64,000 bases of DNA from Brevundimonas mediterranea (GTDB taxonomy: Bacteria; Pseudomonadota; Alphaproteobacteria; Caulobacterales; Caulobacteraceae): assembly GCF_014196125.1 (NCBI RefSeq), contig NZ_JACIDA010000001.1:1612001-1676000 (forward strand). Reading direction: 5' to 3'. Shown here piece after piece: positions 1 to 64,000 of this stretch. Position 1 is the first letter of the stretch. The number at the start of each line of letters is the position of its first letter. A program made the translations under genes and the position numbers. The notes under the pieces are model-generated. The model saw only the letters and a list, made by a program, of their open reading frames with translations, made no database searches and had not been told where the DNA came from.

Positions 1-403
1 ACAGATGGATGCCCGCCCCGGCCCCGGCGTCGGGCTCGCCCGCGCCGCCGTAGGTGACGAGCCCCTCGACCCAGTCGGTGGCGGTCTCGGGGATGGGCAG
101 CGGGTCCCAACGCATCCGGTTGGGATTGGGCGGGGTCTCGTCGAAGGGGCCGGAGCGGAGGCGGCCCTGGTCGAAGGCGACATAGGGGCCGTGCTGGGCC
201 GAGGGGCGCAGGCGGTAAAGCCAGCTGCGGCGGTTCTCGGCGCGCGGGGCGGTGAAGGCCGTGCCGGACAGCTGTTCGGCGTACAGGCCCATCGGCGTCT
301 TCTGCGGCGAGTTCTGGCCCACGGGCAGGGCGCCGGGTGCAGCCTCGGTGGCGAAGTGATTGCCGAAACCGGTCAGATAGGCGGGCGCGTTGGATCGCGT
401 CAT
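1..403 (-). CDS. hmgA: Homogentisate 1,2-dioxygenase, N-terminal part (runs off the left edge)
   Basis: Only the first 134 residues are in the window. The N-terminus begins [20 protein letters not shown] and continues with [12 protein letters not shown], then [15 protein letters not shown] and [14 protein letters not shown], the conserved N-terminal blocks of HmgA. The enzyme opens the aromatic ring of homogentisate to maleylacetoacetate in tyrosine and phenylalanine degradation and is cytoplasmic. The iron-binding residues lie in the missing C-terminal half and cannot be checked. The start is the ATG at 401-403, preceded on the minus strand by a GGGAGACC Shine-Dalgarno-like stretch. The gene diverges from the small membrane protein at 520. 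Confidence 0.93.
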
Positions 404-519
404 GTGCGTGGTCTCCCTATTCCTTCCGTTTAGCCGGGGCGGCGACCGTCGTCACCCTTTCACCCCTGCAACAGCTTGGCCGTTCGCGCGTTGACAGCCG
501 CCAAGGGAGCCGTACCGCC

Positions 520-1035
520 ATGACCTATCTGACCCGCGCCGTCTTCGGCTTCGCCAGTCTTCTGCTGCTGCTTTCGGCCATGGCCCTGATTGGATTCGGC
601 GTGAAGGACGCGCTGGAGGGGATCGGCCGGCCGGACCAGTCCGGGGCGGACGCGGTGCTGGACATGCTGGGCTATGTCATCGTCGCCATCGCCGTGTTCG
701 ACGTGGCGAAATACATCTTCGAGGACGAGGTGCGGCGCGGCAACGAACGGCGCAGCGCCGCCGAGGCCCGACGCAGCCTGACCAAGTTCCTGTCCACCAT
801 CGTCATCGCCCTGTTCCTGGAGGCGCTTGTGGTCGTGTTCAAGACGGCGCGCGAGGATGTGGCCCTGCTGATCTATCCCGCCGCCCTGCTGATCGCGGCG
901 GTGCTGGTGCTGGTGGGCCTGGGCGCCTTCCAGCGCTTCTCTGCGACGGTCGAGGAGAAGGTCGGCGACGACGACGAGGCCGAAGAGCGCAAGGACGAGG
1001 TCAAGCGTAAGGCGGGGGCCGCCCGCAAGACCTAG
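520..1035 (+). CDS. Small inner-membrane protein of unknown function
   Basis: The 171-residue protein has a hydrophobic segment near residues 7-27 and others around 46-62, 90-110 and 120-140, separated by charged stretches such as EDEVRRGNERR. It ends in a highly charged tail (DDDEAEERKDEVKRKAG). This suggests three or four membrane helices with a cytoplasmic acidic/basic tail. The ATG at 520 follows CAAGGGAGC; an upstream extension in the same frame has no hydrophobic or coding character. The stop overlaps by four bases the stop of the convergent RAM-domain gene. I do not recognise a named family. Confidence 0.7.
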   Translation: MTYLTRAVFGFASLLLLLSAMALIGFGVKDALEGIGRPDQSGADAVLDMLGYVIVAIAVFDVAKYIFEDEVRRGNERRSAAEARRSLTKFLSTIVIALFLEALVVVFKTAREDVALLIYPAALLIAAVLVLVGLGAFQRFSATVEEKVGDDDEAEERKDEVKRKAGAARKT

Positions 1036-1289
1036 GCCGACTTGGGCAGGAAGGGCGAGAAGGTGATGACGGTGAAGGTGTCGCGGACATGCGGCCGGGT
1101 CTGGACCTGTTTGGTGACGAAGGTCCCGATGTCGGCGTCGCGCGGCAGGTTGAACTTGGCCAGCAGGTCGTGCTGGCCCGAGGTGGAATAGACCTCCGAC
1201 ACGTTCTCGACATTGTCCACGATGTCGGCCGCCACATCGTTGGCGTAGCCCAGCTCGGTTTTGATGAAGACGAAGATGGCGGTCATCAT
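1032..1289 (-). CDS. Stand-alone Lrp/AsnC ligand-binding (RAM) domain protein
   Basis: The 85-residue protein matches only the C-terminal effector-binding RAM domain of Lrp/AsnC regulators. Seen: MMTAIFVFIKTELG, then VSEVYSTSGQHDLLAKFNL and the closing VRDTFTVITFSPFL. There is no helix-turn-helix domain and no room for one. Proteins of this type form the same alpha/beta dimers and octamers as full Lrp and may bind small molecules or modify a full-length regulator, but the role here is unknown. The start could be either of two adjacent ATGs (1289 or 1286); CAGGAG lies upstream. It is convergent with the membrane protein at 520. Confidence 0.8.
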   Translation of the reverse strand: MMTAIFVFIKTELGYANDVAADIVDNVENVSEVYSTSGQHDLLAKFNLPRDADIGTFVTKQVQTRPHVRDTFTVITFSPFLPKSA

Positions 1290-1504
1290 GGCGGGGGCTC
1301 CTGTTGCTGGCCCGCGTCCTAAACCGTTTTGGACGCGGCGTCGAAGACGTCGGATGAAACAATATGTTCCGCCGCAGCGCCACGAACCCGGCCGCGCGGC
1401 TTTCGCTTTCGGCGGCGGCTGGGATAAGCAGGGGGCGAGGCCGGGCGACCGGTCGGTGCAACACAGGCGTTCCGGCGCGGCTCGGGACAGGCGGAGATTA
1501 AGAC

Positions 1505-2185
1505 ATGGCCCATGATCGCGTCAGCGTGCTTCAGGCGCTCGAGACCCAGGGCGTCTGCCCCGTCTTCTATCATCCCGATCCCGAGGTCAGCCTGAACGTC
1601 ATCCGCGCCTGCGCACGCGGCGGGGCGCCGGTGGTCGAGTTCACCAATCGCGGCGACTTCGCCTGCGACCTGTTCGGCGAGATCAATCGCGAACTGATCA
1701 GGACCGACCCGGAGGTGGTGCTGGGCATCGGCTCGGTGGTCGACAGCGGCACGGCCTCGCTCTACCTGAACCGGGGCGCGCGCTTTGTGGTCAGCCCCTG
1801 CCTGGTCCCCGACGTGGCCAAGGTCTGCAACCGGCGCATGGTGGCCTATTTCCCCGGCTGCGGCTCGGTGACGGACATCGGCGAGGCGCACGAGCTGGGC
1901 TGCGACATCGTCAAACTGTTCCCCGGTTCGTCGGTCGGTGGGCCGGACTTCGTCAAGGCGATCAAGGGACCGATGCCCTGGGTCAAGATCATGCCGACCG
2001 GCGGGGTCGATCCGGACGAGGCCTCGATCGCCAAATGGTTCGGCGCCGGCATCGTGGCGGCGGGCATGGGCTCCAAGCTCGTGACCGACGAAGCCGTCAA
2101 GTCGGGCGACTGGGCCGCCATCGAGGCCAAGGTCCGCGCCACCGTGGACGCCGTCGTCGCCTATCGGGCCTCGAACAAGGGCTGA
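1505..2185 (+). CDS. eda: KDPG aldolase (2-keto-3-deoxy-6-phosphogluconate / 4-hydroxy-2-oxoglutarate aldolase)
   Basis: The 226-residue protein has the class I KDPG aldolase landmarks: the glutamate block VVEFTNRGD near residue 40, IGSVVDSGTA near 80, VSPCLVPDVAKVC near 97, the Schiff-base lysine in DIVKLFPGSSVGGP near 138, and the phosphate-binding MPTGGV near 164. It cleaves KDPG to pyruvate and glyceraldehyde-3-phosphate, the last step of the Entner-Doudoroff pathway, in the cytoplasm. The ATG at 1505 follows GGAG by eight bases. It stands alone, without zwf, pgl or edd. Hydroxy-oxoglutarate aldolase activity is also possible in this family. Confidence 0.93.
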   Translation: MAHDRVSVLQALETQGVCPVFYHPDPEVSLNVIRACARGGAPVVEFTNRGDFACDLFGEINRELIRTDPEVVLGIGSVVDSGTASLYLNRGARFVVSPCLVPDVAKVCNRRMVAYFPGCGSVTDIGEAHELGCDIVKLFPGSSVGGPDFVKAIKGPMPWVKIMPTGGVDPDEASIAKWFGAGIVAAGMGSKLVTDEAVKSGDWAAIEAKVRATVDAVVAYRASNKG

Positions 2186-2192
2186 ACCCGCC

Positions 2193-2726
2193 TCAGCCCG
2201 GACCGTCGGGGCCGTCCGGTCCCGGCGGCGGGGGCGCGGCGTTGCGACCGGGGGCGGGCGTCTGGTGGCCAGGACCGGGGCCGCGCCGCCGCAGCAGGCC
2301 AGACAGGACCTTGCGGTCCTCGACGTCCAGGTTTTCCAGCATGGCGATGGCCTCGCCTTCCAGCCGGGCGCGGCCGCGCATCTCGGCCGTGCGCGACTGA
2401 TCCAGCAGGGCCTGGACCCGGACCGCGTCCATCCGGGGCTCGGACGCCGCCTGGACTGCTTGGGCCCGCGCCGCGCGGGCGGCCTCGAAATCGGGCCGGG
2501 CGGCGAGCGCAGCGGCCCGCATCCTGGCGCGAACGTCGCGCCGGACCTCAGGCTGCAGCTGGGCGATCACCTCGCGGAAGGGACCGTGGCGCGCGGGACC
2601 GCGCAGTTCGGCGACCCGTTCGTCCACCCTGGCCCGGCTGACGGCGAAGGCGACCCCGCCGGCCAGGGCGAACAGGTTCAGGGCCACCGACACCGCCAGG
2701 GCGATCTTCAGGCTGCGTCCGCTCAT
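2193..2726 (-). CDS. Spy/CpxP-like periplasmic metal/stress sensor protein
   Basis: The 177-residue protein has an N-terminal membrane anchor or signal (LKIALAVSVALNLFALAGGVAFAV), followed by an Ala/Arg-rich helical region (VIAQLQPEVRRDVRARMR, FEAARAARAQAVQAA, DAVRVQALLDQSR) and a Pro/Gly-rich tail. This is the pattern of the Heavy-metal-resistance/Spy-like family. Its ATG overlaps the stop of the upstream anti-sigma-like gene (ATGA), which itself overlaps the ECF sigma gene, so the three genes are translationally coupled. A role as sensor or negative regulator of the sigma factor at the membrane is inferred from this context. Confidence 0.75.
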   Translation of the reverse strand: MSGRSLKIALAVSVALNLFALAGGVAFAVSRARVDERVAELRGPARHGPFREVIAQLQPEVRRDVRARMRAAALAARPDFEAARAARAQAVQAASEPRMDAVRVQALLDQSRTAEMRGRARLEGEAIAMLENLDVEDRKVLSGLLRRRGPGPGHQTPAPGRNAAPPPPGPDGPDGPG

Positions 2727-3133
2727 CCCAGAACCTCCGTATCGTCCACCTCGACCAGGGTGGATTGGTAAAGCACCGCGTCGGCCCGCTCGTCGGCGGT
2801 GACATGGGTGGTCAGACCCACGCCCGCGACCACGCCGGCGCAGGCGGCCGCCGCCCAGCCCGCGCCCAGGAACAGGGCGATCCGGTCAAGATGATAGCGG
2901 CGGGTCTTCGCTTTCGGCGCGGCGGCCAGCAGGCGCGCCGTCAGATCGGCCGAGGGCGTTGGGGCGGCCGAAGCGTCCAGCAGGGCGTCGAGCGCCGCCG
3001 CCTGGGCCAGCACCGTCTTCAACGACGGATCGGCGGCGATCAGGCTTTCGGCGAAGACGCGTTCAGACGCGGGCCACCGACGCAGGTCGGCGCCGTAAGC
3101 CTCCGCCAGAGCGTGCAACCGATCCGCCTTCAT
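2723..3133 (-). CDS. Putative membrane anti-sigma factor
   Basis: The 136-residue protein has a soluble N-terminal half (MKADRLHALAEAYGADLRRWP) and one transmembrane segment around residues 88-108 (IALFLGAGWAAAACAGVVAGVG), followed by a short periplasmic tail. The gene overlaps the ECF sigma gene by four bases (ATGA) and is followed by the Spy-like gene with another four-base overlap. One TM segment and immediate coupling to an ECF sigma gene are the usual layout of an anti-sigma factor. No zinc-binding HxxxCxxC motif is present, so it is not a ZAS-type anti-sigma. Function is inferred from context. Confidence 0.65.
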   Translation of the reverse strand: MKADRLHALAEAYGADLRRWPASERVFAESLIAADPSLKTVLAQAAALDALLDASAAPTPSADLTARLLAAAPKAKTRRYHLDRIALFLGAGWAAAACAGVVAGVGLTTHVTADERADAVLYQSTLVEVDDTEVLG

Positions 3134-3714
3134 CGTCCGACTCCCTTAGTCATCCCTGGCTTCATCCCCGGCGCGAGGTCCGCCAGGGCTAGACGCAATG
3201 CGCGGCGTCCGCGCGACAACAAACTCTCCAGCGCCTCGACGCTGATGCTCATCAGGGCGGCCGCCTCGATATTGGTCAGCTCCTGATAATGACACAGGAC
3301 CAACGCCTCGCGCTGGCGGTCGGGCAGGCGTTTCAGCGCCCCATCCACCCGCGCGCCCGTCTCGGCCGCCAACAGGCCGCGATCCGGCGCCGGACCGTCG
3401 TCCGGGCGATCCGGCGGCGTCTCCGTGGGGATCTCGCGCCGTCGTCGCAGCCGATCGTAGCAGAGGTTCAGCGCCACCCGATGCAGCCAGGTGTCGAACT
3501 TGGCCTGGCCGGGGGTCCATTTGGACGCCTGTCGCCAGGCCTTCAGCAGGGTCTCCTGGGCCACGTCCTCGGCCTCGGCGGCGTCGCCCAGCATGCGTTG
3601 GGCCAGGGCCAGGATGCGCGGCAGCTTGCGCGACACAAGCGTCTGCGCGGCCGCCGGGTCGCCCTGACCCACACGGCGCACCAGATCCTCGTCGGGGTCG
3701 ACGATCGCGACCAA
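3130..3714 (-). CDS. ECF-family RNA polymerase sigma factor
   Basis: The 194-residue protein has region 2 near residues 22-90, including AEDVAQETLLKAWR and FDTWLHRVALNLCYDRLRRR, and region 4 near 128-175, LPDRQREALVLCHYQELTN followed by IEAAALMSISVEALESLLSR. The linker is acidic and Pro-rich. It would direct RNA polymerase to a stress regulon, probably including its own operon. The start is a TTG at 3712-3714 preceded by a GAAGAGGCGGG stretch; no ATG lies near. It is coupled to a putative anti-sigma and a Spy-like sensor downstream. Confidence 0.9.
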   Translation of the reverse strand: MVAIVDPDEDLVRRVGQGDPAAAQTLVSRKLPRILALAQRMLGDAAEAEDVAQETLLKAWRQASKWTPGQAKFDTWLHRVALNLCYDRLRRRREIPTETPPDRPDDGPAPDRGLLAAETGARVDGALKRLPDRQREALVLCHYQELTNIEAAALMSISVEALESLLSRGRRALRLALADLAPGMKPGMTKGVGR

Positions 3715-3780
3715 ACCCGCCTCTTCCGCTGCTGACGAAAGGGACCGATTCGCCCAGGACGGCCGACCCCGACACCGTTC

Positions 3781-4455
3781 TTACTCCGAAGCCGGAGCCG
3801 GGGAAGCCGGTTGTTGCGCCGGACGGACGGCGCGGCGTTGCTGACGCTCGGCCCCACGCTCGGCCCGGCGTTCCGCACGATGGGCGGTCATGGCGGCCCG
3901 GCGCTCGTCGGCGGTGACCACGCCGTTGCGGTCGGCGTCCATCTTGTCGAACTGCTCGCCCAGTTTGGCGGCGACCTCGGAGATCACCACGGGGCCGCGT
4001 TCACGACCTTCGGGACCGCGCATGGCGTGACGGGGACCGCCGCGAGGACCGGACCGGGCGCGCTCAGGACCGGGGCCGCGTTCGGCCCGGTCAGGACGGG
4101 CGGCGTGACCGGCGTCGAACTCCGCGCGGCTGATGGAGCCGTCGCCGTTGGCGTCCAGCGTGGCGAAGCGGTCGTCGGCCCGCTCGGCGCGCTTGGCCTG
4201 CATTGCGGCCTCACGCTCGGCCACGCTGACCGTGCCGTCGCGGTCGGCGTCCAGCGCGGTCAGGCGGGCGACGCGGGCCTCGATGAAGGCGGCGCGGGTC
4301 AGGTCGGCGTCCCGGTCTGCGGGTCCGCGCGCATGGGGCGGCGAGGGGCCGTCGGCCGGGGGCGGCGGAACCTGGGCGGTGGCGACCCCGGCGCCGGCGC
4401 CGAGGACGGCGGCCAAGGCCATGGCGCTGAAGCCGTTCAGAACGATGTTTCTCAT
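3781..4455 (-). CDS. Secreted EF-hand calcium-binding protein
   Basis: The 224-residue protein starts with a signal peptide (NGFSAMALAAVLGAGAGVATA). It contains three clear EF-hand loops with Asp/Asn at the calcium positions: DADRDGTVSVAE near residue 70, DANGDGSISRAE near 103 and DADRNGVVTADE near 174. A Gly/Pro/Arg-rich linker separates loops two and three, and the tail is Arg/Gln/Pro-rich. It is probably periplasmic. It lies 66 bases upstream of the ECF sigma gene on the same strand and may be part of the same envelope-stress locus, but no function is established. Confidence 0.85.
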   Translation of the reverse strand: MRNIVLNGFSAMALAAVLGAGAGVATAQVPPPPADGPSPPHARGPADRDADLTRAAFIEARVARLTALDADRDGTVSVAEREAAMQAKRAERADDRFATLDANGDGSISRAEFDAGHAARPDRAERGPGPERARSGPRGGPRHAMRGPEGRERGPVVISEVAAKLGEQFDKMDADRNGVVTADERRAAMTAHRAERRAERGAERQQRRAVRPAQQPASPAPASE

Positions 4456-4501
4456 CTCGATAATCTCCTCGAACCGCGTTGAGCGGTCGTTGACAGCCCT
4501 G

Positions 4502-7447
4502 TCAGGAGATTGAACGCGGCTCTTCGGACTCTCCGTCGCGACTGACCTCTTCGCGCGTGAGCGGGACCGCCCGTTCGAAGGCCTTGCGCGCCCGCGCCCG
4601 CAGTTCCGTCAGTTCGGTCTTCAGCGACTCGAAGTCCTGAGCCCCCGCCGCCTCGGCCAGCCGCAGCCGGAAGACCGACGGCTCGGCCTCGGGATCGACC
4701 CGGCCCTCGAAGGCGGCGGCCAGCAGATGAGCCAGCCGCTGCTGCACCCGCCAGGCCTCGGCCAGGACCGGGTCGTCGTGCAGGGCCTCCAGCGTGGACA
4801 GGGTCAGGGGCTCGCCCGCGACGGCGGCCTGGAGCTGGCGGTACTGGGCCGCAAACTCGGCGTCCACCTGGCCGCCCGGCGACAGTTTCAGATCCCAGAA
4901 GCCGTGGGGGCGACGCTCGCGATCCATCAGGGCGCGCATCCTGCGGACATCGGCGGCGACATCGACGCCGGGACGGGGCCGACGCAGGGCCGCCTCGATC
5001 GCCGCGGAGACCCGGTCGCCGAAGACCGGATCGCTGGCCCAGACGACGCGGGCGCGGGTCAGGACCATGAACTCCCAGGTCTCGGCCTCGCCGGCGTAAT
5101 AGTCGTCGAAAGTGGACAGCCGCACCGAGACCGGCCCCTTGGACCCGGTGGGCCGCAGCCGCATGTCCACCTCGTACAGGCCGCCCTCGGCCGTATGGGC
5201 CGACAGGGCCGCGATCAGCCGCTGGGTGAACCGGGCGTAGAAGACGTCGGCGGTCCAGCCCTTGATTTCGGACACCGTCTCGGGCGGGGCGTCGTACAGG
5301 GTCATCAGATCCAGGTCGGACCCCGCCGTCATCTCGCGCGAGCCGGCCTTGCCCAGGGCCACCACCGCGACCGCGCCGGGGAAGGCGCCGCCCAGCCGTT
5401 CGGTCTCGGCCAGGGCGGCGGGCGACAGGGTGCGCATGGCGGCGTCGGCCAGGGCGGCGTAGGCGCGGCCGGCCGCCTCCGGTCCGGCGCGGCCGGTCAT
5501 GGCGTGGATGCCGATGCGGAACATCTGTTCGCGGTGCAGGCGGCGCACGGCGTTCATGGCGCCTTCGAAATCCTCGGTCTCGCCGGCTTCACGCAGGATC
5601 TGTTCGGTCAGGCCGGTCTCGTCCGACAGGTCGGCCAGGAAGCGGGCGTCCAGCACCCCGTCCAGGGCCGCCGGCTGACGCCCCAGGGTCCGGGCCAGGC
5701 GGGGCGCGAAGGCCATGACGCCCAGCACCATCTCGAACAGCTTGGGCTGGTTCAGGAACAGGGCCTGGACCTGAACCCCGGCGGCCAGGCCCGAGAAGAA
5801 GACGGCGAACCGGCGAAAGGCGTCGTCGGGCGCGCCGGACCGGGCCAGGGCCTCCAGCAGGCGGGGCGCCAGGCGGGTGAACAGTTCGCGCCCGCGCTCG
5901 GTCCGCGTCGCCGGGATGCGGCCGTGGTGCCAGGAGCGGATGGTGTCCGCCACCGACGGCGCCTCGGAAAACCCCATTCGGCGCAGGGTGTCCAGGGTCT
6001 CGGGATCGTTCTCGACCCCGGTGAAGACCAGGCTGCCATAGGCGGAATCCAGCTCCTCCCCGCCCTCGAACAGTTCGCCGTAGCGGGTGTTGACCCGGAC
6101 CAGCAGGGCCTCGACATGGGCGTCGAAGGCGGCCAGGTCGGTCCAGCCGGCCAGGGCGGCGACGGCGGCGCGGCGCTGGGGGTCCTCGGGCAGGCGGTGG
6201 GTCTGTTCGTCGTCCAGCATCTGGACCCGGTGCTCCAAACCGCGCAGCTCGACATAGGCGGCCGACATCTCCTCGGCGACGGCGGCGGGGATATGGTCGG
6301 CCTGGGCCAGGGCCGCCAAGGCGTCCAGGGTGCGCGTCGCGCGCAGCTCGGGGTCGCGACCCGCCAGGATCAGCTGCTGGGTCTGGGCGTAGAATTCGAT
6401 CTCGCGGATGCCGCCCCGGCCCAGTTTCAGATTGGCCCCGGCGGCCTGCAGCCCCTCACCGGTCTTGTGGACGTGGATCTGTTTCTTGATCGACTGGATG
6501 TCGAGGACGGCGGCATAGTCCAGGCTGCGGCGCCAGATGAAGGGGCGCAGGGCTTTCACGAACCGGGCGGCGGCGCGCGGATCGCCCAGCACCGGCCGCG
6601 CCTTGATGAAGGCCGCCCGCTCCCAGTTCTGACCGACGCTTTCATAATAGGCCAGGGCCATCGGGCCCGACACCACCGGCGGGGTCGAGGACGGGTCGGG
6701 CCTCAGCCGCAGATCGACGCGGAAGACATAGCCGTCGGCCGTCCGTTCGGTCAGCAGGGTGGCGATCCCCTTGCCGACCCGATTGGCGAAATCCTGCATC
6801 TCTTCGCCCTCGCGCAGGGCCAGGCCCATCAGGCGCGGCTCGAAGAAGAGGGAGATGTCGATGTCGGACGAATAGTTCAGCTCGTTCGCGCCATGTTTGC
6901 CCATGGCCAGGCCGAACAGGCCGGGGATGGGGCCGCGCGAATCGTCGGGGGGCGAGATCAGCCGGCCCCGCGCCCGCTGTTCGGCGGCCACGGCGCGCAG
7001 GGCGGCGCGGCAGGCGGCGTCGGCGAAGCTGGAAAGCGCCCCGGTGACTTGGTCCAGGTCCCAGACCCCGCCCAGATCGGCTAAGGCCGTCAGCAGGTGG
7101 AGGTCGGCCTTCAGCACGCGCAGCGGGGCGCGGACCTCGTCGGGTTCGTCGTCGAGGGCGTCGGTCTCGGCGAGAATCCGGATCAGGCCCGACGTCGGGT
7201 TGGTCTCCAGGAGGCGGCGCAGATGGGCCGGGCGGCGACGCATCAGGCCCGCCAGATAGGGCGAGGCGCCCGCCACCGGCGCCAAGGCGGGCCAGGCGGC
7301 GTCCAGGGTCTCGCGCCAGCCGTCGGCGTCGGCGGCCTCGATCAGGGTCTCCAGCAGGCGGTCGGCGGCGGCGGGGTTGGCGACGGGGCCTGCGGCCTTG
7401 ATCCGCTGGCCCAGCGAGATCGTCGCGGAGGTTTCAGTATCGGCCAT
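4502..7447 (-). CDS. glnE: Bifunctional glutamine synthetase adenylyltransferase/adenylyl-removing enzyme
   Basis: The 981-residue protein has the two nucleotidyltransferase domains of GlnE. The N-terminal adenylyl-removing domain carries ELNYSSDIDISLFF near residue 195. The C-terminal adenylyltransferase domain carries TAGSDLDLMTLYD near residue 705. Both have the catalytic GSD/SSD-x-D pairs, each followed by GlnD_UR_UTase-type helical domains. It adenylylates glutamine synthetase when nitrogen is plentiful and removes AMP when nitrogen is scarce. The ATG at 7447 is preferred over a TTG one codon upstream. The start lies nine bases from an inverted repeat pair (7456-7583) separating it from the kinase gene. 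Confidence 0.96.
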   Translation of the reverse strand: MADTETSATISLGQRIKAAGPVANPAAADRLLETLIEAADADGWRETLDAAWPALAPVAGASPYLAGLMRRRPAHLRRLLETNPTSGLIRILAETDALDDEPDEVRAPLRVLKADLHLLTALADLGGVWDLDQVTGALSSFADAACRAALRAVAAEQRARGRLISPPDDSRGPIPGLFGLAMGKHGANELNYSSDIDISLFFEPRLMGLALREGEEMQDFANRVGKGIATLLTERTADGYVFRVDLRLRPDPSSTPPVVSGPMALAYYESVGQNWERAAFIKARPVLGDPRAAARFVKALRPFIWRRSLDYAAVLDIQSIKKQIHVHKTGEGLQAAGANLKLGRGGIREIEFYAQTQQLILAGRDPELRATRTLDALAALAQADHIPAAVAEEMSAAYVELRGLEHRVQMLDDEQTHRLPEDPQRRAAVAALAGWTDLAAFDAHVEALLVRVNTRYGELFEGGEELDSAYGSLVFTGVENDPETLDTLRRMGFSEAPSVADTIRSWHHGRIPATRTERGRELFTRLAPRLLEALARSGAPDDAFRRFAVFFSGLAAGVQVQALFLNQPKLFEMVLGVMAFAPRLARTLGRQPAALDGVLDARFLADLSDETGLTEQILREAGETEDFEGAMNAVRRLHREQMFRIGIHAMTGRAGPEAAGRAYAALADAAMRTLSPAALAETERLGGAFPGAVAVVALGKAGSREMTAGSDLDLMTLYDAPPETVSEIKGWTADVFYARFTQRLIAALSAHTAEGGLYEVDMRLRPTGSKGPVSVRLSTFDDYYAGEAETWEFMVLTRARVVWASDPVFGDRVSAAIEAALRRPRPGVDVAADVRRMRALMDRERRPHGFWDLKLSPGGQVDAEFAAQYRQLQAAVAGEPLTLSTLEALHDDPVLAEAWRVQQRLAHLLAAAFEGRVDPEAEPSVFRLRLAEAAGAQDFESLKTELTELRARARKAFERAVPLTREEVSRDGESEEPRSIS

Positions 7448-7455
7448 CAATTTAT

Positions 7456-7583
7456 CCGCTCATCCCGGCGAAAGCCGGGACCCAGTGCTTTCGCTCGGCG
7501 CCGCCGTTGGACCACAATCCTGACACGCGCCACAAGGCCGCGCATCCAAAGAACTGGGTCCCGGCTTTCGCCGGGATGAGCGG
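7456..7583. repeat. Inverted pair of palindromic repeats, family A (REPIN-like, no gene inside)
   Basis: Two copies of a 30-base repeat lie at 7456-7485 and, inverted, at 7554-7583, separated by 68 bases. Each begins CCGCTCAT on its outer side and contains the perfect hairpin CCCGGC-GAAA-GCCGGG followed by ACCCAG. The same pair geometry flanks the GIY-YIG gene at 48766-49159. The 68-base core holds no open frame. An inverted pair of short palindromes is the REPIN arrangement known in other bacteria. Confidence 0.9.
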
Positions 7584-7589
7584 AAATCT

Positions 7590-9008
7590 CTAAGTATGGC
7601 TCGCCGGCGGCAGCACCAGGGCCACCCGCAGCCCCGGTCCGAAGCCGTCATAGGCGCCGGGGCCTTCGTCCAGCACCACCCGGCCACCGTGGGCCTCGGC
7701 CACCGCCGTCACTAGCGACAGCCCCAGGCCCGAGCCCGGCTCGGTGCGGCTGTTGTCCAGGCGCACGAACCGCTGGACGACACGCTCGCGATCCTCTTCC
7801 GGCACGCCGGGGCCGGTGTCGGTGACCGAATATTCGATCTCGCCCGACGACCGCCGCCGCGCCCGCAGCTTCACCGCCCCGCCGGCCGGGGTATATTTGA
7901 TGGCGTTGTCGATCAGATTGGCCAGGGCCTGGGCCAGGAAGGGCTGGTTGCCCTCGATCATCAGGCCGGTTTCCACCTCGGACGAGAAGTCGATCGACTT
8001 GTCCTCGGCCGCCGGCTCGTAAAGCTCGGCCATGTCGGCGGCCAGTTCGCCCGCGTCCATCGGCTTGGGATCCGGCGCTCCGCCGGCTTGCAGGCGGGCG
8101 ATGGCCAGGACGGTGTTGAAAGTCTTCAACAGGTGATCGGCTTCGTCCAGGGCGATGCCCAGGGCGTCCACCCCGTCGATCTTGCCCGCCTCGGCGTCGA
8201 TCAGGGCCACCTCAAGCTTGGCCCGCATCCGGGTCAACGGCGAGCGCAGGTCGTGGGCGATGGCGTCGCCGGCGTGCCGGATCGAGGCCATGGACCCCTC
8301 AAGCCGGTCCAGCATGGCGTTCAGCCCCTGGCCCAGTTCATCCAGTTCGTCGCCCGAGTTGCGGATGGGGGCGCGGACCTTCAGGTCGCCCTCCTGCACC
8401 GCCTGGACCACGCGGTTCAGCCCGGCCATGGCGCTTTCGACCCGGCGGCTGATGTAGAGCCCGCCCGCCAGGCCCAGCAGCATGACCAGGGCCATCGCCC
8501 CCCACAGGGCCTGGGTCAGGCGGGACAGATATTCCTCGATCCCGCCGATGTCCTCGCCGACGAACAGGGTGTCGCCCCCCGCCAGCGGCATGATCACCCC
8601 GATAGAGCGGCGGGTCTGGACCCGACCGTCGGGATCGGTGCTGGTCAGGCGGAAGGTGCTCCATTCGCCGGTCCCCGGCCGACGCGCCGCCTTCAGGTCG
8701 AACGGCATGACCGACAGATTGCCGGTGACGATCTTACCGTCCGGTCCGGTCAGCAGATACAGATACGGACCGCCCCGGATCGTGCGTTCCACCAGGGCCT
8801 GGTTCAGGGCGTCGATCCCGCGCGTGCGGTGGACGGCGGTCAGGGCGGCCAGTTCCGTCTCGACATCGGTCCGCGCCCGCGTCTGGGCCTCGGACGCCGA
8901 GGCGAAATAGACATAGGCCAGGATCGCCCCCGCCGCCGCCACGAACAGGGCCAGGAACAGCAGCGTCAGCCGGAAAGGCGTGCGGCGAAGGAGGGAGGGA
9001 AGGCGCAT
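7590..9008 (-). CDS. Sensor histidine kinase (HAMP type)
   Basis: The 472-residue membrane kinase has TM1 near residues 12-34 and a periplasmic region ending near 165. TM2 (ALWGAMALVMLLGLAGGLYI) is followed by HAMP, then a dimerisation domain with the phospho-His in DAIAHDLRSPLTRMR near residue 258. The N box is NLIDNAIKYTP, and the ATPase domain carries DTGPGVP and GSGLGLSL. It presumably phosphorylates the OmpR-type regulator encoded upstream (9479-10150); in related gene orders the two are adjacent. Here a DUF559 element with inverted repeats (9020-9474) separates them. The ATG lies only 11 bases from that element and has no good Shine-Dalgarno. Confidence 0.92.
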   Translation of the reverse strand: MRLPSLLRRTPFRLTLLFLALFVAAAGAILAYVYFASASEAQTRARTDVETELAALTAVHRTRGIDALNQALVERTIRGGPYLYLLTGPDGKIVTGNLSVMPFDLKAARRPGTGEWSTFRLTSTDPDGRVQTRRSIGVIMPLAGGDTLFVGEDIGGIEEYLSRLTQALWGAMALVMLLGLAGGLYISRRVESAMAGLNRVVQAVQEGDLKVRAPIRNSGDELDELGQGLNAMLDRLEGSMASIRHAGDAIAHDLRSPLTRMRAKLEVALIDAEAGKIDGVDALGIALDEADHLLKTFNTVLAIARLQAGGAPDPKPMDAGELAADMAELYEPAAEDKSIDFSSEVETGLMIEGNQPFLAQALANLIDNAIKYTPAGGAVKLRARRRSSGEIEYSVTDTGPGVPEEDRERVVQRFVRLDNSRTEPGSGLGLSLVTAVAEAHGGRVVLDEGPGAYDGFGPGLRVALVLPPASHT

Positions 9009-9011
9009 CGG

Positions 9012-9431
9012 TTAAGAGAACTCTCCCTCCCCCTGCGGGGGAGGGGGGGCGCCGCGCTGCGGCGACCGGGTGGGGCGGGCCAGGCAATGCGCGCGCACAT
9101 CTTCGATGACCTGGGCCAACTGATCCCGGACCCGGAGATTGTCATACCGCAAGGTTATCAGCCCCTCTCTGGCAAAGACCGCGTCTAGCACGCGATCCTG
9201 CCGGGCGCGGTCTTCGTTGAGATGAGACCCGCCGTCCACTTCCACGATCACGCCTCGGGCCCAACAAAAGAAATCAAGGTAGTAGCCCCGCAGGGGCGCC
9301 TGTCGACGAAAATGCAGACCGTCAGATCGGAGCGCGCGCAGGGCGATCCACAGACGGGCTTCCGCCGGGGTGAGCGCTTCCGCATGGCGCGCGCCCGAGC
9401 AATGATCGCCATGTCGCCCTGCCCTCCCCAC
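9012..9431 (-). pseudogene. DUF559 (Vsr-like) endonuclease-domain protein, probably frameshifted near its N-terminus
   Basis: The frame ending at 9012 reads ALTPAEARLWIALRALR, GLHFRRQAPLRGYYLDFFCW, ARGVIVEVDGGSHL and LRYDNLRV. These are the motifs of DUF559, a PD-(D/E)xK-type domain related to very-short-patch-repair nucleases. The expected N-terminus (MAIIARARAMRK, from the ATG at 9410-9412) lies in another frame and would join it if one base were added near 9380. In the frame as read, the first possible start is GTG at 9429-9431. The C-terminus (SPQRGAPPPPQGEGEF) is encoded by the flanking repeat. The gene interrupts a regulator-kinase operon. It could instead be intact with the GTG start. 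Confidence 0.6.
9020..9080. repeat. Palindromic repeat family B, left copy
   Basis: The copy begins with the hairpin CCCTCCCCC-TGC-GGGGGAGGG and continues with a GCCGCGCTGCGGC stem and CCGGGTGGGGCGGGC. It is an inverted, imperfect copy of 9421-9474. The two copies bracket the DUF559 frame, and this one encodes the last residues of that protein. Confidence 0.88.
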
Positions 9432-9474
9432 CCGGACGCTACGCGTCCCCCTCCCCCGAGGGGGAGGGGGAATT
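9421..9474. repeat. Palindromic repeat family B, right copy
   Basis: This is the inverted partner of 9020-9080. Read on the minus strand it has CCCCCTCCCCCTCGGGGGAG, then a GACGCGTAGCGTC stem and CCGGGTGGGGAGGGC. It ends four bases before the stop of the response regulator gene. A shorter relative, CCCCCTCCCCATGCGGGGAG, lies just after dnaA at 47499-47518. Confidence 0.88.
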
Positions 9475-9478
9475 ATGG

Positions 9479-10150
9479 CTACGCCTCCAGCCTGTATCCC
9501 GCGCCGCGCACCGTCTGCAGCATCGCCCGGTCGAAGCCCTTGTCGATCTTGGAGCGCAGGCGGCTGATGTGGACGTCGATGACGTTGGTCTGGGGGTCGA
9601 AATGATATTCCCACACCTTCTCCAGCAACATGGTGCGGGTCACCGACTGGCCGGCATGGCGCATCAGGAACTCCAGCAGCTGGAATTCGCGCGGCTGGAG
9701 ATCGATCTCAGTCGTTCCGCGATGGACGGTGCGGGCGATCAGGTTCATCTCCAGGTCGCCGACCTTCAGCACCGTCTGGACCCCGCCCGTCTCGCGACGG
9801 CGCGACAGGGCCTCGACCCGGGCGATCAGTTCGGCGAAGGCGTAGGGCTTGACCAGATAGTCGTCGGCGCCTGCCTTCAAACCCGTGACCCGGTCCTCGA
9901 CCTCGCCCAGGGCTGACAGGAACAGGACCGGGGTCTGGTCGCCGCCCTTGCGGACGGTCTCGACCATGCCGACGCCGTCCAGGCGGGGCATCATCCGGTC
10001 GACCACATAGACGTCATAGCCGCCCTTCTGGGTCTCCAGCAGGCCGAAGGCCCCGTCCACGGCATGGGTGACGTCATGTCCGGCTTCGGACAGGCCCCGC
10101 ACCATGGCGGTCGCCGCCTCTGCGTCGTCTTCGACCACCAAAATCCGCAT
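9479..10150 (-). CDS. OmpR-family response regulator
   Basis: The 223-residue protein has an N-terminal receiver domain with the acidic pair in RILVVEDDAEAA, the phospho-acceptor Asp in YDVYVVDRMMPRLDG near residue 51, and the conserved Lys in DDYLVKPYAF near 101. The C-terminal winged-helix DNA-binding domain has LQPREFQLLEFLMRHAGQ and VIDVHISRLRSKID. The ATG at 10150 follows a strong GGGAGGGG. Its likely partner kinase is at 7590-9008 on the same strand, separated by the DUF559 element. The Do-like protease lies directly upstream, so an envelope role is possible. Confidence 0.94.
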   Translation of the reverse strand: MRILVVEDDAEAATAMVRGLSEAGHDVTHAVDGAFGLLETQKGGYDVYVVDRMMPRLDGVGMVETVRKGGDQTPVLFLSALGEVEDRVTGLKAGADDYLVKPYAFAELIARVEALSRRRETGGVQTVLKVGDLEMNLIARTVHRGTTEIDLQPREFQLLEFLMRHAGQSVTRTMLLEKVWEYHFDPQTNVIDVHISRLRSKIDKGFDRAMLQTVRGAGYRLEA

Positions 10151-10234
10151 CGAAACCCCTCCCGGAATCAAAATCGCCGCCGATGGTAACGCATCGGCGG
10201 CGATTGACGAGTTAAGCCTTGGTCAGAATGCCGA

Positions 10235-11776
10235 TCATTCTTCCGTGGCGAAGCGCAGCGGCACCGGGCTGGTGCCCTGTGGCGTGCGGACGAACAGCAG
10301 GATGCTGGGGCGACCGGCCGACTTGGCTTCCTGAACCGCCGTCCGCAGATCCGCCGCCGAGGCGATGGCGCGGCCGTTGGCGCGGGTGATGACGAAGCCG
10401 GGCTGGAAGCCCAGACGCGCCGCCGAAGACCCCTGGGCGACATTGGTGATGACAACCCCGTTCACGCTTTCGGGGATGTTGAAGCGAGACCGCGCGGCGG
10501 CGCTGAGCGGGGTGACCGCCAGGCCTTCGATGGTTTCGCTCTGACCCGGCTGGGCCTGACCGGGGGCGGAAGAGCCGCCCTCTTCGCCGGCGTTCAATTC
10601 TTCGTCTGACGGGCGGACGCCGGAGCGGACGTTCAGCGTCTGGCGACGGCCGCCGCGGATGACCTCCAGGCGGATGGTGTCGCCAGGCTTGGCCGCGCCG
10701 ACCCGACGGGTGGCCTCGGCGCTGCTGTCGATGGCCTCGCCGTTCACGGCAACCAGGATGTCGTCGACCTTGACGCCCGCGCGGGCGGCGGGGCCGTCCT
10801 CGGTGACGGTCTCGACATAGGCGCCCTTGAAGTCCTTGGGCTGACCCAGGGCCTCCCAGCCGTCAGGCGTCAGGCTGCGCAGGCCCAGGCCGACGTAGCC
10901 GCGCTCGATCGCCTGGCCGCGCATCAGCCGCTCGGTGATCGACTTGGCGGTCTCGGCCGGAATGGCGAAGCCGATGCCGACCGATCCCCCGGTGGGCGAA
11001 TAGATGGCCGAGTTCACGCCGATGACGCGCCCATAGATGTCGAAGGTCGGGCCGCCCGAGTTGCCGCGGTTGATGGCGGCGTCGATCTGGATGTAGTCGT
11101 TATAGCCGGACGGATCGATGTCGCGGGCCTTGGCCGAGACGATGCCGGCGGTCGCCGTACCGCCCAGGCCGAACGGGTTGCCGACGGCGATGACCCAGTC
11201 GCCGACGCGCGGCTGGGCCGTCTCTTCGAAGCTGACGTACTTGAAGTCGTTGCCCTCGACCTTGATCACAGCCAGGTCCGTGCCGGGATCGCGGCCGATC
11301 AGGCGGGCCGGCAGTTCGCGGCCGTCCGACATCTTGACCTTGATCTCGGTGGCGTCGGCGACGACGTGGTTGTTGGTGACGATGAAGCCGTCCTGCGAGA
11401 TGAAGAAACCGGAACCGGCGCCCTGGGTCGTCTGAGGCTCGGCCTCCTCGCCTTGGCCGCCGCGCCCCTGGGGCGGGACGAACTGGAACGGCAGGCCGGG
11501 GATCTGGAAGGCGCCGCCCTGGGGCTGTTCGACCTTCACCGTCACGTCGATCTGAACGACGGCGGGGGCCACCTGTTCGAAGATGTTGGCGAAGCTGTTG
11601 GGCGCGCCGGGCGGGGGCGAGAAGCTGTTCCCATTGGCCGGCACCGGGGTGAGCCGGTTCACCGCCTGGGGGTCGGCGTGGGCGCCGGGCCAGTTGATGA
11701 CCCCGCCTGCGGTCGCCGCCGCCGCCAGGGTCAGGCCGGCCGCGGCCCCGAGAATGAACTCTTTGCGCTTCAGCAT
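10235..11776 (-). CDS. degP: Do-family (DegP/DegQ-like) periplasmic serine endoprotease
   Basis: The 513-residue protein has an N-terminal signal/anchor (FILGAAAGLTLAAAATAGGV). The trypsin-like domain carries the triad His137 (IVTNNHVVAD), Asp167 (GRDPGTDLAVIKV) and Ser240 (INRGNSGGP). Two PDZ domains follow, near residues 275-370 (GYVGLGLRSLTPDG, GPAARAGVKVDDILVAVNG) and 420-510. It degrades or chaperones misfolded envelope proteins. The start is the ATG at 11774-11776; the leader has a GGGGCG-TCG-CCCC-type hairpin and a matching promoter (11823-11850). It lies between ccmH and the response regulator. DegP or DegQ cannot be told apart by eye. Confidence 0.94.
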   Translation of the reverse strand: MLKRKEFILGAAAGLTLAAAATAGGVINWPGAHADPQAVNRLTPVPANGNSFSPPPGAPNSFANIFEQVAPAVVQIDVTVKVEQPQGGAFQIPGLPFQFVPPQGRGGQGEEAEPQTTQGAGSGFFISQDGFIVTNNHVVADATEIKVKMSDGRELPARLIGRDPGTDLAVIKVEGNDFKYVSFEETAQPRVGDWVIAVGNPFGLGGTATAGIVSAKARDIDPSGYNDYIQIDAAINRGNSGGPTFDIYGRVIGVNSAIYSPTGGSVGIGFAIPAETAKSITERLMRGQAIERGYVGLGLRSLTPDGWEALGQPKDFKGAYVETVTEDGPAARAGVKVDDILVAVNGEAIDSSAEATRRVGAAKPGDTIRLEVIRGGRRQTLNVRSGVRPSDEELNAGEEGGSSAPGQAQPGQSETIEGLAVTPLSAAARSRFNIPESVNGVVITNVAQGSSAARLGFQPGFVITRANGRAIASAADLRTAVQEAKSAGRPSILLFVRTPQGTSPVPLRFATEE

Positions 11777-11822
11777 CTTGGTCCTTGCGATCCTCTCGGG
11801 GCGACGCCCCGTCTTGGCTCTT

Positions 11823-11850
11823 GATATAGGCCGAACCGGCGCGACGCCAA
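11823..11850 (-). promoter_or_regulatory. Probable promoter of the Do-family protease gene
   Basis: On the minus strand, TTGGCGT (11850-11844), a 13-base spacer and CCTATATC (11830-11823) resemble the Caulobacter housekeeping consensus TTGaCGS-N10-14-GCTANAWC. The element lies 46 bases before the start codon. Confidence 0.5.
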
Positions 11851-11876
11851 TTCCGGTGTTCGATGGATGATCTCGA

Positions 11877-12383
11877 CTAGCGCCCGTCGTGAGGCGAGGT
11901 TGCGTCCAGATCACGGCGAAGCTTCTCATTTGCGAGAATGTCTTGCAGTCGACGTTCCTCATCCGGGGAAAGGGGCTGCGCCTCGACGGCCCCGCGACCT
12001 GCGCGGACCAGGATGACCAGCAGCGCCAGGGCCGCCAGGGCGAACGGCCCGAACCACAGCAGCCAGGTTCCAGCCCGCACCGGCGGGGTGAACAGCACAT
12101 AGTCGCCGAACCGGCGCACCAGGTCGTCGCGCACCGCCTGATCCGTGGCGCCGGCGGCGATTTCCTCGCGGATCAGGCGGCGCATGTCGCCGGCCACGCC
12201 CGCCGGACTGTCGGCGATGGCCTCATGCTGGCAGACGACGCAGCGCACGTCCTTGAACAGGGCCTGGGCGCGGGCCTCCAGAGCCGGGTCGCTCAAGGGG
12301 CGGTCAGGTGCGGCGGCCGGCTCAGCCGCCGTCAGCATCAGCGCCAGAACGGGCGCGATCAGCAGGATCGAGAGCCGCCTCAT
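11877..12383 (-). CDS. ccmH: Cytochrome c maturation protein CcmH (CycL type)
   Basis: The 168-residue protein has a signal peptide (LSILLIAPVLALMLTAAEPA). The haem-ligation redox motif is RCVVCQ near residue 47, in the family block LFKDVRCVVCQHEAIADS. One membrane helix follows near residues 110-130 (WLLWFGPFALAALALLVILV), then a short cytoplasmic tail. CcmH reduces or holds the apocytochrome c CxxCH thiols in the periplasm for haem attachment by CcmF. It is the CycL-like short form without TPRs; these are in the separate CcmI. Its ATG overlaps the ccmF stop by four bases. Confidence 0.95.
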   Translation of the reverse strand: MRRLSILLIAPVLALMLTAAEPAAAPDRPLSDPALEARAQALFKDVRCVVCQHEAIADSPAGVAGDMRRLIREEIAAGATDQAVRDDLVRRFGDYVLFTPPVRAGTWLLWFGPFALAALALLVILVRAGRGAVEAQPLSPDEERRLQDILANEKLRRDLDATSPHDGR

Positions 12384-14368
12384 GGGGCCTTCCTCCGACG
12401 TGGCCCGACGCCCAGCCGCAGCCGGCGGTCCAGCAGGGACAGCAGCCCCCCGAACGCCATGATCATCGGCCCCAGGAAGATCAACCGCGCCCAGGGATTC
12501 CAGTACAGGCGCACGACCCAGGCGGGTTCGGCCGGGCTGCCCGCCCGCTCGCCCATCACCACATAGACGTCGTCCAGGCCCCGGAAATCCAGACCGACCT
12601 CGGTCGTGGTCTGGCCGCCGGCGGGGAAGAAGCGGCGTTCGGCCGTCACCGTCTTCGCCCGGCCCCGGTCGTCGGACGGGCGCACGGTCAGCCGGCCCTG
12701 TTCGGCCAGATAGTTCGGACCCTCGACCACCCGGACCTGATCCAGGGTCACGGTCCAGGGGCCGGCGGAGACGCTCGAGCCCAGGGACAGGGCGCGCGCC
12801 GCCTCGGCCTTGAAGCCGGCCTCGACCACCGCCCCCAGGATGAAGACGCCCAGGCCCAGGTGGGCCAGGCTCATGCCCCAGGCGCCCATAGGAAGCCCCT
12901 TGAGCCGACGCCAAATCTCTGCGCCCGAGGCGCGGAACAGGCGCGCCCGTTCGGCGACCTCGGCCAGCGAACCCAGGATCAGCCAGGCGCCCAGGCCGAT
13001 GCCGGCGGCGGCGAAGGTCTTCTTCGGCTCCCACAGGGCGTAGGCGACCAGGGCCGAAACCAGGGCCAGGCCCGCCCCGACGGCCAGCCGCTGCATCGCC
13101 CCGGTCAGGTCGCCGCGCTTCCACGCCAGCAGAGGGCCGGCGGGCAGGATGATGAAGGCGACCGTCATCAAGGGAACGAAGGTGGCGGCGAAATAGGGCG
13201 GGCCGACCGAGATGGTGGCGCCGGAGGCCGCCTCCAGGATCAGCGGATAGAGGGTGCCCAAGAGGACGGTCGCGGCCGCCGCCGTCAGGAACAGATTGTT
13301 CAGCACCAGCGCGCCCTCGCGGCTGACGGGGGCGAACAGGCCGCCGCCCTTCAGCTGGGGCGCGCGCCAGGCGAACAGGGCGAAGGCGGCGCCGGCCGTG
13401 ACGCCCAGAATGGCCAGCAGCATCAGGCCGCGCTGGGGATCGACGGCGAAGGCGTGGACGGAGGTCAGGACGCCGGATCGCACCAGGAAGGCGCCCAGCA
13501 TGGAGAAGCTGAAGGCCAGCAGGGCCAGAAACACCGTCCAACCCGCCAGGGCTCCGCGCCGCTCGGTCACCACCGCGCTGTGCAGCAGGGCGGCGCCCGC
13601 AAGCCAGGGCATGAAGGAGGCGTTCTCGACCGGATCCCAGAACCACCAGCCGCCCCAGCCCAGTTCGTAATAGGCCCAGAAGGAGCCCAGGGTGATGCCG
13701 ACGGTCAGCAGGGCCCAGCTGGCCAGGGCCCAGGGCCGCACCCACCGGCCCCAGGCGGGCCAGAAGGCGGTCTGGGCCCGGCCCTCGATCAGGGCCGCGA
13801 CGGCCAGGGAGAAGCAGACGGAGAAGCCGACATAGCCGGCGTAGAGCAGCGGCGGATGCACGGCCAGGGCCGGATCCTGAAGCAGCGGGTTCAGCGACGC
13901 CCCCTGGAAGGGGGCGGGGTCCAGGCGGGTGAAGGGGCTGGAGGTGAAGACGGCGAAGGCCAGGAACAGCGAGCCCAGCGCCCCCTGCACCGCCACAGCC
14001 GAGGCCTTCAGCCCGAACGGCAGGCCCCGCGCGCGCGCCAAGGCGCCGCCGAAGACCGTCAAGACCAGGCACCACAGCAGCAGCGACCCCTCGTGACTGC
14101 CCCAGGCGCCGGCGACCTTGTACAGCATCGGCTTGTCGGTGTGGCTGTTGGCCGCGACATTGGAGACCGAGAAGTCGGAGACGACGAAAGCGTGGATCAG
14201 GGCCGCGAAACTCAGCGCGACGGCGCCGGCCGCCGCCAGGGCCGCTCCTTGCGCCGCGCCCGCCAGGACCGGACTGCGCCGCGCCCGCCCCGCCGCCGAC
14301 AGCGCCGTCTGCAGGATCGACAGGGCCAGGGCCAGGGATAGGGCGAAGGCCCCGAGTTCGGCGATCAT
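12380..14368 (-). CDS. ccmF: Cytochrome c haem lyase CcmF
   Basis: The 662-residue polytopic membrane protein has the CcmF landmarks: the periplasmic tryptophan-rich block GGWWFWDPVENASFMPWL near residue 230 and KVAGAWGSHEGSLLLW near 85, among many hydrophobic helices. It takes haem from holo-CcmE and, with CcmH and CcmI, attaches it to apocytochrome c in the periplasm. It overlaps ccmE upstream and ccmH downstream by four bases each, so the three are one translational unit. Confidence 0.96.
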   Translation of the reverse strand: MIAELGAFALSLALALSILQTALSAAGRARRSPVLAGAAQGAALAAAGAVALSFAALIHAFVVSDFSVSNVAANSHTDKPMLYKVAGAWGSHEGSLLLWCLVLTVFGGALARARGLPFGLKASAVAVQGALGSLFLAFAVFTSSPFTRLDPAPFQGASLNPLLQDPALAVHPPLLYAGYVGFSVCFSLAVAALIEGRAQTAFWPAWGRWVRPWALASWALLTVGITLGSFWAYYELGWGGWWFWDPVENASFMPWLAGAALLHSAVVTERRGALAGWTVFLALLAFSFSMLGAFLVRSGVLTSVHAFAVDPQRGLMLLAILGVTAGAAFALFAWRAPQLKGGGLFAPVSREGALVLNNLFLTAAAATVLLGTLYPLILEAASGATISVGPPYFAATFVPLMTVAFIILPAGPLLAWKRGDLTGAMQRLAVGAGLALVSALVAYALWEPKKTFAAAGIGLGAWLILGSLAEVAERARLFRASGAEIWRRLKGLPMGAWGMSLAHLGLGVFILGAVVEAGFKAEAARALSLGSSVSAGPWTVTLDQVRVVEGPNYLAEQGRLTVRPSDDRGRAKTVTAERRFFPAGGQTTTEVGLDFRGLDDVYVVMGERAGSPAEPAWVVRLYWNPWARLIFLGPMIMAFGGLLSLLDRRLRLGVGPRRRKAP

Positions 14369-14877
14369 AGACTGTTCGTTGCGCTATCGGCCTGCGGCCT
14401 GCTTGAGCGCGTGGACTTGGTCACAGTTTCCGGCCGCCACTCGCCCTTGGCCTTGATGCGGTCGGCGACCTCGCGCGGCATGTAGTTTTCGTCGTGCTTG
14501 GCCAGGACCTGACTGGCGTGGAAGACGCGGTCGGCGCCGAACGATCCCTGGGCCACGATCCCCTGGCCTTCGCGGAACAGGTCGGGCAGGTCGCCGTGAT
14601 ACTGGACCTGGGTCACAGCGATATTGTCGGTGACGGTGAAGACCACGACCCCGTCGCCGGATTTTCGCACGCTGCCGGTCTCGACCAGACCGCCCAGGCG
14701 GATGTTGCGGCCTTCCGGCGCCGTGTCGGCGGTGGCCTCGGAGGGAGAATAGAAGAAGGTCACGCTGTCCTGCATGGCCCACAGCGACAGGCCGACCGCC
14801 AGGGCCAGGATCGGAGCCACGGCCGCGACGACCCACAGGCGACGGCGCGCCTTCGGCGATTTCGGCAGCCAGCTCAT
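14365..14877 (-). CDS. ccmE: Cytochrome c maturation haem chaperone CcmE
   Basis: The 170-residue protein has an N-terminal TM anchor (LWVVAAVAPILALAVGLSLW) and the OB-fold periplasmic domain with NIRLGGLVETGSV and DLPDLFREGQGIVAQG. The haem-binding histidine is in VLAKHDENYMP near residue 134. It binds haem covalently and passes it to CcmF. The ATG at 14877 fits the family N-terminus (MSWLPKSPKARRR). A good Caulobacter-type promoter lies at 14917-14943, so ccmE-F-H can be transcribed independently of ccmI. Confidence 0.96.
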   Translation of the reverse strand: MSWLPKSPKARRRLWVVAAVAPILALAVGLSLWAMQDSVTFFYSPSEATADTAPEGRNIRLGGLVETGSVRKSGDGVVVFTVTDNIAVTQVQYHGDLPDLFREGQGIVAQGSFGADRVFHASQVLAKHDENYMPREVADRIKAKGEWRPETVTKSTRSSRPQADSATNSL

Positions 14878-14916
14878 GACTCGGCGGTTCCGCTCCCCGA
14901 CGGAATTTTTCTTGGG

Positions 14917-14943
14917 TCTATAGCGGCGGGGGCCGGCCGCCAA
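14917..14943 (-). promoter_or_regulatory. Probable promoter of ccmEFH
   Basis: On the minus strand, TTGGCGG (14943-14937), a 12-base spacer and GCTATAGA (14924-14917) match the Caulobacter housekeeping consensus TTGaCGS-N10-14-GCTANAWC closely. It sits between ccmI and ccmE, 40 bases before the ccmE start. Confidence 0.65.
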
Positions 14944-14947
14944 CGCG

Positions 14948-15769
14948 TCATTGCGCCTTATCCGCTGGCAGACGCCGTTCCAGGTCGATCCGGCGGGGGT
15001 CGGCCGGGTCCAGAGCGGCGATCAGCGGCGTCCACTGGGCGCGCGTCGCCGCCGCATCGCCCCGCTCCAGCGCCGCCTGGCCCAGGAAGAAGCGGGCGCC
15101 CAGTTGGTCCGGGTCCAGGTTCACCGCCTGGCGGAAGGCGGCCTCGGCGTCGCCGCCGATCCGGCCGTCATTGGCCCGCACCAGGCTTTCGCCCAGCCGC
15201 GCCCAGGCCTGAGCGTCCGTCGGCTCCAGTTCGATCAGTCTGCGAAAGGCCGAGGCGGCGCCCAGCGGATCGTCGGCGGCGAACCGGGCCGCGCCCAGCA
15301 TGGCCAGGGCCTGACGGTCCTGCGGATTGTCCCGCGCCACCCGCGCCGTCACCGCCGCCAGTTGCGCCGGCTCCAAGGTTTCCAGCTGGGTGGACCATTG
15401 ATCGACCCGCCGTTCATAGGCCTGGTCCGGCAGACCCGGCGACCCGGTCAGGACATAGAGGGCCAGCGCCCCCGCCGTCGTCGCCGCGATCCCGCCCAAC
15501 ACCCAGAAGCGGTCATGCGGGCCGGCCACGGGCGTGGCCGCGGCCACAGCCTGACCCGCCAGCAGCCGCCGCCCCGCCTCGGCCCGTGCGGCGGCGTGGG
15601 CCGTTTCGTCCAGCAGGCCGCGCGCCTTCAACCGGTCCAGTTCATCCAGTTCGCGACCGCCGACATCGGCGTCGGCGCCGGCCGCATCAGCCCCGCGTCG
15701 CGCCCCGGTCAGCACCAGCAGGCCGGCCATCGCCGCCGCCAGGCCGGTCATTATCCAGAAGACGATCAT
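14948..15769 (-). CDS. ccmI: Cytochrome c biogenesis protein CcmI
   Basis: The 273-residue protein starts with a membrane helix (MIVFWIMTGLAAAMAGLLVL), then a cytoplasmic loop with a leucine-zipper-like stretch (ELDELDRLKARGLLDE). A second helix (RFWVLGGIAATTAGALALYV) precedes a periplasmic TPR region near residues 140-255 (RDNPQDRQALAMLGAARFA, RRLIELEPTDAQAWARLGES). CcmI holds apocytochrome c for the CcmF-CcmH lyase. It heads the ccmI-E-F-H run, 70 bases upstream of ccmE. Confidence 0.92.
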   Translation of the reverse strand: MIVFWIMTGLAAAMAGLLVLTGARRGADAAGADADVGGRELDELDRLKARGLLDETAHAAARAEAGRRLLAGQAVAAATPVAGPHDRFWVLGGIAATTAGALALYVLTGSPGLPDQAYERRVDQWSTQLETLEPAQLAAVTARVARDNPQDRQALAMLGAARFAADDPLGAASAFRRLIELEPTDAQAWARLGESLVRANDGRIGGDAEAAFRQAVNLDPDQLGARFFLGQAALERGDAAATRAQWTPLIAALDPADPRRIDLERRLPADKAQ

Positions 15770-15786
15770 CCCCGCCGTCTATCGCA

Positions 15787-17250
15787 TCAGACGACGCCGG
15801 GCGAGGCCCCAGTCGTCGCGCCAGTCGTCGCGCCAGTCGTCGCGCCAGTCGTCACACTTGTCGGGGCGCCTGGCGTCGCCTTTGTCGTCGCCCTTGCGGC
15901 CTCGGCGGCGGCCGCGCGTCGTCGCACCGCCCGCGCCGCCTCCAGCGCCTCGACCAGGGTCAGGAAGCGGGCCGCCGTTCCGACCAGACGCAGGGCCTGA
16001 TCGGGATCGGCCACATCGCCGTCGGCGATACTATCCAGCGCCTCATTGGCCCAGGTGGACAGATAGTCGGTCAGCTCGGTCTTCAGCGCCATCCGGTCCG
16101 CCTCGCAGCCGAAGGTGTTGGCCGCGCCGCGCAGGCCCGAAACCGCCGACAGCAGGGCGGCCGCCGCCTCGATGGGTTCGCCCTTGGCCGGCGCCTCCAG
16201 CCAAGGGCACAGGCGCGTCATCCGCCCGGTCAGGACCTGACGCTTCATCGGCAGGGCGGCGTGGACGGCGGCCGAGGTCGATTTCATCAGGCCCGAAAGC
16301 TGGCCGGCCATCTGGACCCGCGCCATCCGCGCCGTCTTGCCCCAGGGCGAATCGGGCCGGACCATCAGGGTCATGTCCATTTCGGCCAGCACCCCGGCGC
16401 ACCAGGTCGCATCTTCCACCGCCTGGGTCATGTCCGGCCGGTCGCGGGGCGACAGACAGGCGGCGATGCGCTGGACACGGCTCTGGACCGACGTCAGCAG
16501 GCGTTCGACGAAGACACCCATTTCGGAATGGCTGAGAATGGCCTCGGTGTCGGCCAGGCGGCTGGTGCGCGTGACGATCCGCAGCATCCGTTCGGCGTCG
16601 GCGACATGGGCGAACAGAATGTCGATCATCCGCCGCCCGCCCTCGGGCGATATCGCTAGACAGTCCTGGATCAGCAGCCGCAGCCCCGCCAACTGATTGT
16701 CGTCAGGCCGCTCCAGCCAGACCGACAGGCGGGCCACGGCGGTTCGCGCCAGGGGCGCCAGGTCGAAACAACCGGCCAGTTCCGCCGGGCTGGCCGCCGG
16801 GGCTTCAGCCGAGCCGGCCGTCTGGCGGGGCCATTGGTCGTCCGGCCAGACGTCTCGAGGTCGGTCCCGCAGCACCGCAGCCGCCCGCGCGCACAGCCGA
16901 TCCGCCGCCAGGGTCCATTCGCCCTCGCCGACGCCCGCCCCGTCCAGCAATCCCAGGAAGGCCTCCTCGCCTGCCCGCGCCTCGCGCCAGACCCGCGCCA
17001 GGACGGCCGGCGGAAAGATCAGGGCAGGAGTTCTGTCGGCGCGGGGTTGGAACAAGGGCAGAAGGGGGGCGAAGGCCAGGTCGCGCCGGGCGCGGTCGCG
17101 CGCCTCCTGCACGATCATGGCGGTCAGTTCCGCCGCCTTGTCCCCGCCCAGGGACGGGACGGCCGTGCGCAACTGCGTCAGGACGGCGTCGGGCGCGGCC
17201 TGAACGACCGCCTGCAGGGCGGCGCGGTGGGCGACGGACAGTGAGGACAA
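15787..17250 (-). CDS. Conserved hypothetical Ala-rich cytoplasmic protein
   Basis: The 487-residue protein lacks a signal peptide and transmembrane segments and is predicted largely helical and Ala/Arg/Leu-rich. Recognisable stretches are LRLLIQDCLAISPEGGRRMID, split here as LRLLIQDCLAI and SPEGGRRMID, then HVADAERMLRIVTRTSRLAD and EMDMTLMVRPDSPWGKTARM. The start is a TTG at 17248-17250, six bases after GGGAG; no ATG is nearby. The C-terminus contains a TGAT peptide repeat encoded by a 12-base tandem repeat (15811-15853). It ends 17 bases before ccmI on the same strand. I do not recognise the family. Confidence 0.75.
   Translation of the reverse strand: MSSLSVAHRAALQAVVQAAPDAVLTQLRTAVPSLGGDKAAELTAMIVQEARDRARRDLAFAPLLPLFQPRADRTPALIFPPAVLARVWREARAGEEAFLGLLDGAGVGEGEWTLAADRLCARAAAVLRDRPRDVWPDDQWPRQTAGSAEAPAASPAELAGCFDLAPLARTAVARLSVWLERPDDNQLAGLRLLIQDCLAISPEGGRRMIDILFAHVADAERMLRIVTRTSRLADTEAILSHSEMGVFVERLLTSVQSRVQRIAACLSPRDRPDMTQAVEDATWCAGVLAEMDMTLMVRPDSPWGKTARMARVQMAGQLSGLMKSTSAAVHAALPMKRQVLTGRMTRLCPWLEAPAKGEPIEAAAALLSAVSGLRGAANTFGCEADRMALKTELTDYLSTWANEALDSIADGDVADPDQALRLVGTAARFLTLVEALEAARAVRRRAAAAEAARATTKATPGAPTSVTTGATTGATTGATTGASPGVV
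15811..15853. repeat. 12-base tandem repeat inside the 3' end of the hypothetical gene
   Basis: The unit AGTCGTCGCGCC is present three times exactly, at 15811, 15823 and 15835, plus a partial fourth copy. Being a multiple of three it stays in frame and encodes a TGAT peptide repeat near the C-terminus. Copy number may vary between strains. Confidence 0.9.
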
Positions 17251-17414
17251 GAGGCACTCCCGTCTGCAGGCGACGATGACGCCACCGTGCCGTCTTTGGG
17301 TTAACAACGGCTTCTCGTCCCTACAGAGACCGGCGCCCCTTGAGCACAGCCGATGGCACGCCATATTCCCGCCACGACGACGCCAGGCGCTACCGCCTCG
17401 GATCAGGAGCGCCC

Positions 17415-18347
17415 ATGCCGGTTATCGAGATCGAAGGCCTGACCAAGACCTACAAGTCCGGGCTTCAGGCGCTGAAGCGCGTGGACCTGACCATAGAGAA
17501 GGGCGAGATCTTCGCTCTGCTGGGTCCGAACGGAGCGGGCAAGACCACCCTGATCTCCATCGTCTGCGGCATCGTCAACGCCACGACGGGCACGGTGATC
17601 GCCGACGGCCACGACATCCGCAAGGATTTCCGCGCCGCCCGCACCAAGATCGGCCTGGTGCCGCAGGAGCTGACCACCGACGCCTTCGAGACGGTGCTGG
17701 CCACCGTCACCTTCAGCCGGGGCCTGTTCGGCAAGGCGGCGAACCCGGCCCTGATCGAACAGATCCTGAAAGACCTGTCCCTGTGGGACAAGCGCGACGC
17801 CAAGATCATGACCCTGTCGGGCGGGATGAAGCGCCGGGTGATGATCGCCAAGGCCCTGAGCCACGAGCCGGACATCCTGTTCCTGGACGAACCGACCGCC
17901 GGGGTGGACGTCGAGCTGCGCCGCGACATGTGGGCCATGGTGCGCAAGCTGCGCGAGCGGGGCGTCACCATCATATTGACCACCCATTATATCGAGGAGG
18001 CCGAGGAGATGGCCGACCGGGTGGGCGTGATCCTGAAGGGCGAACTGATCCTGGTCGAGGAGAAGACCGCCCTGATGAAAAAGCTGGGCAAGAAGACCCT
18101 GACCTTGAACCTGATCGAACCGCTTCCAGCCCTGCCGGCCGACCTGTCCGGCTGGGATCTGGCGCTGAAGGCCGACGGAAACGAGCTGGAATACAGTTTC
18201 GACGCCCAGGCCGACGACACTGGCGTGCCGTCGCTGATCCGCAGCCTGGAGCGGCTGAACATCGGCTTCAAGGATCTGAATACCCGCCAGAGCTCGCTTG
18301 AAGACATCTTCGTCAGCCTGGTCCACCGTGATGGGGAGACCGTCTGA
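17415..18347 (+). CDS. ABC transporter ATP-binding protein (YadG-like)
   Basis: The 310-residue ATPase has Walker [14 protein letters not shown] near residue 42, the Q-loop [10 protein letters not shown] near 88, the signature [17 protein letters not shown] near 140, Walker [14 protein letters not shown] near 160 and the switch His [14 protein letters not shown] near 197. Its C-terminal extension ([20 protein letters not shown]) is typical of ABC-2 exporters of the YadG/NodI/CcmA type. The ATG at 17415 follows CAGGAGC. The stop overlaps the ATG of the permease gene by one base, so both form one exporter. The substrate is unknown. Confidence 0.93.
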
Positions 18348-19114
18348 TGAACTTCAACGGACATGGCGTCTGGGCCATCTATCGGTTCGAGATGGCGCGG
18401 GCCCTGCGCACACTGTGGCAGAGCGTGGTCACGCCGGTGATCACCACCGCGCTCTATTTCGTCGTCTTCGGCAGCGCCATCGGCGGCCGGATGCAGGAGG
18501 TGGACGGCGTGGCCTATGGGGCCTTCATCGTGCCGGGACTGATCATGCTCAGCCTGTTCACCCAGTCGATCTTCAACGCCTCCTTCGGCATCTATTTCCC
18601 GAAATTCACCGGCACCATCTACGAGATCCTGTCGGCGCCCGTGTCGTCGCTGGAGGTGGTGATCGCCTATGTCGGGGCGGCTGCGACCAAGTCGGCGGCG
18701 CTGGGGCTGATCATCCTGGGGACGGCGGCCTTCTTCGTGCCCTTGCAGGTGCTGCATCCGTTCATGATGCTGGGCATGCTGGTGCTGATTTCGGTGACCT
18801 TCAGCCTGTTCGGCTTCATCATCGGCATCTGGGCCGGCAGTTTCGAACAGCTGAACTTCATCCCCATGCTGATCGTGACGCCCCTGACCTTCCTGGGCGG
18901 CTCCTTCTATTCCATCGACATGCTGCCCGAGGGCTGGCGGACCGTGGCCTTGTTCAACCCGGTGGTCTATCTGATCTCGGGCTTCCGCTGGACCTTCTAC
19001 GGCCAGGGCGACGTGGCGATCGGGATTAGCCTGGCGGCGACCCTGGGCTTCTTCGCCGTCTGCCTGGCCGTGGTCATGTGGATGTTCAAGACCGGCTACC
19101 GCCTCAAGAGCTGA
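18347..19114 (+). CDS. ABC-2 type transporter permease (YadH-like)
   Basis: The 255-residue membrane protein has about six helices, including [39 protein letters not shown] and SKLAALG-type hydrophobic stretches further on. The ABC-2 motif is [19 protein letters not shown] near residue 190. It begins on the last base of the ATPase stop codon (TGATG), so it is translationally coupled. The pair resembles YadGH; export of an envelope component or small molecule is likely but not defined. Confidence 0.92.
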
Positions 19115-19155
19115 GCCGTCACGAAACCGGCCAGATCGCCAGCGATTAGAGTATC

Positions 19156-20322
19156 ATGTCCGACGACGCCAAGATCACCCCCGCCACGCCGCCCGCCTCG
19201 AACGGTCCATCGGGAGGACCGCCGGAGCCGTTCGTGCGCAAACAGGTGACCTGGGGGCGTATGCCCACGACCACCTTCCACGTCGGCCCGGTGCCGGTCG
19301 CGCCCAATCCGCTGGACCGGATCCCCAATCGCCCGCCGCGCACGACGCCGCTGGGCCAGACAGGCCCGAGCGGGGGCCAGGTTTCGAGACAGGTTCAGGA
19401 GCCGCCGCGCCGTGTCCCTGCGCCGCGCGCCGGCGGCAATATCCTGAGCGGGTCGCTGATCCCCCAGGCGCGTCCGGGCGCCGGTCCGGTGACGCCTGCG
19501 CCACAGCCAGAGCCCGCACCCGCGCCCAGCATTGACACGACCGTGCGGCCCCTGCCCGGCGCGGCTCTGACCAACGCCCCTTCGACGCCCGCCTCCCGGC
19601 CCCCCGTTTCGGCCGAACCGCCAACGGCGCCTGTCGATCAGCCCGATGTCGCCGAACAGGTCGCCGCGGCGCCTGTGGTCGCGGTCCCCGCCCTGGCCCC
19701 GCTTGAGCCGTCTCCTGCTGTTGAGGCCGCCCCTTCGGTCACGCCCAGTTTCGCACGCGCCGCGACCCGGCGGCCGTCGCGCCTGCCGCTGTACATCGGC
19801 GTCGGGGTGCTGGCGGTTCTGGCCGTGGGCGGCGGCCTGTGGTTCGCCCTGCGTCCCACCACTGTGGCCGCGCCGGTTGCACCCGCCCCGGCGTCGGCGC
19901 CCGAAGCCGTTGCGCCTGAAGCCCTGACGCCGGTCGCCGCGCCCCTGGAGACGCCGGCCGCGACCGCAGCGCCCGTCGAAGCTGCACCGGTCGAGGAAAC
20001 ACCCGTGGGTGCGGCCGCCCGGCCTGCGGCGGCCCCGGCTCCGACCACGGCCCGGACCACGGCCCAAACCACGGCCCCGACCACGCCCCAGACCTCGTCC
20101 GCGCGCCCCGCGACGACGACGCGTCCCCAGACGCCGGCGCAATCAACGACGCAAACCCCGGCGCCCCGGGCCCCGACGGCTCAGGCCCCGGCGGCCGTCT
20201 CGACGCCCCCCTCCGCAACGCCGGCGCCGGTCGTCGTCGTCGCGCCCGCACCAACCGCCGCGCGTCCGGCCCAGACCGACCCGAACGCTCCGGTCGTGAC
20301 CCGGCCCCAACCGCTGGACTGA
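19156..20322 (+). CDS. Pro/Ala-rich single-pass membrane protein, unknown function
   Basis: The 388-residue protein has a long Pro/Ala/Gly-rich N-terminal part. One transmembrane helix near residues 212-233 (LPLYIGVGVLAVLAVGGGLWF) is followed by a low-complexity Ala/Pro/Thr tail with repeats such as TTARTTAQTTAPTTPQTSS. The start MSDDAKITPATPPASNG and the positive residues before the helix suggest a cytoplasmic N-terminus and a periplasmic extended tail. It follows the ABC exporter by 41 bases and may be co-transcribed. No family was recognised. Confidence 0.7.
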   Translation: MSDDAKITPATPPASNGPSGGPPEPFVRKQVTWGRMPTTTFHVGPVPVAPNPLDRIPNRPPRTTPLGQTGPSGGQVSRQVQEPPRRVPAPRAGGNILSGSLIPQARPGAGPVTPAPQPEPAPAPSIDTTVRPLPGAALTNAPSTPASRPPVSAEPPTAPVDQPDVAEQVAAAPVVAVPALAPLEPSPAVEAAPSVTPSFARAATRRPSRLPLYIGVGVLAVLAVGGGLWFALRPTTVAAPVAPAPASAPEAVAPEALTPVAAPLETPAATAAPVEAAPVEETPVGAAARPAAAPAPTTARTTAQTTAPTTPQTSSARPATTTRPQTPAQSTTQTPAPRAPTAQAPAAVSTPPSATPAPVVVVAPAPTAARPAQTDPNAPVVTRPQPLD

Positions 20323-20359
20323 AGCCGCTTCCGCCCCCGCGCCCCGGCGTGTGGGGCGG

Positions 20360-20737
20360 TTAGGCCGTGCGGATGACGCCGCCGCTGGTCGTCACCGGCC
20401 AGGGCGTCAGCCGTCCGCCGGCGCAGGGGCCGCCCTTGCATTCGCCGGTCAGGGGTTCGAACACCGCCCCGTGCCAGCCGCACAGGATCAGGGCGCCGTC
20501 CGGCGTCAGATAACGGTCGATCTCCATGGCGATGGGAAAACCGGCGTGCGGACAGCGATCGACCCAGCCGGCCACCGCCCCATCCTTCTTCACCACGAAA
20601 CCGTGAAAGAAGGCCTCGCCGATCTGAAGCACGAAGCCGCGCGCGCCGGGCTCGGCGATGTCGGCCTCGGCGCACAGGGCCACGTTCGGCGGCGTCTTCC
20701 AGACCCGTTTGCGCTCGGTCGGCGCCTCGTCAGACAC
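20360..20737 (-). CDS. Rieske [2Fe-2S] ferredoxin-like protein
   Basis: The 125-residue protein carries both cluster-binding boxes: CPHAGFPI near residue 64 (Cys-x-His) and [15 protein letters not shown] near residue 87 (Cys-x-x-His). It is soluble and lacks a signal or Tat sequence, so it is a cytoplasmic Rieske-type electron carrier or subunit rather than a bc1 component. Its start overlaps the end of gpsA by eight bases, so it belongs to the tsaD-gpsA operon. The electron-transfer partner is not evident. Confidence 0.9.
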
Positions 20738-21728
20738 GCTCGGCCTTCAGCGGGCGCGACAACAGGCCGTCGATCAGGCCGTCCACGGTGATCTCGCCCG
20801 CCAGCAGGGCGGCGATGCCCTCGGCGATGGGGGTCTCCACCCCCAGGCGCGCGGCCAGGGCGCGCACGGCCGGCGCGCTCTCGTAGCCTTCGGCCACCGA
20901 ACGTTTGCCGGCCAGGGCCTGTTCCACCGTCTGGCCCTGGCCCAGGGCCAGACCCAGGCTCATGTTGCGCGACTGGGGACTGGAGCAGGTCAGGACCAGG
21001 TCGCCCAGGCCGCACAGGCCCGCCACCGTCTCGGCCTGACCGCCCATGGCGACGGCGAGGCGGGTCATCTCGGCAAAGCCGCGCGTGATCAGGGCGGCGT
21101 GGGCGCTGCGGCCCAGCTGACGCCCCTCGGAGACGCCGCAGGCTATGGCCAGGACGTTCTTCAATGCGCCGCCCGCCTCGGCCCCGATCAGGTCGGTCGC
21201 CAGATAGGGTCTGAAGCCCGGCGCCGACAGGGTGTTCAGCAGGCCCTGGCCCAGGACGGGATCGGCGCAGGCCAGGGTGACGGCGGTCGGCAGGCCGCGC
21301 GCCACTTCGCCGGCGAAACTGGGGCCGGACAGGACCGCCGCCGGGGCGGCCGGCAGGGTCTCGGCCAGCACCTCGGTCATCAATTTCATCGTGCCGCGCT
21401 CAACCCCCTTGGAGCAGAGCACCACCGGCACGCCTGCGCGGTGATGGGGCGCAAAAGCCGTCAGGGTCGCCCGCATATGCTGGGCCGGGGGCACGGCCAG
21501 GATCAGGTCGCAATCGCGCAGATCGGCCAGATCGGCGGTGAATTTCAGGTCCTCTGCCAGGGTGACGCCCGGCAGGTACAGGTCATTGGCCCGCGTGGTC
21601 GCCAGGGTCTCGACCAACTGGGGCTCGCGCGCCTGAAGCGTGGTGTCCAGTCCGGCGCGGACGCAGACCTGGGCCAGGGCCGTGCCCCAGGCGCCGGCGC
21701 CGATGACCCCTGCGGTGCGGAATTCCAT
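20730..21728 (-). CDS. gpsA: NAD(P)-dependent glycerol-3-phosphate dehydrogenase
   Basis: The protein begins [20 protein letters not shown] with the GxGxWG dinucleotide motif. It continues with [41 protein letters not shown], the catalytic Lys region [19 protein letters not shown] and [15 protein letters not shown]. It reduces dihydroxyacetone phosphate to sn-glycerol-3-phosphate for phospholipids. I chose the ATG at 21728 because GGGAGG lies five bases upstream and the N-terminus matches the family. An ATG at 21758 overlapping the tsaD stop (ATGA) would add ten residues and is a real alternative. Confidence 0.95.
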
Positions 21729-21754
21729 GCGCCCTCCCGAGGCGGTCTCATTGG

Positions 21755-22915
21755 TCATGCCTTTGCGCCCTTGCGGCCCGGCTTGTGCGAAGGATCGGCC
21801 AGGGCGCGGGCTTCGTCCAGCGGCCATCGCGGCCGGGCGACCACATCGATGTCGCTGGTCAGGCCCAGCGCCAGCCGCTCGGCCCCCGCCAGGGCGATCA
21901 TGGCGGCGTTGTCGGTGCAATAGGCCATCGGCGGCGCCAGGAAGTCGAAACCGTGTTTCGCCGCCGTCGCCTGCAAGGTCGCGCGGATCGTCTTGTTGGC
22001 CGCGACGCCGCCCGCCACCACGAACAGCCGGTGATCGTGGGTTTCCGCATAGGCCGCCAGCGCCCGCTCGGAGCGATCCGACAGTTGCCGGGCGATGGCG
22101 TTCTGGACCGCATCGGCCAGATCGGCCTTGTCCTGCTCGGTCTCGCAGGTCTGAGCGATGCGGAAGGCGGCCGTCTTCAGACCCGAGAAGGAGAAGTCGC
22201 AGTCCTTGCGCCCCAGCAGGGCGCGCGGAAGATCGATCTTTGATCCGTCGCCCTGCATCGCCAGCCGCTCCAGCGCGGGACCGCCCGGATAGCCCAGGCC
22301 CAGGGCCTTGGCGATCTTGTCGAAGGCCTCGCCGGCCGCGTCGTCGATGGTGGCGCCGATCCGGCTCATGTCGCCGACGCCGCGCACCTCAAGCAGCTGG
22401 CAGTGCCCGCCGGAGACCAGAAGCAGCAGGAAGGGATAGGCGACCTCCTCGCCCAACCGGGCCGAGACCGCATGCCCCTCCAGGTGATTGACCGCCACCA
22501 GAGGCAGGCCCCGCGCCAGGGCCGCCGCCTTGCCGAAGCTGAGCCCCACCATGACGCCGCCGACCAGGCCCGGCCCCGCCGTCGCGGCGATCCCGTCGAG
22601 GCCGTCATAGCCCAGGCCGGCTTCGGCCATGGCGCGGCGCGTGACCCCGGCGATCATCTCGACATGGCTGCGGGCGGCGATTTCGGGGACGACGCCGCCA
22701 TAGGCCGCATGGTCGTCGATCTGGCTGTGAACGACCGAAGACAGGACCTCGGCCCGGCCGCCCCCTTCGGACGGGTGCAGGCGCACCACCGAGGCGGCGG
22801 TCTCGTCGCAGCTGGTCTCGAGACCCAGCACCGTCAGGGCTTCACCAGGAACGGGGGGGACATCCCGTCCAGTTGCCGCTGCGGCGCCGCTGCTATAGTC
22901 GGCGGAACTCTCCAT
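21755..22915 (-). CDS. tsaD: tRNA N6-adenosine threonylcarbamoyltransferase
   Basis: The protein has [18 protein letters not shown] at its start and [17 protein letters not shown]. The metal-binding histidines are in [13 protein letters not shown], with [33 protein letters not shown] and [13 protein letters not shown] after them. It forms t6A37 in ANN-decoding tRNAs with TsaB, TsaC and TsaE. The reading frame stays open far upstream, but that region is antisense to hemC. The ATG at 22915 is the best start; 22957 (overlapping the hemC ATG on the other strand) or a shorter GTG start cannot be excluded. gpsA follows with close overlap. Confidence 0.94.
22873..22899 (+). promoter_or_regulatory. 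Probable promoter of hemCD
   Basis: TTGCCGC at 22873-22879, a 12-base spacer and GCTATAGT at 22892-22899 match the Caulobacter housekeeping consensus TTGaCGS-N10-14-GCTANAWC. It lies 57 bases before the hemC start and inside the 5' part of divergent tsaD. Confidence 0.65.
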
Positions 22916-22955
22916 CGGGTCGAGGTAGCGATCCGGCGTCCGGTAAGCAACGATC

Positions 22956-23921
22956 ATGAACCTTCCTCTCCGCATCGGCACCCGGCGGTCCAAGCTGGCC
23001 CTGGCCCAATCGGGCATGATGCAGCGGGCCATCGGCCGGGCGCTCGGCGTGGCCGAGGCCGACATCGAGGCCGCCGTGCCCCTGGTCGAGATCGTCACCA
23101 CCGGCGACCGGATCCAGGACCGCCGCCTGATGGAGATGGGCGGCAAGGCGCTGTTCACCAAGGAGATCGAGGAGGCCCTGCTGGACCGGCGAATCGACAT
23201 CGCCATCCACTCGATGAAGGACGTGCCCGCCGAACAGCCCGAGGGTCTGTGCATCGCCGCCATCCCGGAACGCGAGGACGCCCGCGACGCCTTCATCAGC
23301 CGCGACTTCGACAGTTTCGACCAACTGCCCTTCGGCGCGCGGCTGGGCACCGCCAGCCTGCGGCGCCAGGCCCAGGCCCTGGCCCTGCGGCCCGATCTGA
23401 AGGTCGAGATGCTGCGCGGCAATATCGACACCCGGCTGCGACGCGCGGCCGAGGGGGATTTCGACGCCATACTGCTGGCCGTCTCGGGCATGACCCGGCT
23501 GGGCGTGACCGAACATATCCGCGAGAAACTGTCGCTGGACGCCTTTTTGCCGGCGCCGGGCCAGGGCGCCCTGGCCATCCAGACCCGCGCCGAGGACATC
23601 GACGCCCCCTGGGTCGCCGCCCTCAACCACCCGGAGACCGCCGTCGCCGTCGCCGCCGAGCGCGGGGCGATGACCGCGCTGGAGGGATCGTGCCGCACGG
23701 CCGTCGGCGCCTACGCCCTGATCGAGGGCGACACCCTGCGCCTGACCACTGAAATGCTCAGCCCCGACGGATCGGCCCGCTGGCGCCGCGTCGGCGAACT
23801 GTTCCTGTTCCAGGGTTTGGCGACCGAGGCCGACGCCCGCGCCCTGGGCGAACGGCTGGGCGGCGAGGTCCACGCCTTCGCCGGCGATCAGGAGGTCGAT
23901 CCGGCGAGCCTGGACGGATGA
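22956..23921 (+). CDS. hemC: Hydroxymethylbilane synthase (porphobilinogen deaminase)
   Basis: The 321-residue protein starts NLPLRIGTRRSKLALAQSG and has IVTTGDRIQDR, GKALFTKEIEEALLDRRIDI and IHSMKDVPAE, the LGTASLRRQAQ block and LRGNIDTRLRR. It also has APGQGALAIQ and the dipyrromethane-binding Cys in LEGSCRTAVGAYA near residue 246. It joins four porphobilinogens into hydroxymethylbilane in haem and siroheme synthesis. hemD follows with a four-base overlap. The gene is divergent from tsaD. Confidence 0.96.
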   Translation: MNLPLRIGTRRSKLALAQSGMMQRAIGRALGVAEADIEAAVPLVEIVTTGDRIQDRRLMEMGGKALFTKEIEEALLDRRIDIAIHSMKDVPAEQPEGLCIAAIPEREDARDAFISRDFDSFDQLPFGARLGTASLRRQAQALALRPDLKVEMLRGNIDTRLRRAAEGDFDAILLAVSGMTRLGVTEHIREKLSLDAFLPAPGQGALAIQTRAEDIDAPWVAALNHPETAVAVAAERGAMTALEGSCRTAVGAYALIEGDTLRLTTEMLSPDGSARWRRVGELFLFQGLATEADARALGERLGGEVHAFAGDQEVDPASLDG

Positions 23922-24655
23922 CGGCCCCGGGCGCCGCGGATCAGAGCCCCCGCGTCTGGATCACCCGCGCCCAGCCCGGCGCGTCGCGCACCGCCGCCCG
24001 TCTGCGCGACATGGGGTTCACGCCCCTGATCCAGCCCCTGCTGGCGGTGGAGACCCTGAGCCCGCCCGTCCCGGATCTGGATCGGTTCGCGGCCCTGGCC
24101 TTCACCAGCCGGAACGGCGTCGCCGCCTTCGCCGCCCTGACGTCCCGACGCGACCGGCCGGTCTTCGCCGTCGGCGACGCCACCGCCCAGGCGGCGCGCG
24201 AGGCCGGCTTCGTCGCCGTCCGCTCCGCCTCGGGCGACCTGACCGCCCTCGCCCGTCGGATCGCCGCCGAACTGAGCGACGCCGCCCTGCTGGCGCCCCA
24301 GGCCGAGACGCCCGCCGGCGACCTCGCCGCCGCCCTGGCCGCCGCCGACGCCCGCGCCGTCAGCCTGCACCCCCTGAGCGTCTATCGCACCGCCCCGACC
24401 GCCGCCGCGCCGCCAGAGGCGTTCGACGCCGTGCTGATCCACTCCCCGCGCGCGGCCCAGGCCCTGGCCGCCCTGGTTCCCGCCCCTCTGTCAGCGGCGC
24501 GCCTGGCCGGCGTCGTGATCGCCTGTATCTCGCCCGCCGCCGCCGCGCCCCTGAGCGCAGTCGGCCCGATGCCGGCGGTGGCGGGCGCCCCGGACGAAGT
24601 CACATTGCTCGCGACCTTGAAAGCGGCGCTTGGCAAGCGCGATATGCCCGTATAA
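23918..24655 (+). CDS. hemD: Uroporphyrinogen-III synthase
   Basis: The 245-residue protein has the loosely conserved HemD fold: VWITRAQPGASRTAARLRDMG at the start (read as VWITRAQPGAS and RTAARLRDMG), FTPLIQPLLAVE, ALAFTSRNGVAAFAAL near residue 55, and FDAVLIHSPRAAQALAALV near 172. It cyclises hydroxymethylbilane to uroporphyrinogen III. HemD conserves little sequence, but the four-base overlap with hemC makes the call firm. Its 3' end carries a candidate promoter for the following tRNA. Confidence 0.92.
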   Translation: MTAPGAADQSPRVWITRAQPGASRTAARLRDMGFTPLIQPLLAVETLSPPVPDLDRFAALAFTSRNGVAAFAALTSRRDRPVFAVGDATAQAAREAGFVAVRSASGDLTALARRIAAELSDAALLAPQAETPAGDLAAALAAADARAVSLHPLSVYRTAPTAAAPPEAFDAVLIHSPRAAQALAALVPAPLSAARLAGVVIACISPAAAAPLSAVGPMPAVAGAPDEVTLLATLKAALGKRDMPV

Positions 24656-24656
24656 A
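24630..24656 (+). promoter_or_regulatory. Possible promoter of tRNA-Thr
   Basis: TTGGCAA (24630-24636), a 12-base spacer and CGTATAAA (24649-24656) resemble the Caulobacter promoter consensus. It lies inside the last codons of hemD, about 40 bases before the tRNA. Confidence 0.45.
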
Positions 24657-24695
24657 GAGCCCCTCTCGCGCGGGCTGCTTCGCCTTCGCAACCGG

Positions 24696-24771
24696 GCCGC
24701 TTTAGCTCAGCCGGTAGAGCACATCATTCGTAATGATGGGGTCAGGTGTTCGAGTCACCTAAGCGGCACCA
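24696..24771 (+). tRNA. tRNA-Thr (anticodon CGT)
   Basis: The 76-base cloverleaf has acceptor arms GCCGCTT and AAGCGGC, D-arm AGCTCAGCCGGTAGAGC, and anticodon stem CATCA/TGATG with loop TTCGTAA, giving CGT, which reads ACG threonine codons. The T-arm is AGGTGTTCGAGTCACCT. The discriminator A is followed by an encoded CCA. It is on the same strand as hemD. Confidence 0.97.
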
Positions 24772-25146
24772 CCACTTCCCGGGTCTCCAGAGGGCTTATG
24801 GCCCCGAGACTTCGATGCGAAGATCCAGCATCGCACCGCTGCAGGAAAAATATCGGAATCGGATCCGACCAGTAGTTGTCGGGCTTTCCTCGGCCCGGCT
24901 TTCAGTCCCTGGGAGGGACGTCACAAACTATCCCGTTAACCTGATGCGAGTTTGAAACACCAGCATCAGCCCGAACAGTCTTGGTTAATTTCGTTTCAGT
25001 TGCGAAAGGCTCGCTCACAGCCTCTCCCCCAAGTTGAATATCTACCTATTCGCGGTACGTAGGATTCCCGTATCGTCGAGCTTTGGCTTGACGCCCTTGT
25101 CATTTTCAGGCCTGACGCAGGTATTCTCGCACGCCCGAAGGCCAAG
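24772..25146. other. Non-coding interval between tRNA-Thr and the XRE regulator gene
   Basis: The 375 bases are less GC-rich than the surroundings and hold no convincing gene. A small hairpin GTCCCT-GGG-AGGGAC lies at 24905-24919. No direct repeat of the tRNA 3' end was seen that would mark an integrated element. A TTGACGC at about 25088 could be a -35 for the regulator, but I see no matching -10. Confidence 0.6.
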
Positions 25147-25500
25147 ATGAACGACGCAGTCGACCCAGTAGACATCGCAATCGGCGCCCGCATTCGCGCC
25201 CGTCGCGAGGAACTCCGCATCACCCAGGCGCAACTGGCGGCCGGCGCCGGCGTGACTTTCCAGCAAATTCAAAAGTATGAGCGGGGCGTCAACCGGGTCT
25301 CGGCCGCACGCCTGCTGCAGATCGCAGCGGTGCTGAAGTCCACGGGCGCGGCCCTGCTGGGCGAACTCGAGACGGCCGAGGGCGACGAACTGGCTCTGGC
25401 CGCGCCGGGCGTGGCGGAACTGTTGTCCGCCTTCCGCAGCATCCGCGACGCTGAAAAGCGCGACGCCCTCCTGGTCGTGGCCAAGGGCCTGCGCGACTGA
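25147..25500 (+). CDS. XRE-family helix-turn-helix transcriptional regulator
   Basis: The 117-residue protein has a canonical XRE helix-turn-helix near residues 12-66: IGARIRARREELRITQAQLA, followed by AGVTFQQIQKYERGVNRVSA and LLQIAAVLK. A short C-terminal region follows (VAELLSAFRSIRDAEKRDAL), probably for dimerisation. The type is common in alphaproteobacteria and resembles small stand-alone regulators of cell-cycle or stress genes. It is convergent with the small protein gene ending at 25505, four bases away. Confidence 0.9.
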   Translation: MNDAVDPVDIAIGARIRARREELRITQAQLAAGAGVTFQQIQKYERGVNRVSAARLLQIAAVLKSTGAALLGELETAEGDELALAAPGVAELLSAFRSIRDAEKRDALLVVAKGLRD

Positions 25501-25504
25501 TCCG

Positions 25505-25864
25505 TCAGACCTGAGTCTGTCTCAACACCCGCTCCACCGGTTCGCCGCCCAGCGCGCCGGCCGAGGCATCGGCGAGCCAGATCTGGACCGCGACGATCGC
25601 ACGAAGATCGAGGCCGTCGGAGCGTCCCGCATCGGCGATGTTCTGGCGCACGACCTCAAGCAGACAGGCGGCCTCCGCAGCGTTCGCGGGCTGGTGGTTG
25701 AGCAGGCTGGTCTCCGCCTCGACCATCGGTCCGAGATCCAGGTCGGCCAGCAGATTGTCCTCGCTGCCCGACAGACCCGATCCGCCGAGCTTGTCGGCCA
25801 GTCGGGCCGTGTCGAACCAGGACCGGAAAAGCGGCATGAAGGTCTTCAGAGGTTGAGTATTCAC
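25505..25864 (-). CDS. Small acidic hypothetical protein, last gene of an uncharacterised cluster
   Basis: The 119-residue soluble protein has features MPLFRSWFDTARLADKLGG, DNLLADLDLGPMVEAETSLL and IADAGRSDGLDLRAIVAVQIWL. The start is a GTG at 25862-25864, nine bases after AAGGA. It is probably helical and has no recognised motif. It is the last of four close-packed minus-strand genes headed by a LuxR-type regulator at 27166. Function unknown. Confidence 0.65.
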   Translation of the reverse strand: MNTQPLKTFMPLFRSWFDTARLADKLGGSGLSGSEDNLLADLDLGPMVEAETSLLNHQPANAAEAACLLEVVRQNIADAGRSDGLDLRAIVAVQIWLADASAGALGGEPVERVLRQTQV

Positions 25865-25885
25865 GCTGTGATGTCCTTGTAGATT

Positions 25886-26335
25886 TCAGGCGAGGCGCGA
25901 CGTGGCGCTCAGGGATGTTTGAGGTCTGGCGTAGGGGGCCGAGGTCGCTTCCCAGACGCCGATCAGACCGAGGATCATGATCTCCACCCAGACCACCATC
26001 CGCGTCGTCACGATCGACCAAGTGAGGACGTCGGATCCAAACAGCGACGCGGCATGGGTGCCGAGCGCGAGAAGCTGAGCCCCGGCCGCGAACAGCAGCC
26101 ACCAGCGGTCGTAGCGAAGGCTGAGCCGGACGAACCAGGCCAGAAGACTGACGGAAACAACGGCGACCGCCCATCGGAATTGACCGATGACCAGATGATC
26201 GACCCAGCCGGAAGCCAGCTGCGCGACGAAAAGGCCTGCGGCAGCCTCGCGCTCCGGCCGACCGCCCTTCCAGATGAGCAGCCCCAGCGCCAGGATGGTC
26301 AGGGCCGTGCCGAAGATCCAGAGCGGCGAAGGCAT
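25886..26335 (-). CDS. Small multi-pass membrane protein, uncharacterised
   Basis: The 149-residue protein has about four hydrophobic segments: LWIFGTALTILALGLLIW near residue 5, EAAAGLFVAQLASGWVDHLV, WAVAVVSVSLLAWFVRLSL, and WSIVTTRMVVWVEIMILGLI near 105-125. The ATG at 26335 gives a start (MPSPLW) directly before the first helix; the frame upstream overlaps the neighbouring gene and is Arg/Trp-rich, so it is rejected. It lies 13 bases after the broken gene and 21 bases before the last cluster gene. No family recognised. Confidence 0.7.
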   Translation of the reverse strand: MPSPLWIFGTALTILALGLLIWKGGRPEREAAAGLFVAQLASGWVDHLVIGQFRWAVAVVSVSLLAWFVRLSLRYDRWWLLFAAGAQLLALGTHAASLFGSDVLTWSIVTTRMVVWVEIMILGLIGVWEATSAPYARPQTSLSATSRLA

Positions 26336-26348
26336 TCCGTCGGACCGA

Positions 26349-26691
26349 TCAGGCGGCCAGATGCAACACGCCGGACGACGCCGACGCCTGGGGTTTGCTC
26401 TTGTCTTCGCCCATGCCTTCCAGACGCCAGCCGATGGCGTGGTCGTCCGCCACCATCGACAGCCCCGCGTGGCCGGCGGCGACCGCCGCACGAACCGTCG
26501 TGAGTCGGTTCAGGCCGGTCACGATATCCTCCAGGGCCGCCTGACCGAACCTCGGCCGCCAGCCGCGCCTCGACCCGCCCCTCAAGCGCGGTCTGGATCA
26601 GCTTGCAGACCTCGATCATGGCCTGGTCGATCGCGTGTTCGGCGGTCCTGACCTGGCGAGCGACCTTCACCCCGACGTTCATGTTTCGCAT
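26349..26691 (-). pseudogene. Small conserved helical protein gene broken by a one-base frameshift
   Basis: From the ATG at 26691 (after GGAGG, eight bases) the frame reads RNMNVGVKVARQVRTAEHAI and IEVCKLIQTALEGRVEARLAAE. Just after this the coherent sequence continues in another frame as QAALEDIVTGLNRLTTVRAA, then GHAGLSMVADDHAIGWRLEG and a stop at 26349. Removing one A of the pair near 26548-26549 would join them as LAAEVGQAALEDIV and give about 113 residues, which fits a small family I recall from Caulobacterales. It could be a true mutation or a sequencing error. It is the second gene of the cluster. Confidence 0.65.
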
Positions 26692-26719
26692 TCTGCCGTC
26701 CTCCAAAAGGATCCCCGCG

Positions 26720-27166
26720 TCAGCGGGCCCATTCGGGAGCGATCCGGTCGAACAGGGAGGGAACCACCATGCCTGCCGTCACGATCCCGATGGCGAGCAA
26801 GAGGGCGACGGCGGCCCCCGCCACGATGACCGCCAGTCGTGCGCCGACGCCGCGAGGCGGAGCCGGCAAGGACCAGGCGGACCGAATGAGCGGGCCGTCG
26901 TCGTCCGATTGTCCGGCCGACGCCACATCAACAAGCCCGTCTTCCGCCGCTTCGGATATGAGTATCGGTTCCCCTGAGTAGCCGTTACTCAGCCGCCGCG
27001 CCGCCAGCCTGCGGTCAGAGACCTCCAGTTTGACATAGGCGCGATGCAGGTGATTGCCGACCGTGCGGGGGGAAATGCCCAATCGCGCAGCGATCTCCTT
27101 GTCCTCGAGGCCCAGGCCGGCCAGGCGAACGCACTCGATCTCTCTTGGCGACAGGCTTTCAGGCAT
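26720..27166 (-). CDS. Membrane-tethered LuxR-type (GerE) transcriptional regulator
   Basis: The 148-residue protein has a GerE/LuxR helix-turn-helix at its extreme N-terminus: SLSPREIECVRLAGLGLEDK, then EIAARLGISPRTVGNHLHRA and YVKLEVSDRRLAARRL. An acidic linker leads to one C-terminal transmembrane helix near residues 108-132 (RLAVIVAGAAVALLLAIGIV) and a short external tail. It has no receiver or autoinducer domain. DNA binding from the membrane is therefore likely. It heads a minus-strand cluster reaching 25505 and is divergent from metK. Confidence 0.82.
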   Translation of the reverse strand: MPESLSPREIECVRLAGLGLEDKEIAARLGISPRTVGNHLHRAYVKLEVSDRRLAARRLSNGYSGEPILISEAAEDGLVDVASAGQSDDDGPLIRSAWSLPAPPRGVGARLAVIVAGAAVALLLAIGIVTAGMVVPSLFDRIAPEWAR

Positions 27167-27256
27167 TCACGCGCTCCCCGCCTCGTCATAGCGGATTTCA
27201 CCGGCACGACCAGACACGGCGTGGTTCCTGCGAACCAAAGACGGGAAGATCACTTG

Positions 27257-27282
27257 AACATATAAGCATGTCTTTATATGTT
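27257..27282. promoter_or_regulatory. AT-rich palindrome upstream of metK, candidate operator
   Basis: Perfect nine-base arms AACATATAA (27257-27265) and TTATATGTT (27274-27282) flank an eight-base spacer. It lies 30 bases before the metK start and stands out in GC-rich DNA. Position and style fit a repressor site of the methionine/SAM cycle; ArsR-family SahR-like regulators bind AT-rich palindromes at such genes in proteobacteria. The binding protein is inferred, not shown. Confidence 0.6.
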
Positions 27283-27311
27283 TGCCGGGCTGACATTGAC
27301 AGGAGCCTCTT

Positions 27312-28517
27312 TTGGCCGCTCGTTCTTCCTTCCTCTTCACCTCGGAAAGCGTCTCCGAGGGCCACCCCGACAAGGTCGCCGACCGTATCTCGGATACGGT
27401 CGTCGACGCCTTCCTGTCGAAGGATCCCGAGGCCCGCGTGGCCTGCGAGACCCTGGTCACGACCCAGCGGATCGTCCTGGCCGGCGAGGTCCGCGCGACC
27501 CAGCCGGGCAACACCAAGGAACAGAACGAAGCCTTCACCCAGTCCATCATCGACAGCCTGGAGCCTCTGGTCCGCGCCGCGGTCAAGGACATCGGCTACG
27601 AGCAGGACGGTTTCCACTGGGAAACTGCGGAATACGCCTGCCACCTGCACGCCCAGTCGGCCGACATCGCCGTCGGCGTCGACTCGACCAATGAAAAGGA
27701 CGAGGGCGCCGGCGACCAGGGCATCATGTTCGGCTATGCGTCGAACGAGACGCCGGAGTTGATGCCGGCCACCCTCCAGTACAGTCACAACATCCTGAAA
27801 CGCTTGGCTGACGTCCGCCACGCGGGCGGCTCGCAACTGGAGCCGGACGCCAAGAGCCAGGTGACGATCGAATACGAGGGTGGCAAACCCAAGCGCGCCG
27901 CCTCCATCGTCCTGTCGACCCAGCACGCCAAGGGCCTGAGCTCGGAACAGGTCGCCGAGATCGTCAAACCCTATATTCTGGAAGTCCTGCCCGAGGGCTT
28001 CACCGACGAGAACACCGTCTGGCACATCAACCCGACCGGCATCTTCGAGATCGGCGGGCCGGACGGCGACGCCGGCCTGACCGGACGCAAGATCATCGTC
28101 GACACCTACGGCGGCGCAGCGCCCCACGGCGGCGGCGCCTTCTCGGGCAAGGATCCGACCAAGGTGGACCGTTCGGCCGCCTACGCCTGCCGCTACCTGG
28201 CCAAGAACGTGGTCGCCGCCGGTCTGGCCGACCGCTGCACCATCCAGATCTCCTACGCCATCGGCGTGGCCAAGCCCCAGTCGATCCACGTCGATCTGCA
28301 CGGCACCGGCAAGATCTCCGAAACCCTGCTGGAAGAGAAGCTGCTGGGCCTGATCGGCGGCGCCACCCCGCGCGCCATTCGTAGCCATCTGGGGCTGAAC
28401 AAGCCGATCTACGCCCGCACCACCGCCTACGGCCATTTCGGCCGCGAGCCGGACGCCGACGGTGGTTTCAGCTGGGAAAAGACCGATCTGGTCGATCAGT
28501 TGAAGGCGCTGGCCTAA
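27312..28517 (+). CDS. metK: S-adenosylmethionine synthetase
   Basis: The 401-residue protein starts [20 protein letters not shown], with the ATP-site [15 protein letters not shown]. It has [24 protein letters not shown], the P-loop-like [20 protein letters not shown] and the C-terminal [13 protein letters not shown]. It makes SAM from methionine and ATP. The start is a TTG at 27312-27314, six bases after AGGAG, and no ATG is near. An AT-rich palindrome upstream (27257-27282) is the likely control site; no SAM riboswitch structure was identified. Confidence 0.97.
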
Positions 28518-28521
28518 TCGC

Positions 28522-29793
28522 TCAGGCGGCCTGATCGTCCAGGGTCAGGCCGCGCACGCCCGTCAGATTGGCGTCCGTGAGGTCCAGCTGACGGGTCTGG
28601 GCGCCGTGCAGGGTCGCCCGGCCAAGGTCCGCGCCGGTCATGACGGCCCGGCGCAGATCCGCGCCCGACAGATCCGCCCCCCTCAGCACCGCCCCGGTCA
28701 GGTCCGCCGACAGCAGCCTGTCGGCCGCGATCAGCAGGGGACCGAGCTGGGCGCCGCGCATGTCGGCGCCGTTCAGCTTGGCGTTCTTCAGTCGCGCCCC
28801 GCGCAGGTCGGCGCGATGGAGTTTGGCCGAACGCAGGTCGGCGTTCTCCAGGTGCGCGCCTTGCAGCTGCACCCCCTCCATATCCAGGCCGTAGAAGATG
28901 GCGCCCTTGGCCGACAGTGCGGTCAGGTTCAGGCCGGTGATCGACTTCAGAGGGCGCAGGTCCACGCCGTCGAACACCGAGGGCTGGCCCTCGCTTCCGC
29001 CCGTTTCGCACCAGCGAGCGTGTTCGCGCAGCATTTCGGCGGCCGGCATCCGGGCTACGGACTCGCCGACTGTACTCTTGTCCGTCAGGGCGCCTTCCAT
29101 ATTGGCGCCGTCGGCGCACCACATGGTCATCTTGCAGCCCACCAGAATGGCGTCGCGCATGTCGGCGCCGGACAGATTGGCGCCCGAGAGGTCTGCGCCC
29201 GCCAGGTCGGCGCCGCGGAAATCTGCCTGTTTCAGGTTGGCGCGGACCATCTTGCAGTCCTTCATCACCGCGCCGGAGAAGTCGGCCTTGATGGCGATGA
29301 CGCCCGACATCTTGGAGCGTTGCAGATTGGCGCCGGCCAGACAGGCTCCCGTCGCCTCGGTCTCCTCGCGCTGGCGCGGTTCGATGACCTTGAAGCCCAG
29401 TTTGGCGTCGGCGGCGGCGATAGTGCCCTCGCGCAGATCGGCCTCGAACAGGTCCGCGCCCGACAGATCGGCCCCGCGCAGGCAGGCGCCGCGAAGATCG
29501 GCGCGACGCAGGCTGGCGTCGGCCAGGACGGCGTCCTGCATGTCCGCGCCGAAGAAGTTGGCGTTGTCCAGCTTGGCCCCGGTCAGGTCGCAACCCTCAA
29601 GACAGGCGGCGGCGAAGTCGGCGTCGGCCAGGTTGCGCCCCTTCAGGCTCAGAAAGGAGATGTCGAGCCAGGCGAAGACCGCGCGGGCGCCGCCGGGGCG
29701 GGCCTGGAACAGACGGTCGTGCCGGGCGCAAACGAGGTCCAGCTCCGCCTGGGTCAGGCGTTTGCGTACAAGGGGTTCAGCAGCCTGGACCAT
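28522..29793 (-). CDS. Pentapeptide-repeat protein
   Basis: The 423-residue protein has long runs of A(D/N)LXX repeats, such as ADFAAACLEGCDLTGAKLDN, LRGADLSGADLFEADLRE, FRGADLAGADLSGANLSGAD and ADLRSAKLHRADLRGARLKN. They form at least two right-handed quadrilateral beta-helices, split by a non-repeat region near residues 215-265. The N-terminal 50 residues (QAELDLVCARHDRLFQARPG) are distinct. There is no signal peptide. Some pentapeptide proteins mimic DNA and inhibit gyrase, but nothing here shows that. It is convergent with metK, four bases apart. Confidence 0.9.
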   Translation of the reverse strand: MVQAAEPLVRKRLTQAELDLVCARHDRLFQARPGGARAVFAWLDISFLSLKGRNLADADFAAACLEGCDLTGAKLDNANFFGADMQDAVLADASLRRADLRGACLRGADLSGADLFEADLREGTIAAADAKLGFKVIEPRQREETEATGACLAGANLQRSKMSGVIAIKADFSGAVMKDCKMVRANLKQADFRGADLAGADLSGANLSGADMRDAILVGCKMTMWCADGANMEGALTDKSTVGESVARMPAAEMLREHARWCETGGSEGQPSVFDGVDLRPLKSITGLNLTALSAKGAIFYGLDMEGVQLQGAHLENADLRSAKLHRADLRGARLKNAKLNGADMRGAQLGPLLIAADRLLSADLTGAVLRGADLSGADLRRAVMTGADLGRATLHGAQTRQLDLTDANLTGVRGLTLDDQAA

Positions 29794-29846
29794 TCAGCCA
29801 GGTTAACCGCAACCGGCTTAAGAAAGCCTTGCGCAACAGGCGGTTG

Positions 29847-30476
29847 TCACTCGGTCAGCAGACCCTGGTCGCGAAGGGCGTCGGCCAGATCCCCCGCAGA
29901 GGTCCATAGGCGGGTGTAGCCCGCCTCGCCCAGCCGCTTCAGTTCGGTCACCAGATCGGCCTTAGCCGCAGCGACGAACCGACCGTCAAAGCCCAGGCCG
30001 TCCGTGCTGATCCGCACCATGGGCCGCCCCGTCTCCAATCGGTGCAGGAAGCCCTCGCACAGGGCCGCGCCCTCGTCGCACATCAGGCCGGTCTCGACCG
30101 TCAGACCCTTCGCGCGCAGACGTTCGGTGCCGCGCCCGGCGGCGAAGGGCGAAGGGTCCAGACAGGCGATGACGACCCGCTCCACCCTCGCCTCAGTCAG
30201 GAAATGGGCGCAGGATTGGCGGCCCGAGGACCGGGCGCCGCAGGGCTCCAGCGTGACATAGACGGTCGCGCCTTCGATCTCGGCCCCGGCGGCCGGCACG
30301 GCCTGTTCCTCGGCATGGGGACGCCCGCCCGGCGCCGTGGCGGCCTGGGCGATGATCCGACCGTCCTTGACGATGACGCAGCCCACGGCCGGGTTCGGCC
30401 AGGTCTCGCCCATGCGGGCGGTGGCCAGATCAATGGCCTGGGCCATGAAGGCGCGGTCGGCGTCGGTCCAGCTCAT
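29847..30476 (-). CDS. RibD-type riboflavin-pathway deaminase, without the reductase domain
   Basis: The 209-residue protein has the cytidine-deaminase-like zinc site HAEEQAVPAAG near residue 54 and EPCGARSSGRQSCAHFL near residue 77, together with TWPNPAVGCVIVKDGRIIAQ. These are the RibD deaminase motifs. Full RibD proteins are about 360 residues with a C-terminal reductase; here only about 60 residues follow the deaminase fold. It may deaminate the pyrimidine intermediate and rely on a separate reductase, or act on another base. Its ATG overlaps the gpmA stop (ATGA). Confidence 0.8.
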   Translation of the reverse strand: MSWTDADRAFMAQAIDLATARMGETWPNPAVGCVIVKDGRIIAQAATAPGGRPHAEEQAVPAAGAEIEGATVYVTLEPCGARSSGRQSCAHFLTEARVERVVIACLDPSPFAAGRGTERLRAKGLTVETGLMCDEGAALCEGFLHRLETGRPMVRISTDGLGFDGRFVAAAKADLVTELKRLGEAGYTRLWTSAGDLADALRDQGLLTE

Positions 30477-31186
30477 GCGACGGTCGGCAGCTCTTCGGCG
30501 CGGGCCGCGTCGAGATAACGGGCGGCGGTCGGCTTCAGATCGGCGTCCAGGTCGATCTCCAGCGGATTGCCCGTCGGAATCTCCACGCCCACGATCTTGT
30601 CGTCCGGCACGGCGAACAGGAGTTTGACGATGGCCCGTAGGGAGTTGCCGTGGGCGGCGATCAGCACGTCCTCGCCCGCCTTCAGGCGCGGGGCGATCTC
30701 GGCGTCCCAATAGGGTTCGACCCGCTCCAGCGTGGTCTTCAGGCTTTCGGTGTCCGGGATGGACTTGTCGGCGTAGCGGGGGTCGGCGTTGAAATCGAAC
30801 TCGCCGCCCGGCGCCAGCGGCGGCGGCGGCACGTCATAGCTGCGGCGCCAGATCTTGACCTGATCCTCGCCGTGCTTCTCGGCCGTCTCGGCCTTGTTCA
30901 GCCCGGTCAGACCGCCGTAGTGGCGCTCGTTCAGGCGCCAGTCCTCGATCACCGGGACATCGGTCAGACCCGCCGACTGCAGGGCCAGGGCGCCGGTGCG
31001 TTTGGCGCGGGTCAGAACCGAGGTGAACATGACCGCAGGGGTGAACCCGGCCTCGGCGATCAATTCGCCGCCGCGACGCGCCTGGGCCTCGCCTTCCGCC
31101 GTCAGATCGACATCGACCCAGCCGGTGAAACGGTTTTCAAGGTTCCACTGGCTCTGGCCATGGCGGAGCAGGATCAGGCGCGGCAT
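30473..31186 (-). CDS. gpmA: 2,3-bisphosphoglycerate-dependent phosphoglycerate mutase
   Basis: The 237-residue protein has the phospho-His motif LILLRHGQSQWNLENRFTGW near residue 9, DVDLTAEGEAQARRGG, the ERHYGGLTGLNKAETAEKHG block near 88, and the second catalytic His in VLIAAHGNSLRAIVKLL near 183. It interconverts 3- and 2-phosphoglycerate in glycolysis and gluconeogenesis. The ATG at 31186 is eight bases after GAGG. A TTG further upstream is possible but less likely. It is coupled to the RibD-type deaminase gene downstream. Confidence 0.96.
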   Translation of the reverse strand: MPRLILLRHGQSQWNLENRFTGWVDVDLTAEGEAQARRGGELIAEAGFTPAVMFTSVLTRAKRTGALALQSAGLTDVPVIEDWRLNERHYGGLTGLNKAETAEKHGEDQVKIWRRSYDVPPPPLAPGGEFDFNADPRYADKSIPDTESLKTTLERVEPYWDAEIAPRLKAGEDVLIAAHGNSLRAIVKLLFAVPDDKIVGVEIPTGNPLEIDLDADLKPTAARYLDAARAEELPTVA

Positions 31187-31333
31187 TCGATCAGTCCTCG
31201 GCAAAACAGTCTGTCCGGGTAAGCCGCAGTCATGAGCCGGTCAAGGCTTGCGCGCCCCGCCGTGTTGCAACGCACAGCCCAGCCGACGCGCGCTCGGCTT
31301 GTGGCGGCCTGGGGCGGCCGCTAGGCTGTCGCC

Positions 31334-31411
31334 ATGTCCGACCGTCTGTTCTTTCCCCTGGCCTTCGTCGCCATCGCCGTCCTGATCGCCCTTGCGGTGG
31401 TCTGGCCCTGA
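31334..31411 (+). CDS. 25-residue single-helix membrane peptide
   Basis: The frame starts MSDRLFFPLAFVAIAVLIAL and ends AVVWP before TGA. Almost the whole product is one transmembrane helix with a short charged N-terminus. I recall very similar short peptides (x-DRLFFPLA..., ending near VWPQ) in Caulobacter and Brevundimonas, so it looks like a conserved small gene rather than chance. It stands between gpmA and the TonB receptor, and both its neighbours are on the other strand. Role unknown. Confidence 0.6.
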   Translation: MSDRLFFPLAFVAIAVLIALAVVWP

Positions 31412-31464
31412 CAGGTCGGAGGGCCGACAGGGGGAACGGCGCGGGCCTCGCCCTGCCCCTCGGA

Positions 31465-34104
31465 TCAGTACAGGATCTTGCGCAGGTTGATCCGGAACAC
31501 CCGCCCCTGCGGGTCCAGGTAGTCGCGCTGATAATTGACCGGCGTCGCCCCGTCGCTGCTGGTGACAGACGTCCGGTCGTCGAAGATGTTCTGCACCCCC
31601 AGACCGACGCGTGATCCCTTCAGGAAGGGAAAACGTTCGACCCAGGCGGTGCGCTGGGTCAGATCGGCGAAGGCGAACAGGTTGACCGTCGTGCGGTCCG
31701 AAAAGTCCAGATCGGCCGACCCGGCGGTGTCGCCCTCGACCGTCGTGCCCGACCGCCAGTTGGCGTTGACGAAGGCGCCGAAGCCGTTCTTGAACAGGCC
31801 GGTCTGCACCTGGACCTCGTGACGCGACTGGCCGCCCGAGCCGGAGATGGAATCCCCGTCCAGCAGGTTCAGGGGCGCCAGGCCGTCGCGGATCACCACC
31901 TCGTCCTGGACGCGCCAGGTGTGCGTCAGGGAGAAGTTGAACATGCCCTGGCCGGGTTGCATGCCGGGGGCGGCGGAGCCCCGCAGCCGCCCGCCGCCTG
32001 GACCGCCTGGACCGCCCGGCCCGCCCGGGCCGCCCGGGCCGCCCGGGCCGCCGCCCATACGCATCGCCCCTCCAGGGGGCCGGCCGCCCGGCCCCCCAGG
32101 CCTCTGACCCATCATGGCCGGATTGGGCTTGCCGAACGGCTTGGAGAAGTTGAAGCCCCACTGGACGTCCTGCTGCTCCCGGCTGGCGAAGTTCAGCGGA
32201 CGGGCGTCGATGGACAGCAGGGCGCCAGGCACATTGGGATCGGCGCCGGGCTCGGCCGCTGCACGGGTGAACCGCTCCGGCAGGGCGGCCTCGAGGTCGG
32301 GGGTGATGGCGGGGAAGCTGGAAATCTCATCCTCGACCTCGGTGCGGGTATAGGCGAGATTCAGGCGCAGGTCGGTGGCAGAAAGCGGTTGCCAGTTGAC
32401 GCCCAGCTTCAGGATTCGACGGTTCTCCGCCTTCAAGTTCGGATCGCCGCCGGTGATCTGGACGACCTGGACGGTCTGGCCGGTCGAATAGTCGAAGACG
32501 GCGGTGTTCGGCGTCGAGATGGTGGGATCGTTCAGTTGCTGGATCGTCGGCGCCTTGTCCTCGTCCGAATAGTTAGCCGACAGGGACAGTCGGGCGACCG
32601 GCGACCAGTTCAGACCACCGCCCAGAGTCGAGACGCCGCCGAAATCCGACAGTTCCTGATAGGCCAGGTTCATATTGGCCGACAGATCGCCGATCCTGGG
32701 CAGGACGCCGCGATCCACGCTGGAGATCGGAAGGTCGAAATTGGCCTGCAGGCTGCCCAGGTCGCGCGACTGGGACCGGTCGGTCGTCACGCCCGAACGG
32801 ACGCTTTCGGAATCCAGGGACTGATGTTCGCCTCCGACCTTAAAGGTCGTGGTGACGCCCCCTGCCGGCAGTTCCCAGGCCGTGCCGTTGAACACCAGCT
32901 CGGCTTCCGCCGACTGGGAGATCGAATTGGCGGTGTCGCGGGCGGACGTCGTCACCGCGCCGGTCAGGTCGCCGAACGGGTTCACGGTCGTGTCGCCCGC
33001 CGTGATCGCGGCCTGCAGGGCGGCGGCGCTGACGCCGCGCCCCGTCGTGGTGTCTGTCTCGGTGCGGCTGTATTCGCCCGTGGCGGTCCAGCGCCAGTCG
33101 CCCAGATAGCCGTCAAACACCGTGCCCAGTTCCGCAGCGCGCGTATTGGTCTGGCGCTGCAGGGCGTCCGGCAGGCCGACGTAGCGATACAGATCGGCCG
33201 CCGCCCCGCCGGGCGACCAGGGATTGCCGGCCGGCAGACTCAGACTGAAGCCGGGCAGCCCCGAGTAGCTGCGGCTGCTGCTGTCCTCCAGGCTGCCACT
33301 CAGGGTCATGCCGACCTTGTCGTTCAGGTCGTGCTTGTAAGTCCCCGCGACCGACGCCTCGGCCGCGCGCGGCAGGAGGGTGCGGTAGGCGGTCCGCTCG
33401 CCGTTGTCGCCCGCCGAATCGACCCTGTTCGAGTCGGTGCGGTCGATATTGCGTTCGGTCTCGTACAACGCATTGCTGCTCTCGCCGTTGATGTCCAGCG
33501 ACCAGCGGTCGGCCCCGGCGATCTTGAGAAGGTTGTTCTCGCTGGCCGTCGTCGTCCGGCCGCCCTGGTCCGACCGGCTGACGTTGACCGAGGCGGTCAG
33601 CGAGCGGAAGTCGGCCTTCAGCACGATGTTCACGACGCGCTGGTTGGCGCTGTAGCCGTAGGACAGGGCCGTCTCTTCCGGCAGGACGTCGAACCGCTCG
33701 ATGGCCTCGGGCGGAATGCCGCGGATTTCACGGAAGCCGGAGATGCGACGGCCGTTGACCAGGAAGACCGGGGACCCGCCGCGCGCGCTGCGGGTCTGGG
33801 CCTCCAGCAGGGTCACCAGTTCGCCGATATTGGTGGCGCCGAAGGCCTGGATCTGGGCGGCGTCATACGAGACGATCGGTTCCTGTCCGCCCAGGGCCAC
33901 GCCGCGCTTGGCGGCCGTCACCTCGATGTCGGGCAGGACCGTCGTCACCTCTTCCTGCTGCAAAGGCTGGATATCGGCGGCGCTGGCGGTCGGAGCGAGT
34001 GCGAGCAGCATGAGCGCGGTCGGAGTCATGAAAACCGTGTTCCAGAATGTAGATTTCAGGCCCTTTGGGCGTGAAAAACATGGCTGGAAAGCGGCGGAAT
34101 TCAT
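31465..34104 (-). CDS. TonB-dependent outer-membrane receptor with Gly/Pro-rich insert
   Basis: The roughly 880-residue receptor has a signal peptide ending TALMLLALAPTASA. The plug domain has EVTAAKRGVALGGQ, FLVNGRRISGFREIRGIPPE and ERFDVLPEETALSYGYSANQ. The C-terminus is the outer-membrane type (DPQGRVFRINLRKILY). A low-complexity GGP repeat lies in a barrel loop near residues 688-715. The substrate is unknown. The start is uncertain: ATG at 34104 gives a signal with Lys/Arg, ATG at 34029 gives a very short n-region, and GTG at 34137 is also open. Confidence 0.9.
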   Translation of the reverse strand: MNSAAFQPCFSRPKGLKSTFWNTVFMTPTALMLLALAPTASAADIQPLQQEEVTTVLPDIEVTAAKRGVALGGQEPIVSYDAAQIQAFGATNIGELVTLLEAQTRSARGGSPVFLVNGRRISGFREIRGIPPEAIERFDVLPEETALSYGYSANQRVVNIVLKADFRSLTASVNVSRSDQGGRTTTASENNLLKIAGADRWSLDINGESSNALYETERNIDRTDSNRVDSAGDNGERTAYRTLLPRAAEASVAGTYKHDLNDKVGMTLSGSLEDSSSRSYSGLPGFSLSLPAGNPWSPGGAAADLYRYVGLPDALQRQTNTRAAELGTVFDGYLGDWRWTATGEYSRTETDTTTGRGVSAAALQAAITAGDTTVNPFGDLTGAVTTSARDTANSISQSAEAELVFNGTAWELPAGGVTTTFKVGGEHQSLDSESVRSGVTTDRSQSRDLGSLQANFDLPISSVDRGVLPRIGDLSANMNLAYQELSDFGGVSTLGGGLNWSPVARLSLSANYSDEDKAPTIQQLNDPTISTPNTAVFDYSTGQTVQVVQITGGDPNLKAENRRILKLGVNWQPLSATDLRLNLAYTRTEVEDEISSFPAITPDLEAALPERFTRAAAEPGADPNVPGALLSIDARPLNFASREQQDVQWGFNFSKPFGKPNPAMMGQRPGGPGGRPPGGAMRMGGGPGGPGGPGGPGGPGGPGGGRLRGSAAPGMQPGQGMFNFSLTHTWRVQDEVVIRDGLAPLNLLDGDSISGSGGQSRHEVQVQTGLFKNGFGAFVNANWRSGTTVEGDTAGSADLDFSDRTTVNLFAFADLTQRTAWVERFPFLKGSRVGLGVQNIFDDRTSVTSSDGATPVNYQRDYLDPQGRVFRINLRKILY
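31996..32054. repeat. GC-only short tandem repeat in the TonB receptor gene
   Basis: Repeated nine-base units of the type GGGCCGCCC encode the GGP-rich insert of the receptor. The repeat stays in frame. Confidence 0.85.
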
Positions 34105-34219
34105 GACGTTTTGGAAAGCGTTGCATGCACCCCACACAGCCTGAACTTGCGCGACGGAAACGGATCGACGGCGCGTTCAACAGGGTTGGACTCGGGTCTT
34201 GCTCGTCCGATGACAGGAC

Positions 34220-34243
34220 GGGGCGGAACCTTGGTCCCGCCCC
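34220..34243 (-). terminator. Hairpin after the chemoreceptor gene
   Basis: GGGGCGGAACC (34220-34230) pairs with GGTCCCGCCCC (34233-34243) with one wobble. It lies just past the stop of the minus-strand chemoreceptor gene. There is no T-run, so it may only stabilise the 3' end. Confidence 0.5.
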
Positions 34244-34250
34244 CTTCTGA

Positions 34251-36179
34251 TCAGAATTCTTCCCAGCCGTCGTCGTTCGAACCGACCGTCATGTCGCGGC
34301 CGTTGGCGACCTTGACCACGCGCTGTTCCGCACGCGGGGCCGGGCGGGGCGCAGAGCGCGCGGACGGGGCTGCGGGCGCGACTGAGGCCGGCTTTCCGCC
34401 CGAGACCTGGAAGAAGGAAACCTGGGCCGAAAGTTCGGCGGTCTCCTGGCGCAGGGCGTTGCTGGCCGCCGTCGCCTGTTCGACCATCGCGGCATTTTGC
34501 TGAGTGACCTGGTCCATCTGGTTCACGGCGACATTGATCTCGTGAAGGCCGGTCGCCTGCTCCTTGGCGGAGGCGGCGATCTCGACCACCAGATTGCTGA
34601 TGTCATTGACCTGGGACGCGATGGCCTGCAGGGCCGAACCGGCCTCGCTGACCAGGCGCACGCCGTTCTCGACCTCGGCGCCCGAACTGTTGATCAGGGT
34701 CTTGATCTCCTTGGCGGCCTCGGCCGAACGCTGGGCCAGGGCCCGCACTTCAGAGGCGACCACCGCAAAGCCGCGTCCGCTCTCGCCGGCCCGCGCCGCC
34801 TCGACCCCGGCGTTCAGGGCCAGCAGATTGGTCTGGAAGGCGATCTCGTCGATCACGCCGACGATCTGGCTGATCTGGCGCGAGCCGTCCTCGATCTTCT
34901 GCATGGCCTGGACGGCGTTCATCACGACCGCGCCCGAGGCCTCGGCGCTCTGGCGGGCGCCGCTGGTGACCGTGGCGGCCTGGGTGGCGCCCTCGGCGGT
35001 CTTGCGGACCGTGACCGTGATCTCGTCCAGGGCCGCAGCCGTTTCTTCCAGGCTGGCGGCCTGTTGTTCGGTGCGGCGCGACAGGTCGTCGGAGGCCTGG
35101 CTGATCTCGCCTGCGCCGGAGTCGATGCCGCGGACCGAGCCGAGCACGCCGGTGACCGTCTCCTCCAGACGGGAGATCGACCGGTTGAAATCGGTTTTCA
35201 GGATTTCGCTGCGCGCCGGGAAGGGCGCGTCGATGCGATAGACCAGATCGCCGTCCGCCAGGGCGGACAGCCCCTTGCCCAGGCTTCCGATCACGACCGC
35301 ATTCTCGGCCGCTTCCTGCGCGGCGGCGGCTTCGCGACGCCGACGCTCGACTTCCGACTCGTCGCGCATCGTTTCCGTTTCGAGCTCCAGCGCCTTGGCG
35401 CGCAGGCTATTGTCGCGGAAGATCTGCATGGCCTGGGCCATGGCGCCGACCTCGTCCTTGCGGTCGGTGTCGGGGATGGCGACGTCCAGCTTGCCGTTGG
35501 CCATGACCGACATGGCGCCGGTCATGCGGCGGACGGGCGCCACCATCAGGATGGACAGTTGCACGCCCAGGAAGACGGCGGCGGCGACCAGGATCAGTCC
35601 CCCGACCGCCAGGGCGATGAAGGAGGCGGTGATCGCCGACGCCTGTTCGGCGTCGCGCACGTTCATCCGCTCGATCTCCATATCGCGGATTTCGGTGATG
35701 GCCTTGGTGATGTGGGTGACGCGCACCCGGTCGCCGGAATCGATCACCACGCGACGCGCGGCCTCGATACGGGCGGGGTCCAGCGCCGCCTCGGTCAGCG
35801 GCGTGCCGAACTCGGTGCGCCAGGCGGCGGCGTCGGCCTGGGCTTTCTGGACAAGCGCCTTCTCATCCGACGTCAGGTTGGCGGCGCCCAGAGCGGCGAC
35901 CGAGGCTTCGAACTGTTCCCAGCCCTTGCGGTAAACCTCGAGATAGTCGGCGTTCCCGGTCAGCAGAACGCCCCGCATCTGTGAGTTCAGGCGGATGAAG
36001 CCCTTCTCGGCCACATGGGTGTGGTCGATGATCGACTTGCTCTCGGCGTTCAGTTCAGCCGCCGTCTTCATCGCCGACAATTGGAAGAAGACCGCCCCGA
36101 TCATGGCGGCCGCGACGGTCAGCAGAAGAGCAAAGGCGATCGCCAGTTTCCGCTGCATCGGAATGTTCTTCGGGTTCAT
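34251..36179 (-). CDS. Methyl-accepting chemotaxis protein
   Basis: The 642-residue receptor has TM1 near residues 11-33 and a periplasmic four-helix-type sensor. TM2 is near 190-212 ([19 protein letters not shown]), followed by HAMP ([20 protein letters not shown]). The signalling hairpin carries [20 protein letters not shown], then [20 protein letters not shown]. The C-terminus ends DGWEEF, similar to the NWETF tether for CheR/CheB. The ligand is unknown. Transcription of the gene is on its own, with hairpins on both sides. Confidence 0.94.
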
Positions 36180-36208
36180 GCGATCATCTCGGCGGCTTTA
36201 GGGCGCAA

Positions 36209-36232
36209 CCCGGAACGGCGGACCGTTCCGGG
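36209..36232 (-). terminator. Terminator-like hairpin after the porin gene
   Basis: A perfect 10-base stem CCCGGAACGG / CCGTTCCGGG with loop CGGA lies 12 bases past the porin stop on the minus strand and before the chemoreceptor start. There is no clear T-run. Confidence 0.6.
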
Positions 36233-36244
36233 CAAGTTTCAAGT

Positions 36245-37645
36245 CTAGAAGGCGGTTTGGACGCGGACGGTGGCGGTGTTGCCGCTGTCGTCGCCGACGA
36301 AGGTTCCAGTGCGGTTATCGACCGACCAGGCGCTCCAGTGGGCGGAGACGCGGGTGGTGTTCGTGGGATACCAGTTGACGCCCAGCAACCAGGTGTCGCC
36401 TTCGCCGCCGGTCGGGTTGTCGCTGTAGTCGGCGGTGTCGTAGCGACCGACGATCTCGACCGCGCCATAGCCGTCGGCGCCCAGCGGGTTCAGCACCTTG
36501 GGACGGCCCCATGTGCCGGTGCGGGGCGAGAGGGGCGGCTTCTCGCCGGTGATGAAGAAGCCGGCGGAGATGCTGTAGGCGTCCTGATCGAAGTCGCGCG
36601 CGGCGGTCTCGACGACGCGCTTGCCGCCTTCGGCCATCAGCCAGCCCGAACGGTGCACGCCGCCCAGTTCCAGCCCCAGCCCCTTGCTGCCCTTGGGATC
36701 GGCGTAGGTTCCGCCCGAGAGACGCAGGTTGTCGTTGCCGCGCGACGAGACGACCAGGCTGCGCGCCGCGATCGAAGCATTGGGCGTCAGATCCTCGACA
36801 AAGCCCCAAGCGCCGAGATGCAGGAAGCCGGCGTCGGTCTTGAACGGCGACCAGTGGGTGCGGCCCATCAGGGTGACGGAGTCGTTGGCCGTGCCGGTGC
36901 TGATGGCGTCGCCGGTCACCGATAGCGAGGCGTGCCAGACGCTGCCGGTCAGTTTGGACGACAGGCCGACGCCATAGGCGCCGCGCTCGGGGCCGATGGT
37001 CGAGACCATCAGGCTGCGTTCCAGGAAGGGGGTGACGTCTTCGGCCGTGCCGCCCTCGACGCCGCGGTCGTTCAGGCGCTGGCCGGCGGAGATCTCCAGG
37101 TCGCGACCGCCCAGCTTGCGGTTATAGGCCATGAAGGCGTTGGCGACGCTGATCGCGTTATCGGCGATGTCGCCTTCGATCCAGTAGGTGAAGCCGCCGG
37201 GGGTCTTGCCCTGGGCGCCGAGACGCAGGCCGCGCAGTTCGGTGGTGGTCAGGTTGCGGCCGTCGAATTCCGAGCCAAAGGTGTTGGACAGATCGGCGGT
37301 GACGCGGATGCGTGGCTTGAAGGTGAAGCCGCCGTCCGGACTGCGCATTTCGGGAAGGCCGCTCGACCAATCGACGCTGGAGGGCGCGCTGGCCGCCTGG
37401 ACGACCGGGCGCGGCGCGTCGACGGGGACCGGAGCCGGCGTTCCAGCGGCAGCGGGCGCGGCGACAGTCGCCTGAGCCTGGACCTGCGACTGGGCCTCAA
37501 GCTGTTCGAGGCGCGCGGACAGCGCCTGCACCTGGGCCCGCAGGGCGGCGATTTCTTCAGCCGTCGGCGTCGACGACTGGGCGAAGGCGGAGGTGGCGAG
37601 CGCGGCAAGGCCGACACCCGCCGCGAGGGAGCGGTGAATAATCAT
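36245..37645 (-). CDS. Phosphate-selective-type porin (OprP/OprO family)
   Basis: The 466-residue protein has a signal peptide (SLAAGVGLAALATSAFAQ). A coiled coil follows near residues 28-55 (EEIAALRAQVQALSARLEQL), then a linker and a beta-barrel from about 95 on, with GGFTFKPRIRVTADLSNTFG, GGFTYWIEGDIADNAISVAN and YPTNTTRVSAHWSAW, ending in a C-terminal Phe (VRVQTAF). It forms an anion or small-solute channel in the outer membrane. It follows dctA on the same strand across a terminator-like hairpin. A GTG three codons upstream is an alternative start. Confidence 0.85.
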   Translation of the reverse strand: MIIHRSLAAGVGLAALATSAFAQSSTPTAEEIAALRAQVQALSARLEQLEAQSQVQAQATVAAPAAAGTPAPVPVDAPRPVVQAASAPSSVDWSSGLPEMRSPDGGFTFKPRIRVTADLSNTFGSEFDGRNLTTTELRGLRLGAQGKTPGGFTYWIEGDIADNAISVANAFMAYNRKLGGRDLEISAGQRLNDRGVEGGTAEDVTPFLERSLMVSTIGPERGAYGVGLSSKLTGSVWHASLSVTGDAISTGTANDSVTLMGRTHWSPFKTDAGFLHLGAWGFVEDLTPNASIAARSLVVSSRGNDNLRLSGGTYADPKGSKGLGLELGGVHRSGWLMAEGGKRVVETAARDFDQDAYSISAGFFITGEKPPLSPRTGTWGRPKVLNPLGADGYGAVEIVGRYDTADYSDNPTGGEGDTWLLGVNWYPTNTTRVSAHWSAWSVDNRTGTFVGDDSGNTATVRVQTAF

Positions 37646-37738
37646 GAATAACACTCATAGGGTGCGACTGTTAAGGAAGGCCCAAACGGCTATAAGCAGA
37701 AATGCGTATCAGCGTTGGGCAAGGCGCCGGATGCAGTA

Positions 37739-37768
37739 CAGGCGCCGCGCTTTCGCGACGGCGCCTGT
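37739..37768 (-). terminator. Terminator hairpin after dctA
   Basis: CAGGCGCCG (37739-37747) pairs with CGGCGCCTG (37759-37767) across a short loop. It lies 14 bases past the dctA stop on the minus strand. Confidence 0.65.
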
Positions 37769-37781
37769 TGCAGGAAGGAAC

Positions 37782-39137
37782 TCAGTCGGCGGTGACCAGG
37801 TCTTTGTCACCGGGGCCGGCCGCCGGATCGGGCTGGGCCGCGATCGGCTGTGACGGACCGTTCAAGGCCGCGTGCAAGGCGTCCCGGTCCAGTTCGCCCT
37901 CCCATCGGGCGACGACGATGGTGGCCACGGCGTTGCCGATGAAGTTGGTCAGGGCCCGGCACTCGCTCATGAACCGGTCGATGCCCAGGATCAGCGCCAT
38001 GCCAGCCACCGGAACGGTAGGAACCACCGACAGGGTCGCCGCCAGGGTGATGAAGCCGGCGCCGGTGATGCCGGCCGCCCCCTTGGAGGACAGCATGGCG
38101 ACCAGCAGAAGCAGGATCTGTTGCTGCAGGGTCAGCTCGATGTTCAGGGCCTGGGCGATGAACAGGGCCGCCATGGTCATGTAGATGTTGGTGCCGTCCA
38201 GATTGAACGAATAGCCGGTCGGGACGACCAGGCCGACGACCGACTTGGAGGCGCCGGCGCGTTCCATCTTGCTGAGCAACGACGGCAGGGCGGCTTCCGA
38301 CGAGGAGGTGCCCAGGACCAGCAGCAGTTCCTCCTTCAGATAGCGGATCAGCTTCAGGATGTTGAAGCCGTTGGCCCAGGCGACCAGGCCCAGGATGCCG
38401 ACCACGAAGATGATGGCGGTGAGGTAGAAGGTGGCGACCAGCGCGGCCAGATTGGCGATGGAGCCGATCCCATATTTGCCGATGGTGAAGGCGAAGGCGC
38501 CGAAGGCCCCGATGGGCGCGGCCTTCATCAGGATGGCCACCAGCTTGAAGAAGGCGTGGCTGATCGATTCCAGGAAGCTCAGCACCGGCTTGCCCACATC
38601 GCCGACCAGGGCCAAGGCCAGGCCGAACAGCACCGAGACGAACAGCACCTGCAGGATATTGCCCTCGGAGAAGGCCGAAACCATCGTGTCCGGGATGATG
38701 CCCATCAGGAAGCCGGTGATGGTCGTCTCGTGCGCCTGTTCCGAATATTTGGCGACGGCGCCGACATCCAGGGTCGCCGGGTCGATGTTCAGGCCGCGTC
38801 CCGGCTGGACCAGGTTGGCGATGATCAGGCCGACGATCAGGGCCAGGGTCGAGAAGGTCAGAAAATAGGCGAAGGCCTTGGCCGCGACGCGGCCCACGCG
38901 ACCGAGGTCGCTCATGCCGGCGATGCCGGTGACGATGGTCAGGAAGATGACCGGGGCGATGATCATCTTCACCAGTTTGATGAAGGCGTCGCCCAGCGGC
39001 TTGAGGCTTTCGCCGAAGCTGGGCCAGAAATGGCCGATGATCGCACCGGCCACGATGGCGGTCAGAACCTGGAAATACAGATGCCGGTAAAAGGGCCGAC
39101 GCACGGTCGGTTCTGCGGTGGAGGGAAGCGCGATCAC
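37782..39137 (-). CDS. dctA: C4-dicarboxylate transporter DctA
   Basis: The 451-residue DAACS-family symporter has [20 protein letters not shown] and [20 protein letters not shown], the serine-rich hairpin [16 protein letters not shown] near residue 270, and [20 protein letters not shown] near 305. It also has [20 protein letters not shown] and [20 protein letters not shown]. It imports succinate, fumarate and malate with protons or sodium. It is divergent from dctBD, which is expected to control it. No -24/-12 sigma-54 promoter is evident in its 241-base upstream region. Confidence 0.97.
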
Positions 39138-39278
39138 GGAAGGCTCCTGTCACTGCGGGACCATCCCGCGGTTTCCTCGACGGGCCCCACTCTGTGGCGA
39201 GGCTCCGAGGTCCAGTGTCCGGCAGGGTGAAGCCGCTTCCAAACTCCTTCGACGGACAGTCTAGAAAACTGTTTTTTC

Positions 39279-39295
39279 AGTGGAATATCTCCACT
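39279..39295. promoter_or_regulatory. Palindrome in the dctA-dctB intergenic region
   Basis: Perfect arms AGTGGA (39279-39284) and TCCACT (39290-39295) flank ATATC. It lies between divergent dctA and dctB and could bind DctD. The binding protein is inferred. Confidence 0.4.
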
Positions 39296-39352
39296 ATCTT
39301 CCCAGAATCGGGATCGACAGTGCGGTCAGGCGCACAAGACGATAGCCTATTC

Positions 39353-39368
39353 GTGCGAAATATCGCAC
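39353..39368. promoter_or_regulatory. Palindrome just upstream of dctB
   Basis: Perfect arms GTGCGA (39353-39358) and TCGCAC (39363-39368) flank AATA, ten bases before the dctB start. Its place suggests autoregulation of dctBD. Binding protein unknown. Confidence 0.4.
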
Positions 39369-39378
39369 AGATGACCCC

Positions 39379-41220
39379 ATGACCCGCTCTTCGCCGCGCC
39401 TGAATATCGAAGGACTTTCGAGTATCGCTCGGCAGCCCTGGATTCTGCTGACGCTTGGCTGGCTGGCGATCAGCGCCGTACTTGCGGGCGTCGCGGGCGA
39501 GGCCGCCCGGCGCGATGCGACCGGCGAACTGGAACGCCAGGCGACGGCCGGCGCCGCCCTGCACGCTGCAGTGCTGCGCAGCGAACTGGACAAGCAGCGC
39601 GCCATCCCCATCGTCCTGGCCGGCGATCCCGATGTGGCCGCCCTGCTGACCACGCCCAGCGCCCAGGCCGTGAACGGGGTGGACCGCAAGCTGGAGCGGC
39701 TGGCGACCCAGACCCGCGCCGCCGTCATCTATGTGCTGGACGCCCAGGGCCTGACCCTGGCGTCCAGCAACTGGCGAGCCTCGACCAGTTTCGTCGGTTC
39801 GCGCTACGAGTTCCGGCCCTATTTCATCAATGCGATGCACGACGCCGAAGGCGAGTTCTACGCTCTGGGCACCCGTAGCGGCCGACCCGGCCTTTATCTG
39901 TCGCGCCGCGTGGACTCCGCGGACGGCGCGCCCCTGGGGGTGGTTGTGCTGAAGGTCGAGTTCGACGCCCTGGAGGCCGAATGGCGCGGCTCGGGCGAGC
40001 CGGCTTGGGTGGCGGATCCCGGCGGCGTCGTCCTGGTCACCAGCATCCCGGAATGGCGCTTCCGCACGACCGAACCGATGGACGAGCGGCGACGGCGCCT
40101 CAGCCTGACCGACCTCACTCTCCGCCCCGGCGCCCTGTCCCCCCTGCCCTTCCAAACGCCGGACGGCGACCGACCCCGGCTCGTGCGGACGGCCGTCGGC
40201 GACGGCCGTCCGCAGACATGGGTGCATTCGGAGACGGATACGGCCGCGCCCGGCTGGACCCTGCATTTGCTGACGCCCGAACGAGGGGTGATCGGGGCGG
40301 CGGTGGCGGGGGCGCGGGGCCTGGCCCTGTTTATCACCAGCCTGCTGGCCTTGGGCGTGGCCGTGCTGCTGCGCCGGCGTCATCTGGCCCGCGCCAAGGC
40401 TCAGGCGGAGGAAGAAGGCCGGCTGGAGCTGGAGCGCCGCATCAACGAACGCACCCGCGAACTGCGCAACGCCAATCGAGCCCTGAACCGCCAGATCGAG
40501 GAACGACGTCGCGCCGAGGCCACGCGGGAACTGCTGCGCGATGAACTGGTGCAGGCCAGCAAACTGGCCGCCCTGGGCCAGATCGTCGCCAGCGTGGCGC
40601 ACGAGATCAACCAGCCCGTCGCCGCCATCCGGACCTATGCAGAGACCGCAAACCTGTTGCTGAGCCGCGACCAGACCGACAAGGCCGGAGACGTGCTTCA
40701 GCGCATCGGCGAACTGACCCACCGGATCGGCGCCATCACACAGGATCTGCGGCTGTTCTCACGCAAGGCCACGCCGACCATCGATGAAATCCGGCTGGAG
40801 GACGCCATCCAGGGCGGACTGCAACTGACGCGCGGGCGGGTGGAGGAACGCGGGGTCAGACTGGAGCGGATCGGCGACGGCGACGTGCAGGTCCGCGCCG
40901 ACCAGTTCCGGCTGGAACAGGTCATCGTCAATCTGATCAAGAACGCCGCCGAGGCCATGGAGGGCCAGACCGACGCCCGCCTGACCCTGACCGTGGCGCG
41001 CGACGGCGAGCGGGTGCGGCTGATCTTCGCCGACAACGGGCCCGGCGTGGCGCCCGATGTGGCGCGTCAGCTGTTCACGCCCTTCATCACCACCCGCGCC
41101 AACGGTCTGGGCCTGGGGCTGGTCATCTGCCGCGATATCGTCGCCAGTTTCGGGGGCGAGCTGGATCTGGTCCCCGCCGAACGGGGCGCGACCTTCGTCG
41201 CCGTCCTGAAGGCCGCTTGA
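39379..41220 (+). CDS. dctB: C4-dicarboxylate sensor histidine kinase DctB
   Basis: The 613-residue kinase has TM1 near residues 20-38 and a large periplasmic double-PAS-type sensor with RYEFRPYFINAMHDAEGEFY and GLYLSRRVDSADGAPLGVVV. TM2 is near 306-330, followed by a coiled coil (RRINERTRELRNANRALNRQ). The phospho-His is in IVASVAHEINQPVAAIRTYA near 410. The ATPase domain carries NLIKNAAEAMEG and DNGPGVAP. It senses dicarboxylates and phosphorylates DctD. It is coupled to dctD (TGATG). Confidence 0.94.
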   Translation: MTRSSPRLNIEGLSSIARQPWILLTLGWLAISAVLAGVAGEAARRDATGELERQATAGAALHAAVLRSELDKQRAIPIVLAGDPDVAALLTTPSAQAVNGVDRKLERLATQTRAAVIYVLDAQGLTLASSNWRASTSFVGSRYEFRPYFINAMHDAEGEFYALGTRSGRPGLYLSRRVDSADGAPLGVVVLKVEFDALEAEWRGSGEPAWVADPGGVVLVTSIPEWRFRTTEPMDERRRRLSLTDLTLRPGALSPLPFQTPDGDRPRLVRTAVGDGRPQTWVHSETDTAAPGWTLHLLTPERGVIGAAVAGARGLALFITSLLALGVAVLLRRRHLARAKAQAEEEGRLELERRINERTRELRNANRALNRQIEERRRAEATRELLRDELVQASKLAALGQIVASVAHEINQPVAAIRTYAETANLLLSRDQTDKAGDVLQRIGELTHRIGAITQDLRLFSRKATPTIDEIRLEDAIQGGLQLTRGRVEERGVRLERIGDGDVQVRADQFRLEQVIVNLIKNAAEAMEGQTDARLTLTVARDGERVRLIFADNGPGVAPDVARQLFTPFITTRANGLGLGLVICRDIVASFGGELDLVPAERGATFVAVLKAA

Positions 41221-42554
41221 TGCGCCCGCTCCTGCCGCAGACCGTCGCCTTGATCGAGGACGACGCCGACTTCCGCCAGGCCCTGGTCGAACGCCTGACC
41301 CTGGAAGGGCTGGAGGTGCGCGCCTTCACGGCGGCAGAGCCCGCCCTGAAGGCGCTGGACGCCGACTTCCCCGGCGTGGTCGTCACCGACCTGCGGATGC
41401 CCGGCATGGATGGTCGCCAGTTGCTGACGCGGCTGCAGGCGATGGACCCGAGTCTGCCGGTCATCATGATCACCGGCCACGGCGACATCGCCGACGCCGT
41501 GGCCGCCATGCACGACGGGGCCTATGACTTCGTGGCCAAGCCTTTTCCCTTCGAACGGCTGCAGGACAGCCTAAACCGGGCGCTGGAGAAGCGCAGTCTG
41601 GTGCTGGAGAACCGCCGCCTGGTCGCCATGGCCGCCGAAGGCGGACATGAACTGCCGCTGGCCGGATCGTCGCGCGCCATTACGGCGCTGCGGGCCACCA
41701 TCGCCCAGATCGCCGACGCCCGAATGGACGTGTTGATCGAAGGCGAGACCGGGGTGGGCAAGGAGGCGGTCGCGCGCGCCCTGCACAACGGGGGCCGGCG
41801 CCGGCTGGCGCCCTTCGTCGCCGTCAACTGCGGCGCCCTGCCCGACGGCCTGATCGAGAGCGAACTGTTCGGGCATGAACTGGGCGCCTTCGCCGGGGCC
41901 ATGCGGCGGCGGGTGGGGCATGTCGAACGCGCCCACAACGGCTCGCTGTTTCTCGACGAGGTCGAGAGCATGCCCCTGGCGGTCCAGGTCAAGATGCTGC
42001 GGGTGCTGGAGGAGCGGGAGATCCACCCGATCGGCGCCAACGAGCCCAGGGTGCTGGACCTGCGCATCCTCGCCTCGGCCAAGATCGACCTCAGCGAGGC
42101 GGCGCGACGCGGCGATTTCCGAGAAGACCTCTATTATCGCCTGAACGTGGTGCGGCTGCGTGTGCCGCCGCTGCGTGAGCGGCGCGAGGACATCCCCCTG
42201 CTGTTCGCCCATTTCCTGCGTCGCGCCGCAGACCGCCACGGCGTCGAGCCGCCGAGCGTGACCGACGGCGTCCGCCGCCGTCTGCTGGAAGAGGACTGGC
42301 CCGGCAACATCCGCGAACTGGCCCATTTCGCCGAGCGGGTCGTCCTGGGTCTGGACGAGGGGTCCGGCGGCGCCGAGGCCGATCTGAGCCTGCCGGACCG
42401 GCTGCATCGGTTCGAGGGCGAACTGCTGCGCGGCGCGCTGCAGACTCATAGGGGCGACATCGTCGCGGTGCTGGAGGAGATGCGGATACCGCGCAAGACC
42501 CTGTACGACAAGCTGCAGCGCCACGGGCTGAAACCCGCCGACTTCCGCGCCTGA
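41220..42554 (+). CDS. dctD: NtrC-family response regulator DctD with altered GAFTGA loop
   Basis: The 444-residue protein has a receiver with acidic residues IEDDADF and phospho-Asp57 (VVVTDLRMPGMDG). The AAA+ domain has Walker A EGETGVGKEAVA near 174 and Walker B SLFLDEVESMPL near 242, with DLYYRLNVVRLRVPPLRERR later. A Fis-type HTH lies at the C-terminus (RGDIVAVLEEMRIPRKTLYD). The sigma-54 contact loop reads GAFAGA instead of GAFTGA: the key Thr is Ala225. It would be expected to regulate dctA. The ATG at 41220 overlaps the dctB stop by one base. Confidence 0.92.
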   Translation: MRPLLPQTVALIEDDADFRQALVERLTLEGLEVRAFTAAEPALKALDADFPGVVVTDLRMPGMDGRQLLTRLQAMDPSLPVIMITGHGDIADAVAAMHDGAYDFVAKPFPFERLQDSLNRALEKRSLVLENRRLVAMAAEGGHELPLAGSSRAITALRATIAQIADARMDVLIEGETGVGKEAVARALHNGGRRRLAPFVAVNCGALPDGLIESELFGHELGAFAGAMRRRVGHVERAHNGSLFLDEVESMPLAVQVKMLRVLEEREIHPIGANEPRVLDLRILASAKIDLSEAARRGDFREDLYYRLNVVRLRVPPLRERREDIPLLFAHFLRRAADRHGVEPPSVTDGVRRRLLEEDWPGNIRELAHFAERVVLGLDEGSGGAEADLSLPDRLHRFEGELLRGALQTHRGDIVAVLEEMRIPRKTLYDKLQRHGLKPADFRA

Positions 42555-42587
42555 CCTCTAAGCGACGCCTCCTTAAGCGACGCCCCC

Positions 42588-45110
<2,523 letters not shown>

Positions 45111-45113
45111 ACG

Positions 45114-45134
45114 GCTTCCGATCTGATCGGAAGC
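45114..45134. promoter_or_regulatory. 21-base palindrome overlapping the ribosome-binding site of the hybrid kinase
   Basis: Perfect 10-base arms GCTTCCGATC (45114-45123) and GATCGGAAGC (45125-45134) flank one base. On the minus-strand mRNA the proximal arm contains the GGAAGC that serves as Shine-Dalgarno for the ATG at 45110. It may be a protein-binding operator; the one-base centre makes a tight RNA hairpin less likely unless a few pairs open. Confidence 0.5.
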
Positions 45135-45210
45135 TGCCATGTTTTGGTTGAATAAGGTTTATCGACCCGGTGCGGGCTGCACCTCACCTGACCTTTGTCG
45201 GAACTGCGCG

Positions 45211-45239
45211 TTGACCACCCCCGGGCTTTCGGCTATAGG
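45211..45239 (+). promoter_or_regulatory. Probable promoter of rpsT
   Basis: TTGACCA (45211-45217), a 14-base spacer and GCTATAGG (45232-45239) match the Caulobacter housekeeping consensus. The transcript would start near 45246 with a leader of about 60 bases. The leader has a stem CGCCGTGGA (45261-45269) / TCCGCGGCG (45277-45285) followed by TTTT. Confidence 0.65.
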
Positions 45240-45306
45240 CCCGCCCTCTTGAGATTTCCGCGCCGTGGACGTGTGCTCCGCGGCGTTTTCCGTTCGAAGG
45301 TTTGAA

Positions 45307-45576
45307 ATGGCTAACAACCCCGGCGCCCGCAAGGCGATCCGCAAGATCGAAGCGCGGACCGAAGTGAACAAGGCGCGCCGTTCGCGCGTCCGCACCTATC
45401 TGCGCAAGTTCCAAGAAGCTCTGGCCGGCGGCGACGCCACGGTCGCCAAGACCGCCTTCGTGGAAGCCCAATCCGAGCTGATGCGCGCCGTCTCCAAGGG
45501 CGTCGTTCACAAGAATACCGGCTCGCGCAAGGTGTCGCGTCTGGCCGCCCAGCTGAAGAAGCTGTCGGCAGCCTAA
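45307..45576 (+). CDS. rpsT: 30S ribosomal protein S20
   Basis: The 89-residue basic protein begins [20 protein letters not shown] and has [40 protein letters not shown] and [17 protein letters not shown], the S20 signature. The ATG at 45307 follows CGAAGG by six bases. In Caulobacterales S20 lies upstream of dnaA, as here. A strong terminator follows (45646-45680). Confidence 0.96.
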
Positions 45577-45645
45577 ATCCTTTAACGGATTTCCCGGACA
45601 CGGAATGGCTGTCGCTGTTCCGTTACGGGATTTTGCAGACTTTTC

Positions 45646-45680
45646 AACGGCGAAGGGGCGTATGCTCCTTCGCCGTTTTG
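45646..45680 (+). terminator. Rho-independent terminator after rpsT
   Basis: AACGGCGAAGG (45646-45656) pairs with CCTTCGCCGTT (45667-45677) across GGCGTATGCT, followed by TTTG. The stem is 11 perfect pairs. Confidence 0.85.
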
Positions 45681-45759
45681 CGTTTGGCCGTTAACCCTCT
45701 CTACGCAGGAATACGGACTTCGGGGCGGCCGGAAGGCGAATTTCTCAAGCAGGATTAGC

Positions 45760-45776
45760 GTTTGACGGAGTCAAAC
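45760..45776. promoter_or_regulatory. Palindrome with CcrM site in the dnaA promoter region
   Basis: Perfect seven-base arms GTTTGAC and GTCAAAC flank GGA. It contains GAGTC, a CcrM (GANTC) methylation site, and TTGACGG, which matches the -35 consensus. Two further GANTC sites follow within 30 bases. It could be both promoter and methylation-sensitive control site of dnaA. Confidence 0.5.
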
Positions 45777-45934
45777 AATTTAACTGCGAATCGACCAACG
45801 AATCAGCGTTGACCCAACCGGCTCGCAGCGTAAGTTTTGGCCTCTAACGCACTTCCATCCCAACACGGATGAAGACGGCGCGGGACGATAGTTTCGCGTT
45901 GGCGGGAGATGTCTGTCCAGGAGCTCGGCCCCGA

Positions 45935-45955
45935 CCGAAAAGCATCGCTTTTCGG
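45935..45955 (+). promoter_or_regulatory. Perfect hairpin in the dnaA leader
   Basis: CCGAAAAGC (45935-45943) and GCTTTTCGG (45947-45955) flank ATC. If transcription starts near the 45760 site the mRNA leader would be about 240 bases and contain this hairpin. In C. crescentus the dnaA 5' leader affects translation, so an RNA role is plausible; an operator is the alternative. Confidence 0.45.
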
Positions 45956-46032
45956 CGCAGGAGAAGTCGTCCCTGAACCATCGCCCTGAAGTGCCGAAGG
46001 TCGAATGGTTTTTTGAATCGGGTGGCGAAAAA

Positions 46033-47493
46033 ATGGTTGGGGGTGCGACGGCGATGGCAGGCGGCGTGAACGGATCGAACATGACGGATCCGGATCGCAT
46101 CTGGAATGAGGCCTCGGTGCGCCTGCGCGCCGAGATCGGCGACGGCCCCTTCTCGTCCTACATCGCCCCTTCCGCCGTTCGCGTGGATTCCTCCGGGCAG
46201 CTGATCCTGGTCACCCCCACCGCCTATGCCCGAGACTGGGTCCGCAAGAACGCCCTGCGTCGCATGAACGAGCTGTGGCTGGGCCTGGACGGCCTGAACC
46301 GCCGCCTGGACGTGCGCTGCCGCGCCGAGGTGGGCTCGGCCCCTCCGGCCTCGGCCGTGATCGCAGGCAATATCCTGGACGCCACCCCGCGTCTGGCGGC
46401 CTTCGCCAGCCCGACCGTGCCCCCCATCGCCGACGGCGCCCGCGCCGTGCGCGCCGCCGGCCTTCAGGACCGCCTGACCTTCGACAGCTTCGTGGAGGGC
46501 CAAGGCAACGCCTTCGCCCTGGCCATCGCCAAACAGGTGGCCAGCTGGGCCGACGGCCATTTCAACCCGGTCTTCTTCTGCGGCCCCTACGGCTACGGCA
46601 AGACCCACCTGCTGAACGCCATCGCCTGGGAGGCCCAGCGCCTGCGGCCCGAGGCCAAGGTGGTCTATCTGACCGCCGAACGCTTCCTGTCCACCTTCGT
46701 CAAGGCGATGCAGGACCGCTCGACCGCCGCCTTCAAGGAAAGCCTGCGCTCGGCCGACATGCTGCTGCTGGACGACGTCCAGTTCGTCGGCGGCAAGACC
46801 TCGACCCAGGAAGAACTGCTGTCGACCCTGACCGCCCTGATCGAGGACGGCAAACGGATCGTCTTCTCGGCCGACCGCGCGCCGATGGCCCTGACCGAGG
46901 TCGAGCCCCGGCTGCGCAGCCACCTGGCCGCCGGCCTGACCTGCCCGGTCGAGGCGGGCGACCGCGAGCTGAAGATCGCTGTGGCCCAGAACCGTCTGAA
47001 GGCCCTGTCGGCCCTGGGCGTCGTCCAAGGCGAGGCCGCGCCCGAGGTGCTGGCCCAGCTGGTGGACCGCACGCCGGGCTCGATGCGCGAGCTTGAGGGC
47101 GCCGTGAACACCCTGGCCGCCGCCGCCGGTTCGCGTCTGGCGACCGTCTCGGTGGACGAGGCCTCGATCCTGCTGGGCGCCGCCCTGCGGGGCGGACCGG
47201 AACGTCGCATCACCGTGGACGAGATCCAGAAGACGGTGGCCGACCACTTCAACCTGAAACAGGCCGACCTGTTGAGCGAGCGCCGCACCCGTTCGGTGGC
47301 CCGGCCGCGCCAGATGGCCATGTATCTGTGCAAGCAGCACACGACCCGCTCCTATCCCGACATCGGCCGTCGTTTCGGCGGTCGCGATCACACCACCGTC
47401 CTGCACGGCGTGCGCAAGATCGAGGAGCTGATGGCCCAGGACGACCAGATCGCCCGCGACGTCGAGGCCCTGACCCGCAAGCTGCGGGGCTGA
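46033..47493 (+). CDS. dnaA: Chromosomal replication initiator DnaA
   Basis: The protein of about 486 residues has N-terminal domain I (RIWNEASVRLRAEIGDGPFS), AAA+ with Walker A CGPYGYGKTHLLNAI and Walker B MLLLDDVQFVGGK. The box VII region is TPGSMRELEGAVNTL. The DNA-binding domain IV has KTVADHFNLKQADLLSERRT and the signature PDIGRRFGGRDHTTVLHGVR. It opens the origin. The start is uncertain: ATG at 46033 after GGTGG is preferred; GTG 45991, ATG 46054 or ATG 46081 are possible. dnaN, recF and gyrB follow. Confidence 0.96.
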   Translation: MVGGATAMAGGVNGSNMTDPDRIWNEASVRLRAEIGDGPFSSYIAPSAVRVDSSGQLILVTPTAYARDWVRKNALRRMNELWLGLDGLNRRLDVRCRAEVGSAPPASAVIAGNILDATPRLAAFASPTVPPIADGARAVRAAGLQDRLTFDSFVEGQGNAFALAIAKQVASWADGHFNPVFFCGPYGYGKTHLLNAIAWEAQRLRPEAKVVYLTAERFLSTFVKAMQDRSTAAFKESLRSADMLLLDDVQFVGGKTSTQEELLSTLTALIEDGKRIVFSADRAPMALTEVEPRLRSHLAAGLTCPVEAGDRELKIAVAQNRLKALSALGVVQGEAAPEVLAQLVDRTPGSMRELEGAVNTLAAAAGSRLATVSVDEASILLGAALRGGPERRITVDEIQKTVADHFNLKQADLLSERRTRSVARPRQMAMYLCKQHTTRSYPDIGRRFGGRDHTTVLHGVRKIEELMAQDDQIARDVEALTRKLRG

Positions 47494-47496
47494 ACA

Positions 47497-47522
47497 TTCC
47501 CCCTCCCCATGCGGGGAGGGAG
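47497..47522. repeat. Short palindrome after dnaA, related to family B
   Basis: The hairpin CCCTCCCC-ATGC-GGGGAGGG lies four bases after the dnaA stop. It resembles the core of the repeats around the DUF559 gene (9020-9474) but is a single copy. It may act as a 3'-end stabiliser. Confidence 0.6.
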
Positions 47523-47635
47523 AAATCTGTGAACGGCTTCCGTCGCCTTCCTTGCTCCTTGCGCCCAATCCGCTAGTGTCCAAGGCCCTCTATCGCGGCG
47601 CTCCAGCCTGAGTCGCCGCATCCGGGCGAGACGAC

Positions 47636-48754
47636 ATGCAACTGACCATCGAACGATCCGCGCTCCTTAAGGCCCTGGGCCATGTGCAGAGCGTCGTCGA
47701 ACGCCGAAACACGATCCCGATCCTGTCCAACGTCCTGCTCAGCGCGGGCCGGGACCGGTTGGCCTTCGCGGCCACCGATCTGGACATGGAGATGGTGGAC
47801 GAGGCCGAGGCGACGGTGAACGTCGAGGGCCAGATCACCGCCCCCGCCCACACCCTGTACGAAATCGTGCGCAAGCTGCCGGAAGGCGCCGAGGTGTCGC
47901 TGCTCTATTCGGGCGACGATCCCCGCCTGGTGGTCTCGGCCGGCCGGTCGCGCTTCAATCTGCCGGTCCTGCCGGCGGGCGACTTCCCGATCATGTCCAC
48001 CGACAGCGCCGGCGCCTCCTATGTCATGCCCAAGGAAGACCTGGCGCGGCTGATCGACAAGACCCGGTTCGCCGTCTCGACCGAAGAGACCCGCTATTAT
48101 CTGAACGGCCTGTATCTGCACACGGTGGCCGAGGCCGGCGTCGCCCTGCTGCGCGCCGTGGCCACCGACGGCCACCGCCTGGCCCTGGCCGAGACCCCGG
48201 CGCCCGAAGGCGCGGCCGGCGGCCCCGGCGTCATCGTGCCGCGCAAGACCATCGATCAGGTCCGCCGCCTGCTGGACGACGCCGCCGGCCCGGTCGAGAT
48301 CACTGTCTCGGCCCAGAAGATCCGCTTCCAGATGGGCGAGGCGTCCCTGACGTCCAAGGTCATCGACGGCGCCTTCCCCGACTATCTGCGCGTCATTCCC
48401 AAGGGCAATGACAAACAGGCCGACATCGACAACGCCCTGTTCGCCAAGGCCGTCGACCGCGTCGCCACCATCTCGGCGGAAAAGAGCCGGTCGGTGAAAC
48501 TGGCCTTCGACAACGACCGGGTGAAGCTGACCGTGCGCAACATGGAAGCGGGCCAGGCCGAGGAAGAGGTCGAAATCGGCTATTCCGACGAGCCCTTCGA
48601 AATCGGCTTCAACGCCCGCTACCTGCTGGACGTCGCCGGCCAGATCACCGGCGAAAACGCCGCCTTCCGCTTCGCCGACCCGGCCTCGCCGACTCTCGTG
48701 CTCGATCCGGGCGATCCGGGCGTGCAGTATGTGCTGATGCCGCTGCGGGTGTAG
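47636..48754 (+). CDS. dnaN: DNA polymerase III beta sliding clamp
   Basis: The 372-residue protein has three clamp domains: MQLTIERSALLKALGHVQSV, VVERRNTIPILSNVLLSAG, FAVSTEETRYYLNGLYLHTV, ATDGHRLALAETP and the C-terminal FNARYLLDVAGQI with YVLMPLRV. It is the processivity clamp of the replicase. It lies 142 bases after dnaA. Downstream, recF is separated by a repeat-flanked GIY-YIG gene. Confidence 0.97.
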   Translation: MQLTIERSALLKALGHVQSVVERRNTIPILSNVLLSAGRDRLAFAATDLDMEMVDEAEATVNVEGQITAPAHTLYEIVRKLPEGAEVSLLYSGDDPRLVVSAGRSRFNLPVLPAGDFPIMSTDSAGASYVMPKEDLARLIDKTRFAVSTEETRYYLNGLYLHTVAEAGVALLRAVATDGHRLALAETPAPEGAAGGPGVIVPRKTIDQVRRLLDDAAGPVEITVSAQKIRFQMGEASLTSKVIDGAFPDYLRVIPKGNDKQADIDNALFAKAVDRVATISAEKSRSVKLAFDNDRVKLTVRNMEAGQAEEEVEIGYSDEPFEIGFNARYLLDVAGQITGENAAFRFADPASPTLVLDPGDPGVQYVLMPLRV

Positions 48755-48765
48755 GCGAGAGATTT

Positions 48766-48795
48766 CCGCTCATCCCGGCGAAAGCCGGGACCCAG
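48766..48795. repeat. Palindromic repeat family A, left copy of the GIY-YIG pair
   Basis: This 30-base copy begins CCGCTCATCC and contains the perfect hairpin CCCGGC-GAAA-GCCGGG followed by ACCCAG. It is identical to 7456-7485 and lies 11 bases after the dnaN stop. Confidence 0.95.
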
Positions 48796-48822
48796 TTCTT
48801 TCGTTCGTACCGGAGACTGGCC

Positions 48823-49110
48823 TTGGCGTTCTTCACCTACATCATCGCCAGCCGCCGAAACGGCACGGTCTACACCGGCTCGACCGACGATCTGATCAAG
48901 CGAGTAGCGGAGCATCGCGACAAGTTACGTCCGGGCTTTACACGCCGATATGGCGTCGCGCTCCTGGTCTGGTACGAGGTGCACGAAACGCGTCATGCGG
49001 CCTTCGTGCGCGAACGACAGATCAAGGAATGGAAACGGATCTGGAAGCTGGAACTGATCGAGCGCAAGAGCCCGGCATGGGCGGATTTGTTTCCGACGCT
49101 GCTCGGTTAG
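48823..49110 (+). CDS. GIY-YIG nuclease-domain protein inside an inverted repeat pair
   Basis: The 95-residue protein is a single GIY-YIG domain of the UvrC-N/UPF0213 type: [20 protein letters not shown] with the TYI/VYTG pair, the Arg in [20 protein letters not shown], and the Glu/Arg-rich helix [20 protein letters not shown]. There is no accessory DNA-binding domain. The start is TTG at 48823, seven bases after CGGAG. It is flanked by inverted family A repeats (48766-48795, 49130-49159) and separates dnaN from recF. Nicking of the repeat hairpin is possible; no activity is proven for this type. Confidence 0.88.
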
Positions 49111-49129
49111 CTCGTGCCGAGCGAAAGGA

Positions 49130-49159
49130 CTGGGTCCCGGCTTTCGCCGGGATGAGCGG
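49130..49159. repeat. Palindromic repeat family A, right copy of the GIY-YIG pair
   Basis: This is the inverted partner of 48766-48795: CTGGGT, the hairpin CCCGGC-TTTC-GCCGGG, then ATGAGCGG. It ends six bases before the recF start codon and supplies part of the recF ribosome-binding region. Confidence 0.95.
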
Positions 49160-49165
49160 AAGAAC

Positions 49166-50299
49166 TTGATCACCTCCCTCACCCTCACCGACTTCCGCTC
49201 CTATGCGAGCGCACGGCTGGACCTAGCCTCCGGCCCGGTGGTGCTTCACGGCCCGAACGGGGCGGGCAAGACCAATCTGCTGGAGGCCGTCAGCCTGCTG
49301 ACCCCCGGCAAGGGGCTGCGGGGCGCGACCGCCGCCGAGATGGGGCGGCGCGAGCCCGGCGAGGCGGTGGGCCGCGCGTGGGCCGTCATGGTCGAACTGG
49401 ACGACGAGACGCGGCTGGGCACCGGGGTCCAGACGGCGGGCGCGGCGCGGCGCATTGTCCGTATCGACGGCGAGACGGCCCAGCCGGGGCGGCTGCTGGA
49501 CTATCTGCGGCCCGTCTGGGCGACGCCCGAGCAAGACCGACTGTTCTCCGACGCGCGGGCGGAGCGGCTAAAATTCTTTGACCGGCTGGTCTTCGCCGCC
49601 GATCCCGACCATGCCGCCGCCGTCTCCGCCTACGAAAAGGCCCTGCGCGAACGCTTGCGGCTGCTGAACGAGGCACAGGACGGGCGCGAGGCCGACCCCG
49701 TCTGGCTGGACGCCCTGGAGGCCCGGCTGGGCGAAGCCGGCGCCCGCGCGGCCCTGGCCCGGGTCGCCGCCCTGCACGCGCTCCAGGCCGCCATCGACGC
49801 CCGCCGCGACCGCCCCTTCCCCCAGGCCGACCTGGGGCTGGACGGCCCCGCCGAACAGATGGCCGAGGCCGGCGCCGAGGAAGACGAGATCGCCGCCGCC
49901 GTCCGCGATGGCCTGGCCAAGGCGCGCGCCCGCGACGGCGCCGCCGGCCGGTCCCTGTTCGGCCCGCACCGCACCGACCTGACCGCCCTTCACCGCGAGA
50001 AGAACCGGCCCGCCGCCGAGGGGTCGTCCGGCGAGCAGAAGGCCCTGGTCCTGAACCTGATCCTGGCCCAGATCAGCCGCCTCGCGCACCATGACGCCGC
50101 CGGGGCCGCCCGCCCCGTCCTGCTGCTGGACGAGGCCCCCGCCCACCTGGACGAAGCCCGCCGCGCCGCCCTGTTCGACGAGATCGTCGCCCTGGACCTG
50201 CAAGCCTTCATGACCGGCACCGAACGCAGCCTGTTCGCCGGCCTGGACGGCCGCGCCCAGTTCGTCCGCGTCGCCGGCGGGGCCTTAGAAAACGACTAG
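49166..50299 (+). CDS. recF: DNA replication/repair protein RecF
   Basis: The 377-residue SMC-like ATPase has Walker [19 protein letters not shown] near residue 30, the family block [20 protein letters not shown], the signature region [20 protein letters not shown] near 288 and Walker [21 protein letters not shown] near 325. It loads or stabilises RecA at gaps and stalled forks. The start is TTG at 49166-49168, after GGAAG at the edge of the repeat; no ATG gives the family N-terminus ([17 protein letters not shown]). Confidence 0.95.
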
Positions 50300-54051
<3,752 letters not shown>

Positions 54052-54125
54052 GGCGGGTTTCCTCTTGCTTTGGGCTCTGAGATAGCGATCCGACCGCCCG
54101 ATGTGAACCGGGCGCCCTGCTGCAA

Positions 54126-55082
54126 TCAGGCGAAGTGAAGTCGACGGTAGCGGCCCCGGAAATAGAGCAGCGGGTCACGGCGCGGCTCGAACCGGGCGCG
54201 CGTGACCCGGCCGATGAAGACCAGATGATCCCCGGCCTCGACCACCTGGTGGGTCGCGCATTCGAAACTGGCCAGCGAGCCGGACAGGATCGGCGCGCCG
54301 GTGTCCCAGGTCTCCCAGGCGACGCCGTCAAACCGTTCGGCCGAAGACCGGGCGAAGGCGCCCGACATCGGCTGCTGGCCGATGTGCAGGACGTTAATGG
54401 CGAAATGCTCCGCGCGCTGGAACCGCTCCAGATTGGACGAGCTGCGGGCCAGGCAGAACAGGATCAGCGGCGGATCCAGCGACACCGAAGAGAAGGAGTT
54501 GGCCGTCAGGCCCACCGGCTGCCCCGCCTCGTCCAGGGTCGTCACCACCGTCACCCCGGTGGCGAAACAACCCAGGGCGTCGCGCAGGGTGCGGGGATCG
54601 GATCCGGCTTGGTAGTAGAGGGCGTCACGGGGCGCCTGCTGCTCCAGGAAGGCCAGAATGACGGCGTCGGCCGTCTCGCCCGGATCGGCGGGAGCGTCGG
54701 GATCCAGCGTCAGGATCGGCAGGCCGTCCAGCGGCGCGGTCGCCTCGACCGGCGCCTCGCCCGCCACGATCAGGCAACTGGCCAGGGCCGGGCCGGTGAC
54801 GACCAGGGCCGGGACGACGGCGGCCAGGGTCTGGGCCGAACACAGGATGGCGGGCCGCGACGAAATCTCGGTCAGCAGGCGGCGCAGGCCGGCCGCCTCG
54901 TCGCCCGTTTCCAGAGCGTCGGCCAGTAGGACGTGCCGCCCGGCCTCGACTAGGGCCCGCACCCACCGCCGCCAATCGGGCGACAGACCCTGGGGCGCGC
55001 CGATCAGCAGGACGACCGGATCCTGGGGATCGCCCCAGCTCTGGACGTCCAGACCTCCGATCCGGGGCGGCGATGCGATCAT
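54126..55082 (-). CDS. Hydrolase-like/flavin reductase fusion protein
   Basis: The 318-residue protein has two parts. Residues 1-150 resemble a degenerate alpha/beta-hydrolase fold (DPVVLLIGAPQGLSPDWRRW, AGRHVLLADALETGDEAAGL), but the nucleophile elbow GxSxG is absent (CSAQTLAAV instead). Residues 155-318 are a flavin reductase domain: LRDALGCFATGVTVVTTLDE, TANSFSSVSLDPPLILFCLA, HFAINVLHIGQQ and HLVFIGRVTRARFEP. It would reduce FMN or FAD for a monooxygenase, but no monooxygenase gene is in the window. It lies downstream of mmsB on the same strand. Confidence 0.85.
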   Translation of the reverse strand: MIASPPRIGGLDVQSWGDPQDPVVLLIGAPQGLSPDWRRWVRALVEAGRHVLLADALETGDEAAGLRRLLTEISSRPAILCSAQTLAAVVPALVVTGPALASCLIVAGEAPVEATAPLDGLPILTLDPDAPADPGETADAVILAFLEQQAPRDALYYQAGSDPRTLRDALGCFATGVTVVTTLDEAGQPVGLTANSFSSVSLDPPLILFCLARSSSNLERFQRAEHFAINVLHIGQQPMSGAFARSSAERFDGVAWETWDTGAPILSGSLASFECATHQVVEAGDHLVFIGRVTRARFEPRRDPLLYFRGRYRRLHFA

Positions 55083-55176
55083 GAGGCGGGACGGTCCAGT
55101 GCGGAGGGGAAGAGGCGTCTCATAGAGGAAGTCCGCCCCTTGAGACCATGGCTTACGATCTCGGGGCGGCGTCGGA

Positions 55177-56079
55177 TCATCCGGCGTCCAGATCCGCCAG
55201 CCGTCCGCGCAGCATCTGGAGCATGGCGGAAAAGTCCCGGCCCCCGTGGCCCAGACCGTCGAACAGCGCGTACATCGCCTCGGCCTGGGCGCCCAGAGGG
55301 GTGGAGGCGCCCGATTTGGCCGCCGCCTCCTGGGCCAGTTTCAGATCCTTCAGCATCATGGCCGTGGCGAAGCCGCCCTGATAGTCGCGGTTCGACGGCG
55401 CCGTGGGCACGGGGCCGGGCCAGGGATAATAGCTGGTCACGCTCCAGCACTGGCCCGAGGATTTGGACGCGATCTCGAAGAACCGCTCCGGGTCCAGACC
55501 CAGCTTTTCGGCCAGGGCGATCGCCTCGCACGTGCCCAGCATGGAGACGCCCAGCAGCATGTTGTTGCAGATCTTGGCCGCCTGACCGGCGCCGTGGTCG
55601 CCGGCCCGGATGGTGATGCGGCTCATGGGTTCCAGCGCGGCCTCGACACGGGCGAAATCGCCTTCGTCGCAACCGACCATGAAGGCCAGGGTTCCCGCAT
55701 CGGCCGCCGCCGTCCCGCCCGATACCGGGGCGTCGGCAAAGGCGTAGCCGGCGTCACGCGCCAGACCCGCCACCTTGCGCGCCGTCTCCACGTCGATGGT
55801 CGAACAGTCCAGCAGCAGGGCGCTGGACGGCGCCGCGCCGATGATCTGCTCGGCATACACCTTGTGCACATGGGGGCCAGCGGGCAGCATGGTGATCACC
55901 ACCTCGGCGTCGCGCACCGCCTCGGCGACCGAGGTCGAGGGCGCGCAGCCCGCCGCAGACGCCCGCTCCAGCGCTGCGGCGCTCAGATCGAAGGCGGCGA
56001 CTGCGTGGCCGGCCTTGGCCTGATTGGCGGCCATGCCGCCCCCCATATTGCCTAGGCCGATGAAGGCGATCTTGGTCAT
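55177..56079 (-). CDS. mmsB: 3-hydroxyisobutyrate dehydrogenase
   Basis: The 300-residue protein has the Rossmann motif MTKIAFIGLGNMGGGMAANQ, the family block VVITMLPAGPHVHKVY, the substrate loop FADAPVSGGTAAADAGTLAF near residue 122, the catalytic Lys in AGQAAKICNNMLLGVSML near 170 and GSGQ-like KSSGQCWSVTSYYPWPGP. It oxidises 3-hydroxyisobutyrate to methylmalonate semialdehyde in valine degradation. The ATG at 56079 follows GGGAGAGAGACC. It is the last pathway gene of the mmsA operon. Confidence 0.95.
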   Translation of the reverse strand: MTKIAFIGLGNMGGGMAANQAKAGHAVAAFDLSAAALERASAAGCAPSTSVAEAVRDAEVVITMLPAGPHVHKVYAEQIIGAAPSSALLLDCSTIDVETARKVAGLARDAGYAFADAPVSGGTAAADAGTLAFMVGCDEGDFARVEAALEPMSRITIRAGDHGAGQAAKICNNMLLGVSMLGTCEAIALAEKLGLDPERFFEIASKSSGQCWSVTSYYPWPGPVPTAPSNRDYQGGFATAMMLKDLKLAQEAAAKSGASTPLGAQAEAMYALFDGLGHGGRDFSAMLQMLRGRLADLDAG

Positions 56080-56107
56080 GGTCTCTCTCCCAGTGTCGGC
56101 GTCGCTG

Positions 56108-57151
56108 TCAGAGCAGCGGCGTCCATTTTTCATTGTCCGGCAGCGGCGCGAACAGCGCGTCCAGCGTCGCCTCCGTAACGCCTGACAGGTCCGCGGGGGA
56201 CCATTGGGGCGCATTATCCTTGTCGACAATCACGGCCCGCACCCCTTCCTGGAAGTCGTGGGTCCGCACCACCCGACCGCCCAGGGCGTACTCCATGGCC
56301 ATATTGTCGGCGAAGGACGTCAGGGCGGCGCCGGCGCGCAACTGGCGCAGCGTGACCTTCAGCGACTGCGGCGACTTGGTCTTCAGGATCGCCAGCTGCG
56401 TCGACGCCCAGTCGGAGCCTTCAGCCTCCAGCGCCGCGAAGATGTCCTCGACCGTATCGAAGGCGAACAGCCGGTCGATGGCCTCTCGGCGGTCTTCCAA
56501 CCCAGGCGGAATCCTGAAGTCGTACCGGCCCGCCACCTCAATCGGTTCGCCCCCGTCGAGGATTTCCGACTTCAGCGCCTCCAGGCTTTCGGACGGGACA
56601 TAGTGGGTGTGGATGCCCAGTTCGATCGTGGCCGCCGCCTTCAGCCGCGCGCCCGTCAGCGCCAGCCAGACGCCCGTCTGCCCCGGCAGACGCGGCAGGA
56701 ACCAGCCGCCGCCGACGTCGGGGAACAGACCGATCCCCGTCTCCGGCATGGCGTAGGTGGTCCGCTCGGTGGCGATGCGGATGGCGGCCGGCTCCGAAAT
56801 CCCGACGCCGCCGCCCATGACGATGCCGTCCACAATGGCCGTGATCGGCTTGGGATAGTCGAACATCAAATGGTTCAGCCGGTATTCGGCCAGGAAGAAG
56901 GCCTTGGCCTCGGAGGCGTCGCCCGCTCCGCTCTCGGCGATCATGCGGATGTCGCCCCCGGCGCAGAAGCCGCGCTCGCCCGCATGGTCGATAAGCACCG
57001 ACTGCACCGCCCTATCGTCGCGCCAAGCCAGCAAAGCCTCGGTCATGGCCTCGCACATCGGCCGATTCAGGGCGTGGATCGCCTTCGGCCGGTTCAGGGT
57101 TATCCTGCCGACGGCGTTATCGATGCGGGCGATGATTTCGGGTTCGGTCAT
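56108..57151 (-). CDS. 3-hydroxyisobutyryl-CoA hydrolase
   Basis: The 347-residue crotonase-fold protein has ITLNRPKAIHALNRPMCEAM, the oxyanion block GFCAGGDIRMIAESG near residue 62, IVMGGGVGISEPAAIRIATE with the GGG near 112, and the family-specific MPETGIGLFPDVGGGWFLPR. Its length and the C-terminal FQEGVRAVIVDKDNAPQW fit the hydrolase rather than a hydratase. It frees 3-hydroxyisobutyrate in valine degradation. Its ATG overlaps the acyl-CoA dehydrogenase stop. Confidence 0.93.
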   Translation of the reverse strand: MTEPEIIARIDNAVGRITLNRPKAIHALNRPMCEAMTEALLAWRDDRAVQSVLIDHAGERGFCAGGDIRMIAESGAGDASEAKAFFLAEYRLNHLMFDYPKPITAIVDGIVMGGGVGISEPAAIRIATERTTYAMPETGIGLFPDVGGGWFLPRLPGQTGVWLALTGARLKAAATIELGIHTHYVPSESLEALKSEILDGGEPIEVAGRYDFRIPPGLEDRREAIDRLFAFDTVEDIFAALEAEGSDWASTQLAILKTKSPQSLKVTLRQLRAGAALTSFADNMAMEYALGGRVVRTHDFQEGVRAVIVDKDNAPQWSPADLSGVTEATLDALFAPLPDNEKWTPLL

Positions 57152-58287
57152 GCTCCGGACATCTCCCGCGCGATGATCACGCGCATGATCTCGTTGGTCC
57201 CTTCCAGGATGCGGTGGACCCGCAGGTCGCGCACGATCCGTTCCAGCGGATAGTCCTTCAGATAGCCGTAGCCGCCGTGCAACTGCAGGGCCTCGTCGGC
57301 GATCTGGAAACAGGCGTCGGTGGCCAGGCGCTTGGCCATGGCGCACCACTGGGTCTTTTGCGGATGATCGGTGTCGATGGCCCAGGCGCCGCGCAGCACC
57401 ATCAGACGCGCCGCCTCCAGGTCGGTGGCCATGTCGGCCAGACGGAACTGCAACGCCTGGAACTCGCCCAGCGGCTTGCCGAACTGTTTGCGGGTGGCGA
57501 CGTAGTCCTGGGCCGTCTCCAGCGCCAGTCGCGCCCCGCCCAGCGAACAGGCGGCGATGTTCAAGCGGCCCCCGTCCAGCCCGGCCATGGCGTAGCGGAA
57601 GCCCGCCCCCTCCTCGCCCAGCAGATTGGCGGCCGGCACGCGGCAGTCGTCGAACTGGACGATGGCGGTCGGCTGGGCGTTCCAGCCCATCTTGCGTTCC
57701 TGCGCGCCGAACGACAGGCCGAGCGTCCCGGCCTCGACGACAAGGGCAGAAACCCCCTTTGCCCCCTCCCCGCCCGTGCGGACCATGACAACATAGAGGT
57801 CGCTCGTCCCCGCACCGGAAATGAAGGCCTTGGCGCCGTTCAGCACATAGTGGTCGCCGTCGCGCACCGCCGTGGTCCGCAGCGCCGCCGCGTCCGACCC
57901 GGAGCCCGGCTCGGTCAGGCAATAGGAGGCGATCTTCTCCATACCGACCAGATCCGGCACGAACCGCGCGCGCAGGTCGTCCGAGCCGAACCGGTCGATC
58001 ATCCAGGTCGCCATATTGTGGATCGAGATGAAAGCCGCCGTCGCCACGTCGCCGCGCGACAGCTCCTCAAAGATCAGCGCCGCCTCGACCCGGCCCAGCG
58101 CCATGCCGCCGTGTTCCTCAGCCGTATAGATGCCGCAGAAGCCCATCTCAGCCGCCTGTTTCATCACATCGACGGGGAAATGCTTCTCCTCGTCCCACTT
58201 GGCCGAATGGGGCGCCAGTTCGGCGTCGGCGAAGGCGCGGGCCGCGTCCTGGATGGCGCGCTGGTCGTCGGTAAGGGCAAAATCCAT
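57148..58287 (-). CDS. Acyl-CoA dehydrogenase, probably isobutyryl-CoA dehydrogenase
   Basis: The 379-residue FAD enzyme begins MDFALTDDQRAIQDAARAFA and has YCLTEPGSGSDAAALRTTAV near residue 125, FVVMVRTGGEG-like VVMVRTGGEGAKGVSALVVE, the QFGKPLGEFQALQFRLADMA block and the C-terminal LHGGYGYLKDYPLERIVRDL, RVHRILEGTNEIMRVIIARE. It oxidises isobutyryl-CoA to methacrylyl-CoA; the substrate comes from the valine operon context. An enoyl-CoA hydratase for the next step is not in this operon. It starts six bases after the small membrane protein gene. Confidence 0.93.
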   Translation of the reverse strand: MDFALTDDQRAIQDAARAFADAELAPHSAKWDEEKHFPVDVMKQAAEMGFCGIYTAEEHGGMALGRVEAALIFEELSRGDVATAAFISIHNMATWMIDRFGSDDLRARFVPDLVGMEKIASYCLTEPGSGSDAAALRTTAVRDGDHYVLNGAKAFISGAGTSDLYVVMVRTGGEGAKGVSALVVEAGTLGLSFGAQERKMGWNAQPTAIVQFDDCRVPAANLLGEEGAGFRYAMAGLDGGRLNIAACSLGGARLALETAQDYVATRKQFGKPLGEFQALQFRLADMATDLEAARLMVLRGAWAIDTDHPQKTQWCAMAKRLATDACFQIADEALQLHGGYGYLKDYPLERIVRDLRVHRILEGTNEIMRVIIAREMSGA

Positions 58288-58292
58288 GTCGC

Positions 58293-58625
58293 TCAGCCAA
58301 ACTTCCAAATGATGACGTAAGTGCCGAGCCAGCCGCCGCAGACGGCAACCAGGCTGATTGCCATGGTGCGCAAATCGGCTCGGGGACGGCGGCGCAGGCG
58401 GAATACAAGCCAGGCTGCATTCATCAGGCAGGCAAGAACCAAGAACGGCTGGACGGACTGCACCCTTAGATAGATCAGCAGGGCGTATCCGACGTCGAAC
58501 CCGCGCGTCGAAGGTTCGAATATCCCGGGCGCGTTGGCCCAAACACAGCCGATCATCGCCACGGCGTTCGACGCAAGAAGCCACCAGTCCCGTTTGAGCG
58601 TCGCGGCGATCATCGGTGCGATCAC
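58293..58625 (-). CDS. Small membrane protein inside the valine-degradation operon
   Basis: The 110-residue protein has about three hydrophobic segments: WWLLASNAVAMIGCVWANAP, VQPFLVLACLMNAAWLVFRL and MAISLVAVCGGWLGTYVIIW. It starts with GTG at 58625, overlapping the mmsA stop (GTGA), or with ATG at 58613. It ends six bases before the acyl-CoA dehydrogenase gene. Coupled expression with mmsA is likely. No family was recognised. Confidence 0.7.
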   Translation of the reverse strand: MIAPMIAATLKRDWWLLASNAVAMIGCVWANAPGIFEPSTRGFDVGYALLIYLRVQSVQPFLVLACLMNAAWLVFRLRRRPRADLRTMAISLVAVCGGWLGTYVIIWKFG

Positions 58626-60127
58626 CGCATCGTCGGAATGACGAACGAACTGTCGGCATGCTCCAGCGCGCTGTCGGGCCAGCGGGCCGTCACGGTCTTG
58701 GTCTTGGTCCAGAAGCGGACGCCCTCCATGCCGTGCTGGTTGATGTCGCCGAAGGCCGAGCGCTTCCAGCCGCCGAAGGTGTGATAGGCGACCGGCACCG
58801 GGATCGGCACATTGATGCCGACCATGCCCACATTGACCCGGGCGGCGAAGTCGCGGGCCGCACGGCCGTTCTGGGTGAAGATCGCCACGCCGTTGCCGTA
58901 CTGGTGCTGCGACGGCAGAGCCAGGGCTTCTTCGAAGCTCTCGGCGCGGACGATCTGCAGCACCGGGCCGAAGATCTCCTCCTGATAGGCCGACATTTCC
59001 GGCTTCACATGGTCGAACAGCGACGGGCCGATGAAATAGCCTTTCTCGTGCCCCTGAAGGCTGAAGTCGCGGCCGTCGACGACCAGTTCGGCGCCTTCTT
59101 GAACCCCCTTTTCGATCCAGCCCAGCACGCGGTCCTTGTGAACCTGGGTGACGACCGGGCCGTAGTGGGCCTCGGCGTCGGTGGATATCCCGACCTTCAG
59201 GCTGGGGATCTCGGCGACTAGACGTTCACGCAGTTCGTCGGCCGTCTTCTTGCCAACCGGCACGACCACCGGCAACGCCATGCACCGCTCACCCGCCGAA
59301 CCGAAGGCGGCGCCGGTCAAGTCCTTGACCACCTGGGCCATGTCGGCGTCGGGCAGGACAATGCCGTGGTTCTTGGCCCCGCCCATGGCCTGGACCCGCT
59401 TATGGTTGGCGGCGCCGGTCTGATAGACATAATGGGCGATGTCGGACGAACCGACGAAGCTGACGGCGTGGATCAGCGGATGGGTCAGGATGGCGTCGAC
59501 CGCCGTCTTGTCGCCGTGGACCACGTTCAACACGCCGTTGGGCGCCCCGGCCTCCAGCATCAGTTCGGCCAGGCGCACCGGCAGGGATGGATCCCGTTCG
59601 GACGGCTTCAGCACGAAGGTGTTGCCGACCGCGATGGCCACGCCGAACATCCACATCGGGATCATGCCGGGGAAGTTGAACGGGGTGATGCCCGCGACCA
59701 CGCCCAGCGGCTGGCGCATCGAATAGACGTCGATGCCGGGACCGGCCCCTTGCGTGTATTCGCCCTTCAGCGCGTGGGGGATGCCGCAGGCGAACTCGAT
59801 CACTTCCAGACCGCGCTGGATGTCGCCCTTGGAGTCGGCGATGACCTTGCCGTGCTCGCTGCTGAGCAGTTCGGCCAGTTCATCCATCCGCGCCTCGACC
59901 AGGCGTTTGAAGTCGAACATGACGCGGGCGCGGCGCTGCGGATTGGTGCTGGCCCAGCCGTCGAAGGCGTTCTGCGCCGCCTGGACCGCACGATCGACTT
60001 CGCCCGTCGTGGCCAGCTGGACGCGAGCCTGGACCTCACCGGTGTTGGGATTGAAGACGTCGCCGAAACGGCCAGACGCGCCGTCGAAAGCCGCGCCGTC
60101 GATGAAATGGCGAATGTCGCGCACCAT
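58622..60127 (-). CDS. mmsA: Methylmalonate-semialdehyde dehydrogenase (acylating)
   Basis: The 501-residue aldehyde dehydrogenase begins VRDIRHFIDGAAFDGASGRF and has ITPFNFPGMIPMWMFGVAIA, VLKPSERDPSLPVRLAELM, FVGSSDIAHYVYQTGAANHK and the catalytic Cys in AAFGSAGERCMALPVVVPVG near residue 284. MmsA-type features include the QAMGGAKNHGIVLPDAD block. It makes propionyl-CoA from methylmalonate semialdehyde and CoA in valine degradation. It heads the operon that runs to mmsB. Confidence 0.96.
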   Translation of the reverse strand: MVRDIRHFIDGAAFDGASGRFGDVFNPNTGEVQARVQLATTGEVDRAVQAAQNAFDGWASTNPQRRARVMFDFKRLVEARMDELAELLSSEHGKVIADSKGDIQRGLEVIEFACGIPHALKGEYTQGAGPGIDVYSMRQPLGVVAGITPFNFPGMIPMWMFGVAIAVGNTFVLKPSERDPSLPVRLAELMLEAGAPNGVLNVVHGDKTAVDAILTHPLIHAVSFVGSSDIAHYVYQTGAANHKRVQAMGGAKNHGIVLPDADMAQVVKDLTGAAFGSAGERCMALPVVVPVGKKTADELRERLVAEIPSLKVGISTDAEAHYGPVVTQVHKDRVLGWIEKGVQEGAELVVDGRDFSLQGHEKGYFIGPSLFDHVKPEMSAYQEEIFGPVLQIVRAESFEEALALPSQHQYGNGVAIFTQNGRAARDFAARVNVGMVGINVPIPVPVAYHTFGGWKRSAFGDINQHGMEGVRFWTKTKTVTARWPDSALEHADSSFVIPTMR

Positions 60128-60491
60128 ACCTGAGATTCCCTATGTGCTTATTGCTATTGCCCCCGTCATAGCAGGCAGGATCGGCCTCTTGCAGCCCAAA
60201 AGACGAAATGAAAGCCCTTTACGGCGCTACTCCGGCCTCGCCGCCGCAGGACTTGGAATGTTCGAATCCGGGCACAGGTATTAATAATCGAAATCAAGTT
60301 GTACATAATAACAACCCCGCCTGTCGCAGTGCTATTGACTGTCAAGTCATCAGCCCAGACCAATACTAAGGTCTTATTTTTGCTTTCCCCGGTCAATTTG
60401 AGTAGACTTAATTATGTCAAATTCGCCACAAGAGACGTGAAACTCCCCACAGAGGCGAGGCGTCAACGGCGAACGGGGTGGGAGACGACCA
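60128..60491. other. AT-richer intergenic region between mmsA and the orphan kinase
   Basis: The 364 bases are clearly lower in GC than the surroundings and contain no gene. A short palindrome TGACT-GTCA-AGTCA lies at 60336-60349. Both divergent genes need promoters here; I see several TTGACT/TATTAAT-like elements but no clear Caulobacter-type pair. GGGAG before the kinase GTG start is at 60479-60483. Confidence 0.6.
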
Positions 60492-61691
60492 GTGGAGGCC
60501 TTTGCTGAGAGCATATTGTCGGACGCGCCCATGGCGATCATCGCGCTGGATGAGGCGGGTTTCGTCTGTTGCGCGAACGCGACGGCGGATCGGTTTTTCG
60601 GCCGCCCTCTGACCCCGCCGAACGCGGCCGCCATCAGCGATCTGATCGAGGGTTTCGACAGGGCGGCTCTGCAGTCGCCGACATGGGTCGAAGACCTCAA
60701 TGCGCGCGCTCGAAACGCCGGAGAGGATCCGCTGTGGCGGGCGCGGCGGCATGACGGCGTTCACGCCTTCGTCGACGTCCAGGCCGCGCGGTTCTCCGCC
60801 CGCAACGGCAAGTTCGTGACTCTCTTCATTCAGGACATGACCACCGCCGTCACGGCGGAAACCGCACTTCTGGAAGTGAAGCTCCAGATCATTCACAACT
60901 GGCGACTGAGTTCGTTGGGGGAAATGGCCTCCATGGTGGCGCATGAGGTCAACCAGCCCCTGTCTGCGGCCATCAACTATCTGGCCGCCGCAGAGACGGC
61001 CGTAAAAAAGCCGGGTCCGAACACGGCGAACGCCCCCGAACTCATGGCGGCGGCGCGAGCCCAGGTGAAACGCGCGGCCGACATCATCCTGCGTCTTCGC
61101 GCGCTGATGATCCACGAGAAGCGCTATCAGGCGCGCGAGCAGGTCGCCGGGGTGATCGAGGAGATCATGCCCATTCTCATCAGCCATGCCCGAGAGACGA
61201 AGGCGGAAATCTCCTGCCGGATCGACCCGGCCGCCTACACCTACTGCGACCGCGTTCAGCTTCAGCAAGTCATCCTCAATCTGGTCCGAAACGCCATGGA
61301 GGCGCCCCAGAACGGCGTCCCGCGCAGGGTTGAGATCTCAGGACGGCAGACGCCGCAGGGCTATCAGATTCTCGTCAGCGACAACGGCCCCGGCGTGCCG
61401 GCGGACATGGCGGGCAAGCTTTTCGACCCCCTCGTCAGCGGCAAGTCCGGCGGAATGGGATTGGGCCTGTCGATCTGCCGCACGATCGTGGAGGCGCATG
61501 GCGGGGTGATAGAGCTTGTCCCGAGCGTGCTTGGGGGGGCCGGCTTCGCGTTCACACTGAACGCCAATGTCCACGATCTATCCACGCAAGGCGATGCGTC
61601 CCGGGGGCGCAAACACCCCAGGCTGAACCCGGGCGTCGCCGAAACTGACGACTGGGGACAGAGTCCGCGCTCCGTTCGTCAACGCGGCTGA
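60492..61691 (+). CDS. Soluble PAS-type sensor histidine kinase (FixL/DctB-like core), orphan
   Basis: The 399-residue protein has no TM helix. An N-terminal PAS domain (SDAPMAIIALDEAGFVCCAN, DVQAARFSARNGKFVTLFIQ) covers about residues 8-122. The phospho-His is in LGEMASMVAHEVNQPLSAAI near 154, and the ATPase domain carries ILNLVRNAMEA, SDNGPGVPAD and GGMGLGLSICRTIVEAHGG. The start is GTG at 60492 after GGGAG. No haem-binding FixL His block is evident in the PAS. No response regulator gene is adjacent; a MarR gene follows. Confidence 0.92.
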   Translation: MEAFAESILSDAPMAIIALDEAGFVCCANATADRFFGRPLTPPNAAAISDLIEGFDRAALQSPTWVEDLNARARNAGEDPLWRARRHDGVHAFVDVQAARFSARNGKFVTLFIQDMTTAVTAETALLEVKLQIIHNWRLSSLGEMASMVAHEVNQPLSAAINYLAAAETAVKKPGPNTANAPELMAAARAQVKRAADIILRLRALMIHEKRYQAREQVAGVIEEIMPILISHARETKAEISCRIDPAAYTYCDRVQLQQVILNLVRNAMEAPQNGVPRRVEISGRQTPQGYQILVSDNGPGVPADMAGKLFDPLVSGKSGGMGLGLSICRTIVEAHGGVIELVPSVLGGAGFAFTLNANVHDLSTQGDASRGRKHPRLNPGVAETDDWGQSPRSVRQRG

Positions 61692-61780
61692 ATACTGATG
61701 CGACAGTCCAGGGACCAATCGACATCGCGGTTGATCGTATGAAGCGCGTCAGGGCCCAATCATGCGACGATCCAACACTT

Positions 61781-61796
61781 AGATTTTCAGAAATCT
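61781..61796. promoter_or_regulatory. Palindrome upstream of the MarR gene (distal)
   Basis: Perfect arms AGATTT (61781-61786) and AAATCT (61791-61796) flank TCAG. It could be an operator of the MarR regulator or part of a terminator for the kinase gene. Confidence 0.35.
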
Positions 61797-61847
61797 TCGG
61801 TATTCATAGGAGCGCCACTCAATCTCAGAGCGCGCACGGCAACAGGG

Positions 61848-61868
61848 ACTTTCAGTCCCATTGAAAGT
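61848..61868. promoter_or_regulatory. Palindrome upstream of the MarR gene (proximal)
   Basis: Perfect seven-base arms ACTTTCA (61848-61854) and TGAAAGT (61862-61868) flank seven bases, 26 bases before the MarR start. MarR repressors usually bind such palindromes in their own promoters. Confidence 0.45.
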
Positions 61869-61894
61869 TGGATCAGCAGGATTAGAACAAATCC

Positions 61895-62383
61895 ATGGGC
61901 CATCGTGGAATCATTACAGCGGAACGTTTGACTACGGTCGATGAAAACGCAGTCGCACTGATCGGTCTGGACGCCCGGATCCAGCAGATGGACCAGATGC
62001 TTGATCGTCTTCTGAGCGACGACGACCTGGCAGGACCGGCTGTTCAGGCGCTGCAGATCGTCGAAGCCGCCGGACGTCGAGGATTGCGGCAATGCGCTCT
62101 GGCCGAGTCGGTCAGCCTGCCGGCGGGCACGGTCTCGCGCTTGGTCGACACACTCGTCAAAGGTGATCTGGTCAGCCGGAGGCCGCACCCGACCGATCGG
62201 CGCGTGACGATGCTGGCGCTGACGGCGGCGGGCGGCCGACGACTGGATCGTCGGCGGGCGGATTACGGCCGGCTCGCCGACGCCCTCACGCCCCAGGCCG
62301 CCGAAGCCTTGCGGGTCGTAAGCCCGCTCCTCGACCTCATAGCTGAAACCCTCGCCCGATCCGTGAAATCAGAGGCGGCCTGA
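61895..62383 (+). CDS. MarR-family transcriptional regulator
   Basis: The 162-residue protein has a MarR winged helix: ALQIVEAAGRRGLRQCALAE, SVSLPAGTVSRLVDTLVKGD, LVSRRPHPTDRRVTMLALTA and GGRRLDRRRADYG, in the usual order near residues 50-125, with helices for dimerisation on both sides. The wing motif DRRxxxLxLT is complete. The ATG at 61895 has only a weak AGGATTAG upstream. Palindromes at 61781 and 61848 could be its operators. The ligand is unknown. Confidence 0.9.
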   Translation: MGHRGIITAERLTTVDENAVALIGLDARIQQMDQMLDRLLSDDDLAGPAVQALQIVEAAGRRGLRQCALAESVSLPAGTVSRLVDTLVKGDLVSRRPHPTDRRVTMLALTAAGGRRLDRRRADYGRLADALTPQAAEALRVVSPLLDLIAETLARSVKSEAA

Positions 62384-62423
62384 ACGCCCGCTCGGAAGGT
62401 TGTTGCAGTGCGAAACTGTTCCA

Positions 62424-62456
62424 AACCCTAACCATGTTCAACCATGGCTTAGGGTT
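62424..62456. promoter_or_regulatory. Palindromic element upstream of the globin chemoreceptor
   Basis: Arms AACCCTAA (62424-62431) and TTAGGGTT (62449-62456) enclose a centre with TAACCATG and CAACCATG (62430-62446), which resemble repeated CtrA half-sites (TTAACCAT). CtrA controls motility and chemotaxis genes in Caulobacterales. The match is imperfect and the binding protein is inferred. Confidence 0.4.
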
Positions 62457-62492
62457 AATGCAAGACTGTGCTCCCAGGTCTGGAGTACCAAG

Positions 62493-64000
62493 ATGTCGGA
62501 AAATATGGATCTTCAGGAACGGCTTGCGTTCCTGAAGCTGGATGAAGAGTCGCGCGCCGCCCTGGCCGACACGCGTCCGGTCATCGAGGCCGCCCTGTCC
62601 CAGACCCTCGACGCCTTCTACGATCAGGTGCGCGCGACGCCCGATGTCGCGCATTTCTTCAACAGCGAGACCCATATCTCCGGGGCCAAGAGCGCCCAGG
62701 CCAAACACTGGTCCCTGATCGCATCGGGGGACTTCACCCCCGCCTATGTCGAAGGCGTCAGACGAATCGGCCTGACCCACGCCCGGATCGGTCTGGAGCC
62801 GCGCTGGTACATCGGCGGCTACGCCCTGGTGCTGGAGGGGCTGATCAAGGCCATCGTCAAGGCGGACGCCGGCAAACGCAGCCTGTTCGGCGGCAAGGAC
62901 AAGGGCGACGCCCTGGGCGCCGCCCTGGCCAGCGTGGTCAAGGCGGCCCTGCTGGACATGGATTTCGTCATCTCGCTTTACCTCGAGGCCGCCGAGGACG
63001 GACGGCGTGAGGCGGACGAGAAACGCGCCCTGGCCGAGGCCGAACAGACCCGGGTCGTTCAGGCCACCGCCGAGGCCCTGACCGCCCTGGCCGAGGGGGA
63101 TCTGACGACACGCATCCATGCGGATTTCCCCGGCAGCTACGCCCGCCTGAAGGCCGACTTCAATACGGCCATGACGCAACTGGACGCAGCCATGGCGGAG
63201 ATTTCCGGCAATACCGAAGCCATGCAGGCCGGCGCCGGAGAGATCAGCGAGGCCGCCGACGACCTGTCTCGCCGCACCGAGCAGCAGGCGGCCACTCTGG
63301 AAGAAACCGCCGCCGCCCTGGATCAGATAACCGCCACGGTGAAGAAGACCGCCGAGGGCGCGACCCAGGCGGCGACCGTCGTCGAGACCTCACGGGTCGC
63401 CGCAGAAAAGTCGAAGGACATCGTCGAACGCGCCGTCAAAGCCATGAGCGCGATCGAAACCTCCGCCGAAAAGATCAGCCTGATCATCGGCGTGATCGAC
63501 GAGATCGCCTTCCAGACCAATCTTCTGGCCCTGAACGCCGGCGTCGAGGCGGCCCGCGCCGGGGAGGCCGGTCGCGGCTTTGCGGTCGTGGCTTCGGAAG
63601 TGCGCGCCCTGGCCCAGCGTTCTGCGGACGCGGCCAAGGAGATCAAGTCCCTGATCACCGCCTCCTCGGTCCAGGTGAAGTCCGGGGTCGATCTGGTCGG
63701 CGAGACGGGCGACGCCCTGTCTTCCATCGTCAGCCGCGTCATGGAGATCGACCAACTGATGGTCGAGATCACGGCCTCCACCCAGGAGCAGTCCACCGCC
63801 CTTCACCAGGTCAATACGGCGGTGAATCAGATGGACCAGGTCACACAACAGAACGCGGCCATGGTCGAGGAGTCGACGGCCGCCAGTCACAACCTGACCC
63901 AGGAAGGGCAAAGGCTGGCGTCTCTGGTCACCCGGTTCCGTGTCACGCAGGACGGCGGCCGGAGAACGGAGCAGACGGAAAGCCGGGTGGAACGTCCCGC
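62493..64000 (+). CDS. Globin-coupled methyl-accepting chemotaxis protein (HemAT-like), 3' end missing
   Basis: The frame is open from ATG 62493 (seven bases after GGAG) to the window end, 502 residues. Residues 1-165 form a protoglobin-like sensor: SENMDLQERLAFLKLDEESR, FYDQVRATPDVAHFF, the candidate proximal His in RRIGLTHARIGLEPRWYIGG near residue 96. A HAMP-like segment (EALTALAEGDLTTRIHADFP) follows, then the signalling hairpin with [20 protein letters not shown] and [20 protein letters not shown]. There is no TM helix, so it is a cytoplasmic oxygen or redox receptor. The tail is cut off. Confidence 0.93.
   Translation, partial: MSENMDLQERLAFLKLDEESRAALADTRPVIEAALSQTLDAFYDQVRATPDVAHFFNSETHISGAKSAQAKHWSLIASGDFTPAYVEGVRRIGLTHARIGLEPRWYIGGYALVLEGLIKAIVKADAGKRSLFGGKDKGDALGAALASVVKAALLDMDFVISLYLEAAEDGRREADEKRALAEAEQTRVVQATAEALTALAEGDLTTRIHADFPGSYARLKADFNTAMTQLDAAMAEISGNTEAMQAGAGEISEAADDLSRRTEQQAATLEETAAALDQITATVKKTAEGATQAATVVETSRVAAEKSKDIVERAVKAMSAIETSAEKISLIIGVIDEIAFQTNLLALNAGVEAARAGEAGRGFAVVASEVRALAQRSADAAKEIKSLITASSVQVKSGVDLVGETGDALSSIVSRVMEIDQLMVEITASTQEQSTALHQVNTAVNQMDQVTQQNAAMVEESTAASHNLTQEGQRLASLVTRFRVTQDGGRRTEQTESRVERP

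Follow-up and report, generated by a model that had tools for sequence, protein, structure and literature searches.

A GIY-YIG nuclease gene bracketed by REP hairpins between dnaN and recF of Brevundimonas mediterranea: the probable master locus of a REP/REPIN system

The space between dnaN and recF in Brevundimonas mediterranea is occupied by a unit of about 400 nt in which a gene for a small GIY-YIG protein is enclosed by two opposed REP hairpins, and this unit is probably the resident master locus of a REP/REPIN system in which a GIY-YIG nuclease takes the place of the RAYT transposase. The pairing of the gene with the repeat is well supported, whereas cleavage, mobilisation and conversion of the repeats by the enzyme are steps that we infer. 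The cognate gene-repeat system is undescribed as far as the literature searches reached: titles and the beginnings of abstracts yielded no paper linking GIY-YIG genes with REPs, bioRxiv and most subscription journals being outside the scope of the search.

The unit and its protein

The window (the whole stretch of 64,000 nt that was analysed) contains two forward-strand reading frames which we take to be dnaN (47636-48754), the upstream neighbour and the junction anchor in the genome comparison, and recF (49166-50299), the downstream neighbour. Between them lie two identical 30-nt repeats, CCGCTCATCCCGGC-GAAA-GCCGGGACCCAG, at 48766-48795 on the forward strand and 49130-49159 on the reverse strand, with hairpins at 48774-48789 (CCCGGC-GAAA-GCCGGG) and 49136-49151 respectively. 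Each repeat is the core of a longer inverted-repeat arm of 44 nt (48764-48807, forward; 49118-49161, reverse), the two arms being 95% complementary, and between the arms is a single-domain GIY-YIG gene of 95 aa with a TTG start (48823-49110, forward). The preliminary description had claimed opposed hairpin repeats around such a gene, spaced 11 bases after dnaN and 6 bases before recF; the coordinates and the PF01541 match agree with the former, and the end of dnaN at 48754 and the start of recF at 49166 confirm the latter. On a reading of the sequence, the repeat may also supply start signals of recF.

The product matches PF01541 (GIY-YIG) with an E-value of 7e-15, and Y6, Y17, R27, H31 and E64, which we take to be the catalytic residues of the GIY-YIG active site, are invariant in 11 diverse alignment rows, so that membership of the superfamily is indicated by both the domain and the conserved active-site residues. 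The predicted structure (pLDDT 86.5) is a single short domain with fold matches to UPF0213, Slx1, I-TevI and UvrC; among known proteins the UPF0213/YhbQ-like single-domain GIY-YIG entries (PDB 1zg2, 1ywl) give the best match both by sequence (E 0.0035) and by Foldseek (9.9e-05), but they are about 27% identical in sequence and are themselves uncharacterised proteins. The genome contains one further PF01541 match, within a 648-codon frame that we assign to UvrC. The GIY-YIG gene at dnaN-recF is under purifying selection (median dN/dS 0.15 over 119 pairs of the 16 GIY genes at this junction). No homologue was found at E 1e-5 among 50,697 phage records, and plasmid matches came from 35 records, each below 60% identity, some of these being megaplasmids or chromosome-sized. 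Assignment as a group I intron endonuclease was rejected, its sole support being a weak NCBIfam match far under the cut-off.

Two features of related proteins were observed in passing. The right REP encodes the C-terminus of some GIY-YIG proteins that run into it (loci L042, L044, L056, L057 and L037), and one subclade (YWVYIVASGPCGW..), which has perhaps been freed from REPs, is found mostly without flanking inverted repeats (L174, L153, L165, L169, L154, L145, L063 and L061).

Association and matching of the gene and its repeats

Allowing up to two mismatches, the window contains four copies of the hairpin core where 0.34 would be expected, and none of 100 shuffles reaches four. The genome as a whole has 17 exact cores and no occurrence of the reversed control pattern. 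Seven head-to-head pairs account for 14 of these cores, the other three being single. Six of the pairs contain no ORF and have an offset of 95-96 bp (one, a REPIN-like inverted pair of the same dispersed type, lies in the window at 7456-7583 and is site 3 of the comparison below), and the seventh, with an offset of 362 bp, surrounds the GIY-YIG ORF. The ends of the REPINs and of the GIY unit are alike over the whole REP and for a few bases past it. On our reading the six REPINs would be internally asymmetric, with CTTTC or CTGTC at one end and CTTTGG at the other, and the GIY unit, unlike them, seems to have CTTTCG at both ends. Single-strand folding of one REPIN gives -56.6 kcal/mol, with a z-score of -10.4.

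Of 81 genomes sampled in the genus, 80 have PF01541 matches, 72 have the repeat with no more than two mismatches, and none has the reversed control pattern. An association of repeat copies with GIY-YIG genes, which had been set beforehand as a test, is borne out in both samples. The flanks are joined by an inverted repeat in 59 of 79 genus GIY genes (a part of all GIY genes, after removal of duplicates; shuffles 0) and in 82 of 114 genes of a wider, partly overlapping sample, assembled by scanning public genomes at the protein level and adding a phylum sample (shuffles 0/114, random windows of the same loci 3/158), leaving 20 and 32 genes, respectively, without such a repeat. Under an explicit, somewhat loose REP definition, 30 of the 82 GIY genes of the named loci are enclosed by a head-to-head REP pair and 62 have a REP within 300 nt; among the 748 other genes in these loci the corresponding counts are 5 and 101.

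The type of the repeat follows the protein as well: repeat type changes 24 times on the protein tree, compared to a mean of 55.2 after shuffling, and none of 200 shuffles was as low. At dnaN-recF the flanks switch as a pair between lineages (CCCGGC-GAAA, CCCGGC-GGAC, CCCCGGC-GGAC). In most of the genomes compared, with exceptions, the dispersed repeats have the same loop as the repeats beside the resident GIY gene. In counts that include the copies flanking the gene, the ten genomes with GGAC flanks at the GIY gene contain 17 (G001), 24 (G007), 17 (G022), 22 (G025), 60 (G030), 30 (G044), 45 (G050), 33 (G058), 34 (G069) and 19 (G074) GGAC cores, with one GAAA core in G030 and none in the other nine, and the seven with GAAA flanks contain 17 (G000), 9 (G032), 12 (G012), 3 (G063), 2 (G024), 9 (G027) and 53 (G040) GAAA cores and no GGAC cores. 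The two cores of G024 are merely its own gene flanks, the GIY gene of G040 is not placed beside recF, and G036, which has 40 GAAA cores and a related gene without a flank pair, was left out. This contrast may represent one evolutionary split, and the p-value of 0.0017 for the contrast in repeat abundance ignores the relatedness of the genomes.

Within the CCCCGC type, the loop of the flanks recurs in 17 of 17 cores of G025 (GGAG), in four of the five cores of G005 (GGAG), in 10 of 12 cores of G064 (GAAA) and in 17 of 28 cores of G009 (GAAG), where 7 are GAAA and 4 other. G001, with 48 GGAG and 8 GGAA among 56 cores, has two GIY genes, one with GGAA flanks and one, which contains stops, with GGAG flanks. 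Mixed loops are found in G038 both at the flanks and elsewhere, and the GCAC loop of G013 occurs only beside its GIY gene. Repeats are also present where no cognate gene was among the genes fetched: GGAC repeats in G068 (41), G054 (10) and G042 (8), and GAAA repeats in G002 (37), G045 (35), G031 (25), G026 (19), G057 (17), G070 (17), G062 (12), G008 (11), G064 (11), G009 (10) and G019 (9). Gene loss could account for these orphan populations, and because they are numerous the repeats are not strictly dependent on the gene at present.

Non-autonomous elements often carry passengers, and this habit, together with the existence of orphan repeat populations, favours an account in which the gene plays no REP role and simply rides in a repeat pair whose movement is due to an unrelated transposase or whose origin lies in replication slippage. 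We regard this account as improbable, because members of one gene family turn up within REPs of different types in many lineages, and because the dispersed repeats match the flanks of the gene. It is further weakened by the absence of the Y1/RAYT domain (PF01797) from 79 of the 81 genus genomes in a search confined to the Y1 family. The present genome is among the 79, and mobilisation by a Y1 (RAYT/IS200) enzyme was accordingly rejected for it within the scope of that search.

History of the unit and of other REPIN sites

Among 70 dnaN-recF loci read, both genes are visible in 59, and these resolved junctions comprise 16 with a GIY gene, 16 of 29-149 nt and 27 with other DNA. The comparison of junctions, run as a check on the preliminary description, thus finds the gene to be missing there in many relatives. 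The REP-flanked unit of that description stands, but a recent insertion no longer looks like the simplest account: the distances between GIY genes correlate with those between recF genes (Mantel r 0.49, 0/2000 permutations, n=15), the GIY genes at the junction form one protein clade, and two genomes (G043 and G028) have at least 100 nt in common with GIY-bearing gaps, with no intact gene there and almost no repeats. In G047 a right REP survives next to recF, and in G008 perhaps the last bases of one. Because of the single clade, the recF-like distances, the low dN/dS and the remnants in relatives, a long residence with losses is indicated, and we conclude that the GIY gene is old at dnaN-recF and has been lost in some lineages.

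This history also bears on the proposal that the protein is a free-standing homing endonuclease, cutting dnaN-recF junctions that lack the gene and spreading to them by homing, for which the GIY-YIG fold in common with I-TevI and the patchy presence at fixed sites can be cited. The distance correlation and the single clade speak against it, as do the single short domain of the protein and the repeats, which are part of the unit and are also found at many sites unrelated to this one, and we consider homing very improbable indeed.

A stronger competitor, still unlikely in our judgement, is that a housekeeping nuclease clears REP cruciforms or hairpins during replication and so limits the harm they do, the REPs spreading by other means and those at the flanks possibly regulating the gene. 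The fold match to Slx1, a structure-specific nuclease of branched DNA, agrees with such a role, as do the strong folding of the REPIN and the long residence under purifying selection. What the proposal leaves unexplained is the head-to-head bracketing of the gene by the same repeats and the agreement in loop between the flanks and the dispersed copies; moreover, the gene is absent at most resolved junctions, with no apparent replacement at the site.

Junctions of other kinds were also noted. At seven loci (L074, L077, L082, L084, L094, L115 and L140) the place of the GIY gene is taken by a small ORF, about 155-180 aa long, in a recurring layout, and a second repeat family, whose inverted arms (AGTGGCGAGTGG...CCACTCGCCACT) are built of tandem GAGTGGC units, is found in other Brevundimonas genomes, both at dnaN-recF junctions (L078, L079, L086, L102, L125, L128 and L131) and at site 2 (L298, L303, L311 and L319).

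At other sites the REPINs of relatives differ in presence and in type. Among 15 relatives at site 1, four are empty, with 11-12 nt between the anchors, two have the same REPIN, one of these without the right REP, four have a CCTCGGG-type REPIN and five have a whole GIY element of the CCCCGC type. At site 3, in those relatives in which both REPs are present and the spacer is 79-97% identical to that of the present genome, the stems are CCCGGC in G008 and G009 and CCCCGC-GAAA in G055, G019, G064, G027 and, with one mismatch, G061; G002 has CCCCGC-GAAG at both ends and G032 a half-changed right REP, and in other relatives the REPIN has been lost. The two REPs that G032 has at site 5 share one private change, GCGGAG. 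From the stem patterns at sites 3 and 5 it follows that some REPINs stay put while their stems change in concert, which can also arise from template switching within the palindrome, without the GIY enzyme. It was further observed that sites 1-5 hold different repeat families by species (CCCGGC, CCCCGC, CCTCGGG, long CCGGG and GAGTGGC types), as if these intergenic sites were shared landing places for repeat families.

Relation to known REP systems and proposed mechanism

The accessible text of a 2013 survey (Di Nocera et al., PMC3733652) treats the CGTC REPs, which are mostly alphaproteobacterial, as one of its two REP superfamilies, reports the variants TGTC and CCTC of the unpaired tag at one end, and leaves the making and upkeep of these repeats open, no transposase gene having been found with them; the term "GIY-YIG" does not occur in that text, nor in the accessible main text of a 2025 REP survey (PMC12306157). 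The repeat described here, ATCCCGGC-GAAA-GCCGGGAC-CCA, resembles the CGTC REPs in its 4-nt loop, a stem beginning AT, its CCA tail and its occurrence in multiple copies, mostly as head-to-head dimers. It differs in its tag, GCTC, which is two bases from CGTC and one from the CCTC variant, and in its stem, in which seven of eight pairs form and the outermost, A-C, is unpaired, where CGTC family 1 has an 8-bp stem. The exact CGTC tag is present in the flanks of many relatives' GIY genes. CGTC-like flanks extend to several classes of Pseudomonadota and to records titled Deltaproteobacteria, Zixibacteria, Elusimicrobia and Nitrospira, a spread that needs caution, as many of the records are metagenome bins. 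Azospirillum lipoferum 4B carries an annotated GIY-YIG gene, with CGTC REPs, in another conserved operon, between sufB and sufC (L363, 1489-1782), and Novosphingobium aromaticivorans pNL2 provides a further annotated example of a GIY-YIG gene with REPs; both species appear in the 2013 survey, the available part of which also equates the dRS3 repeats of Neisseria with CGTC-1. In a third annotated example, a Neisseria gonorrhoeae record, the GIY-YIG gene is set among dRS3-like repeats, which form clustered arrays there, in contrast to the single pair found here.

The REPIN/RAYT systems, or REPtrons, as presented in the accessible parts of PMC3116915, PMC3686654 and PMC8266576, likewise combine a REP-flanked gene, in single copy per type, with dispersed inverted REP pairs, and in the present genome, too, the enzyme gene is flanked by the same REPs that are dispersed. 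In REPtrons the abundance and type of the REPs follow the cognate gene; here the type does so in most genomes compared, with orphan repeat populations as exceptions. They differ in employing an HUH tyrosine transposase and GTAG REPs, where a GIY-YIG nuclease and CGTC-like REPs are found here; the 95-aa protein, a PF01541 GIY-YIG protein, has no Y1/HUH transposase domain. The GIY-REP system is therefore no RAYT, though it seems to operate in the manner of one. The likeness to REP/RAYT elements with a different nuclease, first suggested in the preliminary description, is strongly supported by the GIY-REP association, and neither of the two outcomes named beforehand as refuting it was observed.

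If the unit is the master locus, the GIY-YIG protein would recognise and cut either the REP hairpin or the cruciform that a whole REPIN can form. Once the break is repaired or captured, REPINs could at a low frequency depart from a site or arrive at one, and one REP could be copied from another; the stems and loops of the two REPs in a REPIN, and of the genome's REPs, would then change in concert. The master-locus reading is supported by the occurrence of empty, REPIN and GIY-element alleles at site 1, by the concerted stem changes in orthologous REPINs, and by the purifying selection, invariant active-site residues and fold matches of the protein. Against it count the lack of any sign of recent movement of the GIY unit itself, the orphan repeat populations, the GIY genes without a flank repeat and the GCAC loop confined to the gene of G013. 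A broader generalization, which we advance tentatively as having a little less than an even chance of being correct, is that in several phyla the enzymes missing for the CGTC REP superfamily, and for the dRS3-like repeats within it, are small GIY-YIG nucleases, and that these cut hairpins or cruciforms and thereby spread and convert REPINs.

The finding names a small, testable candidate enzyme for the CGTC REPs, which the accessible text of PMC3733652 left without a transposase. The natural loop pairs GAAA, GGAC, GGAG and GAAG provide material for tests of recognition, and the orthologous REPINs with switched stems constitute a record of change in place. The finding also points to an origin of the REP/REPIN way of life with two nucleases that are unrelated to each other. 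If the broader generalization is true, it would amount to a system of DNA mobility and concerted evolution built on GIY-YIG chemistry, with a unit of about 400 nt.
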